The notes under the pieces were generated by a model. The model saw only the letters and a list, made by a program, of their open reading frames with translations. It ran no database searches and was not told the DNA's origin. A program made the translations under genes and the position numbers. A stretch of DNA of 50,288 nucleotides, from the IMG/VR virus record IMGVR_UViG_3300032753_000044, positions 1 through 50,288 of that record; one strand, written 5' to 3'. Below, piece after piece: positions 1 through 50,288 of the stretch (positions within the stretch are counted from its first letter, which is position 1; each line of letters begins with the position of its first letter). This DNA comes from a virus.

Positions 1-126
1 ATTATTGTAGGTATTTTTATTGGAGCAATTGTCTATGAAGAGCATAGACAATTGGAATGCACTACAAAAGCATTAGAACATAACTTATCTGTAAATGATA
101 CTATATTACTGTGTGGGTTAAGATGA
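1..126 (+). CDS. 3' end of a small membrane-anchored protein (partial)
   Basis: The frame is open from the first base of the window and ends at TGA 124-126, leaving 41 residues. It begins with a hydrophobic stretch (IIVGIFIGAIVY) followed by a polar tail with two cysteines. The stop overlaps the next start as ATGA, the arrangement used throughout this block. The true start lies upstream of the window. I do not recognise a family; a small membrane protein is an inference from the hydrophobic segment. Confidence 0.5.
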   Translation: MIVGIFIGAIVYEEHRQLECTTKALEHNLSVNDTILLCGLR

Positions 127-227
127 GTAAAAACAGAAGAATTATATTGATATCATTATGTATTGCTAACACAATAGCAATAACATCTGCTATTGTGTTA
201 TTAATTGCTTGGGTGAGGACTTGGTGA
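123..227 (+). CDS. Small single-TM protein, 34 aa
   Basis: ATG 123 overlaps the preceding stop (ATGA) and the frame closes at TGA 225-227, which overlaps the next ATG as TGATG. The peptide has a basic start (MSKNRR) followed by one long hydrophobic segment and a short WVRTW end, so it is probably an N-in membrane peptide. No family is recognised. Support comes from the coupled start and stop and the plausible membrane topology. Confidence 0.5.
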   Translation: MSKNRRIILISLCIANTIAITSAIVLLIAWVRTW

Positions 228-457
228 TGCGATTTGGTTATAACGCTTTAATTGTGGGATTTTTATCATATTTATTTTTATTAGCACTAGTATTAATATC
301 ACCATCACCAGTGAAAGAAGAACCTAAACTATTATTTGATCGTAACGGTTGCAAAACATACGTTTTCCACCACAAAGGATCACGAAACTATTACACAGAT
401 TGTGAGAAACAAGATGAAAAATCGGAACCCAGTAGCACGGGCACTCAGGACTCCTAG
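227..457 (+). CDS. Small membrane-anchored protein, DUF4884-like
   Basis: The start is placed at ATG 227, which overlaps the previous stop (TGATG), rather than at the in-frame GTG 209. The product has 76 residues: an N-terminal TM helix (about residues 7-26) and a short exposed domain with two cysteines in a GCKTYVF...YYTDC pattern. That pattern resembles the small DUF4884-type phage proteins I recall, with a disulphide or metal pair following an anchor. The function is unknown. The 3' end overlaps the next gene by 44 nt in another frame. Confidence 0.55.
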   Translation: MRFGYNALIVGFLSYLFLLALVLISPSPVKEEPKLLFDRNGCKTYVFHHKGSRNYYTDCEKQDEKSEPSSTGTQDS

Positions 458-518
458 ATTTAAGATTCAGGTTGTGCCATCAAAGAAACTATACAGTAGA
501 AAGGATAAATGGATATGA
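414..518 (+). CDS. Short basic protein, DUF7230-like, 34 aa
   Basis: ATG 414 opens a 34-codon frame to TGA 516-518. The product is strongly basic and begins MKNRNPVARALRTPRF, matching from memory a family of very short Arg/Lys-rich proteins (M-K-x-R-N-P-V-A-K/R) found in T4-like phages and bacteria. It lies largely inside the 3' end of the preceding gene but in a different frame. Nucleic-acid binding is plausible from charge alone. The function is unknown. Confidence 0.6.
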   Translation: MKNRNPVARALRTPRFKIQVVPSKKLYSRKDKWI

Positions 519-784
519 GTTATTCAAGATGGTCAGATAGCAATTGGTACTCCTTCTATAACTCAGGAACAACCGAATTAAAAAGAGATGATCAGGCATT
601 ATCACTGTGGCATGTGTCTGAAACAAAGACATTCACATACAAAGAATTAATGCATATGGGTGAAGGTAAACTCAGATCATTATACCCAGAAGCAACCGAT
701 GAAGATATAGATGAAGTGCTAGTTATTATTGATAGATTTAAGCGTGATGTGAATGATGATTTTGGTGAGGATGATCATAAGTGA
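509..784 (+). CDS. Hypothetical acidic protein, 91 aa
   Basis: Two starts are possible. ATG 509 lies 4 nt after AAGGA; ATG 515 forms an ATGA overlap with the previous stop. The product is soluble with a Ser/Tyr/Trp-rich N-terminus and an acidic helical C-terminal half (EATDEDIDEVLVIIDRF). No family is recognised. Its stop overlaps GTG 781, the start of the following dehydratase reading frame, so it is translationally coupled to that gene. Confidence 0.6.
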   Translation: MDMSYSRWSDSNWYSFYNSGTTELKRDDQALSLWHVSETKTFTYKELMHMGEGKLRSLYPEATDEDIDEVLVIIDRFKRDVNDDFGEDDHK

Positions 785-1723
785 AAACAATATTGGTGAC
801 TGGTGGATTTGGTTTTATCGGCAGTAATTTTATTTACTTACGCATCTAATCGTGAAAATGTTAATTATAACGAGAGACACAAGTTCGTATATGGTAACAT
901 CAATGAACGTGAATTCGTGGCGCATCTAATTAAACAATATGATATTCGTGATATCATTCACTTTGCCGCAGAGAGTCATGTGGACAATTCCATTACAAAT
1001 CCTGGGGTGTTCATTGAAACTAATATTAATGGCACTTTTAATCTGATAGATGTAGCATATAGGTATTGGATGGAAGAACCATTCAAATTTAAAGAGGGAT
1101 ATGAAAATTCACGATTCCACCACATTTCTACTGATGAGGTGTATGGATCACTAGGAGATGTAGGACATTTCACGGAAACAACCCCATATGCACCAAATTC
1201 CCCCTATTCTGCCAGTAAAGCAAGCAGTGATATGATTGTGAGAAGTTACCATCACACTTATGGTATGAATACTGTCATTACAAACTGTTCTAATAACTAT
1301 GGTCCGAATCAACATAATGAAAAGCTTATACCAACTATCATTAGGAAGTGTATTGCCGGTGAGGACATTCCTGTGTATGGTGATGGCGGTAATGTGCGAG
1401 ATTGGTTATATGTACTAGATCATTGCAAAGGTATTGATCTTGTTTGGCGAAAAGGTATACTAGGTGAGGTATATAATATCGGTGGTCGCAATGAACGTGA
1501 TAACAATTATATTGTGAACTTCATGTGTGATATAATGGATTCACTGAAACCTAAAGAGGGTAGTTATAGAGACCAGATAACATATGTGAAAGATCGTGCC
1601 GGACATGATAGACGTTATGCTATTGATGCGACAAAGATTGAAACCACACTGGGTTGGAGAGCTGAAGAAGACTTTGAATCTGGTATTTGGAAAACCATAG
1701 AATGGTATTTGGAGAAATTATGA
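781..1723 (+). pseudogene. rmlB: dTDP-glucose 4,6-dehydratase with N-terminal deletion/frameshift
   Basis: RmlB makes dTDP-4-keto-6-deoxyglucose for deoxysugars such as rhamnose. GTG 781 encodes a perfect Rossmann start (KTILVTGGFGFIGSNF) but stops at TAA 847. The rest of the enzyme continues in the +1 frame from about position 835 to the stop at 1723, beginning TYASNRENVNYNE. It keeps the STDEVYG and YSASK (Tyr-x3-Lys) catalytic motifs. Against E. coli RmlB, about 17 codons between the GxxGxxG helix and the TYAGNRE segment are missing, with a change of frame. The ORF beginning at ATG 803 would lack the NAD-binding loop. Either the gene is decaying, or the sequence has an assembly or indel error here. 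The catalytic half looks otherwise intact, which points to a recent event. Confidence 0.8.
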
Positions 1724-1797
1724 GAGCTGTATTAGGAATGACTTTGGTATTGGTTGTTGTTGGATTTCTTGTGATGTGGGCGGTGTTGGCGATATGA
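1720..1797 (+). CDS. Tiny single-TM peptide, 25 aa
   Basis: ATG 1720 overlaps the dehydratase stop (ATGA) and the frame closes at TGA 1795-1797, which overlaps the next ATG 1794 (ATGA). The encoded peptide is almost wholly hydrophobic after MRA. It resembles the many tiny membrane peptides in T4-like accessory regions. Coupling on both sides supports translation. No function can be assigned. Confidence 0.45.
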   Translation: MRAVLGMTLVLVVVGFLVMWAVLAI

Positions 1798-2204
1798 GTG
1801 AGATACTTTGTTCAAAATTAATATGTCCGGATGGTACAATTTTACATTCAAAACATCGTCATGACTATGTAGACCATATAGATGCTAATGGATATTATTA
1901 CTTTTTAGATGGTGGGAATGATTATGTCAGATCATCACTAAATGAAATTAGTGGAACATATCTGACTATTACTACTGATGACCCCCACTCTTTAATTAGA
2001 GAACATTTCGTTTGGGGTACATATGGTAAGAATGGTGATGAAGAGTTACGCTATATAATTTTGAAAGATATGGAAGATGAACATGTAGAAGCTGTTTTGG
2101 AATATTTGGAATATGGTGAGAAATGGGTACATATCATTGAGATATTTAGAGATGAATTGAGATATAGAAAAGCAATGAATATTGATAATTTGGGTGATTT
2201 ATGA
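1794..2204 (+). CDS. Hypothetical phage protein, 136 aa
   Basis: The start is set at ATG 1794 (MSEILCSKL) because it overlaps the upstream stop as ATGA; the longer frame from 1776 has no such signal. The product has an N-terminal beta-rich part with a His/Asp-rich stretch (HSKHRHDYVDH) and a helical acidic C-terminus ending in a basic helix (FRDELRYR). It looks like a small conserved protein of aquatic T4-like phages, but I cannot name a function. The stop overlaps the next gene (ATGA). Confidence 0.65.
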   Translation: MSEILCSKLICPDGTILHSKHRHDYVDHIDANGYYYFLDGGNDYVRSSLNEISGTYLTITTDDPHSLIREHFVWGTYGKNGDEELRYIILKDMEDEHVEAVLEYLEYGEKWVHIIEIFRDELRYRKAMNIDNLGDL

Positions 2205-2824
2205 CATTGAATGAGCAGTTTAAAAAAAATGGTTTTGTGGTACTCGAAAATGTTCTTTTGGGGGAAACTCTTGAGATTTTATCGATAGATTTTAAGATGA
2301 TGCGAGATACCACAAAATATCTTTCTGGTCTATCTGATGATGAATTTAAGATCGAATACTCGGACACCCAAGTACCAAAATCATTTAATCATTATTCGGC
2401 ATATTGTTTTGAAAGTTTATTGGTATATCTCAAACCAAAAATGGAGGAGATTATTGGTAAGGAATTATACGCAACATACTGTTATGCTAGAATTATGCAA
2501 GCTGGGGCATCTATGGCAAAACATAGGGATAGACCATCGTGTCAGTATTCTGCTACGTTATGTATTCAGGATGATAAAACTCACCCATACCCAATATACA
2601 TAGAGAATTATGAAGGAGAGGTGTCTTGCGTTACATTGGAACCCGGGAGTATGTTGGTGTATCATGGCACACAATTAAATCACTGGAGACAAGAGTTTTT
2701 TGGATCGGAACATATCCAAACTTTTCTACATTATGTTGATGCGAATGGGCCATATAAAAATTATAAATATGATAAACGACCAATATTAGGTTTATCAAGC
2801 GATTATAAAGGAGTAAATACATGA
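2201..2824 (+). CDS. 2OG-Fe(II) oxygenase-family protein
   Basis: This 207-aa protein has the layout of a phage 2-oxoglutarate/Fe(II)-dependent dioxygenase. A His-x-Asp pair lies in KHRD (H108, D110). A distal His follows the GSMLVYHGTQLNHW segment (H155 or H161), and a final strand QTFLHYV completes the double-stranded beta-helix. Such enzymes hydroxylate proteins or small molecules; the substrate is unknown. It sits directly upstream of the glycine-rich tail protein, overlapping as ATGA, and another oxygenase lies two genes downstream, so tail-protein modification is a possible but unproven role. Confidence 0.7.
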   Translation: MTLNEQFKKNGFVVLENVLLGETLEILSIDFKMMRDTTKYLSGLSDDEFKIEYSDTQVPKSFNHYSAYCFESLLVYLKPKMEEIIGKELYATYCYARIMQAGASMAKHRDRPSCQYSATLCIQDDKTHPYPIYIENYEGEVSCVTLEPGSMLVYHGTQLNHWRQEFFGSEHIQTFLHYVDANGPYKNYKYDKRPILGLSSDYKGVNT

Positions 2825-3423
2825 CAGCGGTCTTGGGTAATGGTAATATAACATTTGGGGATTCCACGGCACAGGCAACAGCATTTGCTGGATATGGTGG
2901 ACAAGTATTCACTGCACCGGGAACTTTCACTATACCAACAGGGGTGACTAAATTGAAAGTTACTGTGGTTGGTTCTGGTGGTGGTGGTGGTGGTAATGGT
3001 GGTGGTGGTGGTGGTGGTGGTGGTGGTATTTCTTTTCTTACGGGATTAACTCCTGGTGGTACTATTAGTGTTACAACTGGTGCTGCTGGTACTCCTGGTG
3101 CTGCACCAGCAGCACCAGGCGGTGTTGGTGGATCATCAAGTATTGCATCTGGTACACAGGCTATAACCACAATAACATGTACTGGTGGTGGTGGTGGTGG
3201 TCCTGCTGCTGGTGGTGTTGGTGGTGTTGGTTCTGGTGCAGGATATAATGTGTATGGTGGTGGTGGTAGTGCATTTGGTGGTGGTGGTGGTGGTGGTCCG
3301 TCATTACTCAGTGGGGGGAAACCAGTACCAGCGGCAGCAACTTATGGTGGTGGTGGTGGTGGTGGTGGTGGTCCTGGTGCTGGTGGTGCAGGCTCCTCTG
3401 GTGTTGTGATGTTCGAATGGTAA
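2821..3423 (+). CDS. Glycine-rich tail fibre/adhesin-like protein
   Basis: The 200-aa product starts with a fibre-type segment (GNITFGDSTAQATAF). A short beta domain (VFTAPGTFTIPTGVTKLKV) follows, then about 130 residues dominated by polyglycine runs of 5-10 residues, and the end GVVMFEW. This matches the glycine-rich domains of phage tail tips and adhesins, which form polyglycine-II sandwiches and recognise host surfaces. It overlaps the upstream oxygenase stop (ATGA), and a small tail-associated gene follows. Nearly every glycine is encoded by GGT, giving DNA microsatellites. A tail role is inferred; no trimerisation or chaperone domain is visible. Confidence 0.7.
   Translation: MTAVLGNGNITFGDSTAQATAFAGYGGQVFTAPGTFTIPTGVTKLKVTVVGSGGGGGGNGGGGGGGGGGISFLTGLTPGGTISVTTGAAGTPGAAPAAPGGVGGSSSIASGTQAITTITCTGGGGGGPAAGGVGGVGSGAGYNVYGGGGSAFGGGGGGGPSLLSGGKPVPAAATYGGGGGGGGGPGAGGAGSSGVVMFEW
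2977..3390 (+). repeat. GGT trinucleotide microsatellite clusters
   Basis: Several uninterrupted or nearly uninterrupted GGT runs occur, at about 2977-2994, 2998-3029, 3184-3201, 3256-3267, 3277-3297 and 3346-3372. Identical codon choice far beyond the needs of glycine coding makes these sites prone to in-frame slippage, so repeat number probably varies among phage progeny. Confidence 0.85.
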
Positions 3424-3433
3424 GGAGATATTC

Positions 3434-3625
3434 ATGAAAGCATTAATATCAAAAAAAGAAACTGTGGAAACTGGATATCGTGTGGCTCAGGTTGAACCAG
3501 ATGATAATATTTTTCCATTAGCAATTGATATGTTCTGGGCAGATTGTCCAGACACCATAATTGCTGATATGTACTGGTATGATCCAGAGAATGAATCATT
3601 TGTGGAAGTTATAATCCCTGCTTAA
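3434..3625 (+). CDS. Small tail-associated protein, 63 aa
   Basis: An AAGGAG Shine-Dalgarno precedes ATG 3434. The product begins MKALISKKETVETGYRVAQV and contains FWADCPDTIIADMYWYDP. Similar 60-75 aa proteins are, from memory, commonly found just after tail-fibre genes in T4-like cyanophages. Its role is unknown; position suggests a fibre accessory or assembly function. It lies between the glycine-rich protein and a second oxygenase. Confidence 0.6.
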   Translation: MKALISKKETVETGYRVAQVEPDDNIFPLAIDMFWADCPDTIIADMYWYDPENESFVEVIIPA

Positions 3626-3639
3626 ATTAGGAATTTGTT

Positions 3640-4236
3640 ATGTGGAATATTAGTGATAAAAAAGATAATTACAGCGAAACGTATGCGTGTTCCGAAGGTC
3701 TCTTTACGAAGGGGGAATGTGAACTAATCATAAAACAAGGATTGGAATTACAAAAACAAGTTGGACAAACGTTCGATGTAGATCCAAACAAACCAGAACC
3801 CGATAAAACTATCAGGAACAATTCGGTGGCGTGGATTAATCCGGAAAACAAAGACACACTTTGGATATATGAACGCATCATGCTCGCACTAAAAGAAGCA
3901 AATGATTCTATTTTCAATTATGCATTAACTTGGGGTGAGGATTTCCAATTCACGATTTATGATGAGGTTGATAACCATTACACCAGACATATGGATTCTG
4001 GTGTATATGGTGATGCTGCAACCCGAAAACTAACATTTTCGTTACAATTATCTGATCCTGAATATTATGAAGGTAGTAGATTGTTGTTACACACTCAACA
4101 CAAACCAATTGAAGCAAATATCATACAAGGAACAATTAACTTCTTCCCGTCATACATTTTACATGAAGTTACTCCATTAACATCAGGTAAAAGATATGCG
4201 GTAGTTGGTTGGATACATGGGCCAAAATTTAGATGA
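3640..4236 (+). CDS. PKHD-type 2OG-Fe(II) hydroxylase
   Basis: This 198-aa protein carries the full iron and cosubstrate set of the prolyl-hydroxylase-like class: HMD (H117, D119), the distal His in ILHEV (H175) and the 2OG-binding Arg in GKRYAVVGW (R185). The core spans about residues 100-195 and follows an N-terminal helical region. It probably hydroxylates a protein or peptide side chain; the substrate is unknown. Its stop overlaps the following gene by an ATGA. It is the second oxygenase flanking the tail-adhesin pair. Confidence 0.85.
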   Translation: MWNISDKKDNYSETYACSEGLFTKGECELIIKQGLELQKQVGQTFDVDPNKPEPDKTIRNNSVAWINPENKDTLWIYERIMLALKEANDSIFNYALTWGEDFQFTIYDEVDNHYTRHMDSGVYGDAATRKLTFSLQLSDPEYYEGSRLLLHTQHKPIEANIIQGTINFFPSYILHEVTPLTSGKRYAVVGWIHGPKFR

Positions 4237-4556
4237 TTGACTTAAAATATAAATCTCAAAAAACATATTCACCAATAGACTCAAACTGGAACTGTTTCTG
4301 GCATAAGTTGAGTGGTGATGAATTAAAACAACAGATCATTTCTCTTTTCTATAAACCAACTAATCAAGAGAATAGTTGGAGTTTTGATGATGTGTCGGTC
4401 CCATATAAGATGTATGATGATGATGGACTATCGATGTGGTTAAAAGAGAAATATGGTGATTTGCCGGAAAATGATATAACCGAATGTGTGGAATATATCT
4501 TTGAATTCTTAGATGATGCAAAGATCGAATACACAGGAAAACCTTTTAGGAAATGA
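4233..4556 (+). CDS. Hypothetical protein, 107 aa
   Basis: It starts at an ATGA overlap with the hydroxylase. The sequence is Trp/Tyr-rich with an acidic C-terminal helix (ECVEYIFEFLDDAKIEY). No family or motif is recognised. It ends just before a strong promoter and so closes this transcription block. Confidence 0.55.
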   Translation: MIDLKYKSQKTYSPIDSNWNCFWHKLSGDELKQQIISLFYKPTNQENSWSFDDVSVPYKMYDDDGLSMWLKEKYGDLPENDITECVEYIFEFLDDAKIEYTGKPFRK

Positions 4557-4561
4557 TTCTC

Positions 4562-4591
4562 TTGACACTACCATCACACTTATGGTATAAT
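4562..4591 (+). promoter_or_regulatory. Sigma70-like promoter
   Basis: TTGACA at 4562-4567 and TATAAT at 4586-4591 are separated by 18 nt, with both hexamers at consensus. It lies in the gap between two genes and would start a transcript about 20 nt before ATG 4619. This type, recognised by the host polymerase, recurs upstream of early/middle genes in this window. Confidence 0.8.
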
Positions 4592-4618
4592 GTCCTATAT
4601 TTTGAGTGAGAATATATT

Positions 4619-4816
4619 ATGATCGAAAATTTAAACCATACTGGCACAGATCATGTCTGTAGCGTCTGCTCTTGTGATTTCACCGATGATGAAGGTGGAA
4701 TCATATGATTCTTTGGGATACTCCCTGTCGCATTTTGCCCATTTTGTTACTCGTCCATGTATGATATGGTCGAACAGGATATGAGAGATTATGAGGAAGA
4801 AGAATGGCAAGAATAA
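4619..4816 (+). pseudogene. Zinc-ribbon protein interrupted by an in-frame TGA
   Basis: One continuous frame runs 65 codons from ATG 4619 to TAA 4814 except for TGA at 4706-4708. The first part holds CSVCSCDF and DEGGII; after the TGA come FFGILPVAFCPFCYSSMYDM and an acidic tail. Together they form a Cys4 (CxxC...CxxC) ribbon in which a Gly is expected at the TGA position, so a GGA to TGA change is likely. TGA is used as an ordinary stop by neighbouring genes, so codon reassignment is not the explanation. The downstream gene overlaps the end of the interrupted frame by 13 nt. Read-through, or a sequencing error, remain alternatives. Confidence 0.7.
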
Positions 4817-5058
4817 CAGAATGTCCTAAGTGTCAAACAAAAACCAAAATATCTACAGAAATTGGCCAATACTGTCCAAATAGAGATTGTGATGTCATTG
4901 AGGTATATGATCCAGTAAAATTCGCTCACAAAGATAGATATAATATCTACACGAGAGAATCTGTTGTACAAGAATGTATTGATATTATCTTAAGTAAAAC
5001 CGATAGATGTGGTAAAGAATACTATGCTAATCTTTTGAAGAAACACTTTAGCGTATGA
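4804..5058 (+). CDS. Small zinc-ribbon protein, 84 aa
   Basis: The N-terminal half has two cysteine pairs, CPKC near residue 8 and C-P-N-R-D-C near residue 24, that would bind zinc. The C-terminal half is helical and basic (ECIDIILSKTDRCGKEYYANLLKKHF). ATG 4804 overlaps the end of the preceding interrupted zinc-ribbon gene, so two zinc-ribbon genes are in tandem. Nucleic-acid or protein binding is likely, but the target is unknown. Confidence 0.65.
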   Translation: MARITECPKCQTKTKISTEIGQYCPNRDCDVIEVYDPVKFAHKDRYNIYTRESVVQECIDIILSKTDRCGKEYYANLLKKHFSV

Positions 5059-5186
5059 AAGCATTTCTGGATGTTCTAGGAACTAAAGTTCTACAGGGTT
5101 TACTTCTGATAACATTTGTGATAACATTACCCATAATCGTTGTTATCATGATCAAAGAAGAAATATCATTTAGGAAACAAAAATGA
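5055..5186 (+). CDS. Single-TM protein, 43 aa
   Basis: ATG 5055 overlaps the previous stop (ATGA) and the frame ends at TGA 5184-5186, which overlaps the next ATG 5183. One strong hydrophobic helix (LLLITFVITLPIIVVIMI) is followed by a charged tail. It is probably an inner-membrane peptide of unknown role. Confidence 0.5.
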   Translation: MKAFLDVLGTKVLQGLLLITFVITLPIIVVIMIKEEISFRKQK

Positions 5187-5329
5187 AACCCTTTGCAATA
5201 ATTATATTGATTATACTTTTATTCATTTATATTCAAATTGAGATTTCTGCGATGAATCCGTGTAGTAACTTTTCTAGTAAGCCGTCTGGATGTAATTCCG
5301 ATAATATAGGGAGCAGTGATGAATTTTGA
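5183..5329 (+). CDS. Small secreted or membrane protein, 48 aa
   Basis: It is coupled to the gene before it (ATGA). An N-terminal hydrophobic stretch (FAIIILIILLFIYI) is followed by a short polar segment with two cysteines (NPCSNF...SGCN) that could form a disulphide outside the cytoplasm. No family is recognised. Confidence 0.45.
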   Translation: MKPFAIIILIILLFIYIQIEISAMNPCSNFSSKPSGCNSDNIGSSDEF

Positions 5330-5522
5330 TGATTATAGATGCGAAACACCAAAATATTCATTCCATAATCCAGAATATTCTGAATGGACGTGCTATTTGT
5401 TTGGTGGTAGTGGAACAGGGGGTATTAGATATATTCCATTAAAAGGTCATGCGCCTAATTGGTTTGTTAGATTTATGATGAGAATCTGCTTCAATTGCAA
5501 ATGGGTGAAAAATGGTAAATGA
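5319..5522 (+). CDS. Conserved T4-like phage protein, 67 aa
   Basis: ATG 5319 follows an AGGGAG Shine-Dalgarno by five bases, so it is preferred over the in-frame GTG 5316. The product (MNFDDYRCETPKYSF...EWTCYLF, then a glycine-rich loop and NWFVRFMMRICFNCKW) resembles a small protein common in aquatic T4-like phages. Its cysteines may bind metal. The function is unknown. It overlaps both neighbours. Confidence 0.6.
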   Translation: MNFDDYRCETPKYSFHNPEYSEWTCYLFGGSGTGGIRYIPLKGHAPNWFVRFMMRICFNCKWVKNGK

Positions 5523-5796
5523 AACTGAGTTGGTGTTGGTGGATACAATTCACCAATTTCATGTCCGGTATCTAATCGAGGTGCCGAGGGGTAAGTCTGA
5601 ATATGCATTGGATACTGTGGCTTGTGATGGTGGATCTGAGTTCTCACAAAAATTCATTGGTGAAAATGTTGTCACACACAGAGTGATCACAAAAGAAGAA
5701 GCACTGGTGTTGTGTGATGAAGAAAATTCATACTGTACAACATGGTCCGATGAAAAGAAATTGAATATATTTATGACTCCGTGGGTTGGTGATTAA
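5512..5796 (+). CDS. Conserved hypothetical phage protein, 94 aa
   Basis: It starts inside the 3' end of the previous gene. The mixed alpha/beta product contains YALDTVACDGGSEFSQKF and VITKEEALVLCDEEN, a pattern I associate with a small uncharacterised family in T4-like phages. No catalytic motif is visible. Confidence 0.6.
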   Translation: MVNETELVLVDTIHQFHVRYLIEVPRGKSEYALDTVACDGGSEFSQKFIGENVVTHRVITKEEALVLCDEENSYCTTWSDEKKLNIFMTPWVGD

Positions 5797-5835
5797 TGCC
5801 CAATAATATTTGATGTTTAACTTTGAGGAAATGAT

Positions 5836-6027
5836 ATGCGTAAAAGAGATAGTGGTGTGATTGGATGGGTTTTTGTTTGTACTTTGGTTTTAACATTGTT
5901 TTCTGCATGGGTTACACATGTTGTGGTGTGTATTAAAACTGCATCATGGGGATTCTTGATTGCTGGTGCGATTGCATTCCCTGTTGCGTGGGTTCATGGG
6001 ATTGGATACTGGCTTGGAGTTTGGTGA
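5836..6027 (+). CDS. Two-TM small membrane protein, 63 aa
   Basis: GAGGAAATGAT precedes ATG 5836. The product has a charged start (MRKRDSG) and two hydrophobic helices (GWVFVCTLVLTLFSAWV and GFLIAGAIAFPVAWVHGIGY). Similar WGFLIAGA...HGIG proteins recur in aquatic myoviruses. The function is unknown; a role at the inner membrane is inferred. The stop overlaps the next start (TGATG). Confidence 0.6.
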   Translation: MRKRDSGVIGWVFVCTLVLTLFSAWVTHVVVCIKTASWGFLIAGAIAFPVAWVHGIGYWLGVW

Positions 6028-6647
6028 TGCGTGTATATATGTCAACATATCGCTCACACTGGCTATCACCCTATGTTATTTTAGAGAAATTCTTTTTTTG
6101 GCGTAAGGGGTATGATGTTTACGAAAGTACTCCACCAAAGTGGTTACAATCTATTATGGGTGGTATACAAAAGTTTCTCAACATTGTACATCCACGTATT
6201 CAATATGTGAAGATTGATGAGTATGATTTGTGGGATGCTGACCATACTTTGGGCAAAATTATCCTACCTATGCTCAAAATGTTGAGAGAATCGAAGGAGG
6301 GTGCACCAAATACTGATGATGAGGATGTGCCGGAAATACTTAGATCAACCTCAGCACCAGAGAAAGAACACGAGTGGGACACCGATGCCAACCATTTTCT
6401 GAGATGGGATTGGATACTTAGCGAAGAGATATTTGCATTTGAATCTCTGTTTACTGATTGGGCTCTTGATTTTACTTCTGGGGTATATGACATTAAATGG
6501 GTTAAGGGTGATGATGGTCTAACCGAAATGACCATAGGACCAAATCATACATACGAAACTGATTATGTCGGTGTGGCGGAATATCAAAAACGCATTGATA
6601 ATGGGTTTAGACTGTGGGGAAAATATTTTCAGGCTCATTGGTGTTGA
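6027..6647 (+). CDS. Conserved T4-like phage protein, about 206 aa
   Basis: The start is taken at ATG 6027 (TGATG with the upstream stop); ATG 6039 is an alternative. The product is soluble and aromatic-rich. Recognisable conserved blocks are HWLSPYVILEKFFFW, VKIDEYDLWDADHTLG, LPMLKMLRESKEGAP, VPEILRSTSAP and EWDTDANHFLRWDW. From memory this is a widely conserved uncharacterised protein of cyanophages and relatives; it may be virion-associated or act on a nucleotide or host target. It forms a coupled group with the small genes around it. Confidence 0.7.
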   Translation: MRVYMSTYRSHWLSPYVILEKFFFWRKGYDVYESTPPKWLQSIMGGIQKFLNIVHPRIQYVKIDEYDLWDADHTLGKIILPMLKMLRESKEGAPNTDDEDVPEILRSTSAPEKEHEWDTDANHFLRWDWILSEEIFAFESLFTDWALDFTSGVYDIKWVKGDDGLTEMTIGPNHTYETDYVGVAEYQKRIDNGFRLWGKYFQAHWC

Positions 6648-6648
6648 T

Positions 6649-6780
6649 ATGAAAGTAGAAAAACTTATGCGGAAAATGTACCAGGCAATTATTGATGGTG
6701 ATGTGGTGAAAGAGAAAATACTATGGTTGAAAGCAATTCGAAAGTCACTAAAGGGAAAAGATACTCAAGGAATTCGTTGA
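6649..6780 (+). CDS. Small basic helical protein, 43 aa
   Basis: ATG 6649 follows the previous stop by one base. The product MKVEKLMRKMYQAIIDGDV... is a basic amphipathic helical peptide rich in Lys and Leu, similar to small proteins I recall beside the preceding gene in related phages. The function is unknown. Its stop overlaps TTG 6777. Confidence 0.6.
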   Translation: MKVEKLMRKMYQAIIDGDVVKEKILWLKAIRKSLKGKDTQGIR

Positions 6781-6890
6781 TATATCGTTTGGAGCTAGAT
6801 AATAAATATATACAGAAAGCAATAATAACTGATCTATCATTCATACTATTATTGCTTAGTTTTGTTTATATCATCCATTACATATACTAA
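6777..6890 (+). CDS. Possible TTG-started single-TM peptide, 37 aa
   Basis: A frame of 37 codons begins with TTG 6777, overlapping the upstream stop (TTGA), and ends at TAA 6888-6890. It has a polar start and one hydrophobic helix (FILLLLSFVYIIHYIY) and fills the gap before the endolysin gene. Non-AUG initiation and the lack of a clear Shine-Dalgarno make it tentative. Confidence 0.35.
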   Translation: MIYRLELDNKYIQKAIITDLSFILLLLSFVYIIHYIY

Positions 6891-6899
6891 GGAAAATAC

Positions 6900-7670
6900 A
6901 TGATTACCGTTGACCAACTTAAGAAAATTTGCCCAAACAACAAACAACCCGAAGCATTAGCTGCTGTGTTGAATAAACTTTTACCAGAATATGAAATCAA
7001 CACACCAAGACGAGCTGCTGCTTTCTTGGCTCAAGCTGGGCATGAATCTGCTCAGTTCACAGCACTAAAAGAAAATTTAAACTATTCGGCTGAAGGGTTA
7101 TGTAAAGTTTGGCCAAAAAGATTCACCTCTGCGGCAATGGCAGCTCCATACAATCGTAATCCAGAAAAGATTGCAAACAAAGTTTATGCTGATCGTATGG
7201 GTAATGGTCCAGAAGCATCTGGTGATGGTTACAGATATCGTGGTAGGGGTGCAATTCAATTAACTGGCAAAGATAACTATTCAAGATTCGCCAAATCATT
7301 AGATAAATCATTAGATGAAACAATTGCGTATTGCGAAACCCTAGAGGGTGCGGTGTGTTCTGCATGTTGGTTCTGGTCAGTAAATAAACTAAATCAATAT
7401 GCAGACTCAAGCGACTTTACTACATTAACCAAGAAAATTAATGGTGGTACTGTTGGGTTAGCCGACAGACAGAAACACTATGCAGAAGCATTGAAGGTGA
7501 TACCTGAAGATGTGTTTGCAACACCAGCACCTATTGTTGCTGCTGTGGTCGCTGTTGCTGCTGCACCTATTATTGCAGAGGAAGTTGAAATTCCCGATGA
7601 CCATGCAGAAGAAAAGAATGATGACTGGTTGGATAGTCTAACATCTTGGTTCACTACCCCATTATTCTAA
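6900..7670 (+). CDS. GH19 chitinase-like endolysin
   Basis: This 256-aa protein has the phage GH19 lysozyme fold. GHESAQF carries the proposed catalytic Glu (E49), KENLNYSAEGL has the second acidic residue (E58), and RYRGRGAIQLTGKDNY lines the active cleft. It cleaves murein glycan strands at lysis. After residue 200 comes an unusual tail: a hydrophobic Ala/Val/Pro stretch (PIVAAVVAVAAAPIIAEE) and an acidic Trp-containing end, which could anchor or retain the enzyme at the membrane. There is no signal peptide. AAGGAAA precedes ATG 6900. The cyclase gene starts one base after the stop. Confidence 0.85.
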   Translation: MITVDQLKKICPNNKQPEALAAVLNKLLPEYEINTPRRAAAFLAQAGHESAQFTALKENLNYSAEGLCKVWPKRFTSAAMAAPYNRNPEKIANKVYADRMGNGPEASGDGYRYRGRGAIQLTGKDNYSRFAKSLDKSLDETIAYCETLEGAVCSACWFWSVNKLNQYADSSDFTTLTKKINGGTVGLADRQKHYAEALKVIPEDVFATPAPIVAAVVAVAAAPIIAEEVEIPDDHAEEKNDDWLDSLTSWFTTPLF

Positions 7671-7671
7671 T

Positions 7672-9708
7672 ATGAAAAAGTTACTCTTATCACCATATCT
7701 TGCTTTATTCACTTTATTGTTGGTTATTGGGGTAAGAGTAGCAGACCCAACATTTGTGGAGAGTATCAGATTAAGATTTTTTGATACTCTTCTAATACAA
7801 AATACACAACATTCTGATAATATTAAGATAGTAAATATAGATGATGAAACACTTTCTGAAAAAGGTCAGTTCCCATTCCCAAGAAATGAATATGCAAAAA
7901 GTATATTGGATTTGTATAATCACGGTGCTGGTATCGTTTTATATAACATCTTTATGCCAGATGCTGACAGATTTGGATACGACTCCAGTTTATCTGAGGT
8001 ACTAAAACAAGTACCGGTAGTTTTACCACAAACAGGCACAAGTGATATTGTAGTTCAGGATTATGATCCGTTCAGACCTGGAGTATCTGTTATAGGTACA
8101 GGTGATGTAGGAATTGAATACAAGAGTATCATTCCTAACATTAAACAATTTAATAATACTGCTGCTGGTATAGGTGTTGTTAATACATTACCAGAGATTG
8201 ATGGTGTTACTAGAAGAATACCAATGGTCATTTCTGTTAATGGATTATTGTATCCAAGTATCAGTATGGAAGTATTACGTGTAGCATCAGGTGATCCATC
8301 ATTTCAAGTAAAGGTTAATGAAGGTTCAATTGAAGCGGTACGTATACCACAATTTGGCAAGATCCAAACCGATAATATTGGTAGGATATGGGTTAAACCA
8401 GCAACATTTGATGAATACTCATTATCAAACCTTCCAGACAATTTCAATGGTGCTATAGTAATTGTAGGTCTTACAGCCAAGGGATTAAATAATCCTGTAG
8501 CGACTGCGAATGGTGCTGTATTCCCACATCATCTACATGCATCTGTAATAAATACATTAGTATCTGGTACTAATATATCTAGACCAGATTGGGCTACTGG
8601 TGCAGAGATACTTGCAACACTAATTATAAGCATTTTATTGATTGTAATATCAAGGTGGAAATATGGAATACTTGTTTTCTTTGCTGTTTTATACGGCATT
8701 TATATTGTTTCTCAGCGTATATATTCCAATTACTTTTATTTGCTTGATTGTACTTTTCCTCTCTTTGCAATTGGAATCGTATATCTACATGTATACACAT
8801 CGAAATTCTTAACAGAATTAAAACAAAAACTACAAATCAAGAAACAATTTGGAAGTTATGTTTCTCCAATTATGGTTGAAAGGTTACAGAAAAATCCAGA
8901 GTTAATTAAACTGGGCGGTGAGCGAAAAGAATTATCTATAGTATTCAGTGATTTACGAAATTTTACCCGACTTGGGGAGTCATTTGGTGATGATGTTGAG
9001 GGGCTCACTTCTGTTATGAATGACTACATGACAGCTATATCCGAACCAATACTCAACAATGATGGTTGTTTGATTAAGTTCATTGGTGATGCTTCTCTTC
9101 ATGTACACAATGCACCATTAGATGATATAAACCATGCTAAGAATGCTGTTAAGACTGCTCTTGGTATGATTGCTGCTGCTGATACATTCAATGATACATT
9201 AGAAGCAAAAGGTAAACCAAAGATTGGTATGGGTGCGGGTGTTAATACTGGACAAACATTAATTGGTAATATTGGCTCCAAAGCGAGATTTGGTTATGAT
9301 GTTCTTGGTGATAGTGTCAGTACTGCCGCTAGATTAGAAGGGCAGACTAAAGCATATGGCGTATTGCTAATCATTGGACCCGAGACAGCGAAACTTGTAG
9401 AGGATGAATACTTTGTCATTCAATTAGATACGATTGCGGTTAAAGGTAAAACAATTGGATTAGACATCTATACTGTGTTACCAATGGATAGTTCACACGC
9501 ACATAGACTCAAACATAATAAAATGTTGCAAGATTATAAAGACCAACAATGGTGGACTGCTACTGTTGCTTGTCTTGAATTGAAAGGCTCATTTAATGGT
9601 GAATTGGATTACTATTATGATATGGTGATACAACGAATTGATTCTTATGCTGATGATCAATCATTCCCAAAGGATTGGGATGGAATTTATAGAGCAACAT
9701 CTAAGTAG
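7672..9708 (+). CDS. CHASE2-domain transmembrane class III adenylate/guanylate cyclase
   Basis: The 678-aa product has an N-terminal TM (about 5-22) and an extracytoplasmic CHASE2 sensor (about 38-300; IKIVNIDDETLSEKGQFPFPR is its hallmark start). About three TM helices follow (310-375), then a linker (KQFGSYVSPIMVERL) and a class III cyclase domain (about 420-600). Metal-binding aspartates D427 (FSDLRNFT) and D473 (FIGDA) are present, as are specificity Lys K469 and transition-state Arg R554. The usual Asn is Ser550. This architecture makes cyclic nucleotide in response to periplasmic signals; cAMP is the likely product. The gene starts one base after the endolysin stop, without a clear Shine-Dalgarno, and converges on the FecR/curli operon. 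Such a receptor cyclase is very unusual in a phage. Confidence 0.9.
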   Translation: MKKLLLSPYLALFTLLLVIGVRVADPTFVESIRLRFFDTLLIQNTQHSDNIKIVNIDDETLSEKGQFPFPRNEYAKSILDLYNHGAGIVLYNIFMPDADRFGYDSSLSEVLKQVPVVLPQTGTSDIVVQDYDPFRPGVSVIGTGDVGIEYKSIIPNIKQFNNTAAGIGVVNTLPEIDGVTRRIPMVISVNGLLYPSISMEVLRVASGDPSFQVKVNEGSIEAVRIPQFGKIQTDNIGRIWVKPATFDEYSLSNLPDNFNGAIVIVGLTAKGLNNPVATANGAVFPHHLHASVINTLVSGTNISRPDWATGAEILATLIISILLIVISRWKYGILVFFAVLYGIYIVSQRIYSNYFYLLDCTFPLFAIGIVYLHVYTSKFLTELKQKLQIKKQFGSYVSPIMVERLQKNPELIKLGGERKELSIVFSDLRNFTRLGESFGDDVEGLTSVMNDYMTAISEPILNNDGCLIKFIGDASLHVHNAPLDDINHAKNAVKTALGMIAAADTFNDTLEAKGKPKIGMGAGVNTGQTLIGNIGSKARFGYDVLGDSVSTAARLEGQTKAYGVLLIIGPETAKLVEDEYFVIQLDTIAVKGKTIGLDIYTVLPMDSSHAHRLKHNKMLQDYKDQQWWTATVACLELKGSFNGELDYYYDMVIQRIDSYADDQSFPKDWDGIYRATSK

Positions 9709-9715
9709 ATTGGTG

Positions 9716-9747
9716 TATGGTGTATTTCTAAACTGAAATACACCATA
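9716..9747. terminator. Hairpin terminator between convergent operons
   Basis: A perfect 13-bp inverted repeat (TATGGTGTATTTC with its complement, 6-nt loop) fills the 49-nt gap between the cyclase stop and the end of the (-) strand holin-like gene. There is no long T tract, so efficiency as an intrinsic terminator is uncertain, but the position supports a shared, bidirectional transcription stop. Confidence 0.7.
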
Positions 9748-9757
9748 TCTAAAATAG

Positions 9758-10036
9758 TTATGATTCTGTTTTGTTGAATTCTATTTTCTCTTTAGTTCTG
9801 CCATGTGTTGATAATCCAACGATAGCTCCCATTGACAGATGATACAACCCACCACCCTGTAGTGTGACTGCTTGCCACATATCCACATGTTGGCCTGGGT
9901 TTAAATATTCTAATACATTATATATGATTGGTCCTAACATGAAGTCGAATGTACATATCAAAACATAACTCCATGCAAGCATCGGTCTCCAACCTGTTAT
10001 CAGAAAACTTTCTGGTTGTTTCTTTGCTACTGCCAT
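9758..10036 (-). CDS. Holin-like multi-TM protein, 92 aa
   Basis: The protein has hydrophobic segments at about residues 16-40 (WRPMLAWSYVLICTFDFMLG) and 60-80 (QGGGLYHLSMGAIVG), and a charged end (GRTKEKIEF). The RP-x-LAW-Y...FD start and the GG-L-x-H-x-S-M-GA-I-G motif match my memory of three-TM phage holins that form inner-membrane lesions for the endolysin. It is the last gene of the curli/FecR operon, two bases after the FecR stop, and faces the endolysin-cyclase pair across the terminator. Holin activity is inferred. Confidence 0.65.
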   Translation of the reverse strand: MAVAKKQPESFLITGWRPMLAWSYVLICTFDFMLGPIIYNVLEYLNPGQHVDMWQAVTLQGGGLYHLSMGAIVGLSTHGRTKEKIEFNKTES

Positions 10037-10037
10037 T

Positions 10038-11102
10038 TTAATTTACCCCCTGTTTAATAAAAATAGTATTAGTGGCTGTTTCGGAATTCTGCATTTTCAA
10101 AGTTGTCCCATCTTGTATCAATGTTATATTATAACCACTGTCTTTGTTAATTGATAATATAGTACTCTGTCTCACTGATCTTTGGACTTGCCAATATGTT
10201 TGCTTGTCGAATATATACACAGAATTTGCAGGATTGTATCCAGCAGCAAATGTTGTTATAGTGTCCAAGCCATTCAATGCATCAACCATGTAATTTACTT
10301 CTAATGCATTTACACTCAACTCATTGAATTTTGCAAATGGATCTTCAAATACTCTTACTGATAATGCATCTTTCTCTAACCCAGTAAAATTTAAGGCTGA
10401 ACTAGCTGTATTCTCTTCAATTAATTTCTTGGTAATCTCTTTTGGTGGTTTCACTATCATCATATTATTGATAGCAGATTCAGCAATTAATAGCACCACG
10501 GGATTTAATGGTTTAACTTCATTTGAAGTTGTCACTGTTGCCTGAAATGCTTGATTCAATACAACCAAACCAACCGCAGTTCTAACTTCAATTTCACCAA
10601 CACTTCCATCTAAATTAGGTAATAATATAATAGTGGATTGACCTATCTCATCTACTGTCATTGAGAATGCGGTACCACGAACTGCTATGGTTGCTGTTGG
10701 TGTATTAATAGCAACATTCTTTGCATTGTCGTGTGCAATATTACCCGAAGCATATCTAACAGTGCCTATAGCACATTTTAATGCTAATTTACCTGCCGAT
10801 TTATTCTTAGGGTCATACACAAAATCATCAATCACAAGTTTAGAATTATCAGTTACTTTAACTTGTGTATCATCTTCAAATGATATCCCAACTTCACCCT
10901 TTCCGGTTTCAACAGTATCCATACTATCAATACTAGTTGACTTTTTTGCTTCTATTATAGTTTTTTCTCGTGTAATAGAAGCATTACCCTTTTGTTCTGT
11001 TATTGAACCTATACTAGCAATACAATTAGTGTTGAATGACACTAACAGCAGCATTGCTACCGGTAAGATTAATGATGACACTATTCGGATTCGTGGTTCC
11101 AT
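10038..11102 (-). CDS. Secreted FecR-domain protein
   Basis: The 354-aa product begins with a signal peptide (IRIVSSLILPVAMLLLVSF). A FecR domain follows at about residues 35-150: a repeated beta pattern with VETGKGEVGISFEDDTQVKV, then KLALKCAIGTVRYASG and TPTATIAVRGTAFSM, the family's signature. The C-terminal 150 residues are unique and possibly beta-rich. FecR domains act in the periplasm as sensors or anti-sigma partners, and in bacteria are often encoded beside CHASE2 cyclases. Here the cyclase is the convergent neighbour. The 5' end overlaps the curlin gene by 77 nt, including the whole signal peptide. Confidence 0.85.
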   Translation of the reverse strand: MEPRIRIVSSLILPVAMLLLVSFNTNCIASIGSITEQKGNASITREKTIIEAKKSTSIDSMDTVETGKGEVGISFEDDTQVKVTDNSKLVIDDFVYDPKNKSAGKLALKCAIGTVRYASGNIAHDNAKNVAINTPTATIAVRGTAFSMTVDEIGQSTIILLPNLDGSVGEIEVRTAVGLVVLNQAFQATVTTSNEVKPLNPVVLLIAESAINNMMIVKPPKEITKKLIEENTASSALNFTGLEKDALSVRVFEDPFAKFNELSVNALEVNYMVDALNGLDTITTFAAGYNPANSVYIFDKQTYWQVQRSVRQSTILSINKDSGYNITLIQDGTTLKMQNSETATNTIFIKQGVN

Positions 11103-11736
11103 CTTGTGTCACTCCAATGACATTATTGCTACCAATATTTGATATTGCAATGTTATTACCTTTAACGATATTAGAACCATTAGCACCAATTTGATTAGTG
11201 GTGATAGTGTTGTTTGATCCTGTTACCGTAAATGAATCGACAACATATTTACTGTTAATGGTGTTGGTTAGGATGTTGTTACTACCAGTTATTAATGCTG
11301 TATAATCATAATTACCCGAATCATGTAATATACCAATGTTCATATTTGATATGTTATTACTACCGGTAAACGTCATGTTTAATAACCCAGAAGCGGTCCC
11401 CATTACACCCATATTGATATTGGTAGAGTTGCTATTTCCGGTTTGTGTTATGTTTGCGGTCGTGCCACCACCAATGATATTACCAGTTAATGCATTGTTC
11501 ATACCATCTTGGGTGAATGTCATAAACATCGAATTACCCTCAATGATAAATGATGGATATGCTACTGAAGTTGGGTCGCCTACTGTATTATTAGAGCCAG
11601 TTTGAGTAATACTTACACTTGAACTATCAGCATTAGATTGGTCAATGTAAACCGAATTGCCACCACTATCCACACTAAGTGATGATTGACTTAGTGTTAA
11701 CATTATTATGAATAACAATCCTCTTAAAATATTCAT
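11026..11736 (-). CDS. Curlin-repeat (CsgA/CsgB-like) secreted protein
   Basis: The 236-aa product has a signal peptide (about 1-22) and then many degenerate curlin-type repeats with the S/N-x-x-x-x-Q-x-G-x-x-N spacing, for example SITQTGSNNTVG, NITQTGNSNSTN and VIGVTQDG. Asn, Gly, Ser and Thr dominate, as in amyloid curli subunits exported through CsgG. It sits immediately downstream of csgG (ATGA overlap) with AGGAAA upstream. It may polymerise at the cell surface or nucleate host fibres; assembly by a phage product is unproven. The repeats are longer and more variable than in E. coli CsgA (151 aa). Confidence 0.8.
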   Translation of the reverse strand: MNILRGLLFIIMLTLSQSSLSVDSGGNSVYIDQSNADSSSVSITQTGSNNTVGDPTSVAYPSFIIEGNSMFMTFTQDGMNNALTGNIIGGGTTANITQTGNSNSTNINMGVMGTASGLLNMTFTGSNNISNMNIGILHDSGNYDYTALITGSNNILTNTINSKYVVDSFTVTGSNNTITTNQIGANGSNIVKGNNIAISNIGSNNVIGVTQDGTTNPNSVIINLTGSNAAVSVIQH

Positions 11737-12536
11737 TTAATTATTTCCTGTTTAAAAGTTGATGAGAATCCCCATATTTTCTTACTTTCACCTTTAATAA
11801 TTAATTGTTCGACTGCTAAATCCAATGCAGATTTCAGGGCATATATCCCCGCTTCTGTTTTAGTAGCACCAACCTCATTTTCAAATGATTGTGTACCTAA
11901 ATCAAAGAATTTAAATACAGCCACACCCAATGTATAACTCAATATCGTTTTTTGTGTATTAACCGTGAGTAAAACCTCACCAGTCTGTGTGCTGATTGCC
12001 CTTATTGAAACCGTCACCATATCTTCCTGATATTGTGTATCCGGACCAATTCCCAAATATCTAACACCAATACCACCGGTACGAATATTAGTGTCATATG
12101 ATACGATAGACCCTTCAATTATCATCCCTGCATATAATATAGAACCTATTTGTTTGGGGTCTTTCGCTTCATCTCTTGCAGATCTTATTAGCTGCCTTTC
12201 TTTCAGTAAGTCTTCCAATCCTACTCTTTCTACCACCCTAAACCAATTACCATCCCCAGCATCTTCTAAAGATTTTAATAATATCGACTCCCCACCTTGT
12301 GTAACAGCAGATGATAATTTTGCTATAGTAGCAGAATCTTTTCTTTGTCCGGTTTTATCCATAAAAGAATAAACCGCAACAACCACTTTACCATCTCTTG
12401 GTGGTGGTAAATGAACTATATCTTTTGGTTTAGGTGCATTGAATGCTCCAGCATCATTAGTCCATGTCACCATAGGTAATGGCCAATCTGAGCATGATCC
12501 CAATAGTAGACATGATAATATTATCAGTATTCTCAT
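11733..12536 (-). CDS. csgG: CsgG-family outer-membrane curli secretion lipoprotein
   Basis: The 267-aa product has a lipoprotein signal (LLLGSC, Cys15) and full-length CsgG features: VVVAVYSFMDKTGQRK, FRVVERVGLEDLLKERQL, GGIGVRYLGIGPDTQYQED, and TGEVLLTVNTQKTILSYTLG. In E. coli, CsgG forms a nonameric outer-membrane pore that exports curli subunits with CsgE and CsgF. Here csgF lies directly upstream (TAATG overlap) and a curlin-like gene downstream; no CsgE was found. A phage CsgG could export its own curlin or open the outer membrane. Identity is clear from the motifs; the role is inferred. Confidence 0.95.
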   Translation of the reverse strand: MRILIILSCLLLGSCSDWPLPMVTWTNDAGAFNAPKPKDIVHLPPPRDGKVVVAVYSFMDKTGQRKDSATIAKLSSAVTQGGESILLKSLEDAGDGNWFRVVERVGLEDLLKERQLIRSARDEAKDPKQIGSILYAGMIIEGSIVSYDTNIRTGGIGVRYLGIGPDTQYQEDMVTVSIRAISTQTGEVLLTVNTQKTILSYTLGVAVFKFFDLGTQSFENEVGATKTEAGIYALKSALDLAVEQLIIKGESKKIWGFSSTFKQEIIK

Positions 12537-12970
12537 TAGAACGTAAAACTACCAATCGGGATGGATATTTGAGTAATATTACCCGTTGTCTGATCAGTAA
12601 CATTAAGTGAAATCTGATCCGCAGTTTTTGTATATTGTATAGTATTACCCTGAATAGTAACTGTTCCACTATTCTGTGGGTTCTCTCCAAATAAATTATT
12701 AATCAATTGCGTTGATAATTGGGCATACACCCGACTCTCAAAATTGTTTAGAAACTTTGAAAGAGTTGTATTATCAGCAGCAGTTGCTGCATCTTTTGCT
12801 GCTTGTAGACGCGCTGATTCTAATGCTTGCTTTCTTGTGGTTTCGGTATTCTCTATGGTCTGAACATGTGAAGAATATCCAATACCACTGAATGATGGTG
12901 ATTTGAATGCAAAAGTTTGTTCTGCATGAACATTAAATGTTAGAAGCATCAATACTAATAAGACTCTCAT
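12536..12970 (-). CDS. csgF: CsgF-family curli assembly factor
   Basis: The start is placed at 12970, where AAAGGA precedes ATG by six bases and a signal peptide follows (MRVLLVLMLLTFNVHA); the longer frame adds a basic leader without support. The mature protein begins EQTFAFKSPSFSG, like the CsgF N-terminus that plugs into the CsgG beta-barrel (E. coli TMTFQFRNPNFGG). The end LNVTDQTTGNITQISIPIGSF matches the C-terminal CsgF beta domain. CsgF sits at the pore mouth and couples secretion to nucleation. An extra Ala/Arg-rich helical region (about 45-75) lies between the two. Confidence 0.9.
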   Translation of the reverse strand: MRVLLVLMLLTFNVHAEQTFAFKSPSFSGIGYSSHVQTIENTETTRKQALESARLQAAKDAATAADNTTLSKFLNNFESRVYAQLSTQLINNLFGENPQNSGTVTIQGNTIQYTKTADQISLNVTDQTTGNITQISIPIGSFTF

Positions 12971-12981
12971 TTTGTATCCTT

Positions 12982-13233
12982 TTATTTGTCGATATTGTTT
13001 TCTCGCATTTGTAGAACAGTATTTAGTTTTGCCGTAATTCGAAGGCAATCAGCATCAACAAGACGAATTTTGTCTATAAGTGATATTAATTCTTTATTCG
13101 CATCTACCAATACTGGATTGATTTCATTGATGACAAAATCCCAGACAAATTTTACCATTTTGAGCATCCATGTTGCGGCAATCAAAGGAAATCCATATTT
13201 CCCAATTAGTTCGGATATTTGTGTTATGTCCAT
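12982..13233 (-). CDS. Small one-TM protein with coiled-coil tail (holin/UviB-like), 83 aa
   Basis: A TM segment (YGFPLIAATWMLKMVKFVWDFV) is followed by a heptad-like helix (LISLIDKIRLVDADCLRITAKL). The YGFP motif and K-x-V spacing are shared with the third member of this set. The layout resembles UviB/BhlA-type or phage-holin-like proteins, but function is uncertain. It lies just upstream of csgF, so it is probably co-expressed with the curli genes. Confidence 0.65.
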   Translation of the reverse strand: MDITQISELIGKYGFPLIAATWMLKMVKFVWDFVINEINPVLVDANKELISLIDKIRLVDADCLRITAKLNTVLQMRENNIDK

Positions 13234-13514
13234 TAATCTCTCCTAGCATCATCTCTGACTGATCTAGCAATCCTGTCCAAATCAGGACGCAATCCTAATT
13301 TTGCAGATACTGTAACATCAATCTTAATCAATTCGTTTGATGTTATTCTTACCCTATTTTCTAATGCGGATACTATAGCAGCAAATGTTCTAACTGATGT
13401 TATAACATCCGCAAGAATGAACTTTAGTGCAGTAAAGATGAATGTACCAATTGCACAACTACCTAATATCGGAGTTAATGTTTCCGAAAAGAATTTGATA
13501 TATTCTGGATTCAT
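13233..13514 (-). CDS. Small one-TM protein with helical tail, 93 aa
   Basis: The layout matches its neighbours: a short polar start, one TM stretch (ILGSCAIGTFIFTALKFIL) and a long polar helix (SALENRVRITSNELIKIDVTV) ending in a basic RSVRDDARRD. The stop overlaps the start of the next gene (TAATG). It probably pairs with the flanking proteins in the membrane. No confident family. Confidence 0.6.
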   Translation of the reverse strand: MNPEYIKFFSETLTPILGSCAIGTFIFTALKFILADVITSVRTFAAIVSALENRVRITSNELIKIDVTVSAKLGLRPDLDRIARSVRDDARRD

Positions 13515-13942
13515 TTAGTAATGTTCTCTACTTTATCTATCATTCTATCGACATTTTTATCTACCACATTTTCAACAGCACCTATAATTTTCTCTTTTAT
13601 TGTTTTCTTTGGTCCAGGTGGTGGTGCTGGTGTTATCGGTTTAGTGTCATGACTATTCATGATTGAAGCAACTTCATGATGAACTTTTTGTGGTAGTGGG
13701 TCGACATTTAGTGACATAGATATCAATTTATCTATTTCAATTACATCGACATTCATTTGCCGAACTCTTCCATCCATAGATTTGATGAGGAATGTCATCT
13801 TTTTGATTGACTTCACTACTGAACCGAGCACCAATTTTATTGCTTGCATTAAGAACCAACCACATACTACGGCAAGTGCTATTGGAAAACCACACTGTTC
13901 TACTAATTGGAAGAAATCAAAATTCTGTATTCCAATACCCAT
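13511..13942 (-). CDS. One-TM protein with proline linker and amphipathic C-terminus, 143 aa
   Basis: This is the first gene after the late promoter. A GGAG lies 7 nt before ATG 13942. A TM segment (CGFPIALAVVCGWFLMQAIKLVL) is followed by a coiled-coil (KKMTFLIKSMDGRVRQMNVDVIEIDKL). A proline-rich linker (PITPAPPPGPKK) follows, then a second amphipathic helix (ENVVDKNVDRMIDKVENI). The GFP-x-x-x motif and overall plan resemble the gene at 12982-13233, suggesting duplication. A role in membrane lesion formation or in anchoring the curli apparatus is inferred. Confidence 0.65.
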   Translation of the reverse strand: MGIGIQNFDFFQLVEQCGFPIALAVVCGWFLMQAIKLVLGSVVKSIKKMTFLIKSMDGRVRQMNVDVIEIDKLISMSLNVDPLPQKVHHEVASIMNSHDTKPITPAPPPGPKKTIKEKIIGAVENVVDKNVDRMIDKVENITK

Positions 13943-13960
13943 ATCATCTCCTGTTTTTAC

Positions 13961-13968
13961 TATTTATA
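13961..13968 (-). promoter_or_regulatory. T4-type late promoter for the curli/FecR operon
   Basis: On the (-) strand the element TATAAATA is followed by AGTAAAAACAGGAG and the ATG at 13942. This is the octamer used by T4-like late sigma (gp55) with gp33, and gp33 is encoded in this window. It places the eight-gene (-) operon under late control. Confidence 0.75.
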
Positions 13969-13973
13969 AAAAC

Positions 13974-14001
13974 TTGACATCTAAAATACATGTGATACAA
14001 T
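13974..14001 (+). promoter_or_regulatory. Sigma70-like early promoter
   Basis: TTGACA (13974-13979) and TACAAT (13996-14001) with a 16-nt spacer face right. It would start near 14008, before ATG 14032. It is back-to-back with the late promoter of the curli operon, six bases apart. Confidence 0.75.
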
Positions 14002-14031
14002 ACGCATATATAAATGTATTTGAGATGAAAT

Positions 14032-14187
14032 ATGGAAGAAGATAAAACATACACAATTCCCGAAAAACAACTTTTTCGTTTACTAACTGCTTGTTCTAAG
14101 ATAAATCGTTGTGAGAAAAGACAAGAAAAGTGTGAATGTCTAACAGGAATACCAAAACCAACCAGAAAACCAAGGACTAAAAAATGA
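14032..14187 (+). CDS. Small Cys/Lys-rich protein, 51 aa
   Basis: This is the first gene after the early promoter. ATG 14032 opens 51 codons ending at TGA 14185-14187, overlapping the next ATG 14184. The middle has four cysteines (TACSKINRCEKRQEKCEC) that may bind zinc, and the tail is basic (KPTRKPRTKK). Nucleic-acid binding is plausible. No family recognised. Confidence 0.55.
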   Translation: MEEDKTYTIPEKQLFRLLTACSKINRCEKRQEKCECLTGIPKPTRKPRTKK

Positions 14188-14564
14188 TTAGAAGTGAACT
14201 ACAAACCGTATTAGATGATATTAAACTATTCGAAGAGCATGTCGAAAACTCAAGGAAAGAAGTGGAATATTATGAGTCTGTTGTTGATTTATTGAAAGAA
14301 GAGAAGTTGAAGGTTGAACGAGATATTATTGCTGAAGCCGAACGAATCTCATTAGAAACTGTTATCGGTAAACTGCCTCAAGAAAAATATATCGGAAAAG
14401 TTCTTATTGAAGAAGATGAAGCATATGCATTACTCTCTGCGCTATTAGCATGGAAACAAAAAACCAGTAACTATGCTGTTATGGTACTTGAAGAGCGAGA
14501 AGATTGTCTGGTAGTTGGTTTTGGTGAAGATGAGTATGTTACGTTAAGCAAGACCACATGGTGA
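14184..14564 (+). CDS. Coiled-coil protein, 126 aa
   Basis: Residues 1-60 form a strongly charged helix with heptad spacing (VENSRKEVEYYESVVDLLKE). Residues 61-126 look mixed alpha/beta. It is coupled to the preceding gene by ATGA. I do not recognise a family; a soluble dimeric early protein is the most that can be said. Confidence 0.6.
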   Translation: MIRSELQTVLDDIKLFEEHVENSRKEVEYYESVVDLLKEEKLKVERDIIAEAERISLETVIGKLPQEKYIGKVLIEEDEAYALLSALLAWKQKTSNYAVMVLEEREDCLVVGFGEDEYVTLSKTTW

Positions 14565-14567
14565 TTT

Positions 14568-14741
14568 ATGTCATATAATGAATACATGGTAACTTATGTG
14601 AAAGGTGATCGTAAGATTGATTACCATACTTTTGTTGAGGCTAAATCTGAAGATGATGCTAAAGAAAAGGTAATCAGAAATAGTGATGTTATTAAAATTA
14701 TTGATGTTAAATTGTGTGATGAAAAATTTTGGGGTTTATAA
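14568..14741 (+). CDS. Hypothetical small protein, 57 aa
   Basis: ATG 14568 to TAA 14739-14741, ending in a TAATG overlap with the next gene. It has a beta strand, an Ala/Glu/Asp helix (FVEAKSEDDAKEKVI) and a second strand, like small phage proteins with a YxVTYxxG...F.EA.SEDDA pattern. The function is unknown. Confidence 0.55.
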   Translation: MSYNEYMVTYVKGDRKIDYHTFVEAKSEDDAKEKVIRNSDVIKIIDVKLCDEKFWGL

Positions 14742-15013
14742 TGAAAAGATATAATATTGTTGGTGGGCCTATGGATATGGAAGAAAATCCAAATGGATAT
14801 TGGGTTACATGGGAAGAATGTAATCTTAAACAATTAACCCACAACAAAGAGATGGAAAAGGCACACAATAGATATGTGGAAGAACATCAATCACTAATGT
14901 ATCACATTAGTGATGATTTGAATAATGAAATTGATAAGTTGAGAACAACAGTCATTATTATGTCTGTTGTTATTTTTGCTGGTATAGCTGGGTTTCTATT
15001 CTCATGGGTATGA
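14741..15013 (+). CDS. Tail-anchored small protein, 90 aa
   Basis: The start is ATG 14741, overlapping the preceding stop (TAATG). The N-terminal motif KRYNIVGGPMDMEENPNGYW is followed by a helix and a C-terminal TM (VIIMSVVIFAGIAGFLF), so the protein is probably tail-anchored facing the cytoplasm. The gene at 15143-15427 encodes a paralogue with the same plan. Confidence 0.6.
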   Translation: MKRYNIVGGPMDMEENPNGYWVTWEECNLKQLTHNKEMEKAHNRYVEEHQSLMYHISDDLNNEIDKLRTTVIIMSVVIFAGIAGFLFSWV

Positions 15014-15156
15014 AGAAGCCTCACATACCATCAAGACCCAAGATGTTGATTGCTTGGATTGATGGTGATGACAAAGTACATTACATTAGCAACATGAATA
15101 ATAAACATTTACAATTAGTCAAACAAGAATTGGAGAAGAAAAGTGGAAAGATATAA
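15010..15156 (+). CDS. Hypothetical small basic protein, 48 aa
   Basis: ATGA-coupled to the upstream gene; ends at TAA 15154-15156 inside the start of the next. Basic, with MLIAWIDGDDKVHYISN as a probable beta hairpin and a helical end. No family recognised. Confidence 0.5.
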   Translation: MKKPHIPSRPKMLIAWIDGDDKVHYISNMNNKHLQLVKQELEKKSGKI

Positions 15157-15427
15157 TCAAGGTTTTTATAAATTTGGACCTATGGAACAAGTAAAAGATG
15201 GCCAATGGATCAAATACCAAGATCATAGAGATAAGGTAGATTGGTTAAAAACGATGTATAAAAATCTACTTGAAGATACAAGGAAATCTGAAGATATACT
15301 ATATAAAGAAAACTGGACACTAACAGAACAATTTTCACTATCATCAAGAGCGTTAAAATTTTCAATGGTAGCCAATATTGTATTATCGATCTACCCCATA
15401 TTAAAATTATTGGAGAATATTAAATGA
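15143..15427 (+). CDS. Tail-anchored small protein, paralogue, 94 aa
   Basis: A GTG start at 15143 is preceded by GGAGAAGAAAA. MERYNQGFYKFGPM...GQWIKYQDH parallels the N-terminus of the gene at 14741. A long helix and a C-terminal TM (MVANIVLSIYPILKLL) follow. The pair probably arose by tandem duplication. The function is unknown. Confidence 0.6.
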   Translation: MERYNQGFYKFGPMEQVKDGQWIKYQDHRDKVDWLKTMYKNLLEDTRKSEDILYKENWTLTEQFSLSSRALKFSMVANIVLSIYPILKLLENIK

Positions 15428-15777
15428 GTAATAATCGCAGACCATACATCAAGAAACACAAAGTAGTTGAAACTATTGTGGATCCTGTCATAGAAACACC
15501 TGTCATAGAAACACCTGTTGTTACTAAGAGGGCATACAATAAGAAACCAAAGGTAGAACTTGTGGTTGAGCCTATTGTTGATGAGCCAGCACCAAAGGCT
15601 AAACGTCAAAGAAAAGCTAAACGTCAACCAATGCAAGTTTCTCTACAGAAAAGTTACAAAGATTATAAAGATTTAAAAGATCATTTTAATAAACTACGCA
15701 CACTATTAATACTTTCATCTTGTTTTAATGTGGTGTTGTTCATTGCTTTTTTTGTTAATGTGGGATTGGGTAAATAA
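15424..15777 (+). CDS. Basic repeat-containing tail-anchored protein, 117 aa
   Basis: Coupled by ATGA. The N-terminal half is low complexity: basic patches (RRPYIKKHK, TKRAYNKKPK), a direct repeat PVIETPVIETPVV, and KAKRQRKAKRQ. A helix and a C-terminal TM (LLILSSCFNVVLFIAFFVNV) follow. The basic region could bind nucleic acid or phospholipid while tethered to the membrane. No homologue recognised. Confidence 0.6.
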   Translation: MSNNRRPYIKKHKVVETIVDPVIETPVIETPVVTKRAYNKKPKVELVVEPIVDEPAPKAKRQRKAKRQPMQVSLQKSYKDYKDLKDHFNKLRTLLILSSCFNVVLFIAFFVNVGLGK

Positions 15778-16755
15778 TTGAATACTAAAACTGATGTGCC
15801 GATGTACCAATATTATGATTTGCTACAAGATATATTAGATAATGGTAATGATTCAGATGATAGAACTGGTACAGGAACTCTAAGTCTATTTGGTAAGCAT
15901 TTAGAATTTGATTTGAATAAAGGATTTCCATTGCTGCCAGGAAAGTTCACTTCATTCAAATTGGTTGCTGCTGAGTTGTTATGGTTTCTATCTGGTTCAA
16001 CTGATAATAGATATTTGAAAAGGTTGAATGGTAATGATAAACCAACAATCTGGGAAGAGTGGGCTGATGAAAATGGGGACCTTGGACCAATATACGGAAA
16101 ACAGTGGACTCATTGGGGGACTGGTGATTATGACCATTATGACCAGATTGCTGATCTTATCGGGGGACTAAGAGAAAGGCCATTTAGTCGTAGACATATT
16201 GTATCAGCATGGAATGTTGCCGATCTTCCGGACGAGGGTGTTTCACCACAAAAAAATGTATATAATGGTAAAATGGCATTAGCACCTTGCCATGCGTTCT
16301 TTCAATTTGGGGTGAGGAAACTTACATTTGAAGAAAGGACTAATCATTGTTCTTCTATCTGTCCTACTATATTCTATGAAGAAGAATATGAGAAGATAAT
16401 GGATGATATGAATGTTCCACGATATGGTTTGAGTTGTCATCTATATCAACGTTCAGCGGATACTTTTTTAGGGGTGCCGTTCAATATCGCGTCATATGCT
16501 CTTCTAGCGCATATGATTGCCAATGTTGTGGATATGGTTCCAGATAAACTGCATATCTCTTTTGGGGATACTCATCTATACAAAAACCATATTGAACAAG
16601 CAAACGAATTGCTGTCAAGAGATTTATTTTTATATAAATTACCAACATTGGAAATTGACAAAAAATATGAATCAATTGATGACTTTACAATGGATTCTTT
16701 TCAGGTTATTGGGTATGAATCACACCCAAGAATTTCGGCACCAATTGCAGTATAG
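15778..16755 (+). CDS. thyA: Thymidylate synthase
   Basis: The enzyme converts dUMP to dTMP with methylene-tetrahydrofolate. The frame opens at TTG 15778 directly after the upstream stop; ATG 15802 (MYQYYDLLQDIL) matches the usual family start and may be the real one. Motifs seen are DRTGTGTLSLFG, PIYGKQW, SRRHIVSAWN, the nucleophile Cys in LAPCHAFFQF, and LYQRSADTFLGVPFNIASY and HISFGDTHLYKNHIEQ. A segment of about 25 residues after FFQFGVRKL (containing CSSIC and an acidic helix) is inserted relative to bacterial ThyA. It is followed by dihydrofolate reductase, the T4 td/frd pairing. Confidence 0.95.
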   Translation: MNTKTDVPMYQYYDLLQDILDNGNDSDDRTGTGTLSLFGKHLEFDLNKGFPLLPGKFTSFKLVAAELLWFLSGSTDNRYLKRLNGNDKPTIWEEWADENGDLGPIYGKQWTHWGTGDYDHYDQIADLIGGLRERPFSRRHIVSAWNVADLPDEGVSPQKNVYNGKMALAPCHAFFQFGVRKLTFEERTNHCSSICPTIFYEEEYEKIMDDMNVPRYGLSCHLYQRSADTFLGVPFNIASYALLAHMIANVVDMVPDKLHISFGDTHLYKNHIEQANELLSRDLFLYKLPTLEIDKKYESIDDFTMDSFQVIGYESHPRISAPIAV

Positions 16756-16763
16756 GAATTACA

Positions 16764-17249
16764 ATGTCATTAACACTCATAGTCGCAAAATCTAGTAATC
16801 ATGTTATTGGGGATAGTACCACAAATAAGATGCCGTGGCACTGTAAAGAAGAACTAAAACACTTCAAAGAAACGACTATGGGGGGCACTTTGGTGATGGG
16901 TCGCATCACAGCGGAATCTGTTGGTAAACTTCCCGGAAGAGATGCTATAGTTTTATCCAATCAAAAAGACTATACTCTTCCTGGATTTACTACCATGACA
17001 ATTGGCGAATTCTTAGCATTATCAAAATTTACCACCGACATAAAATATTTTATTTGTGGTGGTGCTGAGATATACAAACAACTTAGTCAATATTGTGAGG
17101 AAATCATAATCTCATACATGAAGTTTGAGTGTGAGGGTGATGTGTTGTTCCCTAAATCTGGAATTCTGACTAACCATATCATTGCAAAATTCAAAAGTTT
17201 TGATGAATTTAATGTTTTCTACTATGAAAAAGTTGAGGATATAGTTTGA
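16764..17249 (+). CDS. frd: Dihydrofolate reductase
   Basis: This 161-aa enzyme regenerates tetrahydrofolate after thymidylate synthesis. It shows SLTLIVAKSSNHVIG, MPWHCKEELKHFKETTMG (substrate Glu, usually Asp/Glu), LVMGRITAESVGKLPGR for NADPH, and FICGGAEIYKQL. AGGAATTACA precedes ATG 16764, nine bases after the thyA stop. Length and motif order are those of phage DHFRs. Confidence 0.93.
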   Translation: MSLTLIVAKSSNHVIGDSTTNKMPWHCKEELKHFKETTMGGTLVMGRITAESVGKLPGRDAIVLSNQKDYTLPGFTTMTIGEFLALSKFTTDIKYFICGGAEIYKQLSQYCEEIIISYMKFECEGDVLFPKSGILTNHIIAKFKSFDEFNVFYYEKVEDIV

Positions 17250-17276
17250 TCATATATAATTTCATTTGAGGTTTAT

Positions 17277-17465
17277 ATGACAAATTTTATAATTGGTAAA
17301 GCATGTGCGGACTATACACAAAAATTAAAATGGCTTGATGAAAATCCATTAAAACTCCCAACCTTGAATGAGGATGCATTTTCAAATTGGAAAGTGAATA
17401 AGCACCCAGATAAACACCCCGTCAAAGTTTATAACAACGGTGTTCTAGAGATACACATTGAATAG
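17277..17465 (+). CDS. Hypothetical protein, 62 aa
   Basis: GAGG lies upstream of ATG 17277. The small soluble product has KWLDENP and HPDKHPVKVYNNGVLEIHIE as likely helix and hairpin. Its TAG stop directly abuts the -35 of the next promoter. No family recognised. Confidence 0.55.
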   Translation: MTNFIIGKACADYTQKLKWLDENPLKLPTLNEDAFSNWKVNKHPDKHPVKVYNNGVLEIHIE

Positions 17466-17493
17466 TTGACATTTCCAAATATGGTGTTATAAT
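17466..17493 (+). promoter_or_regulatory. Sigma70-like promoter for DNA ligase
   Basis: TTGACA 17466-17471 and TATAAT 17488-17493, 16-nt spacer, consensus hexamers. It starts right after the upstream TAG, giving TAGTTGACAT, and drives the ligase gene at 17525. Confidence 0.8.
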
Positions 17494-17524
17494 GATCAAA
17501 AATTAAACACCATAGGAAATATCC

Positions 17525-18826
17525 ATGAACTCGGTTTTTGAAATACTATCAACACTCGAATCAAACAATTCTAGAAATTACAAAATAGAAATTCTTACCA
17601 AACATAAAGACAATGAATTACTCAAAGAAGTAATTAGACTTGCTTTGGATCCATTTACTCAGTTCTATCAAAGAAAGATTCCCGAGTACACATACGAACT
17701 TATGGATTCACCATATGATTTAAAATGGGCAATTGATAGTATATCTAAAAAATTATCTACCAGAATGTTTACTGGCAATAATGCTATTTTTGTCTTAAAA
17801 GAAATATTGTCTTGTATTTCTGGTGATGATGCTAAAGTTATTGAACGTATCATCCAAAAAGACTTGAAATGTGGTGTCAATACATCAACAGTTAATAAAG
17901 TATGGAAAGATTTAATACCAGAATTTCCTTGTATGTTATGTTCTGCGTATGATGAGAAATTAGTATCTAAAATCAAATATCCGGCATTTGCCCAGATTAA
18001 AATGGATGGTATGCGGGTTAATGCTATTGTTAAAGACGGTACAGTTGAATTCAGATCAAGAAATGGAAAAGAGATTAGTTTGTTAGGCAATCTTGAACAA
18101 GACTTCATTAAACTTTCGAGAGGTGCTGATTTAGTATTTGATGGTGAATTATTGGTTCGTAAGGATGGGGAAATACTGGATCGTCAGACCGGAAATGGTA
18201 CCTTAAATCGCGCCAACAAAGGCACAATAACAGCAGAACAAGCATCTTTAGTTGAGATGACGGTTTGGGATGTTATTCCTTACGACAAATTCTTGACTGG
18301 TGAATATGATGCCCCATACAAAGATCGTTTTGATGGCCTGACGACTATGATTGAGTTAAATCCATCACCTAAAATTGATATGGTATTATCCATTATGGTT
18401 CCTAATCTTGAAATAGCAAGATCATTCTTTAACCTGATGCTAGAAGAAGGTCAAGAAGGCATCATTCTTAAAGATGCGGATTCTATCTGGGAAAACAAAA
18501 GAAGTAAAGGGCAAGTAAAGTTCAAAGCTGAGCTAGATATGGATGCAGTAGTTACTGGTTGGGTGGAAGGTACAGGTAAGTATGAAGGATTATTAGGTGC
18601 TTTGCAATGTGAATCGTCAGATGGTATTATCAAAGTAAATGTTGGGTCTGGTTTTACTGATGAAGATCGCAAAACTATTGATCAAAGTATTATCGGTAAG
18701 ATTATCTCTGTAAAGTATAACGCTAGAATACGGAATACGAATGGTGAGGAGAGTTTATTTTTGCCAGTATACTTGCAAGAAAGATTAGATAAAACAGAAG
18801 CAGATTCGAGTGAGAAAGTGAAATGA
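17525..18826 (+). CDS. ATP-dependent DNA ligase (T4 gp30-like)
   Basis: The 433-aa protein seals nicks using ATP. An N-terminal helical DNA-binding region precedes the nucleotidyltransferase motif I AQIKMDGMR with adenylated Lys159, the same number as in T4 ligase. Further motifs are FRSRNGKE (III), DLVFDGELLV, EGIILKD (IV) and VKFKAELDMDAVVTG (V), followed by an OB domain (GALQCESSDGIIKVNVGSG). It needs no host partner and supports replication and recombination. The end overlaps the next gene (ATGA). Confidence 0.95.
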   Translation: MNSVFEILSTLESNNSRNYKIEILTKHKDNELLKEVIRLALDPFTQFYQRKIPEYTYELMDSPYDLKWAIDSISKKLSTRMFTGNNAIFVLKEILSCISGDDAKVIERIIQKDLKCGVNTSTVNKVWKDLIPEFPCMLCSAYDEKLVSKIKYPAFAQIKMDGMRVNAIVKDGTVEFRSRNGKEISLLGNLEQDFIKLSRGADLVFDGELLVRKDGEILDRQTGNGTLNRANKGTITAEQASLVEMTVWDVIPYDKFLTGEYDAPYKDRFDGLTTMIELNPSPKIDMVLSIMVPNLEIARSFFNLMLEEGQEGIILKDADSIWENKRSKGQVKFKAELDMDAVVTGWVEGTGKYEGLLGALQCESSDGIIKVNVGSGFTDEDRKTIDQSIIGKIISVKYNARIRNTNGEESLFLPVYLQERLDKTEADSSEKVK

Positions 18827-19245
18827 TTAAGATAGCCATATACCGCGGAAACGGATTTGAAAAACACTTTGGATATGATTTTACCAATGAAATCTATGAA
18901 GATTATTTTAATACCAAAGGAATTGAATATTATAAAACAGAAAATGTGGATTGCTGGGGGTATAGTGGTACATTGTATACTACAGTTCCTTTTGCTGAAT
19001 GGAAAAAGCAAACAAGATTACTAGAAACTAGACAAAAAAATCGCGATAAATTAGAATTAGCACCTTTAGCAGTTAATCGATCTTGCCCAGTGTTGATTGA
19101 TATTATACTTAAATACAAAGATGTATTAGACAGTGGATATAAAATCATCGAATTGGATGATGATATTAAATGGACTATCAATTCTTCGTGGTTTTATCCT
19201 GATGAAGGCGAATGGGTGGAAGAAGTATACCGCATTTGGAAATAG
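18823..19245 (+). CDS. Hypothetical protein, 140 aa
   Basis: ATGA-coupled to DNA ligase. The mixed alpha/beta protein opens with a beta strand (IKIAIYRGNGF) and has a central basic helix (LLETRQKNRDKLELAPLAVNR) and an acidic aromatic C-terminus (SSWFYPDEGEWVEEVYRIWK). I recognise no catalytic motif. Its TAG stop abuts the next promoter. Confidence 0.6.
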   Translation: MIKIAIYRGNGFEKHFGYDFTNEIYEDYFNTKGIEYYKTENVDCWGYSGTLYTTVPFAEWKKQTRLLETRQKNRDKLELAPLAVNRSCPVLIDIILKYKDVLDSGYKIIELDDDIKWTINSSWFYPDEGEWVEEVYRIWK

Positions 19246-19273
19246 TTGACATTACATAAAAATCTGTTATAAT
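19246..19273 (+). promoter_or_regulatory. Sigma70-like promoter for the cobS-like operon
   Basis: TTGACA 19246-19251 and TATAAT 19268-19273 with a 16-nt spacer, again formed as TAG-TTGACAT at the end of the preceding gene. Confidence 0.8.
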
Positions 19274-19301
19274 GCAGCATACTTTTTAAAGAGAATATAT
19301 T

Positions 19302-20432
19302 ATGATGACACCAAAACAAAAAGAGTTTATCGTCGCCTCACAAGCATTATATGGGGTTAATGCTGTACTAAATCGAGAAGAAATTGATCACATAGTAGAC
19401 ACATTAGCACCACCTTACCCACACTGGTTGATAAACAAATCCCAATATCGTGTTGATCGTGGTCAGTATAAAGTGCCGTCAATTGATGATAATACCCTAA
19501 CATTAACTGCAACAGAACCAATGGAAACTACTATGAACATGGCAACCCAAGTATTACACTTCCGTCAACCAAAGATGGTGGATGAATCAACACCAACAGT
19601 GCCTGAAGTATATAAAGATTATATCCCATTTGGTTTTCATAAAGATTTGGTTACTGTTGTTAGATCAAATCAGTTTTATCCTGTATTCATTACTGGATTG
19701 AGTGGTAATGGGAAAACCTTAATGGCTGAACAGGTATGTGCGCAGTTGAAACGTGAGTGTATTCGTGTGAATATTAGTATGGAAACCGATGAATCTGATT
19801 TGATTGGTAGTAACACATTAATTGATGGTAACGTAGTATTCCGTGATGGTCCTGTTATTACTGCGATGAAACGCGGTGCGATTCTATTGATCGATGAGGT
19901 TGATCGTGGTAATGGTGCTAAACTGATGTGTTTGCAGGGTATCCTTGAAGGTGCTTCGTACTATAACAAGAAGACTGGTGAAATGATTCATCCTAAAGCT
20001 GGATTCAACATTATCGCTACTGCTAACACAAAGGGTAAGGGATCTGAAGATGGAAACTATCTATCACAGATACTTGACTCAGCATTCTTGGAACGTTTTG
20101 TTATTACTATCGAACAAGAATTTCCGGATGAAAAGACCGAGAAGAAAATCTTGACACCATTAATTAATGACACTGACTTCATTGATGAGTTGGTTAAATG
20201 GGCTGAGATTATCCGAAAAACTTATATGGAAGGTGCTATTGATGAGATCATCAGTACTCGTAGATTAGTCCACATCGCCAAATCATATAAAATCTTCGGT
20301 AATAAAATGAAAGCAATAACACTTTGTACTAATCGTTTTGATGATGAAACCAAGTCTGGGTTTCTTGATCTATATAATAAGATGAATGAGACACCAGAAT
20401 CCGTAGCTATGTTCGTTGAGGAGATGGAATAA
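19302..20432 (+). CDS. cobS: CobS/MoxR-like AAA+ ATPase
   Basis: The 376-aa product has an N-terminal helical/linker part and an AAA+ module: Walker A GLSGNGKT (about 131-138), ILLIDEVDRG as Walker B, an arginine-finger region, and SAFLERFVITIEQEFPDEKTE. MoxR/CobS ATPases work as ring-shaped chaperones for metal insertion or protein remodelling; cobS-like genes are a known auxiliary gene in aquatic T4-like phages, where the true substrate is unsettled. A cobT partner is not seen. TAATG coupling links it to a zinc-finger gene. Confidence 0.85.
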   Translation: MMTPKQKEFIVASQALYGVNAVLNREEIDHIVDTLAPPYPHWLINKSQYRVDRGQYKVPSIDDNTLTLTATEPMETTMNMATQVLHFRQPKMVDESTPTVPEVYKDYIPFGFHKDLVTVVRSNQFYPVFITGLSGNGKTLMAEQVCAQLKRECIRVNISMETDESDLIGSNTLIDGNVVFRDGPVITAMKRGAILLIDEVDRGNGAKLMCLQGILEGASYYNKKTGEMIHPKAGFNIIATANTKGKGSEDGNYLSQILDSAFLERFVITIEQEFPDEKTEKKILTPLINDTDFIDELVKWAEIIRKTYMEGAIDEIISTRRLVHIAKSYKIFGNKMKAITLCTNRFDDETKSGFLDLYNKMNETPESVAMFVEEME

Positions 20433-20620
20433 TGGAAGAATTACATTGCAATTTTTGTGGGTGTGGTGGTTCAGACAACACAAAATTAATAGAATCTGAG
20501 CGCAATATAATTATATGCAACCACTGTGTGGCAAAGGCAAAATTATTGATTGCAGATGAATTATATGAAAATTATGTGGTGATTAATATGAGCTCACCAC
20601 TAAGTCCGACAGCAGCATAG
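20432..20620 (+). CDS. Stand-alone ClpX-type C4 zinc finger, 62 aa
   Basis: Cysteines CNFC and CNHC are spaced as in the N-terminal zinc-binding domain of ClpX (C-x-F-C ... II-C-N-H-C), ending after the second knuckle plus a helix and a short tail. No ATPase domain follows. In ClpX this domain dimerises and binds substrates or adaptors, so a free copy could compete for or retarget ClpXP. That is inference. It is coupled to the CobS-like AAA+ gene (TAATG), which may be its partner instead. Confidence 0.7.
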   Translation: MEELHCNFCGCGGSDNTKLIESERNIIICNHCVAKAKLLIADELYENYVVINMSSPLSPTAA

Positions 20621-20628
20621 GAGAAAAT

Positions 20629-21018
20629 ATGGCATCAAGAAATGACATAACCGGGGATTCGATACAAACAAAATCATCATCACAAGCATATCGTGATAAT
20701 TGGGATCTTGCTTTTGGTAAGAAAGAGGTCAAGAAAAATATTATGAATAGAGATGACATACTCGATATCCTACATAATAATGTAGCTACAGTAACATTTA
20801 CTAAATCCAATGGCGAGACTCGAGTATTAAAAGGGACACTATTGGATCAATACTTACCCCAAAAAGAAATTATTGAGGAAATTGAATTTGAAACTGTTGA
20901 TGAAATACGAGAAAGGAAAGCTACAAAGGATAATGTTGTCTTGGTATATGACATTGAAAATTACGGCTATAGATCTTTCCGAATCGATAGCCTTGTTTCT
21001 ATCACTATTGTAAACTAA
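20629..21018 (+). CDS. Two-part phage protein with SH3-like C-terminal domain, 129 aa
   Basis: AGGAGAAAAT precedes ATG 20629. Residues 1-33 carry a motif common at the start of small phage proteins (MASRNDITGDSIQTK...YRDNWDLAFGKK). Residues 40-129 (RDDILDILHNNVATVTFTK, then LVYDIENYGYRSFRIDSLVS) match the small beta-barrel (DUF2693-like) proteins of T4-like phages. A fusion of two usually separate units is likely. The function is unknown. Confidence 0.65.
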   Translation: MASRNDITGDSIQTKSSSQAYRDNWDLAFGKKEVKKNIMNRDDILDILHNNVATVTFTKSNGETRVLKGTLLDQYLPQKEIIEEIEFETVDEIRERKATKDNVVLVYDIENYGYRSFRIDSLVSITIVN

Positions 21019-21022
21019 TAAA

Positions 21023-22096
21023 ATGAAAGAGAAACCTCGCAAGAACCTCGATGAGATTATATATGGTACAGAACCAACATTTGATGGTAAACCATTCAAT
21101 TTCATAGAATGTCTTAGTTGGTATTCTCGTGTGAAAGATTATAAGGATTCTAAATCTTATCTAATGACACACCTAAAATCAAATAAGTATGATTCCAGGA
21201 CTATTAGTAAAATTTCATCAATAAATGAATGGGAAATTAAGAACCTTGGGTATTTTGTTAGAATGATCTCAAGAGGATATCAACCCACACTAGATCAGAT
21301 ATTATGGGCCGAAAAACGAATATCAGATCTATGTAACTATGAATCACCAAAGGTATTAAAAACAGAACCAGCTACACCCAAAGCACCAAAACCAGATAGG
21401 ACATACGAAAAATGTTCCGAAATCATCAACACTATTGAAGATGCTATTGATGATCGTGATTATACATTAAAAGTATATGAAATTCTGACTACTGAGGCAT
21501 GTAAGTCTACTCACATAAAACAAATTGTTGATCATTTCAAACCATTAAGTTCTGAACTAACCGAAGTTATGTTGGGTAAAGATGATCAATTGGTTGAGGG
21601 GTATTCAAATTATACCAAGACAGAAATGAAGAAATTCAATAACTTCTTGAAACTAATTTTATCTGATTGTGCTAAGTTTACATCTAATGCTAGAGTAATA
21701 AAAACCCCAAGAAAGAAAAAAGTAATTCCGGTATCCAAGAAAGTAATGAAATTGAATTACAAGAAAGAGGATACTGAATATAAGATCGTTTCTGTAAACC
21801 CGGAGAATATTATTGGGTGTAAAAATCTCTGGGTATTCAACACCAAAACTCGAAAGTTAGGGGTATACATATCTAGTGATGAATCTGGGTTGGGTGTTAA
21901 GGGGTCTACTATAGAAAATTATAATACAGATTTATCTGTAACAAAGACTGTGAGGAAACCACTTGATATTATCCCGGGAGTAGTTAAGGGTAATAAAACC
22001 ATTCTTAAGAAGGTTATGTCTAGCATAAATTCTGTTGAATCATTACTGAATGGGAGAATTAATGCGGATGTTGTGTTATTAACAATCGTCAAATAG
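21023..22096 (+). CDS. Conserved hypothetical protein, 357 aa
   Basis: The N-terminal third is helical (SWYSRVKDYKDSKSYLMTHL). A Pro/Lys linker at about 112-127 leads to a helical middle and a basic patch (KTPRKKKVIPVSKK). The beta-rich C-terminus (NLWVFNTKTRKLGVYISSDE) is followed by KPLDIIPGVVKGNKTILKK. From memory, proteins of this plan are common and uncharacterised in cyanophages. Binding of DNA or RNA by the basic region is possible but unproven. Confidence 0.65.
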   Translation: MKEKPRKNLDEIIYGTEPTFDGKPFNFIECLSWYSRVKDYKDSKSYLMTHLKSNKYDSRTISKISSINEWEIKNLGYFVRMISRGYQPTLDQILWAEKRISDLCNYESPKVLKTEPATPKAPKPDRTYEKCSEIINTIEDAIDDRDYTLKVYEILTTEACKSTHIKQIVDHFKPLSSELTEVMLGKDDQLVEGYSNYTKTEMKKFNNFLKLILSDCAKFTSNARVIKTPRKKKVIPVSKKVMKLNYKKEDTEYKIVSVNPENIIGCKNLWVFNTKTRKLGVYISSDESGLGVKGSTIENYNTDLSVTKTVRKPLDIIPGVVKGNKTILKKVMSSINSVESLLNGRINADVVLLTIVK

Positions 22097-22102
22097 GATA
22101 AT

Positions 22103-22267
22103 ATGAAATTACATTTTAAACCAATTGGTGATGATAAAGTTGTGAATTTGGATGGATACACAAAAAGAGAAGGATATCTTGGCCCAATTCGTAGAGATGG
22201 TAAAGTTGTTTATTATGACCCAAAGAATGGAAAATATTATGACCCCAAAACACGAGAATATATATGA
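22103..22267 (+). CDS. Hypothetical small protein with YDP repeats, 54 aa
   Basis: AGGATAAT precedes ATG 22103; TGA 22265-22267 overlaps the next ATG. The product is basic with a repeated KVVYYDPKNG / KYYDPKT element, probably a short beta meander. No family recognised. Confidence 0.5.
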   Translation: MKLHFKPIGDDKVVNLDGYTKREGYLGPIRRDGKVVYYDPKNGKYYDPKTREYI

Positions 22268-22479
22268 TTAAGTATGTGTGTAAACCTAGTTTATATAAAA
22301 GTAGTGGTATGGCCACTTTCACTACTGCTGTTGATGCTGTTGCTTATTTAAACAAAACATTAGCTGCAGAAGAGGGGGATGATCATTATGTGTTTATACC
22401 ACCCGCAAAAAGTGATATTCTTGGTGCGGTGGAAGATTATCAATATATCAAAAAATTAGAAATTGTGTGGGATTTTTAA
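22264..22479 (+). CDS. Hypothetical protein, 71 aa
   Basis: ATGA-coupled. It contains an Ala-rich helix (TTAVDAVAYLNKTLAAEEGDD) and a C-terminal strand-helix. Nothing points to a function. Confidence 0.5.
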   Translation: MIKYVCKPSLYKSSGMATFTTAVDAVAYLNKTLAAEEGDDHYVFIPPAKSDILGAVEDYQYIKKLEIVWDF

Positions 22480-22480
22480 A

Positions 22481-22798
22481 ATGAAAAGTATTTATTATTG
22501 GTGGTATGCTAAAAAAAGACTAGCTGCCCTGGAAGCGGATATCCTAAAAGACGATGGGGAGAATTACATGCTCCTCGCTCAAAGGGATATGATTGAACTC
22601 GAGATTGCATGGTATAGAGATGAATCTATTGATTACATATTCATACTGGGTTTTGTTTTGATCATTTTTGCTGGTATTTGGAGTATTTTTCCAGAACCTA
22701 TATATAATTTTATAACTGATATGTCGACTAAGGCATATGAGATTTTTTTAACTATGTGGAGTAATTATAATGGCGTTAAAGGTAGAAGTCTTCTCTAA
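22481..22798 (+). CDS. Membrane protein with cytoplasmic N-terminal helix, 105 aa
   Basis: ATG 22481 (MKSIYYWWYAKKRL) is chosen over the frame start 22463. An acidic/basic helix (residues 10-50) precedes one TM (YIFILGFVLIIFAGIWSIF). The last 29 nt overlap the following gene. The function is unknown. Confidence 0.55.
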   Translation: MKSIYYWWYAKKRLAALEADILKDDGENYMLLAQRDMIELEIAWYRDESIDYIFILGFVLIIFAGIWSIFPEPIYNFITDMSTKAYEIFLTMWSNYNGVKGRSLL

Positions 22799-23087
22799 AG
22801 ACAAAGGTTGTTTGTGTATTATTGATTTGGATGCGGTTATTGAGATTGCACCATTGAGTGTTGGTGGTTGTGCATTGTTCTTTACTAAAGATCCGTCTAT
22901 TTCCGCTATGTTTGTTACTAATGACTATTCTGAGTTTAAGCAATTTGTTGTTGAAACAATTTCAACAGATGATATTGCTAAAAAGATTAAATCATTACAA
23001 GGTTTTTCTGTTGAAGAGCATCCAGCATTGAATGATGTTGTGGCAGAAGCACCTAGAGGTCGTGGACGACCACCACTAAATAAGTAG
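22770..23087 (+). CDS. Protein with C-terminal AT-hook-like motif, 105 aa
   Basis: The body is a small alpha/beta domain (SKDKGCLCIIDLDAVIEI, SEFKQFVVETISTDDIAKKI). The end RGRGRPPLNK is an AT-hook-type core (GRP flanked by Arg), which binds the minor groove of AT-rich DNA. In an AT-rich genome this could bind phage DNA or regulate transcription. It overlaps the upstream gene and precedes a late promoter. Confidence 0.6.
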   Translation: MALKVEVFSKDKGCLCIIDLDAVIEIAPLSVGGCALFFTKDPSISAMFVTNDYSEFKQFVVETISTDDIAKKIKSLQGFSVEEHPALNDVVAEAPRGRGRPPLNK

Positions 23088-23107
23088 TCAATCGAATGTC
23101 TGATGAT

Positions 23108-23115
23108 TATAAATA
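23108..23115 (+). promoter_or_regulatory. T4-type late promoter
   Basis: The octamer TATAAATA lies in the 59-nt gap before the purD-like gene, about 30 nt before its GTG start and before an AAAGGA Shine-Dalgarno. Confidence 0.65.
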
Positions 23116-23146
23116 GTAATAACTTTAATATTAAAAGGAAAATAAT

Positions 23147-24478
23147 GTGGTAATTCTCTCGATAGATCCTTTAGGGTTATCTCTTCACTGGTGTTTAGAT
23201 TGCATTGCTGCCGGACACACAGTTAAACTATTTACATCATCACCCAAGGCTAAACCGATTGGTGATGGTCTTGTGGACAAAATTGACACTTGGGGACATG
23301 CCAAAGCATACGCCAAGTTTGCGGATCTAATATTCGTGGCAGATAACATTGATTTCATGGATGATATTCTAGAACTTCGTAGGCAAGGCCTCCCCGTTTT
23401 TGGTCCAGATAAAAAATCTGCTAGGTTGGAAGTAGATAGAATGTATGGGCAAAATGTTATTAAAGAGTCGGGTAACAAAGTTATCCCATCTGTAGAATTT
23501 TCTAATTATGATCAAGCAATTGCTTATGTTAAGGCAAATCCAAATAGATATTGCTGCAAACCATGTGGTGAAGTTGAAGATAAGTCATTGACATACTTAG
23601 CAAAAGATCCAGCAGATTTAATTGGATTCCTAACTCGGATGAAGCGAGTTGGTAAGAAAGCTGGTGTAACCAAATTCATTCTACAAGAATTCAAAAAAGG
23701 CACCGAACTTGCTGTTATGGGTATGTTTGGTCCTGGTGGATTCAACAAATATTTCTGTGAGAACTTTGAACATAAGAAATTGATGAATGGTGATCTTGGT
23801 GTTAGTACTGGAGAAATGGGCACAGCTATAAGGTACACACAGAATTCTAAGTTAGCTGAAATGATGTTAAAACCATTAGAACCATTATTACATGAGCTAA
23901 AGTATGTTGGGTTTGTTGATATTAGTGTTATTGTTGATGAAAACGATGGTACTCCTTGGCCGATGGAATTTACTCAAAGACCAGGTTATCCTATCCATAA
24001 CATCCAACAACCATTAATCAATGGAGATCCTGCTCAATGGATGGTCGATCTTATCAATGGTAAGGATACATTTGAGGTGATTGGTCCTGAGACTTGTGTT
24101 GGTGTTGTTATGGCTAACTCAGACTTCCCATTTGCTAAGAAAGAACTCGAAGCATATCTAGACTTCCCTATTATCACAGATGATGTGAAAGACATTTCTA
24201 TGGTGTCTCCATGTGAAGTAAAATTATCATCTACTATTAAAATGGTTGATGATGAGATTGTAGAAGATTACCCTGAATGGGGTACTGCCGGTACGTATAT
24301 TCTCGTGTGTAATGGTATTGCTGATACAATATCAGAAGCAAGAGATAAAGCATATAAAGTAGTGAAGCAAATTAAATTAGGTAATGATCCAGCATATCGT
24401 ACTGATATTGGCGATTCATGTGAAGAAAGGTTAAAGAATCTACACAAGTTTGGCTTTTGTAAAGATTGGAAATTTTAG
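23147..24478 (+). CDS. PurD-like ATP-grasp ligase
   Basis: This 443-aa protein starts with GTG after AAAAGGAAA. The order is an N-terminal Rossmann-like domain, an ATP-grasp core (VKANPNRYCCKPCGE, LQEFKKGTELAVMGMF, EFTQRPGYPIHN for metal and ATP) and a C-terminal hybrid domain (ISEARDKAYKVVKQI ... YRTDIG). This is the layout of phosphoribosylamine-glycine ligase in purine synthesis. The canonical substrate loop GGREHAL near residue 10 is absent (DPLGLSLHWC instead), so the substrate may differ. Confidence 0.75.
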   Translation: MVILSIDPLGLSLHWCLDCIAAGHTVKLFTSSPKAKPIGDGLVDKIDTWGHAKAYAKFADLIFVADNIDFMDDILELRRQGLPVFGPDKKSARLEVDRMYGQNVIKESGNKVIPSVEFSNYDQAIAYVKANPNRYCCKPCGEVEDKSLTYLAKDPADLIGFLTRMKRVGKKAGVTKFILQEFKKGTELAVMGMFGPGGFNKYFCENFEHKKLMNGDLGVSTGEMGTAIRYTQNSKLAEMMLKPLEPLLHELKYVGFVDISVIVDENDGTPWPMEFTQRPGYPIHNIQQPLINGDPAQWMVDLINGKDTFEVIGPETCVGVVMANSDFPFAKKELEAYLDFPIITDDVKDISMVSPCEVKLSSTIKMVDDEIVEDYPEWGTAGTYILVCNGIADTISEARDKAYKVVKQIKLGNDPAYRTDIGDSCEERLKNLHKFGFCKDWKF

Positions 24479-24487
24479 GAACAGAAT

Positions 24488-24823
24488 ATGAAAAGTTTTA
24501 AAGAATTTACACAAATGGATGAAAGTGGGTTATCGGATATGTTTGCAGTCTTAAAACATAATCAAGAGATGAAACTTAGACCTGAATATCGTTATCATGG
24601 TAAAATAATCCCAGATGATAAAGTACCTAAAGGTTATACAAAACACCCAGAAACAGGATATATCGAACAAACTGGAACAACTCAACGCGATGATGATGAA
24701 GCTGAAATGAAAAGCCGTGCATTGCATCAAGCTGCAGAATTTGAAAGAACTAAAAATATGCCCCGTAAAGGTTCTCCAGAATCTGCAACTAAAAAATATT
24801 ATGGTAGACATTCAGGACTATAG
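24488..24823 (+). CDS. Hypothetical protein with capsid-targeting-like N-terminus, 111 aa
   Basis: The start MKSFKEFTQMDESGL resembles the T4 internal-protein targeting peptide (MKTYQEFIAEA), which is cleaved by the prohead protease inside the capsid. The rest is polar, rich in charged residues, and contains a VPKGYTKHPETGYIEQ segment. A packaged internal head protein is possible. AGGAACAGAAT precedes ATG 24488. Confidence 0.5.
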   Translation: MKSFKEFTQMDESGLSDMFAVLKHNQEMKLRPEYRYHGKIIPDDKVPKGYTKHPETGYIEQTGTTQRDDDEAEMKSRALHQAAEFERTKNMPRKGSPESATKKYYGRHSGL

Positions 24824-24834
24824 AGGAATATATT

Positions 24835-25116
24835 ATGGCAAATTATGATTTTCGGAATAAAGTTACAGGTGAAGTGAAAGAATATTCGATGTCCTATACT
24901 AAACTTGAGGGATTTAAGGCAGCAAATCCGGATTTAGAAATGTATTTTGCTGCTGAGAATTTACCGGTGTTGTCGGATGCTATGAGAATGTCTGTTCCTG
25001 GTACAAAGAAGGCAGATTCATCTTTTGAAAAATATGTTATCGCACCGATGAAAGAAAAGATTGCCCAAAATACAATTAAAGATGGTCACAAAACTCACGT
25101 TTCTCGAGAATGGTAA
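24835..25116 (+). CDS. Conserved hypothetical protein, 93 aa
   Basis: GAGGAATATATT precedes ATG 24835. MANYDFRNKVTGEVKEYSMS, LPVLSDAMRMSVPG, SFEKYVI and the C-terminal HVSREW are familiar from short T4-like phage proteins of unknown role. The N-terminus resembles an FmdB-like ribbon but lacks its cysteines. Confidence 0.6.
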   Translation: MANYDFRNKVTGEVKEYSMSYTKLEGFKAANPDLEMYFAAENLPVLSDAMRMSVPGTKKADSSFEKYVIAPMKEKIAQNTIKDGHKTHVSREW

Positions 25117-25120
25117 ATTT

Positions 25121-25501
25121 ATGAAAAAACTAATAATCATTTTAACAATAACATTATCTGGGTGCTCTTTAGTAAATTACATTCCCTCCAAATGGGATGG
25201 TAATGAAGCGGCCAAAGCTACAGATATCCAACAATTGTCCAGAACTCTTGATTGCTCGGTAAATACTAAACAAAGTATCGATAATCTTTATAGCAATATA
25301 AAGTGGCTAGAAACATATTCGCAATACAAAGGTTCACATGATATTGCATTAATCATGCCAACTTTGGTTAAGGGAGTTACAGAATTAAAAGATCGTAGTG
25401 ATAAAGGTCCAGTGACCCATATATACTGCGAACTCAAGAAAAAAATTCTAATCCAAGAATCTGATCAAATTTCAACTGCTATCCAAGGACGTTTCCTATG
25501 A
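25121..25501 (+). CDS. Small lipoprotein, 126 aa
   Basis: The start is ATG 25121, where a clear lipoprotein signal begins (MKKLIIILTITLSGC, lipobox LSGC, Cys15); the frame opening at 25061 lies inside the previous gene. The mature part is helical with two further cysteines. It could be an outer spanin-like or superinfection-exclusion lipoprotein, but no specific match is recognised. Coupled to the next gene by ATGA. Confidence 0.65.
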   Translation: MKKLIIILTITLSGCSLVNYIPSKWDGNEAAKATDIQQLSRTLDCSVNTKQSIDNLYSNIKWLETYSQYKGSHDIALIMPTLVKGVTELKDRSDKGPVTHIYCELKKKILIQESDQISTAIQGRFL

Positions 25502-25740
25502 GTACTTTATCTGAGTTGGTAAATTCTAATCAATCATGGGCCGCAGATCGTGCTGCTGCAGCAATAGAGATTCAAGATGCATTAAAAAGTGGCGATCTTA
25601 GTGCTGATGAGGCAAAAGAACTACTAGATAATCTAATTGATGCTGAGAAACTGGAAGAAGAAGCTACAGATGTTGTTGTGAGAGCAACATTAGTAAAGGC
25701 AATAACAGAAATTGCAGCATTGGCAGCAAAAGCAATATAG
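25498..25740 (+). CDS. Ala-rich helical protein, 80 aa
   Basis: ATGA-coupled. A predicted three-helix acidic protein (AADRAAAAIEIQDALKSGDL, SADEAKELLDNLIDAEKLEE). It resembles short structural or scaffold-like phage proteins, but no function can be assigned. Confidence 0.55.
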   Translation: MSTLSELVNSNQSWAADRAAAAIEIQDALKSGDLSADEAKELLDNLIDAEKLEEEATDVVVRATLVKAITEIAALAAKAI

Positions 25741-25826
25741 GTGTGGGATGTTAAGATTTAATATTGTGGTTTTGGGTAATGTTATACATATTCATAGATA
25801 AACTTTTTCAACTACCAAGGAAACTC

Positions 25827-26597
25827 ATGGCTCGTAAACCTTCAACCCGTTTAGTAGATATCCACTTTGAAGATACATCAAAATATCAAGCCAGTAATGA
25901 TAGAACAGCAACACCATCAAATCGCATCAAACTTCGCCTCGATGATCTAAAAACATTCAACCCACTTACAGAAAATCAAAAGTTATTTTTCAACTCATTT
26001 AAAGTTGGTGAATATTTTATGTTTTTATCTGGTTCTGCTGGCACGGGCAAGTCATTTATTGCACTATATAAAAGTTTAGAAGAGGTAATGGATAAAGGCA
26101 ATTCCTTTAACCAAGTTCTAATAGTTCGGTCAGCAGTGCAGACAAGAGATGTAGGTTTTCTTAAAGGGTCTTTAGAAGAGAAGACTTCGGTATATGAATT
26201 ACCTTATGAACAAATAGCAGATACTTTGTTTGGTAAAAAGGGAGCATATGGTAGACTTAAGGAACAAGGATACATTGAATTTATAACAACTACAGCAATA
26301 CGAGGAATTTCTATAGATAATTCTATTGTCATTGTTGACGAATGCCAAAATATGACCTGGGGCGAGTTATCTACTGTAATAACTCGTATTGGGCATAATT
26401 CAAAAGTTATATTCATAGGTGATACTAAACAAAATGATTTAACTAAAAGGTCTAATGAAATATCTGGGATGCCCGATTTTTTATTAGTTGCTAACAGTAT
26501 GAAAGAATTCTGTAGGATACATTTTACACCAGAAGATATCGTTAGATCAAGTTTAGTTAAATCATGGATAATTGCTTGTGAGAAATTAGGACTTTAA
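25827..26597 (+). CDS. phoH: PhoH-family ATPase
   Basis: ATG 25827 (MARKPSTRLVDIHFED) follows AAGGAAACTC; the upstream extension is hydrophobic and unlikely. The 256-aa product has Walker A GSAGTGKS, VRSAVQTRDVGFLKGSLEEK, Walker B-like SIVIVDECQNM and IFIGDTKQ, the PhoH signature. PhoH proteins are putative RNA helicase/ATPases; phoH is one of the commonest auxiliary genes of aquatic phages. Its effect on infection is not settled. Confidence 0.93.
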   Translation: MARKPSTRLVDIHFEDTSKYQASNDRTATPSNRIKLRLDDLKTFNPLTENQKLFFNSFKVGEYFMFLSGSAGTGKSFIALYKSLEEVMDKGNSFNQVLIVRSAVQTRDVGFLKGSLEEKTSVYELPYEQIADTLFGKKGAYGRLKEQGYIEFITTTAIRGISIDNSIVIVDECQNMTWGELSTVITRIGHNSKVIFIGDTKQNDLTKRSNEISGMPDFLLVANSMKEFCRIHFTPEDIVRSSLVKSWIIACEKLGL

Positions 26598-26635
26598 TAA
26601 ATAACACAACACCGAAAAATTTTAAAGGAAATACG

Positions 26636-27355
26636 ATGATTTTAACAGAAGAACAAAAAATTTACTCAGAAGATCTATTCATGTCATTAGTAGAAGCGGT
26701 TGCTGATGAATATTATGATATGAATGAAGAATATGAAATGACAGAAGAAGATGCGTATGTCACATCTATTCTTATGGATTATTTTATTGAAAACTATCAC
26801 CACATGTCATTGAAAGAATCAGCATATCAGTCATTAACTGGCATTGATCCTAACCAAGCACTATATGAAGAACTCATCGAGATGATGCTTGATGAGTCTA
26901 TCGGCACATTTGTAGCTGGTGCTGCTCATGGTTATAGAAACTATATTGCAAAGAGAAAGGCTGTTGGTGCTGGTAAAGCAGCTAGTAAAGCACAAGCAAA
27001 ACAATCGGATATTGGTAGAAAAAAATCATCAGCTTCTAGAAAATACACCGGTAAAGAGTATTCTACTAAAAGTTCTAATAAAGTAAAAGCTAGTGGGATA
27101 AAAGGCACATATCAACAATCTAAATTAGATACGTTGATCGCTAAACACAATGCTGCACAAGAACATACTAAATTTTTACAAGCACACCAAAGAGCAGCCA
27201 ATAAAGCAGTAAATGACCATAAAGCACACACAAAATCATTAGCTGATAAGATTGATTCACATATTGCATCGGTTAAAAACAAAGTTAAAACCGGTATAAC
27301 TACTGGTGCGCATAAACTTGCTGCTGTTGCTGGTAGAGTTGCTGGTTCATTATAA
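26636..27355 (+). CDS. Acidic/basic two-part protein, possible internal head protein, 239 aa
   Basis: Residues 1-95 are acidic and helical (MILTEEQKIYSEDLFMSLVE ... YEELIEMMLDES). Residues 96-239 are strongly basic, rich in Lys, Ala, Ser and His (KRKAVGAGKAASKAQAKQ, HKAHTKSLADKI), like a histone tail. The next gene has the same plan. DNA binding or packaging into the head is inferred. AAAGGAAATACG precedes the start. Confidence 0.6.
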   Translation: MILTEEQKIYSEDLFMSLVEAVADEYYDMNEEYEMTEEDAYVTSILMDYFIENYHHMSLKESAYQSLTGIDPNQALYEELIEMMLDESIGTFVAGAAHGYRNYIAKRKAVGAGKAASKAQAKQSDIGRKKSSASRKYTGKEYSTKSSNKVKASGIKGTYQQSKLDTLIAKHNAAQEHTKFLQAHQRAANKAVNDHKAHTKSLADKIDSHIASVKNKVKTGITTGAHKLAAVAGRVAGSL

Positions 27356-27364
27356 GGAACTGTT

Positions 27365-27994
27365 ATGAAAGAAGATTTGGAACTTTATGAATCGTTGATT
27401 GTTGACACTATTAACATTTTCTATGAAGATACATCGAATGTTGATCAGGAATTTGTAGAAAATATTCATATGAAATTTGTGGAGTATCGTCTACAATTAA
27501 CAGAATCTGTTACTGAAGAATCACTAAATGATGTTCTTATTGATCTAATCTTGGGTGAGGGTGCTGTTAGCCTTGGTGCTAAAATTGGTGGAGTATTCTC
27601 TAAAAAACAAGCACTGAAGAATAGAGTTGCGGTTGTTAAGGATTATCACGAAAAAACCAAGGCTCTACATGCACAATCTGGGGCTGATCTCGTGGTGGCA
27701 CATTCTAGAGTAGATGCTGCAGCAGCAAATAGAGCTAGATCTGGGCATACATTCTATTCAGCACATCTTGCACGAAAGGAACATCGTGCAGCGAAACGGG
27801 ATTTGAAACGTTTGGAATCAACACACAAATATCATGCTGCGTTGGTTAAACATTCTCATAACCTAGTTGGTGTTGCCACACGCAATTTGAATAAAGGTCG
27901 TCTTAGTGCACATGATGTGGATATTGGTGGTAGCACTAAATCGTTGACAAAACCAAATAAAACAGGTTCTGGTTGGGCCAGAGCACACTCTTAG
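27365..27994 (+). CDS. Acidic/basic two-part protein, possible paralogue, 209 aa
   Basis: An acidic helical head (residues 1-75: LYESLIVDTINIFYEDTSN, LNDVLIDLILGEG) is followed by a basic His/Ala/Lys/Arg-rich helical tail (LARKEHRAAKRDLKRLEST). It begins 9 nt after the preceding gene, and the shared plan suggests duplication. A shared virion or nucleoid role is inferred. Confidence 0.6.
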   Translation: MKEDLELYESLIVDTINIFYEDTSNVDQEFVENIHMKFVEYRLQLTESVTEESLNDVLIDLILGEGAVSLGAKIGGVFSKKQALKNRVAVVKDYHEKTKALHAQSGADLVVAHSRVDAAAANRARSGHTFYSAHLARKEHRAAKRDLKRLESTHKYHAALVKHSHNLVGVATRNLNKGRLSAHDVDIGGSTKSLTKPNKTGSGWARAHS

Positions 27995-28002
27995 GAATTA
28001 TT

Positions 28003-28719
28003 ATGAATAAATTATTAATTACATTGTTATTGTTATCAACTAGCGCATTTACATTTGCTGGAACTATTAATGATAACTGTCGGCAATTTACCGCAAATGG
28101 AACCCCACAATACAATGCACATGCGGGGGATCAGGAAATTTGTCATCTAAACTATGCTATAATCCATAGATGTGATGTTAAATCACCTGTTGCTGTATTT
28201 GAGCACTTAACAGTTGCTGTGATGACTGGTCCCGCGAAACGTAAAGACAACTTTCACTCTGATACATTAGTCACGCCAGAATGTTCTGCCACATTAGCTG
28301 ATTATGCTACTATCGGTAAAACACATGATCGTGGTCATATGTCACCTGCTGGGAACAATACCCAAAATGATACTATCATGAGTGAGAGCTTTAATTTGAG
28401 TAACATGGTTGCACAAATAGCCAACAATAACAGAGTTGGCTGGCGATTATTAGAAACTGCTGAACGCCAATGGGCGATGGCTGCTGGTACAGATTATTAT
28501 ATTATTTCTGGTGGCATCTATGATGAAGGTCACAGAGTGGTGGGGAATGGATTAGGTATTCCAACTAGATTATACAAGATTATCATCGAAAAGAATAGCA
28601 ATAAAATTCAAGCATGGTTGATGCCAAATGCATCTATTGGATCAGATTGGAAAAAATATGAAGTTTCCATTTCTGATGTAGAAGAAGCAACTAAAATGAA
28701 GTTTAATCTAGGTCAATAG
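28003..28719 (+). CDS. Secreted DNA/RNA non-specific endonuclease (NUC family)
   Basis: The start is ATG 28003, which begins a classic signal peptide (MNKLLITLLLLSTSAFTFAG). The 238-aa precursor has the beta-beta-alpha metal motif of Serratia-type nucleases, HDRGHMSPAGN with catalytic His112 and the metal-ligand Asn a few residues on (NNTQ...FNLSNMVAQ). It would degrade DNA and RNA in the periplasm or outside the cell. Phages rarely secrete such an enzyme; possible roles are nucleotide salvage or destroying incoming DNA of competitors. Its TAG stop abuts the next promoter. Confidence 0.9.
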   Translation: MNKLLITLLLLSTSAFTFAGTINDNCRQFTANGTPQYNAHAGDQEICHLNYAIIHRCDVKSPVAVFEHLTVAVMTGPAKRKDNFHSDTLVTPECSATLADYATIGKTHDRGHMSPAGNNTQNDTIMSESFNLSNMVAQIANNNRVGWRLLETAERQWAMAAGTDYYIISGGIYDEGHRVVGNGLGIPTRLYKIIIEKNSNKIQAWLMPNASIGSDWKKYEVSISDVEEATKMKFNLGQ

Positions 28720-28749
28720 TTGACATATATAAAGTATGGGTGCTATAAT
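28720..28749 (+). promoter_or_regulatory. Sigma70-like promoter
   Basis: TTGACA 28720-28725 and TATAAT 28744-28749 with an 18-nt spacer, directly after the nuclease TAG stop (TAGTTGACAT). It starts the operon that runs through gp33, gp59 and gene 32. Confidence 0.8.
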
Positions 28750-28898
28750 ACACCCATACTTTCAATTTACCGAGGAATGCCTATAAGATAACTGAAATAC
28801 CAATCCCGTTCGAAGTTCAAAAGCAAACGTTTATTCGAGAACTAGGGAAACGATAATGTCATTTTGATATTATTGTCACTGAAAAGTAGGAGAAAACT
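28750..28898 (+). other. Untranslated leader with a start-less remnant reading frame
   Basis: This 150-nt gap has no conventional gene. One frame is open from 28761 to TAA 28854-28856 and encodes a protein-like peptide (ITEIPIPFEVQKQTFIRELG) but has no ATG, GTG or TTG start. The ATG at 28777 is in another frame and stops after four codons. It may be a remnant of a small gene or simply leader RNA. AGGAGAAAACT at its end is the Shine-Dalgarno of the next gene. Confidence 0.4.
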
Positions 28899-29405
28899 AT
28901 GCGAGCAAACAAAAAAATGCTCTTATGTATAGTCATGTTGTTAGCGTTTAACGCTAATGCAGAAACAAACAAAAAGAACATTATATCAACAAAGAATTCT
29001 GATATAATATTGTTACATAAAACTATTATATCAACAAAAAAACCCGATATAATTAAATTAGACCCTAAACAGATATCATGTGTTGCGGAAACCATTTACT
29101 CTGAAAGTAGGGGGGAATCATTAACTGGTCAAATTTCAGTTGGATTAACCATTATGAATAGATCAAATAAAATATTCCACGAGCCCCCATGTAAAGTGGT
29201 GAAACAACAGTATACACAAAAACATATACCAGTTAAGGATAAGGAAGAATTTCATACCCTAGCTAAGAATGTTATGCTTGGCCAATACAGAAATGTTATT
29301 GGTAATATGGATTCGTTTGATTCATTCAAACACATTAAACATCCTAAAGGTAGCATTCGCATTGGGGGGCATTGGTTCTATAAAGCACTTAAAGGGGTTG
29401 CTTGA
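28899..29405 (+). CDS. Secreted SleB-like cell wall hydrolase
   Basis: The 168-aa product has a signal peptide (KMLLCIVMLLAFNANA) and a SleB/Hydrolase_2 domain from about residue 62: CVAETIYSESRGESLTGQIS with the catalytic Glu, VGLTIMNRS, HPKGSIRIGGHWFYK. Residues 25-58 hold an imperfect duplication (NIISTKNSDII and TIISTKKPDII). The enzyme would cut peptidoglycan from the periplasm, so it is a second murein hydrolase besides the GH19 endolysin. TGATG overlap with the next gene. Confidence 0.85.
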   Translation: MRANKKMLLCIVMLLAFNANAETNKKNIISTKNSDIILLHKTIISTKKPDIIKLDPKQISCVAETIYSESRGESLTGQISVGLTIMNRSNKIFHEPPCKVVKQQYTQKHIPVKDKEEFHTLAKNVMLGQYRNVIGNMDSFDSFKHIKHPKGSIRIGGHWFYKALKGVA

Positions 29406-29590
29406 TGTTTAGTATTGAAGAGTGGTATAATGGCAAAATAAAATTATTGCAAGAAGAAGTATTAGATTTTCATGGTATGCCAGAAAAAGGTTTACCTAGA
29501 ACATCTTACAATATGATGATCATCGAAGAGGATAATATCGATGAAATTTTGGAACTTTTACAGGATTATGTTGATGCCAAACGAAGATGA
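29405..29590 (+). CDS. Hypothetical acidic protein, 61 aa
   Basis: ATG 29405 overlaps the preceding stop (TGATG). The helical acidic product (WYNGKIKLLQEEVLDFHGMP, EDNIDEILELLQDYVDAK) may be a small adaptor. It overlaps the gp33-like gene at its end. No family recognised. Confidence 0.5.
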   Translation: MFSIEEWYNGKIKLLQEEVLDFHGMPEKGLPRTSYNMMIIEEDNIDEILELLQDYVDAKRR

Positions 29591-29795
29591 GATATTGTTG
29601 TTCAGTCGTATGATTGAAGGATTAGCTAAAAATGCACACATTACCTTATTAGAGGCCATAGAGCACTATTGCGAAGAATCTGGATTAGACGAAGATGTCG
29701 CATCAACTTTAGTATCTCGTGCACTAAAAGAAAAGCTACGAGAAGAATGTGTTGAACGGAATCTACTAAAGAAAGAGTCTAGTCTGCCTATATGA
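29574..29795 (+). CDS. 33: gp33-like late promoter transcription co-activator
   Basis: The start is placed at ATG 29574 (MPNEDEILLFSRMIEGLAKN). The 73-aa product has the gp33 core: a helix, then HITLLEAIEHYCEESGLDED and a helix ending in KLREECVERNLL. T4 gp33 links the gp55-bound RNA polymerase to the sliding clamp at late promoters. Its location just before gp59 and gene 32 and the TATAAATA sites in this window support the call. Confidence 0.7.
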   Translation: MPNEDEILLFSRMIEGLAKNAHITLLEAIEHYCEESGLDEDVASTLVSRALKEKLREECVERNLLKKESSLPI

Positions 29796-30388
29796 ATAAC
29801 AATGGATTGTTAACCTTTCAATTGTTCATGGCACTAAAACTACACTTCACAAAAGACTCATATGATTTTTTGAAGAGTGGGCCATTGAGAAGCATGAAAC
29901 AAGAAACATTTATACTTAGGAATGATAGGTTTTACTTCACTAAGTTAGCAGACAGATATTCTATAGATGAGATGCGAGATTTTTTTATTGCCAATCTACT
30001 AGTCAATACAGAACTATGGGTTGGTGATATGTTAACTTCCGGTGAAGATACATATTTAAAATGGATGAAGACAAAACAGAGTCTTTCATATACATTTGAG
30101 AATGATCTGGTTAGACTTATGGATTCTGTGGACACACCAAACGCTTTATTGAAAGTGGAAGAAGGGCAGTTTCCTATACTATTGACAGAATCTATGGGTG
30201 GTCGTATAGCACTAGAATCTATGTTGATATTAGAGTCTCTAATGGGGTTCTTCTCTATGTGGGAGAAGAAGATTGATGATGATATTATCTGGCCACAATA
30301 CTATCTTAAATGTATTAAGTATCTACCATTTATAGATTACGACAAAGAAAAATACAAGAAAATTGTACTCAAAACTATGAGAATATAA
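29792..30388 (+). CDS. 59: gp59-like helicase loader
   Basis: The 198-aa product matches gp59: YFTKLADRYSIDEMRDFFIANLLVNTELWVGD parallels the T4 YFFQKLSEKYKLKELALIF...NQDAWIGD block (both quoted in part), with an all-helical C-terminal half (IALESMLILESLMGFFSMW, IIWPQYYLKCIKYL). gp59 loads the gp41 helicase onto gp32-coated forks. It is adjacent to gp33 and gene 32 and ATGA-coupled to the former. Confidence 0.85.
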   Translation: MNNNGLLTFQLFMALKLHFTKDSYDFLKSGPLRSMKQETFILRNDRFYFTKLADRYSIDEMRDFFIANLLVNTELWVGDMLTSGEDTYLKWMKTKQSLSYTFENDLVRLMDSVDTPNALLKVEEGQFPILLTESMGGRIALESMLILESLMGFFSMWEKKIDDDIIWPQYYLKCIKYLPFIDYDKEKYKKIVLKTMRI

Positions 30389-30390
30389 AA

Positions 30391-30882
30391 ATGAATAAAC
30401 CAAAAATCAGTAAGATCTATCTAGATATGGATGGTGTGATAAGTGATTTTTCGAAGAGATATAAAGAACAGTATCATATGGAACCTCGCGAAGCAGAGAA
30501 ACATAAAAAGTTTGATGTATTCTTTAAACAATTCATCGAAGATCAGGAATTCTCTACACTAGATCTAATGCCTGATGCGTTGGTACTAATTAACTTCATT
30601 AAAACATTACCAGTACCCACAGAGATATTGTCTTCTACCGGCAGAGAAGAAAGTTATGCCTCGATATCTAGACAAAAGAAAATATGGCTAGAGACCCACA
30701 ATATACCATTTAAAGCAAATTTCGTGCCAGGTAAACATCTGAAATATAAATTTGCAACACCAGATTCAATTATCATTGATGATACTGAATCAGTTATTAC
30801 TGATTGGAGAAATGCTGGTGGTATAGCTATTTGGCACAAATCAGTGGTGGAGACCATATCAATACTCAAGATGTATGTGTAG
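30391..30882 (+). CDS. HAD-family 5'-nucleotidase-like phosphatase
   Basis: The 163-aa protein has HAD motif I YLDMDGVISDF (two Asp), motif II LSSTGREE, Lys in a later helix, and motif III SIIIDDTESVITDW. Such enzymes act on deoxynucleotides or similar phosphates. It starts two bases after the gp59 stop. The substrate is unknown. Confidence 0.8.
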   Translation: MNKPKISKIYLDMDGVISDFSKRYKEQYHMEPREAEKHKKFDVFFKQFIEDQEFSTLDLMPDALVLINFIKTLPVPTEILSSTGREESYASISRQKKIWLETHNIPFKANFVPGKHLKYKFATPDSIIIDDTESVITDWRNAGGIAIWHKSVVETISILKMYV

Positions 30883-30902
30883 TTTTTATCTGAGAGGAGT
30901 AC

Positions 30903-30951
30903 AACCGCAATAAAACCGTAATAAAACCGTAATAAAACCGAAAATCAACCG
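30903..30951 (+). repeat. 11-nt A-rich direct repeats before gene 32 (candidate autogenous operator)
   Basis: The pentamer AACCG recurs exactly every 11 nt (30903, 30914, 30925, 30936, 30947), with unit consensus AATAAAACCGT. The region is rich in A and poor in pairing, ends three bases before the Shine-Dalgarno AAGGA, and ends 13 bases before ATG 30965. T4 gp32 represses its own translation by binding an unstructured leader, so this is a likely operator. Confidence 0.65.
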
Positions 30952-30964
30952 AAAAGGAAACTAA

Positions 30965-32295
30965 ATGAGTTTTGCAAATTTAAAAAGAAACAGTGGTAAT
31001 CTTGAGAAGTTAACCAAATCACTTGAGAAGTTAAATTCTAAAGGTTCTACCAATAATTCACAAGACAATTATTGGAAACCTGAAGTAGACAAATCAGGAA
31101 ATGGTATGGCAACTTTTAGATTTCTACCAACGCCCGATGCTGATGGTGATTCAGATCCTTGGGTAAAAATCTACACACATGGATTTCAAGGTCCTGGTGG
31201 GTGGTTAATTGATAACTGTCTTACTACTAAACACAAACAATGTCCCGTTAACGTTTAATCAAACACGAGCGGCTTTGTTGAGTAATCAACATCGAAAAAT
31301 CTTGTGAATTGTCTGGGAAAGCTAAGTTCTTATAAATACTGGTATGTGGACACAACATTAAGGTATGAAAATGAAATATGATTTATCGGACCACTTCAAA
31401 TAACAAACAGAGAGATTCAATATCTCAGGGGTATAACCATGTACTATTTGTTATTAAAAAAGTTTCTAAAGACAGGAAGTTATTTGAAGACGATAAAACA
31501 TGTTTTGGATGTTATTTGAATATGTTAATCAGCAGCCAAGCCCTTAATGGGAAGGTTCAACGACTATCCGATGACTCGGAGTACAGACCAAATGCGATTG
31601 GGTCTGGAAGTGCAAGAGTCCCTATTTAGATAGGGACGTGATATAGTCTGCTCTGCATAGAAATATGTAGCTGGGTAAATTCCCGGTGTATACTTAGCGA
31701 GTATATGCGAACATTAGGTTGTGAGGCTAATTCGGTCCTGTGGAATACAGGAATTGAAGCCAATAGAAAGATTGTAAGTTCACGTAAGCGTAGATTGAGT
31801 TATGTGTCAAATATCTATATGATAGATGACCCAAAAAATCCAGAGAACAATGGCAAGGTTTTCTTATTCAGATATGGAGCTAAAATATTTGAAAAGATTG
31901 AAAGTGCTATGGTCCCTCAGTTTGCTGACGAAATAGCATTTATCCCATTTGACTTATGGGAAGGTGCCAACTTCAAATTAAAGATCCGCAAGGTTGAAGG
32001 TTATCAAAATTATGATAAATCTGAATTTGAAACACAATCTGCATTGTTTGATGATGATGATAGAATGGAAAAAGTTTGGGCTAGAACATATCCATTGCTA
32101 CCTATCATTGATGATAAAGAATTCAAATCATTTGAAGATATTCAGGCTAGATTGGATAAGGTTTTAGGTCTTGGTGGCACAGTAAGAACTACTGCGGAAC
32201 AAGCACGAGTTGCACCAAAACCAAAACCAGCCGATGAATCACATGATGATGATTTTGATATGGCATATTTCGAATCACTTGTTGATTCTGACTAA
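30965..32295 (+). CDS. 32: gp32-like single-stranded DNA-binding protein (gene split by a group I intron)
   Basis: Exon 1 is 30965-31248 and exon 2 is 31719-32295; spliced they give 286 codons. T4 gp32 (301 aa) has the same plan: a basic N-terminal cooperativity region (MSFANLKRNSGNLEKLTKSL), a core with a zinc site, and an acidic C-terminal tail (DDDFDMAYFESLVDSD). The zinc ligands are His72, Cys85, Cys93 and Cys96 (H-x12-C-x7-C-x2-C). Unspliced, the first frame ends at TAA 31257-31259 just after CPV. The exon junction recreates CPVCEANSVLW. gp32 coats ssDNA and interacts with gp59. The leader carries an 11-nt repeat array. Confidence 0.9.
31249..31718 (+). other. Group I self-splicing intron in gene 32, 470 nt
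   Basis: Splice sites are set by pairing. Exon end CCGU pairs with GCGG at 31269-31272 (U-G at the 5' site, P1), and CACGA at 31264-31268 pairs with the exon 2 start UUGUG (P10). The intron ends in G. The catalytic core is visible as AATCAGCAGCCAAGC near 31537, GGTTCAACGACTAT at about 31554-31567 and ATATAGTC at 31641-31648. GACTAT (31562-31567) and ATAGTC form P7; an 8-bp hairpin GTCCCTAT/ATAGGGAC lies between them. It resembles the T4 td intron class. No intact homing endonuclease is present; a short open frame at 31378-31629 overlaps the core and is probably not a gene. Confidence 0.9.
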
Positions 32296-32305
32296 GATAT
32301 GATTC

Positions 32306-32330
32306 AGACCCTACTTCGGTAGGGTCTTTC
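32306..32330 (+). terminator. Rho-independent terminator after gene 32
   Basis: A 9-bp stem AGACCCTAC/GTAGGGTCT with a TTCG tetraloop is followed by TTC TTT. It lies 11 nt after the gene 32 stop and just before the end of the convergent hub operon, so it separates the two. Confidence 0.92.
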
Positions 32331-32331
32331 T

Positions 32332-33858
32332 TTATAGTCCACTGATCCCCTTCAGTAAAGATTCTGTCAATATATAATCAAATTCATTATTTCTGGTTGT
32401 CAATGGCCCACCATATTCACCAGGAATAATATCACTGGTCCCAACATTATTGGTTTTTGAATTATTCATTACCAAAGGATTACCAGACATCTCTTTATTT
32501 TTTTCAATTGTGTTAATGTTAAGTTCTGACGTTTTCTTTACTACATCAGAACCTCTTTCAGATTGGATCTGTGCCGGTGCTGGTGTGGCATTTGGTGTTG
32601 GTGTAGCAGTTTGTGTTTGTAGTGGTGGGGGAGTTGGGAATTTTTTAATAGAATTTCCAGTAAACACATTAGTGATCTTATCCAAAGTACTTGGTGTTTC
32701 GGCTCTTTGTTTTAGGACAAAATCAGAGTCAACACTAGCAGCACCACCTTTATATTCTTTACCCTCTGATATTGCAGTTAGTCGTTCATGATCCTTATCA
32801 CTAAAATCATTATTTCTTATCAATAATTGTGCTGTGCCTTTATCAATTTTATCCCAATCCCAAACCTTAGACTCAGTACTTGGATCTAATGTATTATCGT
32901 CTATGACTCCAGCTTTATCCAATTCAACAATCTTAGCAACTGTTTCTAACCCACCCTGAGATTCTATTAGTTTATCCAATCCAAATTTTGCCGCAAGTGT
33001 AGTTAATAACCCAACTACCAATGGAGTTACAGCGGCGGATAGTAATGGTTTAGCAGCCTCAACCAAACCAGTTACCCCTCTTGCTACAAATGATAATGCT
33101 GGCTCCAATACTTTCCATAGCTGCTTACCAACAAATTTAAGCACATCACTAAAAATTTCCAGCATATGTGGTAATATGTGTATTATTAAATCTTTAGTTA
33201 GAGTTAAAAGGAATTTTGTTATGGGTTTGATTATCATTGTGGCTAAACCTTTCACCACACTACCCAGAGTTTCAAATACACCCAACAATAACATACCAGC
33301 TTTCGCTAACCAACCAAGCAGACCCCTACCTTCTTTCTTTTTATCCTCTTTTTTATCCTCTTGGTTTGGTAATTCCGAATATGTCTTCTTCACTACTTCA
33401 AGCAACTCTTTATGTCTAGCATCAGATTCATCTTCTTGCTCTTTGTGAAAATTATGAGCAATTTCCATATCCCTATTCTCTACATCAGCATTTATTTTTA
33501 TAAAGTTAAACAGCTTAGCTGCAATATCTGCTAATGAATCACCCTTCCTTAATGGATATACACTTTGATTTGTTATTTTTGTGTATAGTGGATTTGTGTT
33601 TGGGTTTTTTTCTTTTGGTGATAGTTTCGCACCTTTTTTACGCTTATCTTTTTTAATGTTGCTTATTACATTTTCAGATTCGACATCATTTTCTTCTGGA
33701 CTAAAAATACTATTCAATTTTTTAGTCCAACCAACCGCACCATATTGCTCTTTTCGTCTAGCATATCTTTCCGCAGCCTTTTCACCAATATTCTTACCTA
33801 TTGGTGATTTTTGTTCACCTGAAAACGCTTTCGTCATTTTAGAGAATAAACTATCCAT
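32332..33858 (-). CDS. Large hub/tape-measure-like structural protein, 508 aa
   Basis: A charged N-terminus leads to a helical region and a highly charged linker (EDKKEDKKKEGRG). A hydrophobic, helix-rich middle (about 180-300: LLGWLAKAGMLLLGVFETLG, TPLVVGLLTTLAAKFGLDKL) follows, and then a Pro/Thr/Asn-rich tail. Its segment PLRKGDSLADIAAKLFNFI parallels NLRKGVSVTDVLANLYNLV in the next gene, so the two share an N-terminal module. The hydrophobic core resembles tape-measure or membrane-penetrating tail proteins. The exact T4 counterpart is not clear. TAATG overlap with the gene upstream. Confidence 0.6.
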   Translation of the reverse strand: MDSLFSKMTKAFSGEQKSPIGKNIGEKAAERYARRKEQYGAVGWTKKLNSIFSPEENDVESENVISNIKKDKRKKGAKLSPKEKNPNTNPLYTKITNQSVYPLRKGDSLADIAAKLFNFIKINADVENRDMEIAHNFHKEQEDESDARHKELLEVVKKTYSELPNQEDKKEDKKKEGRGLLGWLAKAGMLLLGVFETLGSVVKGLATMIIKPITKFLLTLTKDLIIHILPHMLEIFSDVLKFVGKQLWKVLEPALSFVARGVTGLVEAAKPLLSAAVTPLVVGLLTTLAAKFGLDKLIESQGGLETVAKIVELDKAGVIDDNTLDPSTESKVWDWDKIDKGTAQLLIRNNDFSDKDHERLTAISEGKEYKGGAASVDSDFVLKQRAETPSTLDKITNVFTGNSIKKFPTPPPLQTQTATPTPNATPAPAQIQSERGSDVVKKTSELNINTIEKNKEMSGNPLVMNNSKTNNVGTSDIIPGEYGGPLTTRNNEFDYILTESLLKGISGL

Positions 33859-35414
33859 TATCTCACTCCTATGTTAGCCAAATAAGGACTAGTTGTACTA
33901 GTATCTGGCAATGTGTAAATGTTAGTTTGTTTTGTTGTGTTGTTCATCACATTAGTGGTGTTATTGTTCTGGAACATTATAGATTTTGGGTGTTCTTGTT
34001 CTTTTTTTAGATCAATATTTTCTTTTGACTTTTGGCCCAAAGAGTTATCTATATTTGGTTCTGATAATGGTTGTGGTGATATTGTGGTTGATAGGGTTAC
34101 ATTCATTGCCTTATCAATATATTTCATCTTAGTAAAATATGCTGGATCTGAAGCATATCCAGATTTACCTTGAGCTGAAATAGCTTCATCAATAGTCTTG
34201 GCCGCCAATACAGGTTTATAACTCTTATTCTCTATTAGGAAATCTACATAATCAACAGCAGATTCTTCTGGGCTATTATATCGCCTAAAACTTAATTTTT
34301 TAGTAACCATTTGACCATCTATAAATTCTGGTGTTGATGCAGTTACACTATCCATACCTGCTTTAGCTTTAATACCAAACGCATTGTTGCCAACCATATG
34401 TTTACCATATCCGGTTTCCAATGAAGTTTGTGTAGCTCCTAATTTTGCTATAACTTCGGGGTTCTCGACACCTCTAGCCTTTGCCGCATCATATACTGCA
34501 TTATACATTCTATCATAATATTCTTTTTGGGAGTCTGTCAATTTCACAGACTTTGTAGTGTCTGGTAATATAGAACTTGTTAATTTTTTAGTGTCATCAG
34601 AAATAGCTTCATCTTCACCAAATAATGTTCTTACCATTTGTTCACCAAGATATCCAATATCAACTTCCTGTTGCTTTTTGAATATTTTATCCACAGCACC
34701 TTCACCAAAAAGACCAGCCAATTTATCATGCAGCCAATTCATAACTGGTATTGTCACAATCTGTAAAACACTAGGTGCAAATGGTTTCATCTGATCAAAT
34801 TTTAATTTTGCCATATCCCAAGCAACAGAAATCCCTTCAGTTATCTTTTCAATCAATCCACCAATCTTTTCAGGCAAATCCCCAGGACCACTTAGTTCAG
34901 AAAGCATTAATAATGAGGCTGTCATTTTTAATATTGTTGCTGGAGTTTGCATCCAATCAGGTAATCCGAGATTAGATTTAATTTTCTTTATTGAATATTT
35001 TTTAACCTTGGTGTTTACTTTAGACCCACCACTAAAAGCACTTAACAATTCATTATGCATTTTCTTTTGTTTATGGTACTTTTCAGAACTAAAGTCTCTG
35101 GAAATCTCATTATGAAGTTTTTTCTCTTCCTGTGTCCTATACACCAGATTATATAAGTTAGCTAGAACATCAGTAACAGATACCCCTTTCCTAAGATTAA
35201 CAACTTTTCTTGGTTGAAGTTTAGTATAAAATGTCTCGTCTTGTGGTGGGGGGGCCACTTCTTGTGTGGGTTTTGGTATGTTTGTTGGTGTGGAAGACAC
35301 CACAAATGGTTTTTGAAGTTCATGTCTGACGTTATAGAATTTACAAATCTCTTCAGCCGAAAGACCTTTAGATTTCTTGGATTCACCATTACCATCAGAC
35401 ATGTTAAGTTTCAT
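33858..35414 (-). CDS. Tail/hub protein with glucosaminidase (FlgJ-like) domain, 518 aa
   Basis: The N-terminal module resembles that of the downstream gene (NLRKGVSVTDVLANLYNLV), and a helical part follows (about 140-290). Residues of about 300-440 look like a glucosaminidase: KLGATQTSLETGYGKHMVGNNAFGIK with a catalytic-type Glu, SFRRYNSPEESAVDYVDFLI, and a Tyr-rich end. This is the pattern of muramidase domains in phage tails that cut peptidoglycan during DNA entry. The C-terminus is Asn/Thr-rich. It may replace the lysozyme domain missing from the gp5-like spike. Confidence 0.7.
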   Translation of the reverse strand: MKLNMSDGNGESKKSKGLSAEEICKFYNVRHELQKPFVVSSTPTNIPKPTQEVAPPPQDETFYTKLQPRKVVNLRKGVSVTDVLANLYNLVYRTQEEKKLHNEISRDFSSEKYHKQKKMHNELLSAFSGGSKVNTKVKKYSIKKIKSNLGLPDWMQTPATILKMTASLLMLSELSGPGDLPEKIGGLIEKITEGISVAWDMAKLKFDQMKPFAPSVLQIVTIPVMNWLHDKLAGLFGEGAVDKIFKKQQEVDIGYLGEQMVRTLFGEDEAISDDTKKLTSSILPDTTKSVKLTDSQKEYYDRMYNAVYDAAKARGVENPEVIAKLGATQTSLETGYGKHMVGNNAFGIKAKAGMDSVTASTPEFIDGQMVTKKLSFRRYNSPEESAVDYVDFLIENKSYKPVLAAKTIDEAISAQGKSGYASDPAYFTKMKYIDKAMNVTLSTTISPQPLSEPNIDNSLGQKSKENIDLKKEQEHPKSIMFQNNNTTNVMNNTTKQTNIYTLPDTSTTSPYLANIGVR

Positions 35415-35569
35415 TTTTTATCCTTTAACTTTTGGTTTTCTTCTTCTATATGTTGAATCAATAAACCAGAGTAGACATCTCGTTCCCACGGAATCATACC
35501 CTCTAATTCATGTAAACTGTATTTGTGGTGTTGCATTAATGCAAAATTAGTTATATAATAGTTTCTCAA
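35411..35569 (-). CDS. Small baseplate-region protein without a standard start (gp51-position)
   Basis: The frame encodes RNYYITNFALMQHHKYSLHE...GMIPWERDVYSGLLIQHIEEEN, protein-like and highly charged at the end, between gp26 and the next hub gene. In related phages this slot holds a small baseplate protein, sometimes called gp51. The natural start would be seven codons upstream (LTFYHDN), where the codon is CTA overlapping the gp26 stop. TTG at 35569 is the nearest standard start; ATG 35536 is shorter. The stop forms an ATGA overlap with the downstream gene. Confidence 0.55.
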   Translation of the reverse strand: MRNYYITNFALMQHHKYSLHELEGMIPWERDVYSGLLIQHIEEENQKLKDKK

Positions 35570-35586
35570 ATTGTCATGATAAAATG

Positions 35587-36312
35587 TTAGCCGAAAAAAG
35601 ACTCAAGTCCCTCCACTTCTATATGATGCACATATCCACACTTTTTACATGTAACATCAAACTCTTTTCTCAGCTTTGGTAGATTAGTGAAAAAGTTTTC
35701 TAGCTTAGTGAATTGTTCTTGGTTTAATTGCTCAACAAAATCCATTAGCTCTTCCCTTGTCGCTTCCTTAGCATAATAGAATTGATCCCCATCGTGGATA
35801 TATTCGATACTATCAGCAATCATTTGGAATGCAAAGTCATTAACATTGTCTATAGATCCGGCTCTATTCACAATAGAAAACTTTGGATATGTCATCTTAA
35901 TAGTGAATCTATCATTAAGTTTGATGACATCCTTAGAATCCTCTGACATATCAACTTTAATATCTAATAGATTTATTGATGATTCCATAGTAGACGCACA
36001 TTCGATACCATCCACAACATTATTGCAAACATACTTATTCTCTGCTACTTCACCGACAGATCTTGCTCTTAATTGCAAGAAATAATACTCAATGTCTATA
36101 ACAGGTAGGTCATCAAAATCAATATTTTCTGTTAAGGTGCAATTGTGTAACACTTGTTTTATATTCTGTTCAATGGTATCATATTCCTTAGACTCCATTG
36201 CCATTAATAAGTTACGCTGTTCTTTAACTAGAAATGGTCTATATCTTATCTTCTTCTTAGATAACGGCAATTCAAGTTCATATACCGGTGCATCAATTTT
36301 TGGCAAAGCCAT
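35587..36312 (-). CDS. 26: gp26-like baseplate hub subunit
   Basis: The 241-aa product fits the T4 baseplate gp26 family: PVYELELPLSKKKIRYRPFLVKEQRNLL, FDDLPVIDIEYYFLQLRARSVGE, and a C-terminal zinc pair CKKCGYVHH. gp26 is needed for hub assembly. It lies next to the gp54-like gene and the hub proteins on the same strand. AGGAGATATAAT precedes the ATG. Confidence 0.85.
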   Translation of the reverse strand: MALPKIDAPVYELELPLSKKKIRYRPFLVKEQRNLLMAMESKEYDTIEQNIKQVLHNCTLTENIDFDDLPVIDIEYYFLQLRARSVGEVAENKYVCNNVVDGIECASTMESSINLLDIKVDMSEDSKDVIKLNDRFTIKMTYPKFSIVNRAGSIDNVNDFAFQMIADSIEYIHDGDQFYYAKEATREELMDFVEQLNQEQFTKLENFFTNLPKLRKEFDVTCKKCGYVHHIEVEGLESFFG

Positions 36313-36339
36313 ATTATATCTCCTAGTTTCAAATCAAAA

Positions 36340-37032
36340 TTATTTCATTAAAGGCCCAACTCCACCTTCTAAATTTGTACCCACACTTTTCATATCCCAG
36401 AAAGGTTTGTCATTACCAGAACCAGCAAATATTTTTGGTGTTAGTGCTGCTTGAGCCATTGACGTCAATGAGCCCAATCCTTGAGTTAATAGCCCAAGAC
36501 CCAATTCCGTTACAGATTTGGTACTCCATGTTTTATACACAAAAACAACAGATAATTTATGATATCCATCAATATGACTCCAATCTAAATCTAATTGGTT
36601 TACCGATATCGGGAATGCATCATCTAATGAAATAGAATATGATATATTACCATTCATATCATATTGATTAACTGTTATCTCTGTCGCATAATCCATCTTA
36701 TATGGAAAATCATAAGTAGAACTTGGGTTGATTAGTTCCATCCAAGCATCAAAGAATAACTTCTCACTCATATCATCAGATACCATGAATGTGAATGTTG
36801 ATTCATTGTAATTCTTTTGATGTGGATATCGTTCTGTTGGACCATAAATCTTTTGTTCAAACGTTTCATACGTGACGCTAGGTAATTCAGCAGACTCACA
36901 TCTAAATGTTAGGTTTTTTGCTGTACCATAATATGCCATTAGTTTTATGGGTATTGGTATTTGTACATCAAACCTATATGGTCTGGCCACATCAGTTTTA
37001 AAACTGGCGAGGAAATCGTTTATATTAGACAT
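36340..37032 (-). CDS. Tail tube initiator-like protein (gp54/gp19 fold)
   Basis: The 230-aa product begins with FLASFKTDVARPYRFDVQIPIP, then LTFRCESAELPSVTYETFEQKIYG, YNESTFTFMVSDDMSEKLFFDAW and a final strand pattern ISLDDAFPISVNQLDLDW. This is the tube-protein fold shared by gp19 and gp54. Its place beside gp26 and opposite gp48 favours gp54, the baseplate tube initiator. A Gly/Leu-rich C-terminal tail is extra. The 5' end overlaps the end of the upstream gene by 8 nt. Confidence 0.75.
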   Translation of the reverse strand: MSNINDFLASFKTDVARPYRFDVQIPIPIKLMAYYGTAKNLTFRCESAELPSVTYETFEQKIYGPTERYPHQKNYNESTFTFMVSDDMSEKLFFDAWMELINPSSTYDFPYKMDYATEITVNQYDMNGNISYSISLDDAFPISVNQLDLDWSHIDGYHKLSVVFVYKTWSTKSVTELGLGLLTQGLGSLTSMAQAALTPKIFAGSGNDKPFWDMKSVGTNLEGGVGPLMK

Positions 37033-37693
37033 TTTGTTTTGATCTCTCTTTTATTGCTGATAGTGAATCCGCCTGTACTTTTGTTTTGTTTGCTTTTTTG
37101 AATTGCTCTACTGGTAAAAATACAGCAGTTGGCCATTCATGTGGGTGTATTTGCAACAATGGCGATTTCATATATTCACCTTTACTCAAATATCTTTTCA
37201 GACAAGGTGCAAATGCTTTAAGTCTACTAACATTGTTTAAAATTTCATATGTGATTTGTATCTTTCTGATATCACCAGCACCAGTATATCTACCACCAAA
37301 CTTTTCAACACCATCCTCACCAGCATATTTGCCAATTTGTAACAACTGGTCCAAGAATGCAGCTCTCATTTTTATGGGTAGGTAATGTAGATTTAGTCCA
37401 AGAAAACCATCGTCATATTTTTCTAATATCAAAACCAATGGGAATATATCATAGTATGGTAATGTGTCTTTATGCTTTGGGTCATACTTAAAGAAATACA
37501 ATTTACCTTTTTCTAATTTTGATATTGGTCTACCTGGCTCTTGTATAATACCATTTGATATAGAACGAGCAGTTCTCAATTTGACAACATTAGCTTTTAA
37601 CCAATCAACCGATGCTCTTGTCAGAATACCTAACTGGAGTGCTGAATGTTGATTTGCTAGATCTGTTAGTTTACTTGGTTTTAATTTTCTCAT
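37025..37693 (-). CDS. gp2-like DNA end-protector candidate, 222 aa
   Basis: The protein has KLYFFKYDPKHKDTLPYYDI, GFLGLNLHYLPIKMRAAFLD and HEWPTAVFLPVEQFKKANK. These blocks are common in an uncharacterised family of aquatic T4-like phages. It lies directly after gp4, as gp2 does in T4, and has a basic N-terminus suited to DNA binding. The gp2 identity is an inference from position and general features. Confidence 0.55.
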   Translation of the reverse strand: MRKLKPSKLTDLANQHSALQLGILTRASVDWLKANVVKLRTARSISNGIIQEPGRPISKLEKGKLYFFKYDPKHKDTLPYYDIFPLVLILEKYDDGFLGLNLHYLPIKMRAAFLDQLLQIGKYAGEDGVEKFGGRYTGAGDIRKIQITYEILNNVSRLKAFAPCLKRYLSKGEYMKSPLLQIHPHEWPTAVFLPVEQFKKANKTKVQADSLSAIKERSKQNV

Positions 37694-37706
37694 ACGTATA
37701 TTTATC

Positions 37707-38165
37707 TCACTTTATTCCTATATCAAACTCTGTTATAGTACGAAATTCCCATCCTCTATCTAGACAATATTCTCTAGCAGCTTTCCATTTTGCCTGATTT
37801 ACACCATATGTTACTACCTCATTTATATACCCTTTAGTCACTCTCTTCTTGACTTTTGGTTCTATAGTTTGTGCATGGGGTTTAACTTCAAGTATCATTG
37901 ATTTTAATGTGCCATCTTTTTGCTTTACCTTAACAAAAAAGTCAGGGAAGTATCGATGATATTTACCATCTGCTGGTGATACATATGGGATCACAATTTC
38001 CTCTGAAGAGAAGTTTATGATATCTTCTGTCTTGTCAAGAAATTGAAGCATTTTCAATTCCCATGACGATCTATATACAATATTATCAGGGTCTCCTAGA
38101 TATTTTTCTCGATTTTTAATCTTATAAATCCCTTGATGATATTTCCTACTCATATGTTTAACCAT
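37707..38165 (-). CDS. 4: gp4-like head completion protein
   Basis: The 152-aa product matches T4 gp4 (gp50): YRSSWELKMLQFLDKTEDII, VIPYVSPADGKYHRYFPDFFVK, MILEVKPHAQT, and QAKWKAAREYCLDRGWEFRTI. This has a nuclease-like PDxxFxK...ExKP core, thought to act in head completion or DNA trimming. The annotated ATG 38165 lacks a clear Shine-Dalgarno; ATG 38153 (MSRKYHQG) is an alternative start. Confidence 0.88.
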   Translation of the reverse strand: MVKHMSRKYHQGIYKIKNREKYLGDPDNIVYRSSWELKMLQFLDKTEDIINFSSEEIVIPYVSPADGKYHRYFPDFFVKVKQKDGTLKSMILEVKPHAQTIEPKVKKRVTKGYINEVVTYGVNQAKWKAAREYCLDRGWEFRTITEFDIGIK

Positions 38166-38173
38166 TATAAATA
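38166..38173 (+). promoter_or_regulatory. Late promoter for the baseplate operon (right)
   Basis: TATAAATA on the (+) strand, 31 nt before ATG 38205, drives gp48 and the downstream baseplate genes. Confidence 0.75.
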
Positions 38174-38185
38174 CTTGTAATCAAT

Positions 38186-38193
38186 TATTTATA
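38186..38193 (-). promoter_or_regulatory. Late promoter for the gp4-hub operon (left)
   Basis: TATAAATA on the (-) strand, facing left, 20 nt before ATG 38165. It lies opposite the rightward late promoter, the two octamers separated by 12 nt, forming a divergent late-promoter pair. Confidence 0.75.
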
Positions 38194-38204
38194 CGAGATG
38201 GTCA

Positions 38205-39263
38205 ATGGCTATATTCACACAAATCGGTGGTATTTCTACTAGCAGTATCACTAATGTACTGAGTGGTCCTTTGGGATCATTATTCAAGAAAAAAACCGGA
38301 CTAACCAGCTACCAGTACCCAGACGATCTAACGAATGACCCATCTAGGATGCATTTCATTAAGTTTGATATATCTAATATCGACCCAGTAAGATTAGAAA
38401 ATGTTTTTAATAATGTAACGCAATCAGCAAGCAACATTGTGAATAAGACAGAAACAGTACAAATGCAATTCGAAAGGCAGAAAAAGTCTACCACGACTTC
38501 CATCTCGTTGTATATGCCCGACACATTAAATATTTCATATGATAATATGTATGATGCTGAACATATGCCTTCTGGTTTTAAGATTCTAGAAAAGGGTGCG
38601 GAATTAGCACAGGCAGCAAAACAAGGTTATGATTCTAGTGGAAAAGATTGGTCAAAACTCAAAGCAATAGCCGGCAATGACCCATTTATATTAGATTATG
38701 CTGTTCGTGAATCTGGTCTCATCTCAGACACAGGCGCTGATCTAATATTAAAATCCCAGGGGTATGCAATCAACCCACAAGTACAAATGCTTTATCGAGG
38801 CAATGGGTTTAGAAAATTTCAATTTGAATTTATAATGACAGCAAAATCTCAAAGTGAATCTGATCAAATTTCTGCAATATGTAACACATTTGTTTATGCA
38901 TCATCCCCGAGTTTAGATAAAGGTTCTGGTATGTTTTTTGTGCCTCCATCTATTTTCAACATAAAATTAATGATGTCGAAGAATACCGATCTTAGTGGAT
39001 TTACTTCTATGTTACAGAAAGCTGGCAATAGTTTAATCCCTGGGGTGAATCTTGGTTCTATTGGTGGTGGGTCATCCGCTGAAGAAAATGCCAGACTATT
39101 TAAAGTTGGTGATTGTGTTCTTGAGAATGTGACTGTTGATTATGCGCCTGGTGGGTGGGCAGCACACCCTGGTGGCGCTCCTATACAAACAAGATTAACT
39201 TTAAATTTTAGTGAGATACATATTATCAACAGAGATAGACTAAAATCAGGAGATGTCAGATAA
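38205..39263 (+). CDS. 48: gp48-like baseplate tail tube cap
   Basis: The 352-aa product shows the gp48 pattern: ISLYMPDTLNISYDNMYD, GYAINPQVQMLYRGNGFRKF, FEFIMTAKSQSES and a tube-like C-terminal domain (PGGWAAHPGGAPIQTRLTL). gp48 caps the hub and starts the tail tube with gp54. The last codon overlaps the gp53 start (TAATG). Confidence 0.88.
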   Translation: MAIFTQIGGISTSSITNVLSGPLGSLFKKKTGLTSYQYPDDLTNDPSRMHFIKFDISNIDPVRLENVFNNVTQSASNIVNKTETVQMQFERQKKSTTTSISLYMPDTLNISYDNMYDAEHMPSGFKILEKGAELAQAAKQGYDSSGKDWSKLKAIAGNDPFILDYAVRESGLISDTGADLILKSQGYAINPQVQMLYRGNGFRKFQFEFIMTAKSQSESDQISAICNTFVYASSPSLDKGSGMFFVPPSIFNIKLMMSKNTDLSGFTSMLQKAGNSLIPGVNLGSIGGGSSAEENARLFKVGDCVLENVTVDYAPGGWAAHPGGAPIQTRLTLNFSEIHIINRDRLKSGDVR

Positions 39264-39886
39264 TGAAATTCTTCAATTCATTTCCAAAAATACTAGATAA
39301 TAACAATAATTATGTAACTAATCTCATCGTTAGAACAGATTTGATACCTTCATTAATGGATAATGCGTCTCTATTTTATCAATATGATATGCAGGATGGG
39401 GATACTCCAGAAATCATAGCAAACAAATATTATGGGGATCCATATAGATATTGGTTGTTTTTATATTCAAATAATATCATGGATCCACAATGGGATTTAG
39501 CATTATCTGATGATAATTTCAATATATATCTAAATTCAAAATATGCTGAAGCAGCAATGGCAATGGACCAATCTGCAATCGAATATACCCAAACAACTAT
39601 CAATGGATATTATAAAACCATATCAACATATGATACCATATCACAAACAACATCATCTAATGATTATCAAATAGACTATGCCACATATTTGATAACCCCT
39701 GAATATGAAAGCATATCAACAACACTAGAAGATGGTTCTACAGTAATAACAACAATAACCACATATTCACAAACAATATATGATCATGAGATTGAGTTAA
39801 ACGAGATCAAAAGATCTGTGAAAATTTTAGATTCTATTCATGCTAGAGACATGGAAAACCAATTAACATCTTTATTGGCATCTTAA
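39263..39886 (+). CDS. 53: gp53-like baseplate wedge protein
   Basis: The 207-aa product has DGDTPEIIANKYYGDPYRYW and LFLYSNNIMDPQWDLALSD, the signature of gp53, a LysM-like wedge subunit that links neighbouring wedges. The C-terminal part is Thr/Ser-rich and helical. Confidence 0.88.
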   Translation: MKFFNSFPKILDNNNNYVTNLIVRTDLIPSLMDNASLFYQYDMQDGDTPEIIANKYYGDPYRYWLFLYSNNIMDPQWDLALSDDNFNIYLNSKYAEAAMAMDQSAIEYTQTTINGYYKTISTYDTISQTTSSNDYQIDYATYLITPEYESISTTLEDGSTVITTITTYSQTIYDHEIELNEIKRSVKILDSIHARDMENQLTSLLAS

Positions 39887-39887
39887 T

Positions 39888-41294
39888 ATGGCGGATACAA
39901 CACCAGTAATGAAACATACCGAGTCAACAAAAGGCACTCGGAACATTAAAGATTTTGATCTTAGATCAATAAATCTATTATCCGGTGGTGTTGCTGGTAC
40001 TATAGACCTTAAATTTATGGTGGTTGAATTATCATATTTTGAAGATATATACAGCCATGCTATATCAGGTAAACTGCTAATATCTGATGCTCTTGGTGTT
40101 ATTGAGGGTGCTCAATTACATGGTAATGAATATATTAGAATGTCTTTTGGTAAGGATTCTGATGATTCGCCGGATTTATATATTGATAAGATATTCAGAG
40201 TATATAAAATCACATCACGAAAAAAGATGGATAATGACCAAACAGAGATATACACCATACAATTCTGTTCTGATGAGTTATTATTATCCGAACAATGTAG
40301 AATTAGCAAATCTTACCCAAATACAACCATAAAAAACATAGTCACTGATATTTTAGTGAACTATCTAAAATTACCAAGTGATAAGTATGACAATAAAAAC
40401 ATCGAAGACACGATAGGCACATATTCATTAATAGTGCCCAACTTTAAACCATTTGAAGCATTGCAGTGGTTGACCAACTATGCTAGACCAGTAATCGGAC
40501 AAGGTAGTGATATGTTGTTCTTTGAAACTGCTAAAAAAGGTTTTGTTTTGGCTTCTATGCAGTCGATGTTTAATCAGAATCCATTCTGCACGTTTACCTT
40601 TAGTGCCAAAAACCTTCCTATGGAAAGTTATTCTAATCCAAACGATTACTATTTCAACGTACTTTCATATGAATACGATAAAAACTTTGATGTGTTAGAT
40701 GGCATCCACACAGGAGCATTTGCTAATAAATTGATTTCATTGGATGTTTTACAGCATACCGTGAATACTACAGAATTCAATTATATGAATAATAGCAAAA
40801 ATTCAACCACATTGAACAAAAACGCGGTCGTTAACAATCTACAAAATAGATTAGGAAAAACTTTATATGAATCACCAGAAAGTCTATTAAGATTATCAAT
40901 ATCAAATTCAAATCAATATGATAACACTTATATTAACAACAATCCTGGTTCAGTATCCCCAGATTTATTCTTTGAAAATTATCTAACTCATAGGAAATCT
41001 CAGTTAGCAATAAACAATTATACCAAAATAAAAATTGTTGTTGCTGGGAACCCAACACTATCTGTTGGCACAACAGTTATGTTTAAAATTGGTGCTAATG
41101 TACCAGACAAACAAAGAAATGATGACAAATATTATTCTGGTAAATATCTAATAGCTTCTATACGACACACCATACAAAATCACGGATACAATACTGTATT
41201 AGAATTGATTAAGGATAGTAATAATAACCCATACAATGATGTGGATAATACTTCACAGATATGGAAGAACACGGTTGCTGGAGTTAAGAAATAA
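39888..41294 (+). CDS. Baseplate hub protein (gp27-like)
   Basis: The 468-aa product has the hub layout of the gp27/GpD class: beta-barrel blocks FMVVELSYFEDIYSHAISGK, IFRVYKITSRKK, VPNFKPFEALQWLTNYARPV and DMLFFETAKKGFVLASMQSM, with a C-terminal barrel (IKIVVAGNPTLSVGTTVMF). Such trimers hold the spike. It lies directly upstream of the gp5-like genes, as gp27 pairs with gp5 in T4. The stop overlaps the next start (TAATG). Confidence 0.75.
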   Translation: MADTTPVMKHTESTKGTRNIKDFDLRSINLLSGGVAGTIDLKFMVVELSYFEDIYSHAISGKLLISDALGVIEGAQLHGNEYIRMSFGKDSDDSPDLYIDKIFRVYKITSRKKMDNDQTEIYTIQFCSDELLLSEQCRISKSYPNTTIKNIVTDILVNYLKLPSDKYDNKNIEDTIGTYSLIVPNFKPFEALQWLTNYARPVIGQGSDMLFFETAKKGFVLASMQSMFNQNPFCTFTFSAKNLPMESYSNPNDYYFNVLSYEYDKNFDVLDGIHTGAFANKLISLDVLQHTVNTTEFNYMNNSKNSTTLNKNAVVNNLQNRLGKTLYESPESLLRLSISNSNQYDNTYINNNPGSVSPDLFFENYLTHRKSQLAINNYTKIKIVVAGNPTLSVGTTVMFKIGANVPDKQRNDDKYYSGKYLIASIRHTIQNHGYNTVLELIKDSNNNPYNDVDNTSQIWKNTVAGVKK

Positions 41295-42802
41295 TGGATA
41301 ATACATTCTTAGGATTAAATGGGTTTGTTTGGTGGATTGGTGTTGTTGAGAATAACAATGATCCACTGAAGATTGGTAGATGTCAAGTCAGAATATTTGG
41401 TTGGCACACCGATGATAAGAATCTGATCCCAACAGCAGATCTGCCGTGGTCACATGCAGTTTTACCGATCAATAGCTCGAAATCATTCTCGGTTCCTTCA
41501 ATGGGGGATTGGGTTAATGGATATTTCTTTGATGGTAAATCTGGTCAATTCCCTGCATACTTTGGTGTGTTGCCTGGTGTCATATCACAAAATGTGAATA
41601 AGAATCAATCACATGGATTTACAGACCCATCAACATCTGGTGCAGTGACAACAACACCAAAAGTAAATACTGATGGTTCTGGCACAACATTCACCAACAA
41701 TCCTTATACCACAACACCACAATTGCCAGGTCAGCCATCAACAAATCTTGCTGCGGTCAATTCAAAAACAAACCCCCCACCGTCAGTAACAGAGAAAACC
41801 AAAGACCAAACAGTAAATGTTAGTAATGTTGATGCTCAAACTGTCGGCACTAATATGTTATCTAGTGCAACTGGTGCAGCATCCGCTGCACCAAAACCAA
41901 CAGGTACAGATGGAGTTGCAAAAGATGCTAATACATGCGGTCTAGATCCTAATAGTGCTATTGGAGAGATTGCGGGTTTCTTTAATTCCGCATCAGATCT
42001 ATTAACTGATACCCAAGCATATGTTATGGGGTTGGAGCAGAAAGCACAAGATGCTATATCTGGTGCAATATCCAAAGCAACCAACAATATCACAAGTGCG
42101 ATTTCATCTGCAGCAAATAAAGTTGATGCTGCAGTAACTTCTGCATCTAATAGTTTTAATGATATGTTGAGTAAAGCATCAGCGGAAGTTAATAGTCAAA
42201 TTGCCAACGCTGAACTAGCTGCAACAAAAGCACTAAATGATGCCGAAGCAGCAGCAAGCAAAACTTTAGATGATTTGACCGCAGCTAGTGGTGATGTTGG
42301 GTGTACTATACTTAGTGGATTAGCAGGAATGGCTCCAGCCAAAGTCACAGTAATACAACCTATTATAGTCAACCCGACCACCACAAAAGCAGAAGTTTCT
42401 ATAGGAACAACAACATTACCATCAACAGTTAAAGTGCCTAATGAAATTCCAGAAACAACCCATATAGCACATGCTCCAAGTAATCAGGCTAAATCATTAG
42501 AGAATACTGTTGCTATATGGAAAGATTTAGTAATTAAGACAACTATAAGCATAGAAAACGCAGTAAATGGTATAAATGCGTCTTGGTCGTCTAATTTATT
42601 TAGTTCAGGTGGGACTGTGGACCAAACCTCAGCAAATGGATATTCCAGATTTTATAAAATATGGAATGATTTAGCAGATCAGGAAAATACAATAGCATCA
42701 AATTATAACAATACTTCAATAGTTGATGAATTAGAAACTTTTAGGGCACCATATAAAGCGAGAGTTATAGCGGCAGTTTCATCATTACCAGAGGGGTACT
42801 AA
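41294..42802 (+). CDS. 5: gp5-like spike base: OB domain plus Ala-rich stalk, no lysozyme
   Basis: Residues 1-95 are the gp5 N-terminal OB domain (FVWWIGVVENNNDPLKIGRC, VRIFGWHTDDKNLIPTADLP, MGDWVNGYFFDGKSGQFPAY). Residues 100-200 are Thr/Pro/Asn-rich. About 230-340 is an Ala-rich coiled-coil (AISKATNNITSAISSAANKV), and the end is helical. No lysozyme domain is visible where T4 gp5 has one. The beta-helical needle is encoded by the next gene, so gp5 is split. Confidence 0.78.
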   Translation: MDNTFLGLNGFVWWIGVVENNNDPLKIGRCQVRIFGWHTDDKNLIPTADLPWSHAVLPINSSKSFSVPSMGDWVNGYFFDGKSGQFPAYFGVLPGVISQNVNKNQSHGFTDPSTSGAVTTTPKVNTDGSGTTFTNNPYTTTPQLPGQPSTNLAAVNSKTNPPPSVTEKTKDQTVNVSNVDAQTVGTNMLSSATGAASAAPKPTGTDGVAKDANTCGLDPNSAIGEIAGFFNSASDLLTDTQAYVMGLEQKAQDAISGAISKATNNITSAISSAANKVDAAVTSASNSFNDMLSKASAEVNSQIANAELAATKALNDAEAAASKTLDDLTAASGDVGCTILSGLAGMAPAKVTVIQPIIVNPTTTKAEVSIGTTTLPSTVKVPNEIPETTHIAHAPSNQAKSLENTVAIWKDLVIKTTISIENAVNGINASWSSNLFSSGGTVDQTSANGYSRFYKIWNDLADQENTIASNYNNTSIVDELETFRAPYKARVIAAVSSLPEGY

Positions 42803-42805
42803 ATT

Positions 42806-43609
42806 ATGTCCACACCAACAATAGAAGATTTACAATTAGCATTTTCATCGTCATTAGAACAGGGCGCGATACTTACTGAAGTTGTAGCAAACAAAGCAAA
42901 CTATAAATTAAAATCTAATGAGATAAATGCTGTTGTTAATCCAAACAACTCGTTCAGCCAACCAGATGTACCCTATGATGCAAAGTACCCATACAACAAT
43001 GCTCAAACAACACCATCGGGCCATGTGTTTGAGTTGGATGACACCCCAGGTAGCGAGAGAATAAATATAGCACATAGAACAGGTACTTTTCAAGAAATAC
43101 ATCCCGATGGTTCTAAAACAGAAAAGATAATGAATGATAACTTTAAGGTTATTGTTCAGGATAATACTGTTTATATTATGGGTGATAGTCAGGAAACTAT
43201 TCAAGGTGATCTTAAGGTATACATTCAAGGTGATGCTAAGATACAAGTTGATGGTAATGTAGAGTGGGATGTGGGTGGAAATATGCTAATGAAAGTTGGT
43301 GGTATGTTCACAGCACAAGCAACATCATTTAATTTTATAGGGCCAGTGAATACTATTGGTGATACATCAACTACTGGTAATATTATAACACAAAGTAATG
43401 TTGTTGCTAATCAAAACGTAAAAGCAAACATAGATCTCATAGCAGGAAGGAGTGCCACTGTTGCAGTGAATGTTGATGTTGGTAGTGCTATCACTGCAGG
43501 TACTACAGTTACTGCGGCAACTGATGTGTTGGGTGGTTCTGAAGGAATAAGTCTAGTTAACCACACACACCCAGATGCCCAAGGCGGAAACACAGGTAAA
43601 CCTCAATAA
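42806..43609 (+). CDS. gp5 C-terminal-like beta-helix spike tip
   Basis: The 267-aa protein has the triple-stranded beta-helix sequence of gp5/VgrG needles: GTFQEIHPDGSKTEKIM, then repeats VIVQDNTVYIMGDSQETIQG, LKVYIQGDAKIQVDGNVEW. The tip is NHTHPDAQGGNTGKPQ, whose HxH would bind a metal ion at the point. It follows the OB-domain gene by three bases. Confidence 0.82.
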   Translation: MSTPTIEDLQLAFSSSLEQGAILTEVVANKANYKLKSNEINAVVNPNNSFSQPDVPYDAKYPYNNAQTTPSGHVFELDDTPGSERINIAHRTGTFQEIHPDGSKTEKIMNDNFKVIVQDNTVYIMGDSQETIQGDLKVYIQGDAKIQVDGNVEWDVGGNMLMKVGGMFTAQATSFNFIGPVNTIGDTSTTGNIITQSNVVANQNVKANIDLIAGRSATVAVNVDVGSAITAGTTVTAATDVLGGSEGISLVNHTHPDAQGGNTGKPQ

Positions 43610-43621
43610 CATAAATAGAAC

Positions 43622-44014
43622 ATGACAACATTAAAGAAAATATACTCGGATATAGATTTAACTTTTACACCATCACCATCTACGGGTGATGTATCTATGA
43701 GTTATGACGAACAGTCTGTTATTCGTTCGGTAAGAAATCTATTGATGACAAACTTCTATGAACGCCCATTCCAACCAACTCTTGGTTCTAATCTGAATGC
43801 GTTATTATTTGAACCTATTAGTGCTATTACATCTAGTTCTTTAGAAACCGAGATAACTAATGTAATCAACAACTATGAACCAAGAGCGACAATAGATAAT
43901 GTTAAGGTTGTTGCAATACCAGACGCAAACGCATTTCATATAAATCTATCATTTTACATAGGCAATAACACAACACCCTCTGCGGTGAATATTCTTTTAG
44001 AGAGGAGCAGATAA
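43622..44014 (+). CDS. 25: gp25-like baseplate wedge protein
   Basis: The 130-aa product is gp25: YSDIDLTFTPSPSTGDVSMS, IRSVRNLLMTNFYERPFQPT (ExR motif), LGSNLNALLFEP. gp25 nucleates sheath assembly on the wedge. The stop overlaps the gp6 start (TAATG). Confidence 0.93.
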   Translation: MTTLKKIYSDIDLTFTPSPSTGDVSMSYDEQSVIRSVRNLLMTNFYERPFQPTLGSNLNALLFEPISAITSSSLETEITNVINNYEPRATIDNVKVVAIPDANAFHINLSFYIGNNTTPSAVNILLERSR

Positions 44015-46113
44015 TGAGTAGTATGAGTATGGGTGGATCTACGAGTAATACGACAGTATCTATGGCTGGGTTAGACTTTTCAGATATTAAATCTAGTTTA
44101 ACCACATATCTACAAAGTCAGGACACATTCAAAGATTACAATTTTGCTGGTTCTGGATTATCTGTTTTGTTGGATGTATTAGCATTCAACACACAATACA
44201 ATGCATACTATTTGAATATGGTTGCTAATGAAATGTTCTTGGATTCAGCATTACAAAGAAGTTCTGTTGTATCTCAAGCAAAACTATTAGGATATACACC
44301 AAAATCATCTATAGCACCAACTGCTACAATTAACTTGGTTGTTAATCAGGTTACTGATGCATCATTAACACTCCCAAAATATACACAATTCATATCTCGT
44401 GCTATTGATGGTGTTAACTACACATTTTTAGCTGAAGATGCAACATCAAATAATGCAGTTTCTGGTACAGTAACTTTTAATAATGTAATAATAAAACAAG
44501 GTATTCATAACTCATTTTCGTTTGTTGTCAATTCCACATCAAATCCAAATTTCATGTTTGAAATACCTGATGCTAATATTGACATATCATCTTTATCAGT
44601 CACAGTACAACAATCTGGTTCGAGTACAAATAAACAAGTTTTCAATGTAGCATCAGACTATCTAATGTTAGATGGTAGTTCTATGGTATATTTTATCCAA
44701 GAAGCATCATCAGGAAACTATCAAATATATTTTGGTGATGGTATATTAGGTATGATGTTGACTGATGGTAACATAGTAAATGTTGATTATATATCAACTA
44801 ATGGCTCTACTGCCCAAGGTGCTAATAATTTTACATTAATGCAACCAATCAATGGTTATGCTAATACTACCATCTTTCCAGTGACTGCAGCAACCAATGG
44901 ATCTGGCAAGGAATCTATATCATCTATAAAATTTCAAGCACCAAAAGCATTCTCAGCACAAGGCAGAGCAGTAACCAAAGATGATTATATCACAGCAATT
45001 CAACAAAATACATTAGGTATCACATTTGATGCTGTCAATGTTTGGGGTGGGGAGGAGAATGATGTGCCGGTATATGGTCAGGTTTTCATCTCTCTGAAAC
45101 CAACAGGTGCTTATAATATTACCGATACCCAAAAGAAACTTATCACATCACAAGTCATTAACCCTATTAGTGTAATGACAGTCAAACCAACAATCATTGA
45201 TCCTGATTATACTTATGTGGCATTAACTACTGATGTATTATACACACCAGCAAAAACAACATTGACATCAGCCCAATTGGAAGTTAATTGTGTAAATACA
45301 TTATCTAATTATGCCGCAAACACATTAAACACATTTAACTCAACATTTAATAATTATGGTTTCTTGATGGCTATTGCTGACACGGACCCATCTATAATAT
45401 CAAGTAATATTAAATTACAATTACAAAAGAAGTTTTACCCAAACCTAACAATTGGCCAAAATTATACATTAAATTATGATACTGAGTTGAATAAAGGTGT
45501 TTTGACTAGTGGTGTGTCGAGTACCCCGGCAATGCAATTCGTGGATCCTACAAATTATGCCAATATCATTGATGGTGTATATATAGAAGAAGTTCCCGTG
45601 TTATCCAATGGTATCGACTCAATAACTTTAATAAATCCAGGAACACAATACACAATAGCACCTACCGTAAATATATTTGGTGATGGTACTGGAGCGACAG
45701 CCCATGCCGTGTTGTCTACCAACGGAAGTATACAATCTATTGTCGTGGATAATGCAGGATCTGGTTACACTTCTGCCATTGTAACATTTACAAATAACTC
45801 AAGCGACACTACCGGTAAACTTGCTGCTGGTGGTGTGAAGTTACAAGGTGGAGTTGGTACTTTAAGAACATATTATATAAATTCCAATTTGGTTAAGACT
45901 ATACTAAACCAAAACATAGGTACAATAGATTATATGAAAGGTGTAATCCAATTAAACAATTTCAATCCAGTTGGGGTTGATAATGTTTTTGGTAATCTTT
46001 CTATAATTGCAACACCAGTTTCATCTATCATATCATCAACATTTAATAGAATTATCACGGTAGATCCATTCGATCCATCTGCAATCACCGTTAATATAAT
46101 AGCAAAAACATGA
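44014..46113 (+). CDS. 6: gp6-like baseplate wedge protein
   Basis: The 699-aa product has the gp6 N-terminal core (GLDFSDIKSSLTTYLQSQDT, YNFAGSGLSVLLDVLAFNTQ, NEMFLDSALQRSSVVSQAK, LLGYTPKSSIAPTATINL). A Baseplate_J-type central domain follows (FQAPKAFSAQGRAVTKDDY). The C-terminal part contains a GxxGxxxY repeat domain (SGYTSAIVTF). gp6 forms the ring that joins wedges. TGA overlaps the next ATG. Confidence 0.93.
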   Translation: MSSMSMGGSTSNTTVSMAGLDFSDIKSSLTTYLQSQDTFKDYNFAGSGLSVLLDVLAFNTQYNAYYLNMVANEMFLDSALQRSSVVSQAKLLGYTPKSSIAPTATINLVVNQVTDASLTLPKYTQFISRAIDGVNYTFLAEDATSNNAVSGTVTFNNVIIKQGIHNSFSFVVNSTSNPNFMFEIPDANIDISSLSVTVQQSGSSTNKQVFNVASDYLMLDGSSMVYFIQEASSGNYQIYFGDGILGMMLTDGNIVNVDYISTNGSTAQGANNFTLMQPINGYANTTIFPVTAATNGSGKESISSIKFQAPKAFSAQGRAVTKDDYITAIQQNTLGITFDAVNVWGGEENDVPVYGQVFISLKPTGAYNITDTQKKLITSQVINPISVMTVKPTIIDPDYTYVALTTDVLYTPAKTTLTSAQLEVNCVNTLSNYAANTLNTFNSTFNNYGFLMAIADTDPSIISSNIKLQLQKKFYPNLTIGQNYTLNYDTELNKGVLTSGVSSTPAMQFVDPTNYANIIDGVYIEEVPVLSNGIDSITLINPGTQYTIAPTVNIFGDGTGATAHAVLSTNGSIQSIVVDNAGSGYTSAIVTFTNNSSDTTGKLAAGGVKLQGGVGTLRTYYINSNLVKTILNQNIGTIDYMKGVIQLNNFNPVGVDNVFGNLSIIATPVSSIISSTFNRIITVDPFDPSAITVNIIAKT

Positions 46114-49100
46114 TAGCAAACACGATAACAACTAATAACCTAACTAGTCTTCTAGTACCATCACAACTACCAGAATTTATTAGGGATGATCCAGCTTATT
46201 CAAATTTTGTGCTGTTTCTTCAGGCATATTATGAATGGATGGAGGTGAATGGTAATGTTACCGAACAAACAAAAAATTTATTAAAATACAAAGATATAGA
46301 CCAAACAACAACGGAATTTATCCAGTATTTCTATAATGATTTCTTATCATATTTTCCGCCCGATATTTTAGCAAGCAAAGTTGAAGTTGTAAAACTAGCA
46401 AAGCAATTATACCAAGCAAAAGGCACCCCTTCATCATATAAGTTGCTCTTCCGGATATTATACAATTCGGATGTTGATTTCTTGAATACTGGAGATGTTA
46501 CACTTAAGGCTTCATCAGGTTCTTGGTATGTAACTAAGAGTATAAAGTTGGCAACAGATGTGATGTATGTTTCTGGTATATCATATTCTGGGAACATAAT
46601 AACTATAATAACAGTCGTCCCACACTATCTTTCTGTTGGAGATACCACTGTAGTGTCGGCAGTATCTGGCACAAATGCTCCAAATGGAACATGGGTCGTT
46701 TCTGAAATTAATTCATTAACATCATATTCATTTGTGTCCTCGAGTACACCATCTGGGGTATTAGATATATCCAATGCCTCTGTATATTTTCCACATGGTT
46801 ATGTTAATGAAAACTTCTTAAATACAATAAGTCTTCGTATTTTCGGTGAGACATCCCAGACTATAGCAACAGTAGAGAATGTTGTGCAAACTGGTATTAG
46901 GATGGAGGTCTTCCTTTCAAACATAGAAAGACTATTTGTGTCTGGCGAATATGTAAGAATTGTTGATAATCATAATAATGACGTGTTATTTGATGGTCAC
47001 CCATTAAGAGCAAAGATATTAGGACAGATTAGTCAAATTAAAATAGATCCCAAACATGAAGGTTCTAAATATGTTGCCGCAAATACAACAACCGGATATG
47101 TGGGTGATCCAGTTGTTGTATTTGGTGGGCTAAACACACCAACTGGACATGGCGCAACAGCAAAGGTCGGTAGTGTTACTTCTGGTTCTATACAAAAAAT
47201 AACCATAGTTAGTGGTGGGTATGGATATGCGAATAACCAAACCATATCAACACCAGGCCAAGCAAATACAATGATCAACATCTCCGCTAGTAGTGGTGGC
47301 GCAATAGCTCATGCTGGTGATATTGGACAAACCAACAGCACAACTTCCACATTAACTTATATACCAATCGACAATCTACCCATTAGTGGCCAGCCAGGAA
47401 CCATATTTGATTATAACACAATTCAAATAGGTGCGGCACAATATGCTCAGATGTTTGCAAACAATTATAACGCAAATGCAAACACAACATTAGCAAACGC
47501 ATTTACATTTACATCATATAATACAGGTTATCTAGCTTCAGTGGTTGTTGATAATGGTGGGGGTGGTATTGACCCAAGCAACCCACCAACAGTAACAGCA
47601 GAATCTGTATATGAGACTAATGTTACTCGCGCCAACGGCTCTTCTCTTGTATTAGCAAATATTGTTAATATGGGAATTTTAGCCCCAATACAAATTATAT
47701 CTGGTGGTACTGGTTATGTCAACAATGATGTGATTGTAATATCTGGTGGTACTGGTTATGGCGCAAAAGCTAAGGTTACTAATGTCGCATCAAATGGTTG
47801 TATAACTTCTGTTAGTTATACTGCCAATGGTATAATATCATTAGGTGGTAATGGATATAGTGTTGGTGACATATACCCAACACAAAATACAGCCGATGCT
47901 AATGTCGTAAATTCCATCATACAAACCGGTGGTTATAAATTAAGTTCCGGGCTGCCAATGCTCAGTGTCACATCAGCAAACACATATGCAGCAAATGCAG
48001 TGCTGGTTGTCCCTGGTATATTAGGTTCTGGTGCTCTATTGAATCCTATCTACAATGGTGTTGGTAATATCACAGAAATATCTATCAGTGATTATGGCGA
48101 AGATTATACCTCAGTGCCATCGATATCACTGAAAGTTCAAGATATTCTTGTTAACGGTTTATTGGGAACCGATGTATCTTATCAACCACAAAATGGTGAT
48201 ATTGTATATCAAGGCAATAGTATAAACACAGCACCATACATTGCTCATGTGGATTCGATATATCCATTGATAACAAACACCGGATCCCCACAAAACAATA
48301 CATATTTACTAAGAGTTTATAACTACACATCAAACCCATCTAGTGGCCAACAATTTAAAATAGATGGCAAATCTATATCAATGGGGTTAGTTACTTCATT
48401 AACCGACCAACAAATTGCAGCTATTGAATTGGGGGGTGGCTTCACTGGATTAAATTTTACCAAATTTAATAATTTGATTGCTCCTGGTGTATTATCTTAT
48501 GGTGATGGATTAGCAAAAGCAACCGCAACTTTCTTAAATGGATTAACGATAGGCAATGGACAATACCTAGATTCCACCGGTCAACCTAGCTCATTTAATG
48601 TTCTCCAAAATGAAAACTATAATGATTTCACTTATCAAATTACATTAGATAAGGAGATTGCAAAATATAGATCAACCCTATTGAACTTGTTACACCCAAC
48701 GGGTACGAAGGTCATTGGTAGATATTCAATGAAGTCCAGCCACGCTACAGATTTTCATATTATTAATGTATTGAACACGGGGTATCCCCTTTCACACTAT
48801 ACAGGTTCTCAAACTTCAGGCATTACAATGTCTGCAAATTTCACAAACCAAAGTAATAACATTATACATTTTACTAATTTGTATGGTGCTAATCTAGCTA
48901 ATATATTATCAACTAATAATATAATAAGTATTACAACAGCAAATGGTGATGTTGTGTCATCTCGAGTAACTTCGACTAATGCCCCAGCTAATAACATCAC
49001 AATAGCTTCTAATGTCTGGTTGGCATTTGCCAATGTTGCAAATATTACAGCAAATGCGAATAGCACTCTCATCCATGTAACATCATTAACTGGGTCATAT

Positions 49101-49415
49101 GACATTATAAATAATGGTATATACACAAACGCAAATACACCATTATTAGATATCGTTCGACCCGGCGACAGCATATTAGTGGCAAACACTATCATAAAAA
49201 CTGTTACTGGAGTTACTAGCAATACTATTACAGTAAGTTCAAATGTTAGTACAAATTCAGTAAATTCTTTGATGTCTGTTAGTAGAACATTAACAGCAAC
49301 TGATGGTGGAGTTTTAATTTTTGGACCAGTTGGTCAACAATATTATCCAGAATTAACCACAGAATCTGGAAACACAATAATATCACAAGATGGTTCATTT
49401 CTAATATTAGGATAG
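46110..49415 (+). CDS. Giant baseplate/tail structural protein, 1101 aa (gp7-position)
   Basis: The N-terminus SQLPEFIRDDPAYSNFVLFL-QAYYEWME and LAKQLYQAKGTPSSYKLLFR are the conserved start of large tail proteins that follow gp6 in aquatic T4-like phages. The centre has several GGGxGY-type beta repeats (ISGGTGYVNNDV, ISGGTGYGAKAK), and the C-terminal 200 residues are Asn/Ser/Thr-rich and beta-like. The place in the gene order corresponds to gp7, but homology to T4 gp7 is not evident, so gp7 is only a positional suggestion. ATGA-coupled to gp6. Confidence 0.7.
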   Translation: MIANTITTNNLTSLLVPSQLPEFIRDDPAYSNFVLFLQAYYEWMEVNGNVTEQTKNLLKYKDIDQTTTEFIQYFYNDFLSYFPPDILASKVEVVKLAKQLYQAKGTPSSYKLLFRILYNSDVDFLNTGDVTLKASSGSWYVTKSIKLATDVMYVSGISYSGNIITIITVVPHYLSVGDTTVVSAVSGTNAPNGTWVVSEINSLTSYSFVSSSTPSGVLDISNASVYFPHGYVNENFLNTISLRIFGETSQTIATVENVVQTGIRMEVFLSNIERLFVSGEYVRIVDNHNNDVLFDGHPLRAKILGQISQIKIDPKHEGSKYVAANTTTGYVGDPVVVFGGLNTPTGHGATAKVGSVTSGSIQKITIVSGGYGYANNQTISTPGQANTMINISASSGGAIAHAGDIGQTNSTTSTLTYIPIDNLPISGQPGTIFDYNTIQIGAAQYAQMFANNYNANANTTLANAFTFTSYNTGYLASVVVDNGGGGIDPSNPPTVTAESVYETNVTRANGSSLVLANIVNMGILAPIQIISGGTGYVNNDVIVISGGTGYGAKAKVTNVASNGCITSVSYTANGIISLGGNGYSVGDIYPTQNTADANVVNSIIQTGGYKLSSGLPMLSVTSANTYAANAVLVVPGILGSGALLNPIYNGVGNITEISISDYGEDYTSVPSISLKVQDILVNGLLGTDVSYQPQNGDIVYQGNSINTAPYIAHVDSIYPLITNTGSPQNNTYLLRVYNYTSNPSSGQQFKIDGKSISMGLVTSLTDQQIAAIELGGGFTGLNFTKFNNLIAPGVLSYGDGLAKATATFLNGLTIGNGQYLDSTGQPSSFNVLQNENYNDFTYQITLDKEIAKYRSTLLNLLHPTGTKVIGRYSMKSSHATDFHIINVLNTGYPLSHYTGSQTSGITMSANFTNQSNNIIHFTNLYGANLANILSTNNIISITTANGDVVSSRVTSTNAPANNITIASNVWLAFANVANITANANSTLIHVTSLTGSYDIINNGIYTNANTPLLDIVRPGDSILVANTIIKTVTGVTSNTITVSSNVSTNSVNSLMSVSRTLTATDGGVLIFGPVGQQYYPELTTESGNTIISQDGSFLILG

Positions 49416-49421
49416 TATAAA

Positions 49422-50288
49422 TGTCAACAGTTAAAATAACAGATCTACCAAAAATTACATTAGATGCTAATACATCAAATTCCATATTTGTTATGGTTGA
49501 TGTTACCTCCGATACAACTAATATGGTGACTGGGACACAGATAGCAAATAATCTTTATTTAAATAACACATTAAATGTTGGCACCAATCCTGTATTATTA
49601 CCTGATGTTTCTGCACAATTTTCTGGTAATAATGCAGTTTATCTACAGATTAATAATCAAAATTTTGCCTCATCTGGTTCGGTCGATTATATCGGCACGG
49701 CTGATATAGGATCAGATGCTAACAATTATATTGATTTTGGCATAAACAACTCAACATATAGTGATCCATTATACTCATCATCAAAAGCACTTGATGGGTA
49801 TTTGTATGTTCATGGGTCTACAGATCAATCATACACAGGAAATCTGGTGCTGGGTACATCATCATCACATGCCAATGTTGTATTAATTGCTGGTGGAACA
49901 ACCTCATCTAATGTTGTTGGTAGAATTAGTTCATCCGTGTTTGATTTACTGAAAGATGTTCGTGTAACAGGAAATACTTCGGTTACCGGATCATATGTTT
50001 TTAATGACGGCACAATACAAAGTACTTCCGCCAACACCACGATTAATTCTGCTAATACATGGTTACAAGCAAATACAGGTGCTGGTATTATTGCGGCTAA
50101 TACATGGTTACAAGCAAATGACCTTACAACTTTAACCACAGCAAAATCATATACAGATGCGGCTAATACATGGTTACAAGCAAATACAGGTGCTGGTATT
50201 ATTGCGGCTAATACATGGTTACAAGCAAATGACCTTACAACTTTAACCACAGCAAAATCATATACAGATGCGGCTAATACATGGTTAC
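49422..50288 (+). CDS. Tail fibre protein, 5' part (partial)
   Basis: ATG 49422 starts seven bases after the previous stop, and the frame is open to the window edge (289 codons). MSTVKITDLPKITLDANTSN is a typical adhesin/fibre start; DVRVTGNTSVTGSYVFNDGT-IQSTS is a common fibre subunit domain. From residue 210 the protein consists of tandem repeats (AANTWLQANTGAGIIAANTW, LQANDLTTLTTAKSYTDA) expected to form a trimeric coiled coil. The distal receptor-binding end is outside the window. Confidence 0.82.
50051..50288 (+). repeat. 111-nt tandem repeats in the tail fibre gene
   Basis: The unit begins GCTAATACATGGTTACAAGC at 50051, 50162 and 50273, a period of 111 nt, and the same 20-mer also occurs internally 45 nt into each unit (50096, 50207). 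The units are almost identical at DNA level, which suggests recent expansion and possible length variation. The array continues past the window. Confidence 0.9.

Follow-up and report, generated by a model that had tools for sequence, protein, structure and literature searches.

A group I intron within gene 32

We analysed positions 1–50,288 of IMG/VR virus record IMGVR_UViG_3300032753_000044, a stretch of 50,288 nucleotides that we call the window; positions are on its plus strand unless marked (−). At 31249–31718 a 470-nt insertion interrupts the T4-type gene 32 of a T4-like phage. The flanking ORFs (30965–31258, 97 aa, and 31705–32295) each hold one half of gp32, the T4-type single-stranded DNA-binding protein. 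When the entire window was scanned with Rfam cmscan, the sole match was to Intron_gpI (RF00028) at 31245–31670 (57.8 bits, E 3.7e-12, above the gathering score of 50 bits). This match bears out the group I intron that a first-pass annotation, made from the sequence alone, had proposed in gene 32, and it is consistent with the splice sites and frame proposed there. By tblastn and alignment to intronless gp32, exon 1 spans 30965–31248, from Met1 through the second base of the Val95 codon, and exon 2 spans 31719–32295, from the final base of that codon to the stop. The IA2-type intron between them was delimited by RF00028, by covariation over six relatives and by the reading frame. It is a phase 2 intron that splits the Val95 codon as GT|T; it therefore occupies the position first assigned to it, but lies inside this codon and not between Val95 and Cys96 as originally described. 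Positions 31717 and 31718 were both candidates for omega-G, and only 31718 keeps the frame. The intron folded more strongly than all of 100 shuffled sequences (z −3.8).

Joining 31248 to 31719 yields a gp32 of 286 amino acids, full length as anticipated, which aligned with intronless gp32 without a gap at the junction and matched PF08804 (E 8e-40), phrog_224 (8e-100) and solved T4 gp32 chains. Its His-Cys3 zinc site is complete, with H72, C85, C93 and C96 aligned with the T4 ligands. The unspliced frame at 30965–31258 ends two codons past the splice site, and because it stops after residue 97, the supply of gp32 would depend on splicing. C96 is the first whole codon in exon 2, and to this extent the intron splits the zinc motif, as had been noted. 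The split is nevertheless incidental, because the gp32 of one relative, L290, reads DPV|S and is missing the zinc cysteines, yet has the intron at the same codon; insertion took place at a conserved CCC-GT codon pair, and the split simply follows from that. Immediately upstream of the gene-32 start, at 30903–30940, an 11-base unit, AATAAAACCGT, occurs three and a half times in tandem. By analogy with T4, these repeats are possibly an unstructured operator for gp32 autoregulation.

Relatives with an intron at the same codon

Comparison with the gene 32 of relatives found the same intron, inserted at this very codon, in at least six further contig groups of IMG/VR (L003, L220, L290/L322/L324, L321, L325 and L326). 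A search with the spliced gp32 identified L003 (IMGVR_UViG_3300031885_000460), in which the match breaks exactly at residue 95; the intron there is 1,276 nt long, splits the same codon and contains a complete ORF of 356 aa. A scan with the intron core detected at least 120 IMG/VR stretches, among them L220 and L290, which also split gp32 at this codon. A pattern combining the exon end, guide and core matched nine stretches, of which eight were gp32 genes interrupted at the same codon (L004, on the same contig as L003, and L220, L290, L322, L324, L321, L325 and L326) and one was a chance match (L323). L290, L322 and L324 hold one and the same intron. Five of the six other groups can be read into exon 2, although the L325 contig stops seven codons into it, and the sixth, L321, ends inside the intron. 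Six sequences extend into exon 2, and in every one the splice is in frame and P1 and P10 are present. The window and all of the intron-bearing relatives are metagenome contigs without a cultured phage.

No intron was detected in 162 distinct gp32 sequences from viral and genome contigs. Among isolate phages, we found no gp32 intron in the 60 tblastn matches examined of 2,409 records, nor in the intron-core matches examined, whose nameable host genes were td or terminase. A candidate second type of gp32 interruption, in L130, was rejected as an assembly gap of N's. The recovery of one conserved group I core pattern in at least 120 IMG/VR stretches indicates that this type of intron is common in environmental phages.

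Conserved structure and covariation

P1 (31245–31272) forms between CCGU of the 5′ exon (31245–31248) and the guide GCGG (31269–31272) and is the same in all six introns, as are the U·G pair at the 5′ splice site (U31248·G31269) and omega-G at 31718. The P10 guide CACGA (31264–31268) pairs with UUGUG of the 3′ exon (31719–31723), and 4 or 5 of the 5 positions are paired in each relative. Between the window (CACGA/UUGUG) and L290 (CACUA/UAGUG) a guide base and an exon base have both altered, a co-change that speaks for selection on splicing at precisely these positions. The six-intron alignment placed the 5′ strands of P3 and P4 at 31300–31306 and 31310–31316 (region 31300–31317) and, with cmscan, the region of P4′ and of P6 through P9.2 at 31529–31718. 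This region contains P7 (31562–31566 with 31644–31648), P7.1 (31568–31579), P7.2 (31584–31606), P3′ (31611–31617), P8 (31618–31637), P9 (31653–31670), P9.1 (31671–31686) and P9.2 (31688–31706). P1, P10 and P7 were thus found where the first-pass annotation had paired them, and P10 persists in relatives partly by compensatory change.

We drew a model of 75 base pairs from the window sequence (P1, P2, P3, P4, P6, P6a, P7, P7.1, P7.2, P8, P9, P9.1, P9.2 and P10) and applied it to alignment A3, which comprises the six introns with the endonuclease region taken out. Over the six introns 96.2% of cells were paired, compared with 35–40% for shifted partners; since the model comes from one of the six, this percentage is favoured, but compensatory changes to the degree observed are not explained thereby. 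Such two-sided changes occurred at 36 of the 75 pairs, against 5–13 when the partner strand was shifted by 1–3 bases, and the observed pairing and covariation were reached by no shuffle. P7.1 and P7.2 were paired in 92% and 100% of cells, again with compensatory changes, and these extra helices between P7 and P3′ assign the intron to subgroup IA2. Three lines of evidence support a group I intron with these splice sites: the covariance model, the absence of gaps after splicing in six sequences, and the strong covariation of base pairs. We put at about 93% the probability that gene 32 holds a group I intron splicing at 31248/31719.

The endonuclease gene and its control

An endonuclease ORF of 347–371 aa is intact in the introns of L003, L290 and L325, frameshifted in L220 and deleted in the window and L326. 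The L003 ORF matched PF24308 (DUF7487; 4.6e-9) and the homing endonuclease family phrog_3339 (2.6e-6), beyond which searches of Pfam, NCBIfam and PDB gave no named function. E214, D252, K265 and Q284 are invariant in the relatives' endonuclease, which has a PD...ExK spacing, suggesting a PD-(D/E)XK nuclease. The motif order E...PD...ExK...Q recalls that of PD-(D/E)XK homing endonucleases such as I-Ssp6803I, although there was no PDB sequence match. Helices and strands are predicted in an order that fits PD-(D/E)XK, but the AlphaFold model was poor (pLDDT 42), too weak to be used in searching for related folds. A tblastn search of 125 intron loci detected the endonuclease family in seven, all of them gp32 loci. 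The L321 match among these seven is a distant, free-standing relative (27% identity; 5530–6534 (−) of that contig), and the L321 gp32 also has the intron. In L220, positions 2139–4006 hold a ClpP-like gene, an opposite-strand ORF (2799–3686) and then a ClpP-like C-terminal piece (3731–4006). The ORF matches GIY-YIG weakly and DUF7487 repeats strongly, and the arrangement resembles a free-standing homing endonuclease next to a gene that has been broken or duplicated.

A candidate T4-type late promoter box, TATAAATA, lies at 31331–31338, upstream of the lost endonuclease gene. It is positioned 26 nt upstream of the endonuclease start in the window, L003, L220 and L325, and L290 has a near variant, TCTAAATA, 22 nt upstream. 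The box was not found in the L326 intron, which itself has no endonuclease. TATAAATA is not enriched across the window (7 found, 9 expected); four of its six other sites there are 18–51 nt upstream of ORFs, among which are the divergent genes for the baseplate tail-tube cap and for head closure. From position alone, we infer that TATAAATA serves as a late promoter of the endonuclease gene. A hairpin over the endonuclease start region is predicted in long transcripts (−6.4 to −9.7 kcal/mol) and is weaker or absent with transcription from the box (0 to −3.8 kcal/mol), whereas the computed accessibility of the ribosome-binding region showed no consistent change between long and box-started transcripts. 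In T4, internal promoters of the late or middle class, together with a start-region hairpin, control the intron endonucleases (PMC2988022), and by analogy the promoter box and hairpin may control the endonuclease here. Resemblance to the homing site over the promoter, as in an I-TevI-like operator, exceeded shuffles only in L290 and gave no consistent signal.

Probable transfer and decay of the intron

Of the 470 bases that the introns of the window and L003 have in common, 5 differ (98.9% identity), whereas the same two sequences are 78.2% identical in exon 1, 77.6% in exon 2 and 70.1% in the upstream gene. The intron in L003, an unpublished contig, is longer by 806 bp, and the extra piece is most of the endonuclease ORF that is intact there. 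The window copy has lost its endonuclease gene by this 806-bp deletion. By comparison with L003, a 5′ remnant at 31365–31403 retains the first 12 codons, followed by a stop made at the junction 31400/31401, and C-terminal codons at 31401–31629 keep the frame and stop of the intact ORF (L003 3404–4474), overlapping the ribozyme core. The C-terminal remnant is out of frame with the 12 N-terminal codons. With no intact homing endonuclease gene (HEG), the window intron does not itself rank as a mobile, HEG-bearing intron; it belongs to a mobile lineage but has decayed, and we infer its mobility from its relatives. The contrast in identity between intron and exons suggests that the intron moved recently between the window and L003 lineages and then decayed.

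The six gp32 introns cluster among 101 distinct cores (2 tree changes; 0 of 500 shuffles as low) and form one clade in the core tree, with weak support (0.59). A FastTree run on gp32 scattered the intron-bearing genes, but an approximately unbiased (AU) test did not reject a single clade of them (p 0.865), and because of this we do not claim repeated independent invasions from the gp32 tree. Most simply, a single intron lineage would home to the Val95 codon, with decay of the endonuclease afterwards.

The unrejected single clade would also suit an old, vertically inherited intron in which constraint, not recent transfer, accounts for the near-identity of the window and L003 copies. We consider this very unlikely. 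The 98.9% identity takes in what remains of the endonuclease gene, a sequence dead in the window and hence unconstrained there, whereas the exons of the essential gp32 are down to 78% identity between the two, and the other gp32 introns differ by 20–30% even within the core.

Loss of splicing itself offers another account, in which a dead intron leaves gp32 to be translated as two separate polypeptides, an N part of 97 aa and a C part of 196 aa starting at 31705, like the mobE-split nrdA of phage Aeh1. Both part ORFs are present in the window, and an in-frame ATG lies 14 nt upstream of exon 2 in the window and L003. This start is not conserved, however: L220 has no such ATG, and the last ATG before exon 2 in L290 and L325 meets a stop at once. 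Two polypeptides would also cut the zinc site in two, and a dead intron would have no need of ribozyme helices, P1 and P10 kept by compensatory changes, so that we hold this account to be highly improbable. Every record is a metagenome assembly, which raises the question of a chimera, but several contig groups with different exons have the same site and in-frame splicing, and chimeras would not keep P10 pairing with each exon; an assembly artefact is therefore exceedingly improbable.

Proposed history and comparison with known introns

In the history that we favour, of a splicing intron from a homing lineage, the intron RNA would fold as a group I ribozyme, and guanosine would attack after U31248, held by the U·G pair of P1. 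Exon joining at omega-G 31718, aided by P10, would then restore gp32. The endonuclease gene, located in the P5 loop behind the late-type promoter box, would have driven invasion of intronless gene-32 alleles at the Val95 codon, and homing may have been the route of transfer between the window and L003 lineages. Minus its 806 bp, the window copy would still be able to splice but unable to drive its own spread.

The group I introns of T4 lie in td, nrdB and nrdD, with I-TevI, I-TevIII and I-TevII (PMC2988022). Like the gene-32 intron, they occupy genes of DNA metabolism, house in a peripheral loop an endonuclease ORF whose 3′ end lies within the core, and possess an internal late promoter and a hairpin near the endonuclease start (PMC2988022); the nrdB intron, like that of the window, has a truncated HEG (PMC2993671). 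They differ in their host genes and in their endonucleases, which are GIY-YIG or HNH proteins, in contrast to the DUF7487, PD-(D/E)XK-like protein here. Group I introns in gene 43 of Aeromonas phage 25 and phage JSE also reside in a replication gene of T4-like phages and have no complete HEG of their own (truncated in JSE) (PMC2993671), but their host is the DNA polymerase gene and not gene 32. The td intron of Vibrio phage pVa5 and the terminase introns of Escherichia phage JEP1 (RF00028 99 and 93 bits) have similar cores (70–71% over about 140 nt) in other host genes, and pVa5 carries an HNH endonuclease.

We found no published gene-32 intron among the open-access papers that we searched, although a report elsewhere is possible. 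The view of the first-pass annotation that such an intron is unusual holds in this sense, but it is no one-off, since a mobile intron lineage uses the site. What is new is the gene-32 site and the intron lineage; the kind of element is itself well known. Specialists would not expect gene 32, which belongs to the core replication genes of T4-like phages, to be a repeated intron home. Endonuclease genes that are intact, frameshifted or deleted occur alongside one another, so that a cycle of gain and decay can be read from sequence. For annotation there is a practical warning, as intron-split gp32 genes look like two unrelated ORFs.

T4 gp32 binds its own mRNA. Conceivably, gp32 acts on splicing of its own intron, so that splicing and the amount of gp32 would regulate each other in a loop acting on the host gene, but we regard this as very improbable. 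Intron homing in T4 itself uses gp32 (PMC2988022), and an intron in the gene of this homing protein makes intron–host regulation testable.

Other genes in the window and related contigs

A cassette unusual for a phage, with curli export genes next to a cyclase, occupies 7672–13048. It consists of a CHASE2-adenylate/guanylate cyclase (7672–9708) and, on the minus strand, a FecR-domain protein (10038–11102 (−)), a curlin-repeat protein (11026–11736 (−)), CsgG (11733–12536 (−)) and CsgF (12536–13048 (−)). The window ORF at 23147–24478 is weakly similar to the ATP-grasp (2e-7) and C (6.5e-7) domains of phosphoribosylglycinamide synthetase. In three of the phage contigs the gp32 region is preceded, at a distance of a few hundred bases, by a permuted tmRNA of alphaproteobacterial type (RF01849 90.8 bits, RF04321 79.3 bits); this tmRNA is at 5119–5518 in L290, 2311–2710 in L322 and 2327–2726 in L324.
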